In this document: positions 1 to 39,012 of the stretch, in pieces
How positions within the stretch are numbered: position 1 is the first letter of the stretch
How the letters are laid out: each line of letters starts with the position of its first letter
DNA from: Betaproteobacteria bacterium
Lineage (GTDB): Bacteria > Pseudomonadota > Gammaproteobacteria > Burkholderiales > SG8-39
Length of the DNA: 39,012 nt
Assembly (NCBI GenBank): GCA_029883975.1
Contig: JAOUIL010000024.1
Coordinates: forward strand, 1 to 39,012
Direction: 5' to 3'
Program-made: the position numbers and the translations under genes
Notes under the pieces: model-generated
Database searches by the model: none
What the model was told of the DNA's origin: nothing
What the model saw: only the letters and a program-made list of their open reading frames with translations

Positions 1-1
1 G

Positions 2-1489
2 TACCGCGCGTGGAAGGAGGGGACGCTGCTGGGCATGATGCGCCACCCGCGCGCGCAGCCGGTACTCGTGCTCGGCGCCGGCGACGCGGCGGCAAGGCTG
101 CTGCGCGAGCTCGCGCAGAGCCGGCAATGGCGCGTGGTGGGCATCCTCGACGACGAAGCGGGTCGCGTCGGCAATGCGATTCAGGGCGTGAAGATCCTCG
201 GCGGGCTCGAGCAGCTCGGCGCCGTCGCGCTCGGCCTGGGCGTGCATCGCGCGATCATCGCCATGCCCGACGCCTCGCATCGGCGCAGGAAGCTCGCTGT
301 CGACCTGTGCACGGCCGCGGGGCTCAAGGTGATGACGGTGCCGTCGTACGACGACCTGGTCTCCGGCAAGGTGAGCGTCTCGGCGTTGCGCAACGTCGAG
401 CTCGACGACCTGCTCGGACGCGACCCGGTGCAGCTGGACGACCGCGGCCTGCGCAGCCTGATCGAGGGCCACTGCGTGCTGGTCACGGGGGCCGGCGGCT
501 CGATCGGCGCGGAGCTCTGCCGGCAGATCGTGCGCTACGCGCCCAGCCGCCTCGTGCTCGTCGACCTGTCGGAGTTCGCGCTGTACTCGATCGAGCAGGA
601 ATTCAGCGATCGCTATCCCCGCGTGGTGGTTTCGCCGCAGATCGGGGACGCCAAGTCCGAGGCGCGCATGCGGGACCTGTTCGCGCGCTACCGGCCGCGA
701 CTCGTGTTCCACGCGGCGGCCTACAAGCACGTGCCGCTGATGGAGGGCGGTAACGCGTTCCAGGCGGTGGCGAACAACGTGCTCTCGACGGTGGTCACCA
801 CACGCGCCGCGCGCGATGCGGGCGCGGCCAAGTACGTGCTCGTGTCCACCGACAAGGCGGTGAATCCCACCAACGTCATGGGCGCCTCCAAGCGCCTCGC
901 GGAGCTCGCCTGCCAGGCGGCGGCGGCGGGCAGCGCCACGCAGTTCGTGACGGTGCGCTTCGGCAACGTGCTCGGCTCGACCGGCAGCGTGATCCCGCGC
1001 TTTCGCGAGCAGATCGCGCACGGCGGCCCGGTCACGGTGACGCACCCCGACATCCAGCGCTACTTCATGTCGATCCCGGAAGCGACGCAGCTCGTGCTGC
1101 AGGCGGCGATGATGGGGCGGGGCGGCGAGATCTACGTGCTCGACATGGGCGAGCCGGTGAGGATCGCCGACCTTGCGCGCCAGATGATCATGCTGAGCGG
1201 CTACGCGGAGGAGGAAATCGGCATCAAGTACATCGGCCTGCGCCCCGGCGAGAAGCTCTACGAGGAGCCGCTCGCCGACGCCGAGCGCACGCTGCCGACG
1301 CCGCATCCCAAGCTGCGCGTGGCGCAGGCGCAGCCGGGCGAGATCCCGCTGCCGCTGGAAGACGTGCTGCGCTGGATCGCCGAGGCGCGCGACCCGGGAC
1401 CGGAAGCGGTGCGCGAGCGTCTGCGCGCCTGGCTCCCGGAGTACGCGCCGCCCGACACGCCCGTCACGCGTAGCGGTAGTAGCGCCTGA
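2..1489 (+). CDS. Polysaccharide biosynthesis nucleotide-sugar 4,6-dehydratase, CapD/PglF/WbpM type (5' partial)
   Basis: Likely converts a UDP-N-acetylhexosamine to the 4-keto-6-deoxy sugar that feeds O-antigen, capsule or glycan synthesis. The reading frame is open to the left window edge, so the N-terminus is missing; full-length family members are usually near 600 residues and begin with membrane helices, which would lie outside. Visible are a first nucleotide-binding fold (VLVLGAGDAA) and, about 150 residues later, the catalytic Rossmann fold with TGAGGSIGAE. Then come STDKAVNPTNVMGASKRLAE, carrying the Thr-Asp-Lys segment and the M-x3-K in place of Y-x3-K that marks long dehydratases of this family, and GLRPGEKLYEE near the end. 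Its last 26 bases overlap the 3' end of the opposing epimerase gene. The family call is firm; the exact sugar substrate cannot be read. Confidence 0.93.
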   Translation, partial: YRAWKEGTLLGMMRHPRAQPVLVLGAGDAAARLLRELAQSRQWRVVGILDDEAGRVGNAIQGVKILGGLEQLGAVALGLGVHRAIIAMPDASHRRRKLAVDLCTAAGLKVMTVPSYDDLVSGKVSVSALRNVELDDLLGRDPVQLDDRGLRSLIEGHCVLVTGAGGSIGAELCRQIVRYAPSRLVLVDLSEFALYSIEQEFSDRYPRVVVSPQIGDAKSEARMRDLFARYRPRLVFHAAAYKHVPLMEGGNAFQAVANNVLSTVVTTRAARDAGAAKYVLVSTDKAVNPTNVMGASKRLAELACQAAAAGSATQFVTVRFGNVLGSTGSVIPRFREQIAHGGPVTVTHPDIQRYFMSIPEATQLVLQAAMMGRGGEIYVLDMGEPVRIADLARQMIMLSGYAEEEIGIKYIGLRPGEKLYEEPLADAERTLPTPHPKLRVAQAQPGEIPLPLEDVLRWIAEARDPGPEAVRERLRAWLPEYAPPDTPVTRSGSSA

Positions 1490-2432
1490 CCCACTCGGCG
1501 AAACGCGCGAGGCCTTCGGCGAGCGGCGTGGCCGGCGCGAAATCCGTCAGTTCCTCGAGCGCGCGCGTGTCGGCGTAGGTGGCCGGCACGTCGCCAGGCT
1601 GCATCGGCTTCATCTCTTTCACCGCGGTGCGGCCCAGGGCGCGCTCGAGCAGCGCGATGTACTCGAGCAGCGGCACGGGCTGCCGGTTGCCGACGTTGAG
1701 CACGCGCGCCGGGGGCGTCGCGGCGAGCGGCCGCTCGAGCACGCGCATGGTCGCCTCCACGGCGTCGTCGACGTAGGTGAAGTCGCGGCGCATGTCGCCG
1801 TGATTGAACACCTGGATCGGCGTTCCTTCCAGGATGGCGCGCGCGAAGAGCATCGGCGACATGTCGGGCCGGCCCCAGGGCCCGTACACGGTGAAGTAGC
1901 GCAGCCCGGAGGTCGGCAGGCCGTGCAGGTGGCTGTAGACGTGCGCCATCAGCTCGTTGGCCTTCTTGGTCGCCGCGTACAGGCTGATGGGCTGGTCCAC
2001 GCGATCGCTTTCCGTCCAGGGGAGCTTCGGGTTCACCCCGTACACGCTGGAGCTGGAGGCGTAGACCAGATGCTGCGGCGGCCGGCGGCGGCAGCACTCC
2101 AGCAGGTTGGCGAAGGCGACGAGGTTCGACTGGACGTAGGACGCCGGATTCTCGAGCGAGTAGCGCACGCCCGGCTGCGCGGCGAGATGCAGCACGCGCT
2201 CGGGGCGCACCGCGTCGAAGAAACGCGCGAGCGGCTCGCCCTGCGCGAGGTCGAGCGGCTCGAAGCGGAACGCCGCGTCGGCTTCGAGCCGCCGCAGGCG
2301 ATCGCGCTTCAGCTCGACGGAATAGTAAGGCGAGAGGCTGTCGGCGCCGAACACCTCGTCGCCACGCGCGAGCAGGCGCTGCGCGCAGTGCATGCCGAGG
2401 AATCCGGCGCAGCCGGTGACGAGGACGCGCAT
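1464..2432 (-). CDS. NAD-dependent sugar-nucleotide epimerase, UDP-glucuronate 4-epimerase-like
   Basis: A 322-residue extended short-chain dehydrogenase/reductase. The N-terminus has the NAD-binding GCAGFLG motif (residues 7-13), followed by a DSLSPYYSVELKRDRL stretch typical of UDP-glucuronate 4-epimerases. SSSSVYG (about 126-132) and the catalytic pair Y152-x3-K156 (YAATKKANE) are intact, as is the C-terminal substrate region (RRDFTYVDD and GNRQPVPLLEYI). It probably inverts C4 of UDP-glucuronate to give UDP-galacturonate for surface polysaccharide, in keeping with the dehydratase it meets tail to tail and the Kdo transferase it diverges from. A UDP-glucose or UDP-GlcNAc 4-epimerase is the alternative. 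Only 33 bases separate its start from the waaA start. Confidence 0.9.
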   Translation of the reverse strand: MRVLVTGCAGFLGMHCAQRLLARGDEVFGADSLSPYYSVELKRDRLRRLEADAAFRFEPLDLAQGEPLARFFDAVRPERVLHLAAQPGVRYSLENPASYVQSNLVAFANLLECCRRRPPQHLVYASSSSVYGVNPKLPWTESDRVDQPISLYAATKKANELMAHVYSHLHGLPTSGLRYFTVYGPWGRPDMSPMLFARAILEGTPIQVFNHGDMRRDFTYVDDAVEATMRVLERPLAATPPARVLNVGNRQPVPLLEYIALLERALGRTAVKEMKPMQPGDVPATYADTRALEELTDFAPATPLAEGLARFAEWVRRYYRYA

Positions 2433-2442
2433 GGGGGCTTGG

Positions 2443-2460
2443 CCTATCTCTTATGATAGG
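2443..2460. promoter_or_regulatory. Inverted repeat in the 33-bp divergent spacer upstream of waaA
   Basis: CCTATC - 6 bases - GATAGG forms a 6-bp inverted repeat between the epimerase start and the waaA start. On the plus strand it contains TATGAT (2452-2457), a five-of-six match to a -10 box, about 8 bases before the TTG start of waaA. No matching -35 box is visible. It may be promoter or operator sequence; this is inference from one short site. Confidence 0.3.
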
Positions 2461-2465
2461 GCACC

Positions 2466-3725
2466 TTGCGCACGCTCTACACGCTGCTGCTGCATGCCGC
2501 GCTCCCGTGGATCCTCGTGCGCCTGTGGTGGCGCGGGCGGCGCGAGCCCGGCTACCGCGCGCACATCGCCGAGCGCTTCGGCCACAGCGCGCTCGCGCCG
2601 AGGGAAAAGCTCTTCTGGGTGCACGCGGTGTCGGTGGGCGAGGCGCGCGCCAGCGCGCCGCTCGTGCACGCGCTGCAACGCGAGTATCCCGATCACGACG
2701 TGCTCGTCACCTGCCTGACGGCCGCGGGGCGCGACACCGCCAAGCAGGTGTTCGGCGAATCGGTGCTGCTCGCCTGGCTGCCCTACGACACCCCGGCCGC
2801 GCTGCGCCGCTTCCTCGAGCACTTCCGCCCGCGCCTCGGCATCATGATGGAAACCGAGATCTGGCCGAACCTGCTGCAGGCCTGCCGCGCGTACGGGGTG
2901 CCGGTGCTGCTCGCCAACGCGCGCATGTCGCAGCGCTCGGCGCGCGCCTACCGGCGGCTTCCCGGATTGTCGCGCCCGGCGTTCGCGGCGCTCGCCGCCG
3001 CCTGCGCCCAGGGACCGGCGGATGCGCGGCGGCTGCGTCTGCTCGGCGCGCGGGAGGTCTCGGTCGCGGGTAGCCTGAAGTTCGACATCGAGCCGGATCC
3101 GGGCAAGGCCGAAGAGGGCCGGGCCTTCAAGGCCTCGCTGGGCGACCGCAAGGTGCTGCTGCTCGCCAGCACGCGCGATGGCGAGGAGGAAGCGTTGCTC
3201 GCGCAGTGCGCGGGGCTCGGCGAGGACACGCTGATCGTGCTGGTGCCACGGCACCAGAGGCGCTTTGATGCGGTGGCGGCGATCGCCGCGCGCATGGGCT
3301 TCGGCGCGGCGCGCCGCAGCCTGGGCGAGGCGCCGCACGCCGGGGGGCGCCTGTACCTCGGCGACACGATGGGCGAGATGGCGTTCTACTACGCGCTCGC
3401 CGACGTGGTGGTGATCGGCGGCAGCTTCGCGCCGCTCGGCGGGCAGAACCTGATCGAGGGCTGCGCGGCGGGCGTGCCGGTGGTGACCGGGCCGCACATG
3501 TACAACTTCGCCGACGTCACGCGGCTCGCGGTGCGCGCACAGGCGGCGGTGCAGGCGGAAGACGCAGCCGCCGCGCTCTCCGTTGCCCGCGCGCTGCTCG
3601 CGGACCCGGCGCGCCGCGCGCGCATGGGCGAGGCGGGCAGGCGTCTTTGCGCGCGGCATCGCGGCGCGACCGCGCGGCATCTGGAAGTCTGCCAGCGCCT
3701 GCTTACGGCAGCAGCGCCCGGTTGA
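2466..3725 (+). CDS. waaA: 3-deoxy-D-manno-octulosonic acid (Kdo) transferase
   Basis: Transfers Kdo from CMP-Kdo to the lipid A precursor at the inner membrane, an essential step of LPS core assembly. The 419 residues match the usual family length. The N-terminus is a membrane anchor (LYTLLLHAALPWILVRLWWRGRR written in part: LYTLLLHAALPWILVRLW). HAVSVGEARAS follows, with the expected catalytic base Glu59. NARMSQRS sits in the linker region, and GDTMGEM then GGSFAPLGGQNLIE form the C-terminal CMP-Kdo-binding half of this GT-B glycosyltransferase. The start is TTG: an in-frame TAG lies at 2457, so no upstream start is possible, and the family's N-terminus begins right here. The last 23 bases overlap the opposing tolC gene. 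Confidence 0.95.
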   Translation: MRTLYTLLLHAALPWILVRLWWRGRREPGYRAHIAERFGHSALAPREKLFWVHAVSVGEARASAPLVHALQREYPDHDVLVTCLTAAGRDTAKQVFGESVLLAWLPYDTPAALRRFLEHFRPRLGIMMETEIWPNLLQACRAYGVPVLLANARMSQRSARAYRRLPGLSRPAFAALAAACAQGPADARRLRLLGAREVSVAGSLKFDIEPDPGKAEEGRAFKASLGDRKVLLLASTRDGEEEALLAQCAGLGEDTLIVLVPRHQRRFDAVAAIAARMGFGAARRSLGEAPHAGGRLYLGDTMGEMAFYYALADVVVIGGSFAPLGGQNLIEGCAAGVPVVTGPHMYNFADVTRLAVRAQAAVQAEDAAAALSVARALLADPARRARMGEAGRRLCARHRGATARHLEVCQRLLTAAAPG

Positions 3726-5028
3726 CCACCTCGATGTCTTCCTCGCGCAACGCGCCGGCCGCCGCCTTCAGGCGCAGCTGGCTGGTGATGGTGTTGTAGC
3801 GCGCCAGCGCCAGGTCGCGGCGGGTGGAGAACACCTGCTGCTGCGCGTTCAGCACGTCGATATTGATGCGTACGCCGACTTCGTAGCCGAGGCGGTTGGA
3901 CTGCAGCGCGCTTTCCGACGAAACGAGCGCCTGCTCGAGCGCGCCCACCTGGGAGATGCCGTTGATCACCAGCAGGTAGGCCTGGCGCGTGACCAGCGTG
4001 GCGGTGCGGCGCGCGTTCTCCATCTCCTGGCGCGTGCGCTCCATGTTGTAGGCCGCCTCGCGCTCGCGCGAGCTGATGCCGCCGCCCTGGTACAGCGGCA
4101 GCGCGAACTGCAGGCTCACCTGGTCGTTGGTCAGGTAGCTGCCGATGCCCGAGAGCTGCGAGCCGGTCTGCGACGTGTAGTTGTGGCTCGCTACCAGGTC
4201 GAGCGTCGGCTGGTGGCCCGCGGCGTTCCTCTTGGTTTCCAGGCGCGCAATCTCCAGCGCCGCTTCCTGGATGAGCACCGTATAGTTCTGCTTCTCCGCG
4301 AGGCTCACCCAGCTCTGCATGTCCTTGGGCTCGGGCCCGGAGACCTTGACGTCGGAGCGCAGCGGCTTGAGCTGCGGGTACTCCTTGCCGGTGATCAGCT
4401 GCAGCTGCCGCGCGCGCGCCTCGACCTCGTTCTCCGCGGAGATCTCCTGCGACCCCGACAGGTCGTAGCGCGCCTGCGCTTCGTGGGTGTCGGTGATGGT
4501 GGCGGTGCCGACCTCGAAGTTGCGCTTGGCCTGCGCCAGCTGCTCCTGGATGGCCGCCTTCTGCGCGCGCACCAGCGCGAGCGTGTCCTGCGCGGCGAGC
4601 ACGTCGAAATAGGCCTGCGCGGTACGCAGGATGAGATCCTGGTGCGCCTGGTTGTACTGCAGCTCGGCCTGCCTCGCCTGCAGCTCGCCCTGGTCCGCCT
4701 GGAGCCAGTTCTGCCGGCGGTAGATGGGCTGCGTGAAGGTGAGCGAGTAGCCGTAGGTGTCCACGGTGCGCTCGTAGCTCGGCTGGACCGTCACGTTCTT
4801 GGAATCGGATTCGAGGTTCGAGCGCGCGGCGTTGGCGGTCAGGTTGAGGCTCGGCAGCAGCAACGCGCGGCCCTGCGTGATGCGCTCCTGGCCTGCGAGC
4901 GCCGCCTGGCGCGCGGCGGCGAGCTGCGCGTCGTAGCCGCGAGCGTCCTGGTACACCTGCAGCAGGTTCTCCGCGCCCGCGGCAAGCGGGGCGCTGGCGA
5001 GCATGGCGATGGCGAGGCGTCGGATCAT
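3703..5028 (-). CDS. tolC: TolC-family outer-membrane channel protein
   Basis: Forms the outer-membrane exit duct of tripartite efflux pumps or type I secretion. The chosen ATG at 5028 gives 441 residues starting with a clear signal peptide (MIRRLAIAMLASAPLAAGAE). A longer reading to 5187 adds 53 residues of no recognisable type and is rejected. The body has the two-repeat layout of the family: long alpha-helical, Ala/Gln/Glu-rich segments (QAHQDLILRTAQAYFDVLAA) and an LPLYQGG turn in the second half. It is the last gene of a minus-strand unit that also contains the matching adaptor and RND pump. Only 16 bases separate it from the rhodanese gene, so it very likely serves that pump and possibly others. 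Confidence 0.93.
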   Translation of the reverse strand: MIRRLAIAMLASAPLAAGAENLLQVYQDARGYDAQLAAARQAALAGQERITQGRALLLPSLNLTANAARSNLESDSKNVTVQPSYERTVDTYGYSLTFTQPIYRRQNWLQADQGELQARQAELQYNQAHQDLILRTAQAYFDVLAAQDTLALVRAQKAAIQEQLAQAKRNFEVGTATITDTHEAQARYDLSGSQEISAENEVEARARQLQLITGKEYPQLKPLRSDVKVSGPEPKDMQSWVSLAEKQNYTVLIQEAALEIARLETKRNAAGHQPTLDLVASHNYTSQTGSQLSGIGSYLTNDQVSLQFALPLYQGGGISSREREAAYNMERTRQEMENARRTATLVTRQAYLLVINGISQVGALEQALVSSESALQSNRLGYEVGVRINIDVLNAQQQVFSTRRDLALARYNTITSQLRLKAAAGALREEDIEVVNRALLP

Positions 5029-5044
5029 GGGGTCGGTCGGGAGC

Positions 5045-5368
5045 TCAGTAGACGGGCATGGCCGGGTCGACGGACCGCGCCCAGGCGTCGACGCCGCCGG
5101 CGAGGTTGTAGACGCGCTCGAATCCCTGCCGGGACAGGTAGTGCACGACGTGCATGCTGCGCACGCCGTGGTGGCAGATGGCCACAACCTCGGACGCCGG
5201 ATCGAGCTCCTCGAGGCGGCGCGGCAGCTCGTTCATCGGCACGTGCTGTGCGCCGGCGATGTGGCAGGTACGGAATTCCCAAGGCTCGCGCACGTCGAGC
5301 AGCACGGGGTGCTCGCGCGCCGGATCGGCAAGCCAGGCGGCGAGGTCTTCGGGCGAGAGCTGGCGCAT
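5045..5368 (-). CDS. Single-domain rhodanese-like sulfurtransferase
   Basis: A 107-residue single rhodanese domain, cytoplasmic (no signal peptide). LLDVREPWEF near residue 23 is the conserved CH2A-like motif. The active-site loop is CHHGVRS with the catalytic Cys at residue 65, and the chain ends in the usual NLAGGVDAWARSVDP segment. It is expected to carry sulfur as a persulfide on that Cys; the acceptor is unknown. The gene starts 5 bases after the PIMT-like gene stops and is followed by tolC 16 bases on, so all three are probably made from one transcript. Small rhodaneses in this position next to tolC are, from my recollection, common in betaproteobacteria. Confidence 0.9.
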   Translation of the reverse strand: MRQLSPEDLAAWLADPAREHPVLLDVREPWEFRTCHIAGAQHVPMNELPRRLEELDPASEVVAICHHGVRSMHVVHYLSRQGFERVYNLAGGVDAWARSVDPAMPVY

Positions 5369-5373
5369 GCGCG

Positions 5374-6027
5374 CTAGAAGCGGAACTGCGGCGCGCGCTC
5401 GGCATTGACCAGCGGCGCGAGCAGCGTGTCGAACAGGTTCACCGCGCCGTAGGTGCCGGGCGCCGCGCAGGTGACGAGGCGCGCCACCATGATCGGCGGC
5501 TCGCCGACCACCGCAAACAGCCGGCCGCCCGGCGCGAGCTGCTCGCGCAGCGTGGCCGGCAGCACCGGCGTGGAGCCGGTGAGGACGATCGCGTCGTAGG
5601 GGGCGCGCTTGGGGTCGCCGCGCGCGCCGTCGCCGATCTCCAGGGTGACGTTGTCCACGGCCTGGCGCTCGAGATTGGCGCGGCCGAACGCGGCGAGCGC
5701 CGGGCGGATCTCGAGCGAATGCACGTGCGCCGCCGAGCGCGCGAGCAGCGCGGTGAGGTAGCCGCTGCCGGTGCCGACCTCCAGCACGCGGTCGGTCTTG
5801 CCGAGCGCGAGCGATTGCAGCAGCCGCGCTTCGATCTTCGGCGCCATCATGCGCTCGCCCTCGCCGATCGGGATCTCCATGTCGGCGAACGCGAGATTGC
5901 GGTAGGCGGCGGGCACGAACTCCTCGCGCGGCACCGTGTACAGCAGGTCGAGCACCGCCTGGTCGAGCACCTCCCAGGGGCGGATCTGCTGCTCCACCAT
6001 GTTGGCGCGGGCCTGTTCGAGGTTCAT
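5374..6027 (-). CDS. pcm: Protein-L-isoaspartate O-methyltransferase-like protein (atypical active site)
   Basis: A 217-residue SAM-dependent methyltransferase of the PIMT family, which repairs isoaspartyl damage in ageing proteins. The N-terminus MNLEQARANMVEQQIRPWEV and the SAM-binding motif VLEVGTGSGY (81-90) are clear, and DAIVLTGSTPVLP is the post-II motif. The oddity is the region that in E. coli Pcm reads GQTISQPYMVA: here it is GERMMAPKIEA, so the Ser normally needed for methyl transfer is Met61. The protein may therefore belong to a PIMT-like subfamily with a different substrate. A start at 6204 would add 59 residues of junk-like sequence and is rejected. Only 2 bases separate it from the RND pump gene. 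Confidence 0.85.
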   Translation of the reverse strand: MNLEQARANMVEQQIRPWEVLDQAVLDLLYTVPREEFVPAAYRNLAFADMEIPIGEGERMMAPKIEARLLQSLALGKTDRVLEVGTGSGYLTALLARSAAHVHSLEIRPALAAFGRANLERQAVDNVTLEIGDGARGDPKRAPYDAIVLTGSTPVLPATLREQLAPGGRLFAVVGEPPIMVARLVTCAAPGTYGAVNLFDTLLAPLVNAERAPQFRF

Positions 6028-6029
6028 CG

Positions 6030-9000
6030 CTAGGCTGAGGTCGCGGCGGGCGCGTGCATCGTCGAGGGTACGGCGGAACGCGATTCTAGCGTACCCGGCC
6101 GCCGGACCCGGTACCAGGCGGCGTACAGGGCCGGTACAAAAAGCACGGTCAGCACCGTCGCCACGATCAGGCCGCCCATGATGGCCATGGCCATCGGCCC
6201 CCACAGCTCGCTGCGGGTGAGCGGGATCATGGCCAGCACCGCGGCGGCGGCGGTCAGCATGATCGGCCTGAAGCGCCGCACCGCGGACTCGCGGATCGCC
6301 GTCCAGGGATCGTGGCCGGCATCGATGTCCTGGCGGATCTGGTCGACGAGGATCACCGAGTTGCGCATGATCATGCCGAACAGCGCGATGATGCCGAGCT
6401 GGGCGACGAAGCCCATCGGCGCGCGGAAGGCGAGCAGCGCCGCGACCACGCCGATCATGCCGAGCGGCGCGGTGAGCAATACCATCGCGGTCTTGGAAAA
6501 GCTCTGCAGCTGCAGCATGAGCAGCGTGATCACGACCAGGATCATGACCGGGAACACGCCCTGGATGGCGCCCTCGTTGGTGCGGCTCTCGTGCCAGGCG
6601 CCGCCGGCGTCCAGGTAATAGCCGGGCGGCAGCTGCGCGCGGATCGGCGCGAGCTGCGGCAGCAGCGCTTCGGTGACGTCCGGAGCCTGCACGCCCTCGA
6701 GCACGTCGGCGCGCACCGTGACGGTGGGCAGCCGGTCGCGCCGCCAGGTGCGCGCTTCCTCCAGCGCGAGCTCGATGCGCGCCACCTGCGCTACCGGCAC
6801 GAACCGGCCCGAGGCGGTGGGCAGCGCGATGTCGGCCACCGCGCCGGCGAGCGTGCGCTCCTCGGCGCGCGCGCGCGCCACGACCTCGATGCTGCGGTCG
6901 CCTTCGCGCAGGGCGGTGACGGTCGCGCCCGAGAGCGAGGCGGCGAGCGCCTCGCGGATCTGCGCGCTGGTCAGGCCGAGCGCGCGCGCCTTGTCCTGGT
7001 CGACCACGAGCCGCAGCGCGCGCTGGCGCTCGAACCAGTCGAGGTTGACGTCGACCGTGGCGGGGTGCGCGCGCACCACGCGAGCCACGTCCTCGGCCAG
7101 GCGCGCCGCGACCGCGGGGTCCGCCCCGCTCACGCGGAACTGCACCGGGTAGCCGACGGGCGGGCCGTTCGGCAGGCGCTCGATGCGCGCGCGCACGTCC
7201 GCGAAATCGCGCGCGAACTCCTCGCGCAGCCGATCCATGACGCGCTCGCGCGCGCGCGAGTCGGTGGCCACCGCGACGATCTCGGCGTAGTTCGGCGAGG
7301 CGAACTCCTCCTGCAGCAGCGGCAGGTAGAAGCGCGGGCTCGAGCGCCCGATATACGAGGTCGCCTGCGCCACGTCGGGGTCGGCCGCGAGCAGCGCCTC
7401 GACGCGTCTGACGTTCGCCTCGGTGACCGGCTGCGCGGTGTCCTCGCTATGGCGCAGGCCGATGATCATCTCGGGCCGGTTCGAGCTCGGGAAGAACTGC
7501 TTGGGCACGAGCTGGAATGCGGCGAGCGACACGGCAAACGCCGCCAGCGTCAGGCCGATCGTCTGCCAGCGATGCGCGATGCACCATTCGATGACGGCGC
7601 GCAGGCGCCGATAGAAGCGCGTCTCGTACGCCGCGTGGGTGCCCGCCGCGCGCTGCTCGCGCAGCACGAGCGTGCCGAGGTAGGGGGTGAACGTGACGGC
7701 GACCACCCAGGAGATGGCGAGCGCGATCAGCGTCACCCAGAAGATCGACCCGGTGTACTCCGAGGCCGTGGAGCTGGACAGCCCGATCGGCATGAAGCCG
7801 GCTGCGGTGATCGCCGTGCCGGTCAGCATCGGGAAGCCGGTATGCGCGTACGCGTAGCTCGCCGCGGCGAGCTTGTCCATGCCTTCCTCGAGCTTGCGCG
7901 CCATCATCTCCACCGCGATCATGGCGTCGTCCACCAGCAGCCCGAGCGCGATGATCAGCGCGCCGAACGAGATGCGGTGCAGCTCGATGCCGGCGAGCGT
8001 CATGCCGAGGAAGGTCATGGCGAGCACGATCGGCACGGTGAGCGCGACCACCAGCCCGGTGCGCAGTCCTAGCGACAGGAAGCTCACCGCCAGCACGATG
8101 GCGAGCGCCTCGCCCAGCGTGCGCTGGAACTCCCCGGACGAGCGGCGCACCGCCTGCGGCTGGTCGGCCACCGTGTGCACTTCGATCCCCACGGGCAGGC
8201 GTGCGGCGAGCGTGGCGGTGGCGGCATCCAGCCCGCGGCCCAGGCTCACCACGTCGCCGCCGGCGCTCATCGTGACCGCCACGCCGATCGCCTCGCGACC
8301 CTGGTGGCGCATTTGCGCGCCCGGTGGATCGGCGTAGCCGCGCCGCACCGTGGCGACGTCGCCCAGGCGGAACGAGCGTCCGTTGGCGCGCAGGGCCACC
8401 GACTCGATGTCGGCGAGCGACTCGAACCCGCCGCTGACGCGCACCTGCAGGTTGGCGCTGCCGGTATCCACGCGTCCGGCGGGGGCGATGCGGTTCTGCT
8501 GCGCGAGCGCGCCGAACAGCTGCTGCGGGTCGATGCCGAGCGTGGCGAGCTTCTGGTGCGAGTACTCGACGTAGACGCGCTCTTCCTGCACGCCGAGCAG
8601 GTCCACCTTCTCGACCCCGGGGACGCGCAGCAGTTCGGCGCGCAGCAGCTCGGCGTAGTCCTTCACCTCGGCATAGCCGAATCCGTCGCCGGTCAACGCG
8701 TAGATATTGGTGTAGGTGTCGCCGAACTCGTCGTTGAAGAACGGCCCGATCACACCCGCGGGCAGCTCGGGACGCACGTCGGTGGCCTTCTTGCGCACCT
8801 GGTACCAGGTGTCGTCGACCGCCTTGGCGCGCGTCGAGCCCTCGAGGTTGACGAAGATCACCGACTCCCCTGGGCGCGAATAGCTCCTCAGGTAATCGAG
8901 GTGCGGGGTGTCCTGCAGTTTCTTTTCCAGCTTGTCGGTGACCTGCTGCTCGATTTCCTCGGCGGTGGCGCCCGGCCACAGCACGCGCACGACCATCACC

Positions 9001-9152
9001 TTGAACTTGAACTCCGGCTCCTCCTTCAGGCCGAGCGTGGCGTAGGCGAGCACGCCGGCGAGCGTGAACAGCAGCAGGAAGAAGAGCGTGAGCGTGCGGT
9101 GGCGCAGCGCCCAGGCCGACAGGTTGAAGCCCGGCCGGGCATCGGCGGTCAT
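6030..9152 (-). CDS. RND-family multidrug efflux transporter, inner-membrane permease
   Basis: A 1040-residue proton-driven inner-membrane pump, the usual length for the AcrB/MexF/TriC class. The start ATG overlaps the adaptor stop as ATGA. The first membrane helix (TLTLFFLLLFTLAGVLAYATL) is followed by the porter-domain segment LWPGATAEEIEQQVT. Helix 4 carries LGLLVDDAMIAVEMM with the paired Asp residues of the proton relay. A second large periplasmic half and the closing helices (GMIGVVAALLAF, LFGMIMRNSVILVDQ) complete the two-fold repeat. The double-Asp VDDA motif fits a drug or solvent pump rather than a heavy-metal (CusA-type) pump. With the upstream adaptor and the downstream tolC it makes a complete tripartite system. 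Confidence 0.95.
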   Translation of the reverse strand: MTADARPGFNLSAWALRHRTLTLFFLLLFTLAGVLAYATLGLKEEPEFKFKVMVVRVLWPGATAEEIEQQVTDKLEKKLQDTPHLDYLRSYSRPGESVIFVNLEGSTRAKAVDDTWYQVRKKATDVRPELPAGVIGPFFNDEFGDTYTNIYALTGDGFGYAEVKDYAELLRAELLRVPGVEKVDLLGVQEERVYVEYSHQKLATLGIDPQQLFGALAQQNRIAPAGRVDTGSANLQVRVSGGFESLADIESVALRANGRSFRLGDVATVRRGYADPPGAQMRHQGREAIGVAVTMSAGGDVVSLGRGLDAATATLAARLPVGIEVHTVADQPQAVRRSSGEFQRTLGEALAIVLAVSFLSLGLRTGLVVALTVPIVLAMTFLGMTLAGIELHRISFGALIIALGLLVDDAMIAVEMMARKLEEGMDKLAAASYAYAHTGFPMLTGTAITAAGFMPIGLSSSTASEYTGSIFWVTLIALAISWVVAVTFTPYLGTLVLREQRAAGTHAAYETRFYRRLRAVIEWCIAHRWQTIGLTLAAFAVSLAAFQLVPKQFFPSSNRPEMIIGLRHSEDTAQPVTEANVRRVEALLAADPDVAQATSYIGRSSPRFYLPLLQEEFASPNYAEIVAVATDSRARERVMDRLREEFARDFADVRARIERLPNGPPVGYPVQFRVSGADPAVAARLAEDVARVVRAHPATVDVNLDWFERQRALRLVVDQDKARALGLTSAQIREALAASLSGATVTALREGDRSIEVVARARAEERTLAGAVADIALPTASGRFVPVAQVARIELALEEARTWRRDRLPTVTVRADVLEGVQAPDVTEALLPQLAPIRAQLPPGYYLDAGGAWHESRTNEGAIQGVFPVMILVVITLLMLQLQSFSKTAMVLLTAPLGMIGVVAALLAFRAPMGFVAQLGIIALFGMIMRNSVILVDQIRQDIDAGHDPWTAIRESAVRRFRPIMLTAAAAVLAMIPLTRSELWGPMAMAIMGGLIVATVLTVLFVPALYAAWYRVRRPGTLESRSAVPSTMHAPAATSA

Positions 9153-10234
9153 GGCGCGCGCGCCGCGAGCTTCGCGTCCTCGAGCAGCGCCACGCGCTGG
9201 CCCGGCTCGAGCCGGTTGACGCCGGCGGTCACCACGCGCTCGCCGGATTCGAGGCCCGCGGTGATGGCGACCTCGTTGCCGTGAATCTCGCCGGTCGACA
9301 CGGTCACCAGCTCGACCTGCCCGTTCTTCACGATCCAGACGGCAGGCTTGCCGTCGCGGTGGAACACGGCGTTCACCGGCAGCCGGGGCGCGGCACCGCC
9401 TCCGCCCAGCACGCGCAGCTCGGCGGTCATGCCGATGCCCAGCCGCGAATCCTCGCCCTTGACCGCGATGCGCGCCGCGTAGGTGCGGGTCGCCGGGTCC
9501 GCAACCGGCGAGATCTCGCGCAGGCGGCCGGGGTAGCTGACGCCGGGGGCGGACCAAAGGCTGACCAGGTACTGCGTGCGCCGCGTGAAGTCGCGCAGCC
9601 GGTGCTCGGGAACGCTGACCGCGATCTCCAGCTCCTCCGGCCGCGCGAGGCGTGCCACGGTCTGCCCGGCGGCGAGCACCTGCCCGGACTCGGCCTCCAG
9701 CGCCGTGATGACGCCGGCGTGCGGTGCGGTGAGCACGGTATAGCCGACCTGGTTGGACGCCTGCATGGCGGCCGCGCGCACCGCCACGACCTGCTCGCGC
9801 GCCTGGCGCGCCTGCGCCTCGCGGCGGTCGTACTCGGCCTGGCTGATGAAGTTGCGGTTGCGCAGCTCGGCGAAGCGCTTCAGGTCGGCCTCCGCCAGCG
9901 CCGCCTGCGATTCGGCTTGCGCGAGCTGTGCGCGCGCCTGCGACTCGGCGAGGCCGGCGTCGCGCCCATCGATGGTTGCGATCACGTGGCCCGCGGCCAC
10001 ACGCTGCCCGACCTCGACGCGGCGCTCGATCATCTGGCCAGGCAGGCGGAAGGCGAGGCGCGTTTCGTAGCGCGCGCGCACGTCGCCCGGCAGCGTCCAG
10101 GCTTCGGCGCCGGAGGCATTCACGGTGACGGTGCGCACCGGGCGCACCACCTCAGGCTTGGCGGTTTCCTGGGCGCAGCCGGCGGCGAGCAGCAGCGCGG
10201 CAACACCGAGCGTGGAGATTCGGGCGGCGTTCAT
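9149..10234 (-). CDS. RND efflux pump periplasmic adaptor (membrane fusion) lipoprotein
   Basis: A 361-residue adaptor joining the RND pump to the TolC duct. The ATG at 10234 gives a lipoprotein signal with a lipobox ending in Cys20 (LLLAAGC), so it should be anchored in the inner membrane from the periplasmic side. A biotinyl-lipoyl-like half (AGHVIATIDGRDAG), an alpha-helical hairpin rich in Ala/Gln/Glu (about 100-165), the second lipoyl half (VLTAPHAGVITALEAESGQVLAAGQ) and beta-barrel segments follow in the normal order. The gene overlaps both neighbours by ATGA: TetR upstream (10231-10234) and the pump downstream (9149-9152). This indicates translational coupling. Confidence 0.94.
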   Translation of the reverse strand: MNAARISTLGVAALLLAAGCAQETAKPEVVRPVRTVTVNASGAEAWTLPGDVRARYETRLAFRLPGQMIERRVEVGQRVAAGHVIATIDGRDAGLAESQARAQLAQAESQAALAEADLKRFAELRNRNFISQAEYDRREAQARQAREQVVAVRAAAMQASNQVGYTVLTAPHAGVITALEAESGQVLAAGQTVARLARPEELEIAVSVPEHRLRDFTRRTQYLVSLWSAPGVSYPGRLREISPVADPATRTYAARIAVKGEDSRLGIGMTAELRVLGGGGAAPRLPVNAVFHRDGKPAVWIVKNGQVELVTVSTGEIHGNEVAITAGLESGERVVTAGVNRLEPGQRVALLEDAKLAARAP

Positions 10235-10899
10235 CGGGTCTTCTCCTGCGGGGATGCGTTTCGGGGGGCGATCTGCTTGGCACCCACCCACAACTGCCTC
10301 AGCGCGTGGCGCACCTCGGTGGCGTAGTCGCTGAGCAGCACGCCGCCGCCGCCCAGCTCCGCGGTCGCGGTGTGCGAGCAGGTGAGGTGCCACAGGCCGA
10401 GCATGAGGGCGTAGCTGTATTGCATGAGCCGGGCGCCCTCGCCGTCGGCGAGGCCGAGCGCGCCATCGAGCTTGGGACCGATCTGCTCGTGTCCCGCGGC
10501 GATGGTGGCCTTGAAATCGCGCACGGCGCCCTCGGGCATGCGCTCGAGATTGCCGCACACGAGCGAGCCGACGCGCGGAAACACGGGCGAGGCGAGCAAG
10601 CGGTCCGTGACCAGCGCGATCATCGCGTCGAGGTCGAACGCCGGGTCGCGCTCCACGCGCTCGAGCAGCGTCGCGAAGAACTCGCCGGCGTTGCGCTCGT
10701 GCAGCGCAACCAGCACTTCCTCCTTGCTGCGGAAGTACAGGTACAGCGTGCCCTTGCCGACGCGCGCGGCCTCGGCAAGCGCGTCCATGCTGCCGAAGCC
10801 TTCGGGATTCTCGTGGAACAGACGCTGCGCGGCGTCGAGGATCTCGTTGCGCCGCTCCAGCTTGTCTTCCGCGCTCACAGCGCGGGCCTTGATGATCAT
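10231..10899 (-). CDS. TetR/AcrR-family transcriptional regulator of the efflux operon
   Basis: A 222-residue repressor with an N-terminal helix-turn-helix: ERRNEILDAAQRLFHE, then MDALAEAARVGKGTLYLYFRSKEEVL (quoted in part as VGKGTLYLYFRSKEEVL), the standard TetR recognition helix. The C-terminal all-helical part should bind the inducer and dimerise; it is not specific enough to name a ligand. The gene is first in the efflux unit and its stop overlaps the adaptor start, so regulator and pump are co-transcribed. A 16-bp-arm inverted repeat lies 17 bases upstream of the start, inside the likely promoter. Negative autoregulation relieved by a pump substrate is the simplest model (inference). Confidence 0.92.
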   Translation of the reverse strand: MIIKARAVSAEDKLERRNEILDAAQRLFHENPEGFGSMDALAEAARVGKGTLYLYFRSKEEVLVALHERNAGEFFATLLERVERDPAFDLDAMIALVTDRLLASPVFPRVGSLVCGNLERMPEGAVRDFKATIAAGHEQIGPKLDGALGLADGEGARLMQYSYALMLGLWHLTCSHTATAELGGGGVLLSDYATEVRHALRQLWVGAKQIAPRNASPQEKTR

Positions 10900-10916
10900 G
10901 GGCGAGGCTCTCTTAA

Positions 10917-10956
10917 CTGACTGATGGTCGGTAATTCTCGACTGACCGTCAGTCAG
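10917..10956. promoter_or_regulatory. TetR-type operator upstream of the efflux operon
   Basis: CTGACTGATGGTCGGT (10917-10932) and ACTGACCGTCAGTCAG (10941-10956) are inverted copies matching at 14 of 16 positions around an 8-base centre. Each arm is itself nearly palindromic (right arm CTGAC-GGTCAG on the minus strand), so two dimers could bind. The form resembles TGACTGACNGTCAGTCA-like operators known for several TetR regulators. It covers the promoter spacer and lies 17 bases before the regulator's ATG. Confidence 0.75.
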
Positions 10957-10963
10957 AAGTCAA
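10934..10963 (-). promoter_or_regulatory. Sigma-70-type promoter of the tetR-adaptor-RND-pcm-rhodanese-tolC unit
   Basis: On the minus strand TTGACT (10963-10958, five of six to TTGACA) is followed after 18 bases by GAGAAT (10939-10934, four of six to TATAAT). The inverted repeat at 10917-10956 overlaps both the spacer and the -10 box, so bound repressor should block RNA polymerase. The promoter is inferred from sequence only. Confidence 0.55.
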
Positions 10964-11322
10964 TAGAGACCCTGGGATTTCTTGTATCCACTTGGTTGCA
11001 TTAATGTTTCTGGAATTCGTTCATACCCGGGCGTGCGAGAACCAGTGCCCTGGGGGGCGTTTCTGAAGCGTCGGCGGTGCGAGCCAGCGGAAATGGCGTG
11101 GAAGCGCAATCGCGCATGCGCGAGGCCGAGCAGTCGGTCGGCAACGCCAATGGAGCGCACTGCTGCACCCTCGAAAGTGGGCGAACACGTTCCCAGAATG
11201 GCGGCCGCGATGCGGTGGCGACGCGCGTCAGGCGCACGCGCGTCCAGCCCGTCGACCTGCAGGTTGCACGCAGCGCATCCCGGAGCATTCCTTGTTTCCG
11301 GCGGCGCTTTGCAGTAGCGTAG
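10964..11322. other. About 360 bases without a recognisable gene between the efflux operon and the thiC leader
   Basis: The first 60 bases are noticeably A+T-richer than the surroundings, as expected for promoter DNA. The remainder is G+C-rich. Short open frames exist on both strands, but none has a family resemblance, a plausible ribosome site or the codon pattern of the neighbours. There is a 14-base perfect palindrome TCGCGCATGCGCGA at 11110-11123. A weak promoter for thiC may lie at its end: TTGTTT (11292-11297), 17 bases, TAGCGT (11315-11320), each three of six matches. I cannot assign a function to the rest. Confidence 0.5.
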
Positions 11323-13305
<1,983 letters not shown>

Positions 13306-13328
13306 GCGCGACGCTGCTCAAGGTCGTC

Positions 13329-14096
13329 GTGGCGGTCGCGATCGGCGTGCCGCTGCTCGTCTATCTCGCGCAGGACGCGCTGATCTTCCAGCGCCAGCCG
13401 CTCGCCGAAGGCCGGCGCGCGCAGCTTGCGCGCCAGGCGGACGTGGCGCAGGTGTGGCTCACCGCGGCGGACGGCACCCGCGTGCACGCGTGGCACCTGA
13501 AGTCCGGACCGACGCTGGTGCTGTATTTCGGCGGCAACGCGGAAGAAGTGTCCTGGATGCTGGAGGCGGCGCGCGCCGAGGCGCCGGGCGTGTCCTGGTT
13601 CCTGCTCGACTACCGCGGCTACGGGCTGAGCGAAGGCGCGCCGTCGCAGAAGGCACTGGTTGCCGATGCGCTCATGGTCTACGACCACGCAGCGAAGCTC
13701 CCCGGCGTGGACGCCGGGCGCATGTTCGCCTTCGGCCGCAGCCTCGGCAGCGGCGTCGCGGTGGCGCTCGCCGCCGAACGCCGTCTGGCCGGCCTGGTCC
13801 TGGCGACGCCGTTCGACAGCCTGGCCGCGGTGGCGCAGCGCTACTACTGGTTCCTGCCGGTGCGCTGGATGCTGAAGCACCCGTTCGACTCGCTCGCGCT
13901 CGCGCCGCGCATGGACACGCCGCTGCTGTGCCTGATCGCCGGGCGCGACGAGGTGATCCCGCCGGAGCACGCGGAGCGGCTGTTCGCCGCGTGGCGAGGG
14001 CCCAAGCGCAAGGAGCAGCTGCCGCACGCCGGGCACAACGAGACCGACGCCGATGCGCGCTTCTGGCCCGCGATCCGCGCGTTTGTAGAAAAATAG
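13329..14096 (+). CDS. Membrane-anchored alpha/beta hydrolase (BEM46/ABHD13-like)
   Basis: A serine hydrolase of about 255 residues with unknown substrate. The N-terminus [19 protein letters not shown] is a single membrane anchor, followed by FQRQPL as in BEM46/YfhR-like proteins. The nucleophile is Ser138 in GRSLGSG; the acid is in [14 protein letters not shown] and the base in HAGHNE, a complete triad. [12 protein letters not shown] and [29 protein letters not shown] are typical of the family. No ATG is available near the thiC stop; GTG at 13329, with AAGG 5 bases upstream, is the best start, but CTG or another codon slightly upstream cannot be excluded. It lies just behind thiC and before uppP. 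Link to either is not evident. Confidence 0.85.
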
Positions 14097-14106
14097 GGTC
14101 AGACCC
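14096..14106. repeat. Short GGGTC-A-GACCC inverted repeat between the hydrolase and uppP
   Basis: GGGTCAGACCC begins on the last base of the hydrolase stop codon and ends 7 bases before the uppP start. I recall similar TAGGGTCAGACCCC strings as dispersed short repeats in many proteobacterial genomes, but I see only one copy here and cannot test dispersion. It could also affect uppP ribosome access, because no good ribosome site is visible between it and the ATG. Confidence 0.4.
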
Positions 14107-14113
14107 CCTTCTC

Positions 14114-14905
14114 ATGGACTCCCTGCTCCAAGCCTTCATCCTCGGCATCGTCGAAGGGTTGACCGAGTTCCTGCCGATCTCGAGCACGGGACACCTGATC
14201 CTGGCCGGCGACCTGCTCGGCTTCAACGGCGAGCAGGCCAAGGTGTTCCACGTCGCCATCCAGACCGGCGCGATGCTCGCGGTGCTGTGGGAGTACCGCG
14301 CGCGCTTCTTCGCCGTGGATCCCGCGTTGTGGCGCAACCTCGTCGTGGCGTTCGTGCCGGCTGCCGTGCTCGGCCTTGCCTTTGGCGGCGCGATCAAGCA
14401 GTTCCTGTTCTCGCCGGTGCCGGTGGCGCTCGCGTTCATCGTCGGCGGGGTGATCATCCTGCTGGTCGAGCGCCGGCCGCGCGCGGCGCGCATCGAGTCG
14501 ACGCGCGCGATGATCTGGCAGGACGCGCTGAAGGTGGGCATCGCGCAATGCTTCGCGCTCATCCCGGGCACGTCGCGCTCGGGCGCGACCATCATCGGCG
14601 GCATGCTGTTCGGCCTGTCGCGGCCCGCGGCGACCGAGTTCTCCTTCTTTCTCGCGGTGCCGACGCTGGTCGCCGCAGGCGGCTACGACCTGTGGAAGCA
14701 TCGCGCGCTCTTTTCCGTCGCGGACCTGGACATGTTCGCCGTCGGACTGGCGATGTCCTTCGTCTCGGCGTTCGTCGTGATCCGCTGGCTGGTGCGCTAC
14801 GTCGCCACGCACGACTTCCGGCCGTTCGCGTGGTATCGCATCGCGTTCGGCCTCGCCGTGCTCGCGACCGCCTACACGGGCGCAGTGCGCTGGAGCGGGT
14901 TCTAG
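14114..14905 (+). CDS. uppP: Undecaprenyl-diphosphate phosphatase
   Basis: Recycles the C55 lipid carrier by removing a phosphate from undecaprenyl pyrophosphate, serving peptidoglycan and O-antigen export; over-expression gives bacitracin resistance. The protein has 263 residues and several membrane helices. The first catalytic block is [17 protein letters not shown] (about residues 14-30) and the second is [13 protein letters not shown] (about 154-166), both complete. The ATG at 14114 gives the family's normal N-terminus [15 protein letters not shown]; a longer frame reaching back into the hydrolase gene is not real. Its final four bases overlap the end of the opposing rhodanese gene. Confidence 0.97.
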
Positions 14906-15357
14906 CCCTGCACCCAGGGCAGGCCGGCCTTGCGCCAGCCGTTCAGGTGACCGCGCTGCTGCGCGGGGTCCTTGTCGCCCTCGAATCCCTCGAGAACGTT
15001 GTAGGAGTCCGGCCAGCCCCCATCGGCGGCGGCGGCCGCTGCCCAGTGCGATCGGTGGCCCGACCGGCACAGGAACATCAGCGTGTCTCCTCGCTCGACT
15101 TCCCGGGAGAGCTGCGCCAGGAAATCGGGGTTCGGCGCGTTGCCGGGGTAGGTTTGCCATTCGACGAGCACGCTCCCCGGCACGCGGCCGACGTACAGGA
15201 CCTCGGGCCTGGTGCGCACGTCGACCAGCTTCGCACCAGACTGCATCAGCACATTGGCCTCCGCCGGGGTCAGAGCTCCCGCATAGGGCAACCCAAGCTC
15301 GCGCTTTCGTTCTTCGGCGCGCCGCTTGATCGGGCCGACGTCGATATCAGTGGCCAT
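14902..15357 (-). CDS. Rhodanese-domain protein
   Basis: A 151-residue cytoplasmic protein with one rhodanese domain preceded by a 25-residue charged leader ([17 protein letters not shown]). LVDVRTRPE (44-52) is the conserved entry motif. The active-site loop is CRSGHRS with the catalytic Cys97, followed by [17 protein letters not shown]. The C-terminal extension [15 protein letters not shown] is typical of a subfamily found next to nitrogen and sulfur genes, though its acceptor is not known. It is transcribed away from glnA, sharing the 232-base control region, and converges with uppP. It is a distant paralogue of the smaller rhodanese at 5045-5368, not a recent duplicate. Confidence 0.9.
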
Positions 15358-15399
15358 TGCTGCTACGCATTATAGGAGTCCAACGGCAGTGCATGAGAC

Positions 15400-15414
15400 G
15401 CACCGCGCTGGTGC
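15400..15414. promoter_or_regulatory. Distal NtrC (NRI) binding site upstream of glnA
   Basis: GCACCGCGCTGGTGC has the GCAC-N6-GGTGC dyad and spacing of the NtrC enhancer at the E. coli glnAp2 promoter. Its centre is about 30 bp from that of the second site, roughly three helical turns, and near -128 from the predicted sigma-54 start. Confidence 0.8.
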
Positions 15415-15429
15415 CGACCGCCCCAAAAT

Positions 15430-15444
15430 GCACCAACACCGTGC
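15430..15444. promoter_or_regulatory. Proximal NtrC (NRI) binding site upstream of glnA
   Basis: GCACCAACACCGTGC has GCAC and GTGC half-sites at NtrC spacing; TGCACC at 15429-15434 is a full half-site. It is centred near -98 from the predicted start. Two properly phased sites upstream of a -24/-12 promoter make each of the three assignments more credible. Confidence 0.75.
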
Positions 15445-15508
15445 CTTTGCTTCCATTAGAATTCCCGCAGCATGGCGCGGCAGAGGCGGAAACGGGGAGC
15501 CCGCCTCG

Positions 15509-15524
15509 TGGCATGGAATCTGCT
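15509..15524 (+). promoter_or_regulatory. Sigma-54 (-24/-12) promoter of glnA
   Basis: TGGCATGGAATCTGCT agrees with the consensus TGGCAYR-N4-TTGCW except for C instead of T at the first base of the -12 element. The invariant GG and GC are exactly 10 bases apart. Transcription would start near 15535, giving a leader of about 55 bases before the glnA ATG. Confidence 0.85.
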
Positions 15525-15589
15525 CCAACCAGCGCGATCGGCCGGCAATTGCGGCCACCTCCCATTGCACAAACTCAGGAGATTCTCAG

Positions 15590-17005
15590 ATGGCCATGAC
15601 GGCGGATGACGTCTTGAAGATGGCGAAGGACAAGGAGGTCAAGTTCGTCGACTTCCGCTTCACCGACACGCGCGGCAAGGAGCAGCACGTGCAGGTGCCG
15701 ATCAAGCATTTCACCAAGGACAAGTTCGAGTCGGGGCACGCCTTCGACGGCTCGTCGATCGCGGGCTGGAAAGGCATCCAGGCCTCCGACATGCTGCTGA
15801 TGCCCGATCCGTCGAGCGCGCGCATGGACCCTTTCGCGGACGAGGCGGTGCTCAACATCAGCTGCGACGTGTTCGAGCCGACCGACGGCAAGCCGTATGA
15901 CCGCTGCCCGCGCGGCATCGCCAGGCGCGCCGAGGCGTATCTGAAGTCCACGGGGCTGGGCGACGTGGCCTACTTCGGCCCGGAACCCGAGTTCTTCATC
16001 TTCGACGGCGTGACCTGGAACGTGGACATGTCCGGCTGCTTCGTCAAGATCAAGTCGGAAGAAGCGCCTTGGTCCACGGGCACCGACTATGAGTCGGGCA
16101 ACATGGGGCATCGCGCGCCGGTGAAGGGCGGCTATTTTCCCGTGCCACCGCAGGACAGCCTGATGGACGTGCGCAACGCCATGTGCCTCGCGCTCGAGCA
16201 GCAGGGCGTCGAGGTCGAGGTGCACCACCACGAGGTGGCGGCTGCCGGCCAATGCGAGATCGGCACGCGCTTCGCGCCGCTCGTGCAGCGCGCCGACTGG
16301 ATGCAGATCCTCAAGTACACGGTGTGGAACGTCGCGGCCTCGTACGGCAAGACGGCGACCTTCATGCCCAAGCCCGTGGTGGGCGACAACGGCTCGGGCA
16401 TGCACGTGCACCAGTCGGTATGGAAGGGCGGCACCAATCTCTTCGCCGGCAATGGCTACTCGGGCCTGTCCGAATTCGCGCTGTACTACATCGGCGGCAT
16501 CATCAAGCACGCCAAGGCGCTGAACGCCATCACCAACCCGGGCACCAACAGCTACAAGCGCCTCGTGCCGGGATTCGAGGCGCCGATCAACCTCGCCTAC
16601 TCGGCGAAGAACCGCTCGGCGTCCTGCCGCATCCCGTATGTGTCCAACCCCAAGGCGCGTCGCGTGGAGGTGCGCTTCCCGGATCCGACCGCCAACGCCT
16701 ACCTCGCGTTCGCGGCCATGCTGATGGCCGGCCTGGACGGCGTGCAGAACAAGATCCATCCGGGCGACCCGATCGACAAGAACATGTACGACCTGCCGCC
16801 CGAAGAGGCCGCCAAGGTGCCGCACGTGTGCGCGTCGCTCGAAGAGGCGCTGGCGAGCCTGGAGAAGGACCACGCGTTCCTCACGAAAGGTGGCGTGTTC
16901 TCCGACGATTTCCTCGCGTCGTACATGGCACTCAAGGAAGAGGAATTGACGCGCTTCCGCATGACGACGCATCCGGTCGAGTTCGACATGTACTACTCGT
17001 CCTGA
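15590..17005 (+). CDS. glnA: Type I glutamine synthetase
   Basis: Makes glutamine from glutamate, ammonia and ATP as a cytoplasmic dodecamer. The protein has 471 residues, normal for the type I-beta enzyme. Visible signatures are FDGSSIAGW (beta-grasp end), [10 protein letters not shown], the ATP-binding [16 protein letters not shown] and [17 protein letters not shown]. The adenylylation site Tyr400 lies in KNMYDLPPE, so GlnE control is expected. The ATG at 15590 has AGGAG 8 bases upstream. Expression should depend on sigma-54 and phosphorylated NtrC through the sites at 15400-15524, with ntrB and ntrC encoded just downstream. A strong hairpin terminator follows the stop codon, so ntrBC would be reached by read-through or their own promoter. 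Confidence 0.98.
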
Positions 17006-17031
17006 GCTCCACACAATCTCGCACGATGTCG

Positions 17032-17063
17032 CGGGGACGGGCTTGCCCGTCCCCGTTTCATTT
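17032..17063 (+). terminator. Intrinsic terminator after glnA
   Basis: CGGGGACGGG (17032-17041) and CCCGTCCCCG (17046-17055) form a perfect 10-bp G+C-rich stem with loop CTTG, followed by TTTCATTTC. It starts 27 bases after the glnA stop and ends 6 bases before the DUF4124 gene. It probably attenuates rather than fully blocks transcription into ntrBC. Confidence 0.85.
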
Positions 17064-17068
17064 CTGGT

Positions 17069-17581
17069 ATGTTATTGATCGTGCGCCGATTTTTGCTGCT
17101 GTTGCTGATCGTGCCGGCCCTCCTGCCGGTGCTCGCGCGGGCGCAGGGCGCCGCCGAAGGCACGATCTGGAGCTGCCGCGACAAGGAGGGCCGCACGCAC
17201 GTCACCAACCTGCGCGAGGACACGACCGGCAAGGACTGCCGCATCATCCGGCAGACGCGCGTACAGGTCGTGCCCGCGCCCGCGAGCAATGCCAAGCCGG
17301 CGTCCAAGCCCGCGGCGACGGCGTTTCCGAGGGAAGACTCGCAGTCGCGCGCCAGCGCCCGGGAGCGCCAGCGCGAGATCCTGGAGCGCGAGCTGTCGCA
17401 GGAGGAAAAGCTGCTCGCGCAGGCGCGCAACGAGCTGGAGGAACAGGAGTCCGTGCGCTACGGCGACGAGCGCAACTACGCGCGCGTCCTCGAGCGCCTG
17501 CAGAAGTACAAGGACGCCGTGGAGCTTCACGAGAAGAACATCGAATCGCTCAGGCGCGAGCTGACCATCCTGTACCGGTGA
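17069..17581 (+). CDS. DUF4124-domain protein with C-terminal coiled coil, exported
   Basis: A 170-residue protein of unknown function. The N-terminus is a signal peptide (RRFLLLLLIVPALLPVLARAQ, about residues 6-26), so it should act in the periplasm. A DUF4124 segment follows: IWSCRDKEGRTHVTNLRED, with a Cys pair (WSC and KDC) that could form a disulfide. After an Ala/Pro-rich linker (about 70-90) comes a long charged helix (about 95-167) with heptad character and the repeated L-x-RE pattern, ending in RRELTILYR. It lies between the glnA terminator and ntrB, 17 bases before ntrB. Starts at ATG 17069, TTG 17075 or GTG 17081 are all possible; the first is used. Co-expression with ntrBC is likely, but a role in nitrogen control is unproven. 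Confidence 0.85.
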   Translation: MLLIVRRFLLLLLIVPALLPVLARAQGAAEGTIWSCRDKEGRTHVTNLREDTTGKDCRIIRQTRVQVVPAPASNAKPASKPAATAFPREDSQSRASARERQREILERELSQEEKLLAQARNELEEQESVRYGDERNYARVLERLQKYKDAVELHEKNIESLRRELTILYR

Positions 17582-17598
17582 GCCCGGCGGCCTGACCG

Positions 17599-18648
17599 AT
17601 GGCCGCGTCCTTCCCCGGGCTCGAGCTGCTGGCGACCGCGGTGCTCGTGCTCGACGAACAGCAGGTCGTGCGCTACGTCAACCCCACGGCCGAGAACCTG
17701 CTGGGCGCGAGCGCGAAGAGCCTCATCGGCCAGCCCTTTGCGCAGCTGTTCGCGTCCGACCCGGCGCTGGAGAAGGCGCTGTCCGACACCCTGGTGACGC
17801 ACTGGGACTACTCCGCGCAGACGGTGAGCTACCCGCGCGCGGGCCGCGAGCCCCTGCCCCTCGCCTGCACGCTGACGCGCGCCGAGGCGCCCGGCGTGTC
17901 GCTGCTCGCCGAGCTGCGCCCGATCGAGCAGCAGCTGCGCCAGGCGCGCGAGGAGCGGCTGGTCAGCGAGCAGCAGTCCGCCCGCGAGCTGATCCGCAAC
18001 CTCGCGCACGAGATCAAGAACCCGCTGGGCGGCCTGCGCGGATCGGCGCAGCTGCTCGAGCACGAGCTGGACCGGGCGGAGCTGCGCGAGTACACGCAGG
18101 TGATCATCAAGGAGGCCGACCGGCTGCAGGCGCTCATGGACCGGCTGCTCACGCCCCATCGCCAGCCGCGCGTCGAGCGCCTGGGCATCCACGAGGTGCT
18201 GGAGCGCGTGCGCAGCCTCGTGCTGGCCGAGTTCGCGCGCGAGGCCGTGCAGATCGACTGCGACTACGACCCCAGCCTGCCGGATCTCGAGGGCGACAAG
18301 GAGCAGCTCATCCAGGCGGTGCTCAACGTGGTGCGCAACGCGGCACAGGCCATCGCCGGGAGCGGCCGGCCCGGCCGCATCACCCTGCGCACGCGCGCCA
18401 TCCGCCAGGTCACGCTTCTCCGGCAGCGCCACAGGCTGGCACTAGAATTGCAAGTGATCGACGACGGGCCCGGCGTCCCTGAGGACATCCGGGAGAAGAT
18501 TTTCAACCCCCTGGTGTCGGGGCGGGACGGTGGCAGCGGGCTCGGACTGTCGCTCGCGCAGACCTTCGTTCACTACCACCGGGGTGTCATCGAGTGCGAC
18601 AGCCGCCCCGGGCGCACCGTTTTCAGGATCGTGTTGCCGCTGGCATGA
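17599..18648 (+). CDS. ntrB: Nitrogen regulation sensor histidine kinase NtrB
   Basis: A 349-residue cytoplasmic two-component kinase/phosphatase that controls NtrC in response to PII. The N-terminal PAS domain covers roughly residues 5-110 (VLVLDEQQVVRYVNPTAENL at the start). The dimerisation and phosphoacceptor helix has His137 in NLAHEIKNPLGGLRG. The ATPase part shows the N box (VLNVVRNAAQAI), DDGPGVPEDI and GSGLGLSLAQTFV. There is no membrane segment, as expected for NtrB. Its stop codon overlaps the ntrC start as ATGA. It follows the DUF4124 gene by 17 bases. Confidence 0.96.
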   Translation: MAASFPGLELLATAVLVLDEQQVVRYVNPTAENLLGASAKSLIGQPFAQLFASDPALEKALSDTLVTHWDYSAQTVSYPRAGREPLPLACTLTRAEAPGVSLLAELRPIEQQLRQAREERLVSEQQSARELIRNLAHEIKNPLGGLRGSAQLLEHELDRAELREYTQVIIKEADRLQALMDRLLTPHRQPRVERLGIHEVLERVRSLVLAEFAREAVQIDCDYDPSLPDLEGDKEQLIQAVLNVVRNAAQAIAGSGRPGRITLRTRAIRQVTLLRQRHRLALELQVIDDGPGVPEDIREKIFNPLVSGRDGGSGLGLSLAQTFVHYHRGVIECDSRPGRTVFRIVLPLA

Positions 18649-20045
18649 AACCGGTCTGGATCGTCGACGACGACCGCTCTATCCGCTGGGTGTTCGAGAA
18701 AGCGCTCGGGCGCGAGGGCATCGCCTTCAATTCCTTCTCGTCGGCGGACGAGGCGCTGCACGCCTTGCGCAGCGGGCCGCCGCAGGTGCTGGTTTCCGAC
18801 ATCCGCATGCCGGGGCCCTCGGGGCTGGAGCTGCTGCAGACAGTCAAGCAGCAGCACCCCGCGGTGCCAGTCATCGTCATGACCGCGTATTCGGACCTGG
18901 AGTCGGCGGTCGCCGCGTTCCAGGGCGGCGCCTTCGAGTACCTGCCCAAGCCCTTCGACGTCGACCAGGCCGTGGACCTGATCCGGCGCGCGCTCGACGA
19001 GAGCCAGCGCGACGGCCTGGCGGCGGAGCCGCCCGCGGAGGCGCCGGAGATCCTCGGCCAGGCGCCCGCCATGCAGGAAGTGTTTCGCGCCATCGGCCGG
19101 CTGTCGCAGTCGAGCGCGACCGTGCTGATCACCGGCGAGTCCGGCTCCGGCAAGGAGCTCGTGGCGCGCGCGCTGCACCGGCACAGTGCGCGCGCGGCGC
19201 GCCCGTTCGTGGCGATCAATACGGCCGCCATGCCCAAGGATCTGCTGGAATCCGAGCTCTTCGGGCACGAGCGCGGCGCCTTCACCGGCGCGCAGCAGCT
19301 GCGCCGCGGCCGCTTCGAGCAGGCGGAAGGCGGCACGCTGTTCTTGGACGAGATCGGCGACATGCCGGCCGACCTGCAAACGCGCCTGCTGCGCGTGCTG
19401 TCCGAGGGGAGCTTCTACCGCGTCGGCGGCCACCAGCCCATCAAGACCAACGTGCGCGTGATCGCCGCTACGCACCAGAACCTGGAAGCACGCGTGCGCG
19501 AGGGGGCGTTCCGCGAGGACCTGTACCACCGGCTGAACGTCATCCGCATCCGGCTGCCCTCGCTCAAGGACCGGCGCGAGGACATCCCGCTGCTCGCCCG
19601 CCATTTCCTGCTGCACAGCGCGCGCCAGCTCGGCGTGGAAGTCAAGCGCCTGTCCGACGCCGCGATGGAGCACCTGCAGCGCCTGGATTTTCCGGGCAAC
19701 GTGCGCCAGCTCGAGAACCTGTGCCACTGGCTCACGGTGATGGCGCCGGGGCAGGTCGTGGAGCCGGGCGACTTGCCGGCGGAGTTCCGCGACCCGGGCG
19801 CCGCCATCGCCGCCTCGGACTGGGTGGCGGCGCTGGAGCAGGAAGCCGAGCGGCGCCTGGCGCGCGGCGAGACCGGGATCCTCGACGCCCTCAGCCGCCA
19901 GCTAGAGCGCAGCCTCATTCAGCGCGCGCTCGCGCGCACGGCGGGTCGGCGCATCGAGGCGGCGCAGCTGCTCGGCATGGGCCGCAACACCATCACGCGC
20001 AAGATCCAGGAGCTCGGGATCGAGGGTGGGGAGGAAGATAAGTAG
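18645..20045 (+). CDS. ntrC: Nitrogen regulation response regulator NtrC, sigma-54 activator
   Basis: A 466-residue enhancer-binding protein. The receiver domain carries the acidic pocket DDD (8-10) and phospho-acceptor Asp52 (SDIRMPGPSG). The AAA+ domain has Walker A GESGSGKE, the sigma-54-contacting GAFTGA loop and Walker B GGTLFLDEIGD. The C-terminal Fis-type helix-turn-helix is GRRIEAAQLLGMGRNTITRK. The ATG at 18645 overlaps the ntrB stop; an upstream start at 18594 would only extend into ntrB. Once phosphorylated it should bind the two dyads upstream of glnA and open the sigma-54 promoter there. Downstream is a long hairpin. Confidence 0.97.
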   Translation: MKPVWIVDDDRSIRWVFEKALGREGIAFNSFSSADEALHALRSGPPQVLVSDIRMPGPSGLELLQTVKQQHPAVPVIVMTAYSDLESAVAAFQGGAFEYLPKPFDVDQAVDLIRRALDESQRDGLAAEPPAEAPEILGQAPAMQEVFRAIGRLSQSSATVLITGESGSGKELVARALHRHSARAARPFVAINTAAMPKDLLESELFGHERGAFTGAQQLRRGRFEQAEGGTLFLDEIGDMPADLQTRLLRVLSEGSFYRVGGHQPIKTNVRVIAATHQNLEARVREGAFREDLYHRLNVIRIRLPSLKDRREDIPLLARHFLLHSARQLGVEVKRLSDAAMEHLQRLDFPGNVRQLENLCHWLTVMAPGQVVEPGDLPAEFRDPGAAIAASDWVAALEQEAERRLARGETGILDALSRQLERSLIQRALARTAGRRIEAAQLLGMGRNTITRKIQELGIEGGEEDK

Positions 20046-20099
20046 GCCTTCGGCAAGCGATGGCGCACGCCTCGCCGCGGGTTTCGCTTTTCAAATCGA

Positions 20100-20146
20100 T
20101 CTCCTGTTTTCTGGCCGGGTGAATCTTCCGGCCAGAAAACAGGAGA
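20100..20146. repeat. Perfect 19-bp inverted repeat (hairpin) between ntrC and the reductase-like gene
   Basis: TCTCCTGTTTTCTGGCCGG (20100-20118) and CCGGCCAGAAAACAGGAGA (20128-20146) are exact reverse complements around a 9-base loop GTGAATCTT. It sits between two convergent genes, where a bidirectional terminator would be expected. However, no T-run follows the stem on either strand; the A4/T4 tracts are inside the arms. It may be an atypical terminator, an RNA-stabilising hairpin or a protein-binding site. No other copy is visible in the window. Confidence 0.85.
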
Positions 20147-20201
20147 CCATGGGAAAGGCGCCGGAGGCTCCGACGTCTTCGCGTCGCTTGCCGCTAGCTG
20201 G

Positions 20202-21269
20202 TCAAGCCGCTTTGCGATTCAACGCCAGCTGCGCATCCACCAGCGCCACGACCTCGTCGATCGCCGCGGAGCGCATGCCTTTCTGCCGGGCGACCGCCTG
20301 CACCAGGCGATCCACGCGCTCGATGTTGGGCGCGCCGCCGTAGAGGGCGCGGGCGGCCGAGGAAGCGCCGGTGAGGCCCTTCGCCGCCGCAGCGTACTTG
20401 TCGAACGGCACCAGGTCGGCGGGGTCGGCGCCGAGCGACTTGCACAGGCCGACGACCCACTCGTACACCGTGCGCGACGCCTCGAGGTCCGAGTGCACGG
20501 TGTCCCTGATCGAGCGCATGCCGCTCTTGGTGATGCAGCGGTAGTTGCCCGCCATCAGCATGGCCCACTTGGCGAGCGGCACGAACACCGACTCGTGCAC
20601 CTTGAGCTTCACCGGCAGCTCGATCTTCTCGCCGCCCGCGTCGAAGCGCGCCGCCTCGATGTCGGCCTCGAGCCGCCGCAGGATCGCCGTGTGCGCGTCT
20701 GACGGGAAGCGCGCGGACTTGAAGTTGGTGGGCAGCCGCACCTGCAGCACGTTCGCCTTTTCCTCCGGCGGGCGCGAGGCCTGCGGGTCGGGGCTGCACA
20801 GCGTCACCAGCGCCGGGTCGAAGTTCGCCCACACGCTAGCGTCCGTGTAGCAGTCGCGGCACGCTTCCGCATCGATGCCCGGGATGCGTTTGAGGTAGGG
20901 CAGCGGCGGCATGTTCATGATCGACATGCAGGGCACCTTCGCCCTGGCGACCGCGTCCAGCAGCTCGCGCACGCCCGGCGAGCGGTACTGCGGCTCCTGC
21001 ATGGCGAGCGCGACGAGATCGAAGTCGCGCGGGTTCACGCCCTGCGGGCCGCCCGCGACGAGCTTGCCGGGCAGCTTGCGCGAGTCCACTTCCACCGGAC
21101 TCTCTCGACCCTTGACCGGCATGCGCACGCGCGCGCCTTCGGCGTTGATCAGCTCAGCTTCCGCGGGAAGGCAAATCAAATACGACGAGTGACCGGCAAG
21201 GCCGAGCTTGGTCGCCAAGAGCGATCCGTACGACGCGCCGAAGATAAGGATCTTGTATGGCCGATTCAT
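20202..21269 (-). CDS. Ketopantoate reductase-like NAD(P)-binding oxidoreductase, substrate unknown
   Basis: A 355-residue protein with the two-domain layout of the PanE/ApbA family. The N-terminal Rossmann motif is IFGASYGSLLATKLGLAGH, with GASYGS in place of the usual GAGAVG. The helical C-terminal half has Lys234 (PLAKWAMLMAGNYR) and Asn242 where the family keeps its catalytic Lys and a substrate-binding Asn. It is longer than typical PanE (about 300 residues), with an extra middle segment containing a Cys-rich stretch (EACRDCYTDAS). The ATG at 21269 has GAGGAG 5 bases upstream. It is divergent from malate synthase across 123 bases. A role in pantothenate synthesis is possible, but the altered motif and insertion argue for another 2-keto acid or 2-hydroxy acid substrate. 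Confidence 0.75.
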   Translation of the reverse strand: MNRPYKILIFGASYGSLLATKLGLAGHSSYLICLPAEAELINAEGARVRMPVKGRESPVEVDSRKLPGKLVAGGPQGVNPRDFDLVALAMQEPQYRSPGVRELLDAVARAKVPCMSIMNMPPLPYLKRIPGIDAEACRDCYTDASVWANFDPALVTLCSPDPQASRPPEEKANVLQVRLPTNFKSARFPSDAHTAILRRLEADIEAARFDAGGEKIELPVKLKVHESVFVPLAKWAMLMAGNYRCITKSGMRSIRDTVHSDLEASRTVYEWVVGLCKSLGADPADLVPFDKYAAAAKGLTGASSAARALYGGAPNIERVDRLVQAVARQKGMRSAAIDEVVALVDAQLALNRKAA

Positions 21270-21302
21270 AAGTACTCCTCGCTTGGCCAAAATTCCATGA
21301 TG

Positions 21303-21355
21303 TGAAATCAACGTCCGCTGACTGGAAACACTACCGCTATCTTCTTGATATTTCA
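21303..21355. promoter_or_regulatory. Candidate operator half-sites in the divergent region before malate synthase
   Basis: TGAAAT (21303-21308) and ATTTCA (21350-21355) are inverted, each with CAA close to its inner or outer flank, within an A+T-rich 50-base stretch between two divergent genes. A -10-like TAGAAT lies at 21381-21386 with a poor TTGCGC 17 bases upstream (21358-21363). If used, the transcript would start close to the malate synthase ATG. Weak, sequence-only evidence. Confidence 0.25.
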
Positions 21356-21392
21356 TGTTGCGCCGCCGCATGGCGCTCCCTAGAATCGGGTG

Positions 21393-22994
21393 ATGCATAT
21401 GTCCAGCCCGCTTCCCAACGGCGTTTCCGTTTCCGGCCGCATGACGCCGGAGTTCGCGCAGATCCTCACCCACGACGCGCTTGCCTTCGTCGCCAAGCTG
21501 CACCGCCAGTTCGAGCCGCGCCGGCAGGCGCTGCTCGCCGCGCGCGCCGCGCGCCAGAAGGAGTTCGACGCCGGCAAGCTGCCCGATTTCCTCGCCGAGA
21601 CGCGCGCGGTCCGCGAGTCGCAATGGCAGATCGCCGCGCAGCCGAAGGACATGCTCGACCGGCGCGTGGAGATCACCGGGCCGACCGACCGCAAGATGGT
21701 CATCAACGCGCTGAATTGCGGCGCTTCGACCTTCATGGCCGACTTCGAGGACGCGAACTGCCCGACCTGGCACAACATGATCGACGGGCAGGTCAACATC
21801 CGCGACGCGGTGCGGCGCACGATCCGCTTCCAGCAGGGCGACAAGAGCTACGCGCTGAACGAGCGCACGGCGGTGCTGATCCCGCGCCCGCGCGGCTGGC
21901 ACCTCGCCGAGAAGCACGTGACGGTGGACGGCCAGCCCGTGTCCGGCGGCATCTTCGATTTCGCGCTGCTGTTCTTCCACAACGCGCGCGAGCTGCTGGG
22001 GCGCGGCAGCGGGCCCTACTACTACCTGCCGAAGATGGAGTCGCACCTCGAGGCGCGGCTGTGGAACGACATCTTCAAGCTCGCGCAGAGCGAGCTCGGC
22101 GTTCCCCAGGGCAGCATCAAGGCGACGGTGCTGATCGAGACGGTGCTCGCCGCGTTCGAGATGGACGAGATCCTGTACGAGCTGAAGGAGCACTCGGCCG
22201 GGCTCAACATCGGCCGCTGGGACTACATCTTTTCCTGCATCAAGAAGTTCCGCGCCAACAAGGATTTCTGCCTCGCCGACCGCTCGCAGGTGACGATGAC
22301 CGCGCCGTTCCTGCGCGCCTACGCGCTGCTGCTGGTGAAGACCTGCCACCAGCGCGGCGCGCCGGCGATGGGCGGCATGGCGGCGCAGATCCCGATCAAG
22401 AACGACCCGCAGGCCAACGAGGCGGCGCTGGAGAAGGTGCGCCAGGACAAGCTGCGCGAGGTCACCGACGGCTGCGACGGCACCTGGGTCGCGCACCCGG
22501 GGCTCGTGCCCGTGGCGAAGGAAGTGTTCGACAAGCACATGCCGGCGCCGAACCAGTACGACAAGCAGCGTCCCGACGTCAGCGTCTCGGCGAAGGACCT
22601 GCTCGATTTCCGCCCGGAGACGCCGATCACCGAGGCCGGCTTGCGCAACAACATCTCGGTCGGCATCCAGTACCTGGGCGCGTGGCTCGCCGGCAACGGC
22701 TGCGTGCCCGTGTTCAACCTGATGGAAGACGCGGCCACGGCCGAGATCTCGCGCTCGCAGATCTGGCAGTGGATCCGCAGCGAAAAGGGCAAGCTCGACG
22801 ACGGTCGCCGCGTTACCAAGGCCCTGTTTCGCCACCTGCTGGCGGAAGAGCTGCCCAAGGTGCGGCAGTACGTGGGCGAGGAAGCGTGGGCCGCGGGCAA
22901 CTACTCCGAGAGCGCCGCGCTGTTCGAGAAGATCACCTCCGACGACACCTACGTCGAGTTCCTCACCCTGCCGGCCTACCAGCGCATCGACTAG
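21393..22994 (+). CDS. aceB: Malate synthase A
   Basis: Condenses glyoxylate with acetyl-CoA to malate, the second step of the glyoxylate shunt. The 533 residues match the A isoform (G isoform is over 700). Conserved blocks include NCGASTFMADFEDANCPTWHN, the family signature KEHSAGLNIGRWDYIFS (about residue 265), GGMAAQIPI and NLMEDAATAEISRSQIWQW with the catalytic acidic region. Start choice is between GTG 21390, ATG 21393 and ATG 21399; none has a clear ribosome site, and 21393 is taken. No isocitrate lyase or aceK is nearby. It ends in a palindrome shared with the convergent zinc-ribbon gene. Confidence 0.96.
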   Translation: MHMSSPLPNGVSVSGRMTPEFAQILTHDALAFVAKLHRQFEPRRQALLAARAARQKEFDAGKLPDFLAETRAVRESQWQIAAQPKDMLDRRVEITGPTDRKMVINALNCGASTFMADFEDANCPTWHNMIDGQVNIRDAVRRTIRFQQGDKSYALNERTAVLIPRPRGWHLAEKHVTVDGQPVSGGIFDFALLFFHNARELLGRGSGPYYYLPKMESHLEARLWNDIFKLAQSELGVPQGSIKATVLIETVLAAFEMDEILYELKEHSAGLNIGRWDYIFSCIKKFRANKDFCLADRSQVTMTAPFLRAYALLLVKTCHQRGAPAMGGMAAQIPIKNDPQANEAALEKVRQDKLREVTDGCDGTWVAHPGLVPVAKEVFDKHMPAPNQYDKQRPDVSVSAKDLLDFRPETPITEAGLRNNISVGIQYLGAWLAGNGCVPVFNLMEDAATAEISRSQIWQWIRSEKGKLDDGRRVTKALFRHLLAEELPKVRQYVGEEAWAAGNYSESAALFEKITSDDTYVEFLTLPAYQRID

Positions 22995-23006
22995 CCGCTA
23001 GTCGAT
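22986..23006. repeat. Palindrome formed by the two convergent stop regions of aceB and the zinc-ribbon gene
   Basis: ATCGACTAG - CCG - CTAGTCGAT is a perfect 9-bp inverted repeat. Each arm encodes Ile-Asp-stop of one gene: aceB ends in ...RID and the opposing gene in ...AID, and the stop codons are 3 bases apart. It could act as a short bidirectional termination hairpin, though no T-run is present. Confidence 0.8.
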
Positions 23007-23369
23007 CGCCCATTCGCGCTCGCACTTGCGGCAGTGGACCGTCATGGCGCGCGCGCTGGCGCCCACCAGCCGGTACTTGCCATGCGCGCCGCAGCCCGGG
23101 CAGGTCGAGCGCTCGGCGACGTGCATGGCACGCAGCAGCATGGAAAGGTAGCGCGCCAGGGCGTACCAGGCGATGCCGCCCGCGGCGAACGCGGCCGCGA
23201 GCGCGGCCGCCGCGCCCCAGCCGAGCTCGCGCAGGCTCAGGTCTTCGAGCAGCGCCAAGAGCGCAAACACGCATAGCAGGCACGCCACCAGCCAGCTGTG
23301 GCAAAGCAGCAGCTCGCGCTCGTACCAGCGCTGAAATCCCAGCTTGCCGATCGCGCCGGCGGGATCCAT
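22998..23369 (-). CDS. Small membrane protein with C-terminal zinc ribbon, function unknown
   Basis: A 123-residue protein I do not recognise as a named family. Two hydrophobic segments (about residues 25-41, WLVACLLCVFALLALLE, and 52-71, GAAAALAAAFAAGGIAWYAL) suggest two membrane helices. They are followed by a cytoplasmic four-Cys module, CPGC (90-93) and CRKC (113-116), a classic zinc-ribbon spacing. It is the last gene of the folD-prlC-glutaredoxin-xthA unit, 24 bases after xthA. The zinc ribbon could bind nucleic acid or a protein partner at the membrane; nothing more can be claimed. Confidence 0.8.
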   Translation of the reverse strand: MDPAGAIGKLGFQRWYERELLLCHSWLVACLLCVFALLALLEDLSLRELGWGAAAALAAAFAAGGIAWYALARYLSMLLRAMHVAERSTCPGCGAHGKYRLVGASARAMTVHCRKCEREWAID

Positions 23370-23393
23370 GCCGGCGATTGTACGACCGGGAAA

Positions 23394-24164
23394 TCAGGAT
23401 GGGCGCAACTCGGCGATGACCGGCGCGTGATCGGACGGCCGCTCGAGCTTGCGCGGAGACTTGTCGATGGTGCTGGCGGTGCAGGCCTCGGCCAGCGGCG
23501 CTGACAGCAGCACGTGGTCGATGCGCAACCCGGCGTTGCGCCGGAAAGCCATCATGCGGTAGTCCCACCAGGAAAACGTCTTCTCCGGCTGCTCGAACAG
23601 CCGGAAGCTGTCCTTGAGGCCCGTCTCCAGGAGCGCGCGCCAGGCAGTGCGCTCGGGCGCCGAGACGTGCACCTGGCCTTCCCAAGCCTTGGGATCGTGG
23701 ACGTCGCGATCCTCCGGCGCGACATTGAAGTCGCCGGCGACGGCAAGGCGCGGGTGCGCGGCCAGCTCCTTCGCCAGATAGTCGCGCAGTGCGGCGAACC
23801 ACTGCAGCTTGTACTCGTACTTGTCCGAGCCGACGGCCTGCCCGTTGGGGCAGTAGACGCAGATCACCCGCATGCCGGAGACCGTGGCGGCCAGCACGCG
23901 CTTCTGCGGGTCGTCGAAGCCGGGGATTCCGCCCACGACCTCGGTGAGCGGCGCTCGCGACAGAATGGCGACGCCGTTGTAGGTCTTCTGCCCGCTGACG
24001 GCGCTCGCGTAGCCGGCCGCCTCGAGCGCCTCGCGGGGAAACCCCGGCTCCTCGGTCTTCAGTTCCTGCAGGCAGACGACGTCGGGGCGGGCCTGCGCGA
24101 GCCACTCGAGCAGCTGCGGCAGGCGCACCTTGACGGAGTTGACGTTCCACGTCGCGAGCTTCAT
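23394..24164 (-). CDS. xthA: Exodeoxyribonuclease III (AP endonuclease)
   Basis: A 256-residue Mg-dependent nuclease of the EEP superfamily that cuts at abasic sites and degrades DNA from 3' ends in base excision repair. Motifs in order are [24 protein letters not shown] with the metal-binding Glu, [16 protein letters not shown] with the catalytic Tyr region, [23 protein letters not shown] and the terminal [10 protein letters not shown]. All catalytic positions seem intact. It starts 18 bases after the DUF4124/glutaredoxin gene, on the same strand. Confidence 0.97.
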
Positions 24165-24182
24165 GCCGGCGACGCGCGCAGG

Positions 24183-24767
24183 CTAACGCGGGACGTAGGG
24201 GCCGCCCGGGCGGCCGGTGTCCTCTTCGTCCTCCGCGGCCGACTGCTCGGCCGGGGGCTTGGGAGCGGCTGCTGGCGCCGGCTTGGGCTCGGCCTGGCTG
24301 CGCGGCGGCAGAAGCCCGGCGCGCGGATATCCCGCGCCATCGAGCAGCGCATCGTACAGCCCCTGCTCGTAGCCCTTTTGCACGCTGCTGCCGACGCGGA
24401 TGGAGGGCACCGAAAGGCTGCCCACCGTCTTCTTCAGCTCCTCCGCCTGCTGCTCGTCCACGACGCTGATCTCGCGGAACGGCAAGCCCCGCGCATTGAG
24501 CAGCGCGCGCGCCTCTCCGCAGGGCGGGCAATCCGGGGCCGTGTAAAGCGTTACCGGTGCGTTCTTCACCGCAAGCTGCAACGCATACGGCAGGCCGGTG
24601 CCGGCGGCGGGCGCGCCGCTCGCCGCGAGCGGCTGCACGTTCCTGGCGGAGGGAGGCGGCGGCACGTCGGTGATGTGCACGCGCCCGTTTTCGTCCGTCC
24701 AGCGATAGAGCTGCGCGCTGGCCGCAATCGCCGTGCCGAGCAGCGTGAGGAAGATCAAGGAGCGCAT
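24183..24767 (-). CDS. Exported DUF4124-glutaredoxin fusion protein
   Basis: A 194-residue protein with a signal peptide (MRSLIFLTLLGTAIAASAQ). A DUF4124 segment follows (LYRWTDENGRVHITDVPPP, about 20-38), then a short linker, then a glutaredoxin-like domain (about 70-135) with redox pair Cys80-Pro-Pro-Cys83 in VTLYTAPDCPPCGEARALL and the cis-Pro region SVPSIRVG. The last 45 residues are a disordered Pro/Ala/Glu tail. It is probably a periplasmic thiol-disulfide protein; electron donor and target are unknown. It lies 21 bases downstream of prlC and 18 bases upstream of xthA in one transcription unit. A second DUF4124 protein is encoded after glnA, without the redox domain. Confidence 0.87.
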   Translation of the reverse strand: MRSLIFLTLLGTAIAASAQLYRWTDENGRVHITDVPPPPSARNVQPLAASGAPAAGTGLPYALQLAVKNAPVTLYTAPDCPPCGEARALLNARGLPFREISVVDEQQAEELKKTVGSLSVPSIRVGSSVQKGYEQGLYDALLDGAGYPRAGLLPPRSQAEPKPAPAAAPKPPAEQSAAEDEEDTGRPGGPYVPR

Positions 24768-24788
24768 GCCGGTGGCTCCCGCGCCGAT

Positions 24789-26816
24789 TTATTCCGCGGC
24801 GATCATACCATTGTGGCGCAGCAGCGCATCGACGCGCGGCTCGCGGCCGCGGAAGGCGCGGAACGATTCCGCCGCGGGCCGGCTGCCGCCGACTGCGAGC
24901 ACTTCGTCGCGGAAGCGCGCGCCGGTCAGCGCGTCGGTGACGCTCGCCGATTCCTCGAACGCGCCGTAGGCGTCCGCCGAGAGCACCTCCGCCCACTTGT
25001 AGCTGTAGTAGCCCGCCGCGTAGCCGCCCGCGAAGATATGCGAGAAGCTGTTCGGGAATCGGTTGTACTCGGGCGGATGCAGCACCGCGATCCTGGCGCG
25101 CACTTCCTGCAGCAGCTCCAGCGCGCTGCGGCGTGAGGCCGGATCGAAGTCGCTGTGCAGGCGCATGTCGAACACCGAGAACTCGATCTGGCGCAGCATC
25201 GCCAGTCCCGACTGGAAGTTCTTCGCCGCGAGCATCCTGTCGAACAGCGCGCGCGGCAGCGCCTCGCCCGTGTCCACGTGCCGCGTCATGTGGCGCAGCA
25301 CCTCCCACTCCCAGCAGAAGTTCTCCATGAACTGGCTGGGCAGCTCGACCGCGTCCCATTCGACCCCGGCAATGCCCGAGACGCCGAGCTCCTCGACGCG
25401 CGTCAGCAGGTGGTGCAGGCCGTGGCCGAACTCGTGGAAAAGGGTGATGACATCGTCGTGCGTGAACAGCGCCGGCCTGCCGCCCACCGGACGCGGGAAA
25501 TTGCAGTTCAGGTAGGCCACCGGCGTCTGGATCGCGTCGCCGCGCCGGCGCCGTGCGCGCGCGTCGTCCATCCAGGCGCCGCCGCGCTTGGTGTCGCGCG
25601 CATAGAGGTCCATGTAGAACTGGCCGACCAGCTCGCCGCGGGCGTCGCGCACCTCGAAAAAGCGCACGTCCCCGTGCCACACCGGCGCGCTGGCCGGGGT
25701 GACGCGCACGGCGTAGAGCGTGTCGACGAGGCGAAACAGGCCGGCGAGCACCGCGTCCTCGGGGAAGTACTGCTTCACCTCCTGGTCGGAGTACGCGTAG
25801 CGCTTCTGGCGCAGCTTCTCCGAGGCCCAGGCGATGTCCCAGGCCTCGAGCGTGGCGAGGCCCAGCGCCTCGCGCCCGAATTCGCGCAGCTCCTCGAGGT
25901 CGCGCTCGGCGTGCGGCCGCGCGCGCACCGCGAGGTCCTCCAGGAAGCCGAGCACCTGAGAGGGCGAGTCCGCCATCTTCGGCACCAGCGACACGTCGGC
26001 GTAGTTGGCGTAGCCGAGCAGGCGCGCGGCCTCGTGGCGCAGCGGCAGGATGCGCGCGATGAGCGGCGTATTGTCGATCGCGGGATTGCCGAACTCGGAG
26101 GCGCGTGTGCTGCTGGCGCGGTACATCTCCTCGCGTAGCGACCGGTCCTCGGCGTACTGCATCACCGGCAGGTAGGAAGGCATGTGCAGCGTGAACTTCC
26201 AGCCGCGCCCGTCTTGCAGGCGGGCGGCCTGCAGCACGTCGGCCGGGATGCCGGCGAGGCGTTTCTCGTCCTCGATCACCAGGGTCCAGGCGTTGGTGGC
26301 GTCGAGCAGGTTCTCGGAGAACTTCGCCGCCAGCCGCGCGAGCTCGTCCTGGATCTGCGCGTAGCGCGGCTTCTTGTCGGCCGGCAGCTCGGCGCCGCCG
26401 AGGCGGAAGTCGCGCAGCGCGTTCTCGACGATGCGCTGGCGCGCGCTCGAGAGCGCGGCGAAATCCGCCGCGGCGCGCAGCGCGCGGTACTTCTCGAACA
26501 GCGCCTGGTTCTGGCCGAGCTCGGTCCAGTACTGGGTAATCTTCGGCAGGTTCTCGTTGTAGGCGGCGCGCAACTCCGGGCTGTCCAGCACGGCGTGCAG
26601 GTGGGCGATCTGGCCCCAGGCGCGGCCCACGCGCTCGTTGGCGTCCTCGAGCGGCGTGACGAACTCTTCCCAGACGGGTCCCGCGCGCTCGGCCGAAGCG
26701 ACGGCCGCGCGCGCCTCGGCGAGCAACTGCCCGAGCGCGGGCGTGACGTGCGCGGGCCTCAGCTCCGCGAAGCGTGGCAGCCCCGTGAAATCCAGCAGCG
26801 GATTGTCGTTACGCAA
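24789..26816 (-). CDS. prlC: Oligopeptidase A, M3-family zinc metallopeptidase
   Basis: A 675-residue cytoplasmic peptidase that trims peptides, including cleaved signal peptides. The zinc motif HEFGH (His461, Glu462, His465) is in [13 protein letters not shown], and the third ligand lies in the following [13 protein letters not shown] segment. C-terminal family blocks [20 protein letters not shown] are present. Length matches E. coli PrlC (about 680). Its ATG overlaps the folD stop by 8 bases, implying translational coupling. Confidence 0.96.
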
Positions 26817-27660
26817 GACTCAGCTCCGTGGCACGCACCGTGTTCTCGACCAGCATGGCGACCGTCATCGGCCCGACGCCGCCCGGCACCGGCGAGATCC
26901 ACCCGGCCACCGTGCGCACCGTCGCAAAATCCACGTCGCCGGAAAGCTTGCCGTCCGCCGTGCGGCTCGTGCCGACGTCGATGACGCAGGCGCCGGGCTT
27001 GACCATGACGGCGCCCACCATGAGCGGCCGTCCGGCCGCCGCGACCAGCACGTCGGCCTGGCGCGCCAGCTCGGCCAGACGGGAGGTCTTCGAATGGCAG
27101 ATGGTGACCGTGGCGTCCCTTTGCAAGAGGAGCAGCGCCATCGGCTTGCCGACGATGCTGGAGCGCCCGATGACCACCGCGTGGCGCCCGGCGAGCGGCA
27201 CGCCGGCATGGTCGAGCATGCGCAATACCCCTGCCGGCGTGCAGGCGACGAAGCGCGGCGTGCCGCGCGTCAGCAGGCCGAGATTCTCGGCATGGAAGCC
27301 GTCCACGTCCTTCGCCGGCGACACGGCGGCCAGCACGCGCTCGCCATCCAGGTGCGCGGGCAGGGGCAACTGCACCAGGATGCCGTGCACGGCCGGATCC
27401 CGATTGAGTCCGGCGATGCGCTCCAGCAGCGCCGCCTCGGACACGTCCGCGCCGAACTGGTGCAGCTCGGAGCGCACGCCGATCTCGTCGCAGGCGCGCA
27501 CCTTGTTGCGCACATAGACGTGCGAGGCGGGATCGTCGCCGGCGAGGATCGCCGCGAGCCCCGGCCGCGCGCCGCGCGCAGCGAGCGCCTCCACCGCGGG
27601 CTTGAGCTGCGCGCGCACTTGCGCGGCAAGCGCCTTGCCGTCGATCAACCGGGCAGCCAT
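26809..27660 (-). CDS. folD: Bifunctional methylenetetrahydrofolate dehydrogenase / cyclohydrolase
   Basis: Interconverts methylene-, methenyl- and formyl-tetrahydrofolate using NADP. The protein has 283 residues from ATG 27660; another in-frame ATG at 27669 adds three residues, but it would lie in a probable -10 box. The catalytic YVRNK motif near residue 50, [28 protein letters not shown], the dinucleotide signature [13 protein letters not shown] and the terminal [16 protein letters not shown] are all present. It is first of the five-gene minus-strand unit and divergent from aceE over only 59 bases. Confidence 0.97.
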
Positions 27661-27719
27661 GTGTTGCATAATACGATGACCCTACGCAGCAAACCGAAAG
27701 CCACAAGCTGGAGGAAGCC
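27661..27719. promoter_or_regulatory. Divergent promoter region between folD and aceE
   Basis: This 59-base spacer contains overlapping -10-like boxes on both strands: CATAAT at 27667-27672 (plus, five of six) and TATTAT at 27673-27668 (minus, five of six). No good -35 boxes are visible. A start from the minus box would fall almost on the folD ATG at 27660, i.e. a leaderless message. aceE has a good ribosome site, GGAGGA (27711-27716). Confidence 0.35.
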
Positions 27720-30410
27720 ATGTCCGCCGTTCCCCAACAACCCGCCGCGAACGACAGCGACAGCCTGGAGACCCAGGAGTGGCTGGACGCGCTGGAGACG
27801 GTGCTCGAGCGCGAAGGCCCCGAGCGCGCGCACTTCCTGCTCGAGCGCCTGGTGCAGAAGGCGCGCACCAGCGGCGCCTACATCCCGTTCTCGCCGTACA
27901 CGCCCTACGTCAACACGATTCCTCCGCACCTGGAAGAGCGTTCGCCGGGCGACCATGCGCTCGAGGAGCGCATCCGCTCGTACTGCCGCTGGAACGCGAT
28001 GGTGATGGTGGCCAAGGCGAACAAGTCCGACGACGAGCTTGGCGGACACATCGCCAGCTTCGCGTCGGTCGGCACGCTGTTCGGCATCGGCCAGAATCAT
28101 TTCTGGCATGCGCCGCATGAGGGCCATGGCGGCGACCTGATCTACTGGCAGGGGCATTCGTCGCCGGGCATCTACGCGCGCGGCCTGCTCGAGGGACGCC
28201 TCGCCGAGGAGCAGCTGCTCAACTTCAGGCGCGAAGTGGACGGCAAGGGCGTTTCCTCCTACCCGCATCCGTGGCTGATGCCCGACTACTGGCAGTTCCC
28301 CACCGTGTCGATGGGCCTCGGGCCGATCCAGGCGATCTACATGGCGCGCTATCTGAAGTACCTGCACGCGCGCGGCTTCGCCGACACCGCCAACCGCAAG
28401 GTGTGGGTGTTCTGCGGCGACGGCGAGATGGACGAGCCCGAGTCGCTCGGCGCCATCGGCCTGGCGTCGCGCGAGAAGCTGGATAACCTGATCTTCATTG
28501 TCAACTGCAACCTGCAGCGCTTGGACGGTCCGGTGCGCGGCAACGGCAAGATCATCCAGGAGCTGGAGGGCGACTTCCGTGGCGCCGGCTGGAACGTGAT
28601 CAAGGTGATCTGGGGCTCGTACTGGGATCCGCTGTTCGCCCGCGACAAGGAAGGGCGGCTGCTGCGCATTATGGAAGACACCGTCGACGGCGAGTACCAG
28701 AACTACAAGGCGAACGACGGCGCCTTCGTGCGCAAGCACTTCTTCGGCAAGGACCCCAAGACGCTCGAGCTCGTCTCGCGCATGACCGACGAGGACGTCT
28801 GGCGCCTGAACCGCGGCGGCCACGACCCGCACAAGATCTACGCCGCCTACGCGGCGGCGGTGAAGCACAAGGGCCAGCCCACCGTGATCCTCGCCAAGAC
28901 CATCAAGGGCTATGGCCTGGGCAAGCAGGGGCAGGCGAAGAACCCGACGCACCAGCTTAAGAAGGTGGAGACGGCGACGATCAAGGAAATGCGCGACCGC
29001 TTCAACGTGCCGATCCCGGACGACAAGCTCGCCGAGCTGCCGTTCTACATGCCGCCGCCGGATTCTCCGGAGATGAAGTACCTGCACGAGCGGCGGCGGG
29101 CGCTCGGCGGCTTCCTGCCGCAGCGCCGGCGCAAGGCGGACGCGCCGCCGGCGGTGCCGCCGCTCGCGGCGTTCGATGCGGCGCTCAAGGGCTCGGGGGA
29201 AGGCCGCGAGATCTCGACCACGATGGCGTTCGTGCGCATCCTGACGGCGCTGGTGCGCGACAAGGAGCTGGGCAAACGCATCGTGCCGATCGTGCCGGAC
29301 GAGGCGCGCACCTTCGGCATGGAGGGCATGTTCCGGCAGCTCGGCATCTTCGCGCCCGAGGGCCAGAAGTACGAGCCGGTCGATCGCGACCAGGTGATGT
29401 ACTACCGCGAGGACAAGGCGGGGCAGATCCTCGAGGAAGGCATCAACGAGGCGGGCGCGTTCTCCTCCTGGATCGCCGCGGCCACTTCCTACAGCCACTC
29501 CAACGTGGTGACGGTGCCGTTCTACATCTTTTACTCGATGTTCGGCCTGCAGCGCGTCGGCGATCTCGCCTGGGCCGCGGCGGACCAGCGCGCGCGCGGC
29601 TTCCTGCTCGGCGCCACCGCCGGCCGCACGACGCTGAACGGCGAGGGACTGCAGCACGAGGATGGGCACTCGCACGTGCTGTCCTCGGTGATTCCGAACT
29701 GCGTCTCCTACGACCCGACCTACGGCTATGAGCTCGCCGTGATCGTGCACGACGGTCTGCGCCGCATGGTGCAGGAGCAGGAGGACGTCTTCTACTACTT
29801 GACCGTGATGAACGAGAACTACGAGCATCCGGCGATGCCGCAGGGCGTGGAGCAAGGCATCCTCAAGGGCATGTACCTGCTGCGCGAGTCCAGGGCGAAG
29901 GCGAAGTCGCGCGTGCAGCTGCTCGGCTCGGGCACCATCCTGCGCGAAGTCGAGGCGGCGGCCGAGCTGCTGGAGAAGGACTGGGGCGTCGCGGCGGACG
30001 TGTGGAGCGTGACCAGCTTCACCGAGCTCAGGCGCGACGGCCTGGCCGCGGAGCGCTGGAATCTGCTGCACCCGGAGGACAAGCCGCGCGTGCCGTACGT
30101 GGCGCAGGCGCTCGCCGACCGCCCCGCGGGGCCGGTGGTCGCGGCGAGCGACTACATGAAGGCATTCGCCGACCAGATCCGGCCGTTCGTGCCGAAGGAG
30201 CGCGCGTACCGCGTGCTCGGCACCGACGGCTTCGGACGCTCCGACTCGCGCGAGAAGCTGCGCTACTTCTTCGAGGTGAACCGCAATTTCGTCGTGCTCG
30301 CCGCGCTGAAGGCGCTCGCCGAGCAGGGCGAAGGCAAGGCGAAGAGCGTGGCCGAGGCGATGAAGAAGTACGGCATCGACCCCGACAAGCCCGACCCGAC
30401 TACCGTATGA
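27720..30410 (+). CDS. aceE: Pyruvate dehydrogenase E1 component (homodimeric type)
   Basis: Decarboxylates pyruvate using thiamine diphosphate and passes the acetyl group to the lipoyl domains of E2. The protein has 896 residues, against about 887 for E. coli AceE. The thiamine-binding motif begins [17 protein letters not shown] and ends in [39 protein letters not shown] and HEGHGGDL supply active-site histidines, and [19 protein letters not shown] and [15 protein letters not shown] lie in the later domains. Its TGA stop overlaps the aceF ATG. No pdhR regulator is encoded alongside. Its cofactor links it to the thiC gene elsewhere in the window, but no TPP riboswitch precedes it. Confidence 0.98.
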
Positions 30411-32002
30411 GGGAAATCAGCGTCCCCGACATCGGGGACTTCAAGGACGTGGCGGTGATCGAGGTGCTGGTGAAGGCCGGCGACGCGGTCGCCCCCGAGC
30501 AGTCGCTGATCACCGTCGAGTCCGACAAGGCGACCATGGAGATCCCGGCGCCCGGGGCCGGCGTGGTGAAGGAGTTGCGCGTCAAGGTGGGCGACAAGGT
30601 GTCGCAGGGCTCGCCGATCCTGGTGCTCGAGGAGTCCGGCGCCACGCCGGCGGCGGCGAAGCCGGCACCGCCGGCTGCGCCAGTCGCCGTGCCGCCGGCG
30701 CCCGCTGCGGCGGGCGGCCCGATGACGGTCAAGGTGCCCGACATCGGCGACTTCAAGGACGTCGCCGTCATCGAGGTGCTGGTGAAGCCCGGGGATGCGG
30801 TCTCGGCCGAGCAGTCGCTGATCACCGTGGAGTCGGACAAGGCGACGATGGAAATTCCCGCGCCGGGGGCCGGCGTGGTGAAGGAATTGCGCGTGAAGGT
30901 CGGCGACAAAGTGTCCGAGGGTTCGCCGATCCTCGTGCTGGAGGGCGCGGCCGCAGGGGCGGCGCGCCCGGCGCTGGCCGCTCCGGCGGCGCCGGCGCCG
31001 CGGTCGGCGGAGGTGCCGAATCTCGAGGCGACGATGCCGCCGCGCCCGCCCGTGCCGCTCGAGCCGCAGGAAGCGACGCTGTCCAAGCCGCATGCCAGCC
31101 CGTCGGTGCGCAAGTTCGCGCGCGAGCTGGGCGTCGACCTGGCGCGCGTGAAGGGCGGCGGTCCCAAGGGACGCATCCTGCACGCGGACGTCCAGGCCTT
31201 CGTGAAGGGCGCGCTGGCCGCGGTGCCCGCGCCCGCCGCGACGGCCAGGGGCGGCGCGTTGCCTTTCAACCTGCCCGCCTGGCCGGACATCGACTTCGCC
31301 AAGTTCGGACCGGTGGAAGTGAAGGCGCTCACGCGCCTGCAGAAGCTCTCCGGCCCGAACCTGCATCGCAACTGGGTGTCGATCCCGCACGTCACGCAGT
31401 TCGACGAGGCGGACATCACCGAGCTGGAAGCATTCCGCAAGTCGAACACCGCGGACACCGAGAAGCAGGGCTTCAAGCTCACCATGCTCGCGTTCCTCAT
31501 CAGGGCCTGCGTGACAGCGCTGCGGCAGCATCCGCTGTTCAACGCGAGCCTGGACCGCTCGGGCGAGAACCTGGTGATCAAGAAGTACTACAACATCGGC
31601 GTGGCGGTGGACACGCCCGAGGGGCTGGTGGTGCCGGTGGTGCGCGATGCGGACCGCAAGGGCGTGTTCGACGTGGCGCGCGAGCTGGGCGAGATCTCGA
31701 AGCTCGCGCGCGACAAGAAGCTCAAGCCCGGCGACCTGCAGGGCGGCACGTTTTCCATCTCCAGCCTCGGCGGCATCGGCGGCACGGCCTTTACCCCGAT
31801 CATCAACGCGCCCGAGGTCGCGATCCTCGGCGTGTCGCGTTCGGTGTTGCGCCCGGTGTGGAACGGCAAGGAGTTCACCCCGCGCCTGATGCTGCCGCTG
31901 TCGCTCTCCTACGACCACCGCGTGATCGACGGCGCGGCCGCGGCCCGCTTCACGTCGTACCTCGCGAGCGTGCTCGCCGACATCCGCCGGTCGCTGCTCT
32001 AG
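30407..32002 (+). CDS. aceF: Pyruvate dehydrogenase E2, dihydrolipoamide acetyltransferase, with two lipoyl domains
   Basis: A 531-residue core protein of the pyruvate dehydrogenase complex. Lipoyl domain 1 (about 1-76, lipoyl Lys41) and lipoyl domain 2 (about 106-180, Lys145) both carry [15 protein letters not shown] and differ at only four of 69 aligned residues. Ala/Pro-rich linkers follow each. The E1/E3-binding domain is [20 protein letters not shown]. The catalytic acyltransferase domain ends with [16 protein letters not shown], where the His near residue 504 is catalytic. The ATG at 30407 overlaps the aceE stop (ATGA). lpdA starts on the base after the aceF stop. Confidence 0.98.
30425..30631 (+). 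repeat. Lipoyl-domain tandem repeat, copy 1 (aceF residues 7-75)
   Basis: Direct repeat unit within aceF, repeated 312 bases downstream. Protein copies agree at 65 of 69 residues, while DNA differences are mostly silent third positions, so the duplication is not recent and the protein is tightly constrained. Confidence 0.9.
30737..30943 (+). repeat. Lipoyl-domain tandem repeat, copy 2 (aceF residues 111-179)
   Basis: Second unit of the aceF internal direct repeat. Changes relative to copy 1 are Ala to Pro at the residue after LVK, Ala-Pro to Ser-Ala before EQSL, and Gln to Glu before GSP. Confidence 0.9.
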
Positions 32003-33402
<1,400 letters not shown>

Positions 33403-33406
<4 letters not shown>

Positions 33407-34068
33407 CGCAGGATGAGCTGAAGAAGCTGGTCGCGCGGGAGGCGCTCAAGCATGTCGTCGAGGACGCGGTGGTCGGCGTCGGCTCGGGCTCCACGGTCAA
33501 TCACTTCATCGACGCGCTGGCCGGCATCAAGGGCCGCATCGAGGGGGCGGTCGCGGCCTCGGATGCGAGCGCCGAGCGCCTGAAGCGCCACGGCATCCGC
33601 GTGTTCGATCTGAACGCCGTGAACGAGCTGCCGGTGTACGTGGACGGCGCCGACGAGGTCACCGAGCACCTCGCCATGATCAAGGGCGGCGGCGGCGCGC
33701 TCACGCGCGAGAAGATCATTGCAGCCGTCGCGCGGAAGTTCGTCTGCATCTGTGATGCCTCCAAGCTGGTCGGCGTGCTCGGGAAGTTCCCGCTGCCCGT
33801 GGAAGTGATCCCGATGGCGCGCAGCCATGTGGGCCGCGAGCTGCGCAGGCTGGGCGGGCATCCCGAGCTGCGCCAGGGCTTCACCACCGACAACGGCAAC
33901 GTGGTGATCGACTGCCACGGCCTTGCCATCACCGATCCGCCGAAGCTGGAAGCGGAGCTGAACAACATCGCGGGCGCGGTGACCAACGGACTCTTCGCGC
34001 GCCGTCCGGCGGACCTGCTGCTGCTCGGGTGCCAGGACGGCGTGAGGACGCTGAAGGCGAAAGCCTAG
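33403..34068 (+). CDS. rpiA: Ribose-5-phosphate isomerase A
   Basis: Interconverts ribose 5-phosphate and ribulose 5-phosphate in the pentose phosphate pathway. The 221 residues match the family. [16 protein letters not shown] is the phosphate loop, DGADEV carries the catalytic acidic residues, and [14 protein letters not shown] follows with the catalytic Lys. The ATG at 33403 overlaps the lpdA stop as ATGA, so it is expressed with the pyruvate dehydrogenase genes; a longer frame from 33124 lies inside lpdA and is rejected. Confidence 0.97.
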
Positions 34069-34069
34069 C

Positions 34070-34891
34070 GTGCGGCGCTGGATTGCCGCGGTGCTGCTGG
34101 CGACAGCGGGCCAGGCGCCGGCCCAGGATACCGGCCCGGTACATGATGCGCCTTACGTCCCTTCCCCGGTCTCGACCGTGGACGAGATGCTGCGGCTCGC
34201 CGAGGTGGGTCCGGCGGACGTCGTCTACGACCTCGGCGCGGGCGATGGCCGCGTGGTGATCGCCGCCGCGGCGAAGTTCGGCGCGCGAGGCGTCGGCGTA
34301 GAGATCGACGCCCGGCTGGTGGCGCAGGCGCGAGCGCGCGCCGCGAGCGCCGGGGTCGCGGACAGGGTGCGCTTCCTGCAGCAGGACCTGTTCAGGACCG
34401 ATCTGAGCGAGGCCACGGTGGTTTCGCTCTACCTCTCGCCCAACTTCAACCTGAAGCTGCGGCCGGCGCTTCTCGCGCTCGCCCCGGGCACCCGGGTGGT
34501 CTCCCATTCTTCAGGCATGGGCGACTGGCAGCCGGATCGCAGGACCGCGATCCGCAAGGACGTGCTGCTGTGGATCGTTCCGGCGGACGTAGCCGGGCGA
34601 TGGCGCGCGACGCTCGGCACCGGCCCGCAGGCGCGCAAGCTAGAGCTCGAGATCGCGCAGCACTACCAGGACGTCAGCGCGAGCGCGGTGCTGGACGGGA
34701 CTGCGGCGCTGGTCTGGGAAGCCCGGCTGCGAGGCGACCGGCTCAGCTTCGTGATCGTCGAGCACCTCGGCACGGCGAGCGAGTCCGGCCTGTACTTCGA
34801 AGGGCGGGTCGCCGGCAGTGCGATCGAGGGGTCCGTCGCGCGCGGCGTGGGCTCGAGGCGCGCGGTCCTGGGCTGGCGCGCCCATCGCTGA
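34070..34891 (+). CDS. Exported class I SAM-dependent methyltransferase, FAM173-like
   Basis: A 273-residue protein with GTG start one base after the rpiA stop. Residues 1-19 look like a signal peptide (MRRWIAAVLLATAGQAPAQ). YVPSPVSTVDEMLRLAEVGP leads into the SAM motif VVYDLGAGDGRVVIAAAAKFG (quoted core DLGAGDGR) and VGVEIDARLV. LYLSPNFNLKLRPALLALAPGTRVVSH is typical of the FAM173 lysine-methyltransferase-like group. The last 90 residues form a separate, probably beta-rich tail. A methyltransferase with an export signal is puzzling because SAM is cytoplasmic; the segment may instead be an uncleaved membrane anchor. Substrate unknown. Confidence 0.82.
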   Translation: MRRWIAAVLLATAGQAPAQDTGPVHDAPYVPSPVSTVDEMLRLAEVGPADVVYDLGAGDGRVVIAAAAKFGARGVGVEIDARLVAQARARAASAGVADRVRFLQQDLFRTDLSEATVVSLYLSPNFNLKLRPALLALAPGTRVVSHSSGMGDWQPDRRTAIRKDVLLWIVPADVAGRWRATLGTGPQARKLELEIAQHYQDVSASAVLDGTAALVWEARLRGDRLSFVIVEHLGTASESGLYFEGRVAGSAIEGSVARGVGSRRAVLGWRAHR

Positions 34892-34907
34892 AATAGGCGT
34901 AACATCG

Positions 34908-34925
34908 CAGTCATATCAACGTGAT
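34908..34925. promoter_or_regulatory. Possible Pho box upstream of phoU
   Basis: CAGTCAT and ACGTGAT are spaced 11 bases apart, resembling the CTGTCAT direct repeat bound by PhoB (six of seven and four of seven matches). A short dyad TATCA-ACG-TGATA (34914-34926) overlaps it. It ends 13 bases before the phoU ATG, close for an activator site, so support is weak. Confidence 0.22.
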
Positions 34926-34938
34926 AGCCTGAAAAGTC

Positions 34939-35637
34939 ATGGCCGAACACACCTCCAAGCAATTCGACGCCGAGCTCGAGAGCGTGCGCTCGCGTGTTCT
35001 GCAGATGGGCGGGCTGGTCGAGGAGCAGATCATCCGTGCCATGGAGGCGCTCGGCGCCGGCGACATGCCGATGATCGAGAAGGTGATCGCCGACGATCAC
35101 CGCGTGAACGCGATGGAGGTGGAGCTCGACGAGCTGTGCAGCCACATCATCGCGCGCCGCCAGCCGGCGGCGGTGGACCTGCGGCTGCTGATCACCGTGA
35201 TCAAGACGATCACCGACCTCGAGCGCATCGGCGACGAGGCGGAGAAGATCGGCCGCATGGCGAAGCTCATTCACACCGCCGAGCGTCTGCACATGCCGCG
35301 CATGGACCTGTCGCACGTCGCCGAGCGCGCGCTCGGCATGCTGCGCCAGTCGCTGGACGCCTTCGCGCGCCTGGACGTCTCCGAGGCGATGCGCGTGGTG
35401 AAGCAGGACTCGGAAGTGGACGACGCCTTCCGCGCCATCATGCGCCAGCTGATCACCTTCATGATGGAGGATCCGCGCACCATCACCCGGTCGCTCGAGA
35501 TCCTGTTCATCGCCAAGGCGATCGAGCGCATCGGCGACCATGCCAAGAACATGGCCGAGTACGTGATCTACATGGTCAAGGGGCGCGACGTGCGCCACAC
35601 CTCGATCGAGGAAGTCGAGAAGGAAATCCTGCAGTAA
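34939..35637 (+). CDS. phoU: Phosphate-specific transport system regulator PhoU
   Basis: A 232-residue cytoplasmic protein that restrains PhoR/PhoB signalling and phosphate uptake through the Pst transporter. It consists of two PhoU repeats of three helices each. The metal-binding E/D-x3-D patterns appear in TDLERIGDEAEKIGR and the matching second repeat KAIERIGDHAKNMAEYVIYM. Length and pattern match the family. The window has no pst or phoBR gene next to it: it stands alone after the methyltransferase gene (47-base gap) and converges with yggX 4 bases beyond its stop. Confidence 0.97.
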   Translation: MAEHTSKQFDAELESVRSRVLQMGGLVEEQIIRAMEALGAGDMPMIEKVIADDHRVNAMEVELDELCSHIIARRQPAAVDLRLLITVIKTITDLERIGDEAEKIGRMAKLIHTAERLHMPRMDLSHVAERALGMLRQSLDAFARLDVSEAMRVVKQDSEVDDAFRAIMRQLITFMMEDPRTITRSLEILFIAKAIERIGDHAKNMAEYVIYMVKGRDVRHTSIEEVEKEILQ

Positions 35638-35641
35638 CCGC

Positions 35642-35914
35642 CTACTTCGCGGGCGGTACGTACCCCGAAGCGACGTCGGCGCCTTCGCCGAAGAAGTGCT
35701 TCTCCATCTGCTCGGCGAGATACTTGCGCGCGCGCGCGTCCGCCAGGTTCAGGCGGTTCTCGTTCACCAGCATCGTCTGGTGCCGCAGCCACTGCTGCCA
35801 CGCTTCCTTCGACACGTGCTCGAAGATGCGCCTGCCGAGCTCGCCCGGGTACGGCGGGAAATCGAGCCCCTCGGCCTCGCGGCCGAGCTTGACGCATTTG
35901 ACCATTCTTGCCAT
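35642..35914 (-). CDS. yggX: Probable Fe(2+)-trafficking protein
   Basis: A 90-residue protein of the YggX family, implicated in iron handling and protection of iron-sulfur clusters against oxidants. [20 protein letters not shown] with the conserved Cys7, then [38 protein letters not shown] and the ending [15 protein letters not shown] are diagnostic. It is the last gene of the rsmE-argA-yggX unit, 18 bases after argA. Confidence 0.97.
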
Positions 35915-35932
35915 GGCGATGGAAACCCGAAT

Positions 35933-37249
35933 CTAGATCCGCTTGAGAAACACCTTGGAACCGCGCCGCCAATTATAGAGCGCCTGGCGCTCGGCGGGCA
36001 GCGCTGCGGGCGCCGCGGGCCTGAAGCCGCGCGCGACGAACCAGTGCTCGGCGCGCGTGGTGAGCGCGAACAGGCGCCGGATCCTGAGCTGCTTGGCTCG
36101 CGCTTCGCAGGCCTGCAGCAGCCGCTCGCCGTGCCCGGTGTCGCGCGCCCCGGGCGCCACCGCCAGGCAGGCGATCTCGGCGCCGCGGTCGGGCAGCGGA
36201 TAGAGCGCCGCGCAGCCGACGATCACGCCGTCGTGCTCGACCACGAGGAAGTTGCCGATCTCGCGCTCCAGGCGCTCGCGGCCGCGCTTGACCAGCGTGC
36301 CGTCGGCCTCCAGCGGCTCGATCAGCCCGAGGATGCCGCCCACGTCCTCGATGCGCGCCTCGCGCAAACGCTGCACGGGGTCGGCGGTGATCATCGTGCC
36401 CACGCCCGTGTGCGTGAAGAGCTCGAGCAGCGTCGCGCCGGAGGTGCGTCGCGAGATCAGGTGCACGCGGCCGACGCCCGCGCCAAGCGCGCCAAGCGCG
36501 GCGCGCAGCGCGCGCGACGTGTGCGGCCCCAGGCCGTCCTTCTTCGCCAGCGCCTCGGCCTCGCGCGCGGTCAGCTCGCCCAGCACCTGCCCCTTGCGGT
36601 CGGTGGGCAGGCGGTCTACGAACAGCAGCAGCTTGTCGGCCCTCAGCGCCGTGGAGACGCTCTGCGCCACGTCCTCCCAGGCGACGTTGAAGACCTCGCC
36701 GGTCGGCGAATAGCCGATGTTGGGCACCAGCACGACGTCCCCGCCCTCGAGGTGCCGGGTGATCGCGACGGCGTCCACCTTGCGCACCTGGCCGGTGAAC
36801 TGGTAGTCGACGCCGTCCAGCACGCCGATCGGGCGCGCGGCGATGTAGTTGCCCGAGGCCACGCGAATCTCGGCGCCCGCCATCGGCGAGTTCGGCAGCC
36901 CCTGCGACAGCAGGGCTTCGAGCTCGACGCGCAGCATGCCGGCGGCGTGCTTGACCGCCGTCAGCGCCGCCGCGTCGGTGACGCGCAGTCCCTTGGCGTA
37001 GCGCGAGCGCAGCCCCTTGGCCTTGAGCTCCGCCTCGATCTGCGGGCGCGCGCCGTGCACCAGCACCAGGCGGATCTCGAGCGCTGCCAGCAGGTTCACG
37101 TCCTGGATGAACTGCGCGAAGCGCGCGCGCTCGGTGATCAGCTCGCCGCCGAAGCCGATGACGAAGGTGCGCTCGCCGAACGCGTGCAGGTAGGGTGCGG
37201 CCTGGCGGAACCAGTGGACGAAATCCTCGGGCGACGGCGGCGCGGTCAT
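35933..37249 (-). CDS. argA: Amino-acid N-acetyltransferase (N-acetylglutamate synthase)
   Basis: Acetylates glutamate with acetyl-CoA in the first step of arginine synthesis. The 438 residues have the classical two-domain form. The N-terminal amino-acid-kinase-like domain (about 1-290; FVIGFGGELI, LVLVHGARPQIEAEL) is usually the arginine sensor. The C-terminal GNAT domain (about 295-438; IACLAVAPGARDTGHGERLL, the acetyl-CoA loop) follows. The ATG at 37249 gives the standard N-terminus; upstream in-frame sequence overlaps rsmE and is not coding. Gap to rsmE is 25 bases. Confidence 0.96.
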   Translation of the reverse strand: MTAPPSPEDFVHWFRQAAPYLHAFGERTFVIGFGGELITERARFAQFIQDVNLLAALEIRLVLVHGARPQIEAELKAKGLRSRYAKGLRVTDAAALTAVKHAAGMLRVELEALLSQGLPNSPMAGAEIRVASGNYIAARPIGVLDGVDYQFTGQVRKVDAVAITRHLEGGDVVLVPNIGYSPTGEVFNVAWEDVAQSVSTALRADKLLLFVDRLPTDRKGQVLGELTAREAEALAKKDGLGPHTSRALRAALGALGAGVGRVHLISRRTSGATLLELFTHTGVGTMITADPVQRLREARIEDVGGILGLIEPLEADGTLVKRGRERLEREIGNFLVVEHDGVIVGCAALYPLPDRGAEIACLAVAPGARDTGHGERLLQACEARAKQLRIRRLFALTTRAEHWFVARGFRPAAPAALPAERQALYNWRRGSKVFLKRI

Positions 37250-37274
37250 GGCTCGCGCGATTCTAAGGCAAGGT

Positions 37275-38036
37275 TCAGAAATCGCCCGCCAGGGCGTTGA
37301 GCGCGGCGAGCGCGGCGAGCGCGGCGGTCTCCGTGCGCAGCACCCGCGGGCCGAGGCGTATCGGCACGAACCCGGACTGCACAAGCAGCGCTTCCTCCGC
37401 GGCGGTGAAGCCCGATTCGGGCCCCGCGGCGAGCGTCATGACCTTGCCGAGCCGCGCGGCGGCCTCGCGCAGGCCGATTCGCGCCTCGGGAGACAGCAGC
37501 AGGCCGTTCCCGGTCATCGCGTCGCGGCAATACTGCTCGAGCGCCAGCGGGGCATGGATCTGCGGCACGCGGTTGCGCCCGCATTGCTCGCAGGCGGCAA
37601 TCGCCACCCGCTGCCAGTGGGCGCGCTTCTGTGCGGCGCGCTCGCCGACGATGCGGCCGGTGGAGCGCTCGCAGACCACCGGCTGCAGCGCACCGACGCC
37701 GAGCTCGGTGGCCTTCTGCACCGTGAAGTCCATCTTCTCGCCCGCGGACACGCCCTGCACGAGGGTCACGGCGAGCGGCGACTCGCGCTCGAGCGCGCGG
37801 TGCGCGAGGACCTCGACCGACACGCGCAGGCGCTCGATGGCGGCGATGCGCCCGGCGTACTCGCCGCCGCGCCCGTCGAACAGCGTGACCTCGTCGCCGG
37901 CGCGCAGTCGCAGGACATGGACCGCATGATGCGCCGCTTCCCCGGGCAGGATGACCGTGCCGCCGGCGCGCAGCGCGAGATCGGCGTGAAAGCGCGCAGC
38001 GCGCGCGGGCTTATGAGGCATACTGGAATTCTGCAT
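37275..38036 (-). CDS. rsmE: 16S rRNA m3U1498 methyltransferase
   Basis: Methylates N3 of U1498 in 16S rRNA. The protein has 253 residues: an N-terminal PUA-like domain (RFHADLALRAGGTVILPGEAAHHAVHVLRL written in part: LPGEAAHHAVHVLRLRAGD) and a C-terminal SPOUT methyltransferase with the knot motifs LAAGPESGFTAAEEALL and LGPRVLRTETAALAAL. The ATG at 38036 has a strong AGGAGG 6 bases upstream on the minus strand, which favours it over the in-frame ATG at 38021. That start codon shares two bases with the start of the divergent cupin gene. Confidence 0.96.
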   Translation of the reverse strand: MQNSSMPHKPARAARFHADLALRAGGTVILPGEAAHHAVHVLRLRAGDEVTLFDGRGGEYAGRIAAIERLRVSVEVLAHRALERESPLAVTLVQGVSAGEKMDFTVQKATELGVGALQPVVCERSTGRIVGERAAQKRAHWQRVAIAACEQCGRNRVPQIHAPLALEQYCRDAMTGNGLLLSPEARIGLREAAARLGKVMTLAAGPESGFTAAEEALLVQSGFVPIRLGPRVLRTETAALAALAALNALAGDF

Positions 38037-38385
38037 GAAGCCCTCCTGGCACGCGACGACGCATCACGCCATGGCGGCGCGCATCCCGCCGGGCCGGCAC
38101 TCCGCCGAGATCCTGCGCCACGGCAGCCTCGAGGTGCGCTGGTTCGCGCCGCGCGGCACCGATCCGCAGACGCCGCACGAGCGCGACGAGCTGTACGTGG
38201 TCGTGTCGGGGCAGGCCGGCTTCACGCGCGGCGCGGAGCACGTGTCGGTGGGGCCGGGCGACATCCTGTTCGTGCCCGCGCGCATGGAGCACCGCTTCGA
38301 CGACATGAGCACGGACTTCGCGGTCTGGGTGGTGTTCTACGGCCCGTCGGGCGGAGAGCGCGACAACCCCTTCGCCGCGCGCTAG
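38035..38385 (+). CDS. Small cupin-domain protein
   Basis: A 116-residue single-domain cupin of unknown function. The first cupin motif is reduced to HERDELYVVVSGQAGF, with Glu and His near residues 49-52. The second is VGPGDILFVPARMEHRFDD, with the His that would complete a metal site. It is probably a small metal-binding enzyme or sensor. The ATG at 38035 overlaps the start codon of divergent rsmE; a downstream ATG at 38071 would shorten it by 12 residues without touching the cupin fold and is a fair alternative. Its stop overlaps the opposing ABC ATPase gene by four bases. Confidence 0.82.
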   Translation: MKPSWHATTHHAMAARIPPGRHSAEILRHGSLEVRWFAPRGTDPQTPHERDELYVVVSGQAGFTRGAEHVSVGPGDILFVPARMEHRFDDMSTDFAVWVVFYGPSGGERDNPFAAR

Positions 38386-39012
38386 AGCACGGGCAGGCAC
38401 ACGCGCGCGCCGTCGAGCATCGCGACGTGGACCTCGACGCCGTAGACGGCTCGCAGGTTCTCGGCGGTGATCACCTCGTCCGGGGTGCCCTGACGAAGCA
38501 TCCCGCCGCGCGCGAGCAGCAGCACGCGGCCCGCGGCCAGGAACGCCTGGCTCGGGTCGTGCGAGGAGAACACCACGGCGTAGCCTTCGCCGGCCAGGCG
38601 CCGGATCTCGCGCAGCACGCGCACCTGGTTGCCGAAATCGAGGCTCGCGGTCGGCTCGTCCAGCACCAGCACGCGCGCGCCCTGCGCCAGCGCGCGCGCG
38701 ATCATCACGAGCTGGCGCTCGCCGCCCGAGAGCTCGGTGACGAAGCGCTCGGCGAGCGCCTCGATGGCCAGCGCACGGATGGCCTGGTCCGCGGCGGTAC
38801 GGTCCGCCGCGCCCGGCGCGGCGAACATGCCGATGTGCGCGGTGCGGCCCATCAGCACCGCATCGCGCACCGTGAACGCGAAGGGCGCCGCGTGCCCCTG
38901 CGCGACGTAGCCGAGGCGCCGCGCGACGCCGGCGCGCGTCATGCCGTCGAGCGGCGCGCCGTCCAGGCACACTTCGCCGGCCTGCGCCGGAAGCAGTCCG
39001 AGCAGCGTGCGG
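38382..39012 (-). CDS. ABC transporter ATP-binding protein, iron-siderophore/heme/cobalamin type (5' partial)
   Basis: The frame stays open to the right edge, so the N-terminus with Walker A is outside. Visible are LLGLLPAQAGEVCLDG just after Walker A, the Q-loop (GYVAQGHAAPFAFTVRDAVLMGR), signature LSGGERQ, Walker B VLVLDEPTASLD and the switch His in SSHDPSQA. The TVRDAVLMGR segment is characteristic of FecE/FepC/BtuD-like ATPases that energise uptake of iron chelates, heme or vitamin B12; the partner permease presumably lies beyond the edge. The exact substrate cannot be read. Confidence 0.92.
   Translation of the reverse strand, partial: RTLLGLLPAQAGEVCLDGAPLDGMTRAGVARRLGYVAQGHAAPFAFTVRDAVLMGRTAHIGMFAAPGAADRTAADQAIRALAIEALAERFVTELSGGERQLVMIARALAQGARVLVLDEPTASLDFGNQVRVLREIRRLAGEGYAVVFSSHDPSQAFLAAGRVLLLARGGMLRQGTPDEVITAENLRAVYGVEVHVAMLDGARVCLPVL

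Follow-up and report, generated by a model that had tools for sequence, protein, structure and literature searches.

The intergenic region between glnA and a divergent rhodanese gene in this betaproteobacterial genome raises two questions: which of the two genes is served by the NtrC-type sites that it contains, and whether those sites account for the whole of the sigma-54 control of the glnA-ntrB-ntrC cluster that follows. A preliminary description of the locus had proposed a complete NtrC/sigma-54 control region upstream of glnA, and had suggested that the divergent gene might be drawn into nitrogen control by the same sites. We took both proposals to related genomes. The relevant features of the window, that is, of the whole stretch of 39,012 nucleotides analysed, are as follows.

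14902–15357, minus strand: rhodanese-domain gene, 151 aa, divergent from glnA (Pfam Rhodanese, 3e-10)
15369–15374, minus strand: TATAAT, candidate −10 of the rhodanese gene, recognized by conservation
15400–15414, no strand: NtrC-type dyad 1, GCACCGCGCTGGTGC, an exact GCAC-N7-GTGC centred at 15407
15430–15444, no strand: NtrC-type dyad 2, GCACCAACACCGTGC, an exact GCAC-N7-GTGC centred at 15437
15457–15462, plus strand: TAGAAT, candidate sigma-70 −10 of glnA (glnAp1-like), recognized by conservation
15509–15524, plus strand: sigma-54 −24/−12 box of glnA (glnAp2-like), TGGCATGGAATCTGCT, GG-N10-GC, predicted start about 15535
15590–17005, plus strand: glnA, type I glutamine synthetase, 471 aa (TIGR00653, 662 bits against a cut-off of 429; Pfam Gln-synt_N and Gln-synt_C)
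17031–17056, plus strand: intrinsic-terminator-like hairpin after glnA, 11-bp stem
17069–17581, plus strand: DUF4124 gene between glnA and ntrB (Pfam DUF4124, 1e-5)
17599–18648, plus strand: ntrB (glnL), nitrogen sensor kinase, 349 aa (NF008293, 337 bits against a cut-off of 240)
18437–18452, plus strand: intragenic sigma-54 box TGGCACTAGAATTGCA in ntrB, directed at ntrC (codons 280–285, CTG GCA CTA GAA TTG CAA)
18645–20045, plus strand: ntrC (glnG), sigma-54 activator, 466 aa (TIGR01818, 701 bits against a cut-off of 558.6)

Most of what had been proposed for glnA stands. The two exact dyads are where the preliminary description placed them, with centres 30 bp apart, and the −24/−12 box has GG-N10-GC spacing and ends 65 bases before the glnA start (15590). 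The dyad centres of −128 and −98 are correct if +1 is taken as 15535, 12 bases past the C of the GC. The dyads share a helical face only approximately; at a helical repeat of 10.5 bp per turn, 30 bp makes 2.9 turns. Kinase and activator are indeed encoded downstream, both with family profile matches over cut-off (that of NtrC was computed on the ORF from 18594, its start at 18645 being read from the sequence), and the ntrC start overlaps the ntrB stop (ATGA). Many of the relatives fetched have a tblastn match to the DUF4124 gene in the same place, after glnA and before ntrB, and the gene is possibly an operon member.

Taken singly, neither kind of site means much: the window has 3 single dyads where 2.05 are expected, and 19 sigma-54 boxes with two mismatches where 15.2 are expected. 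The combination is another matter. A dyad pair (gap 5–35 bases) occurs once in the 3.44-Mb genome and the reversed-pattern control not at all; sigma-54 is encoded elsewhere in the same genome.

We assembled two samples of glnA loci, one of 80 from named records (the best 80 of at least 588 matches listed) and one of 30 around the rhodanese gene, found in a search of 61 family genomes and including the window's own. Counts at glnA use 107 loci with the glnA start in view, the window among them. Two copies of the window (L001 and L002) and L010, which is the same locus as L033, were left out of the glnA and rhodanese counts, where the window is represented by L003; the glnA start is absent from L008 and L026. 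Of the 107 loci, 102 have a GG-N10-GC box with up to three mismatches no more than 250 nt from glnA; the five box-less loci include L047, which begins 25 bp before glnA and was dropped from the 106-locus count below. Dyads with at most one mismatch peak at 100–104 and at 69–74 bases upstream of the box start across the 107 loci, and 22 of 27 same-family loci, window included, have such a dyad centred 101–104 bases upstream.

Under a stricter rule (at most one mismatch to TGGCAYNNNNNYTGCW; 106 loci, window included), box and dyad or dyads occur together in 96 loci, and the other 10 are without the box. The preliminary description had pointed to related genomes as the place to look for conservation of both dyads, and 64 of the 106 loci do have the box with a dyad pair 28–33 bp apart, most commonly 30 bp (24 loci) or 31 bp (21 loci); a further 32 combine the box with dyad(s) that form no such pair. 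Under order-1 Markov resampling, 0.4 cases of box plus dyad arise per set, and dyad pairs never. Among nine genomes checked for NtrC, three fall below the family cut-off (L045, L096 and L048, the last an assembly of only 1.3 Mb), and these have neither box nor dyads at glnA. There are counter-cases: L105 has NtrC in its genome, yet neither box nor dyads at glnA, and L058 and L062, also with NtrC, have only a two-mismatch box with one nearby dyad.

Three side observations belong here. L064, labelled a Klebsiella pneumoniae MAG, and L047, labelled Rhodospirillales bacterium, have glnA-ntrBC that group with betaproteobacteria in the tree, and these records are probably mislabelled or mis-binned. 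In L115, a locus of the window's own genome, positions 28–152, about 1.3 kb upstream of an amtB match, contain three dyads, one exact and two with a single mismatch, and a sigma-54 box with one mismatch; this cluster probably marks another NtrC target. The other amtB locus, L114, has no sigma-54 box with at most one mismatch.

The region upstream of glnA is a textbook NtrC/sigma-54 enhancer-promoter arrangement, with binding predicted at both dyads. The proposed NtrC/sigma-54 control of glnA is well supported by the NtrC equivalog, the presence of sigma-54 in the genome and the conserved box and dyads. The enteric glnA control region has the promoters glnAp1 and glnAp2 with paired NtrC sites. 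The locus resembles it in its paired GCAC-N7-GTGC dyads about three turns apart, about 100–130 bp upstream of the −24/−12 promoter start, and in a sigma-70-like −10 close to the dyads. It differs in having a divergent rhodanese gene as neighbour, a DUF4124 gene separating glnA from ntrB, and a TAGAAT placed on the downstream side of the dyads, whose −35 would be covered by dyad 2.

That TAGAAT is one of two elements that the word 'complete' had passed over. The word was too narrow: the preliminary description missed a likely sigma-70 promoter of glnA (15457–15462) and the sigma-54 box inside ntrB. Of the 27 same-family loci, the window's among them, 21 have a hexamer of the form TA[AG]AAT at 25–70 nt upstream of the sigma-54 box, where 0.42 are expected. 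A two-hexamer sigma-70 scan of the region found no promoter for glnA or for the rhodanese gene, so both −10 elements are identified solely by their conservation and any −35 must be poor. At 17-nt spacing the −35 would fall inside dyad 2, and bound NtrC should therefore block this promoter. The TAGAAT just below dyad 2 suggests an NtrC-occluded sigma-70 promoter of glnA.

Whether the dyads also serve the divergent gene can be judged from loci in which the two genes have been moved apart. The dyads do lie upstream of the rhodanese ORF (start 15357), as the preliminary description had it. They could be shared, bound NtrC also controlling the rhodanese gene, either as an activator or by covering its sigma-70 promoter. 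Dyad 1 sits just upstream of the expected rhodanese −35, a divergent rhodanese gene near glnA is common among the betaproteobacterial loci fetched, and in some relatives as little as about 24 bp separates the centre of dyad 1 from the rhodanese −10. The gene itself is widespread, with a match (E ≤ 0.001) in 56 of the 61 family genomes, the window's included. Against sharing, the distance from this −10 to dyad 1 is variable, from 24 to 52 bp in the 12 loci with both, and a sigma-54-like box faces the rhodanese gene in only 1 of 60 compact loci. In 12 loci more than 1 kb separates the rhodanese gene from glnA (L043, L046, L048, L049, L051, L067, L074, L077, L083, L095, L100 and L110). None of these has a dyad within 300 nt of the rhodanese gene, and 11 keep at least one dyad at glnA, the exception being L048, which has none. 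In the four separated loci that were translated (L046, L049, L074 and L110) the intervening gene encodes a protein of about 400 aa, which we take to resemble cation-efflux transporters.

On these three grounds (the loci with an inserted gene, the variable −10 distance and the near absence of a box facing it) we rejected the rhodanese gene as a conserved NtrC target, and the suggestion that shared sites draw it into nitrogen control is not supported; control of the rhodanese gene by NtrC at shared dyads seems to us unlikely. The comparative case that the dyads serve glnA, not the divergent gene, is a clean one. Its link to the dyads is probably incidental, the gene being a neighbour with a sigma-70-type −10 of its own. 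In agreement with the latter, 14 of the 27 same-family loci have a TATAAT no more than 80 nt from the place where the rhodanese gene is estimated to start, against 0.31 expected. Incidental occlusion of this promoter by bound NtrC is possible. In Paraburkholderia phymatum the rhodanese gene Bphy_5232 is far, by locus number, from glnA (Bphy_1481), according to the accessible part of PMC5748707.

The second missed element lies in the coding sequence of the kinase. TGGCACTAGAATTGCA is the only zero-mismatch sigma-54 box in the window; it stands 208 bp before the ntrC ATG (18645) and has a predicted start at about 18463, about 180 nt before that ATG. Its presence alone says little. The sigma-54 pattern has 10 matches genome-wide against 15 for the reversed pattern, and with no enrichment of this kind a single box proves nothing without conservation; we therefore rejected the genome-wide count as evidence.

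Conservation was examined in 76 ntrB sequences, comprising 66 from the 80 glnA loci of named records, nine from further family loci (9 of 10 family stretches yielded ntrB) and the window, whose copies were removed before it was added once; this is not a random sample. GG-N10-GC occurs at the same aligned position in 53 of the 76, and the exact pattern TGGCAYNNNNNTTGCW (TGGCAY-N5-TTGCW) at the same codon position in 48. At other aligned positions in ntrB the pattern count never exceeds 1 in sense or 2 in antisense. When codons were redrawn synonymously, 0.64 exact boxes were expected, with a maximum of 4 in 1000 trials. Allowing up to one mismatch, 50 of the 76 have the box against 24.9 in redraws (maximum 35), the contrast being smaller because the peptide itself favours near matches. 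The estimated ntrC start is 208–367 bp downstream of the box in the 50 loci that have it.

Comparing each of the 314 codon columns of ntrB with each genome's own codon usage, we found that the three most anomalous columns are 281, 283 and 280 (0-based), which form the box. Their excesses are 2.08, 1.53 and 1.49 bits, where all 314 columns have a mean of −0.02 and a standard deviation of 0.31. The codons used there are rare overall (GCA 10%, CTA 1%, TTA 2%, TTG 12%). Across all 76 sequences there is a bias at the silent positions read by sigma-54 (position 5 is A in 51, position 12 is T in 51 and position 14 is G in 66), while other silent positions are mixed (position 8 is G in 39, A in 25 and C in 12; position 11 is C in 31, A in 25, G in 16 and T in 4). 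In the 50 loci with the box the sigma-54-read silent bases agree in 49–50 of 50, against roughly even splits elsewhere, a comparison that is partly circular because the loci were selected by the pattern. The internal box has TTGC in 38 of 39 loci, where the glnA box of the same loci has CTGC in 35 of 39. We conclude from this codon evidence that the internal box is a conserved element selected beyond the needs of the protein, and the best interpretation, we infer, is a sigma-54 promoter of ntrC lying within ntrB.

Mapped onto an NtrC tree of the 76 loci, the box needs to change state only three times; large clades are uniform for it, and whole clades, 26 of the 76 loci in all, are without it. 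Lineages with records labelled Cupriavidus, Collimonas, Pandoraea and Herbaspirillum have it, and the loci without it include those examined from Bordetella, Candidimonas and Gallionella. Upstream of ntrC, the 26 loci without the internal box offer one zero-mismatch sigma-54 box, in L109 at −97, and one with a single mismatch, in L043 at −203; the other 24 have weaker ones. The box of L109, TGGCACAAGATCTGCT, is a good alternative 97 bp upstream of ntrC in a locus with no internal box.

We also searched 150 genomes, drawn evenly from the order, for the pattern TGGCAYTNGAMTTGCA. It occurs 20 times, in 19 genomes, and its reversed form once. Of the 19 loci checked, 15 have the match inside ntrB, as does the window (16 matches in all, 15 genomes, 7 families); 4 matches lie elsewhere. 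NtrC is over cut-off in 130 of the 150 genomes, and the exact pattern is in ntrB in 15; only in some of the order, then, is the internal box common. Among 30 NtrC loci of this sample, which were the best-scoring and not a random choice, GG-N10-GC is present in 8 and the full element in 2. Both of these come from genomes already counted in the survey, and the remaining loci write the stretch otherwise. Across the class, 5 of 143 genomes have the pattern and the reversed control gives 4 matches; two of the five belong to the order of the window. The three matches outside the order, which are no excess over the control, have neither an NtrB nor an NtrC match in their loci, so the internal box looks restricted.

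A possible objection to a promoter function is that the internal box binds sigma-54 holoenzyme without giving productive ntrC mRNA, as a closed-complex road-block or a decoy, the glnA region remaining as described above. Escherichia coli has many intragenic sigma-54 sites, of which only some are shown to be promoters, in the accessible text of PMC4591121. The TTGC of the internal box is nearer to consensus than the CTGC of the glnA box, which fits tight binding. Moreover, no NtrC dyad was found beside the internal box within the 300 bp searched in 49 loci. The sole concentration of dyads in that range is at −41, where 10 of the 49 loci, the window not among them, have one with at most one mismatch, 2 being exact. 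Codon redraws explain it (mean 8.3, with 273 of 1000 reaching 10), and we rejected this cluster as an enhancer of the internal box. Two points argue against the objection: the box points at ntrC, whose estimated start lies 208–367 bp downstream of it in the 50 loci, and a pure road-block would hardly need such exact conservation in this one gene. We judge a site of this unproductive kind to be improbable.

The other objection, that a protein or translation constraint (the peptide LALELQ/H before the G1 box, or a pause) keeps these codons and the likeness to sigma-54 is chance, can draw on the partly conserved residues and on the near matches that redraws with up to one mismatch still produce, but it is very improbable indeed, given the excess of exact matches over expectation, the skew confined to the silent bases that sigma-54 reads, and the 30 NtrC loci of the order sample in which the stretch is mostly written otherwise.

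Promoters of the kind that we propose for ntrC have tested precedents. The accessible text of PMC4591121 describes intragenic sigma-54 promoters in nagB, yqeC and rlmD of E. coli that yield mRNA of the following gene with a long leader and are induced when nitrogen is limiting, and the one in rlmD is described there as NtrC-activated. The internal box is like these in being a sense −24/−12 box inside a gene, facing the next gene. It is unlike them in that the host gene is the nitrogen kinase and the target the activator, and in that it is kept at synonymous sites through several betaproteobacterial families. The listed entries of openly licensed papers on the subject announce no sigma-54 promoter in ntrB.

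Published expression data from relatives bear on the proposal in both directions. We compared published statements on expression and promoters in P. phymatum, Burkholderia cenocepacia and Herbaspirillum seropedicae. In P. phymatum under nitrogen starvation, ntrC rises 8.8-fold and glnA 4.0-fold by qPCR, and a second column, which we take as RNA-seq, gives 9.7 for ntrC and 1.9 for glnA (PMC5748707, accessible part). These figures fit an extra ntrC promoter but are no proof of one. In a B. cenocepacia ntrC mutant the log2 change is −5.6 for ntrB and −4.8 for glnA in the accessible part of PMC5491218; ntrB falls as much as glnA, so that ntrB there depends on NtrC acting from further upstream. The title of a 2007 paper credits the H. 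seropedicae glnAntrBC operon with transcription from two promoters upstream of glnA (Schwab 2007, as cited in PMC5648810). An intragenic promoter in ntrB goes unmentioned in it, and to judge by this title H. seropedicae differs from our proposal. The title counts against an internal promoter, although the Herbaspirillum-labelled loci L072 and L092 carry the box.

We consider it likely that the locus combines an NtrC/sigma-54 switch at glnA, a sigma-70 promoter of glnA, a rhodanese gene that is a bystander, and a sigma-54 promoter of ntrC inside ntrB. What the sequences show is the sites, how they are conserved, and the selection on the codons of the internal box; we infer the binding, the identity of the activator, the transcription starts and the regulatory effect described next. 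When nitrogen is in excess, glnA would be kept on by a weak sigma-70 promoter whose −10 is at 15457–15462, and NtrC bound at dyad 2 would shut that promoter off. Under nitrogen limitation phosphorylated NtrC would fill both dyads and oligomerize; by looping it would open sigma-54 polymerase at 15509–15524. The hairpin after glnA, one of 2 terminator-like hairpins in the region, a number not above shuffles (mean 1.7), implies that ntrC may need help beyond read-through. The internal box at 18437–18452 would supply ntrC mRNA whose leader is about 180 nt long, through which NtrC, or another activator, would raise the NtrC level, bypassing the hairpin and without making extra kinase. Activation of the internal box might come from the glnA enhancer about 3 kb away, from NtrC in solution or from a different protein.

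The glnA region is in itself one more example of a textbook switch, and the internal box matters more; it is an element that scans of intergenic promoters alone would miss. Our broader proposal, which we hold with about even confidence, is that several betaproteobacterial families have a sigma-54 promoter within ntrB, conserved at synonymous sites, by which active NtrC can increase its own amount with no dependence on read-through from glnA or on NtrB. If this is true, a two-component system would have a positive feedback loop written into the coding sequence of one of its own members, and the ratio of kinase to regulator would shift when nitrogen becomes limiting.
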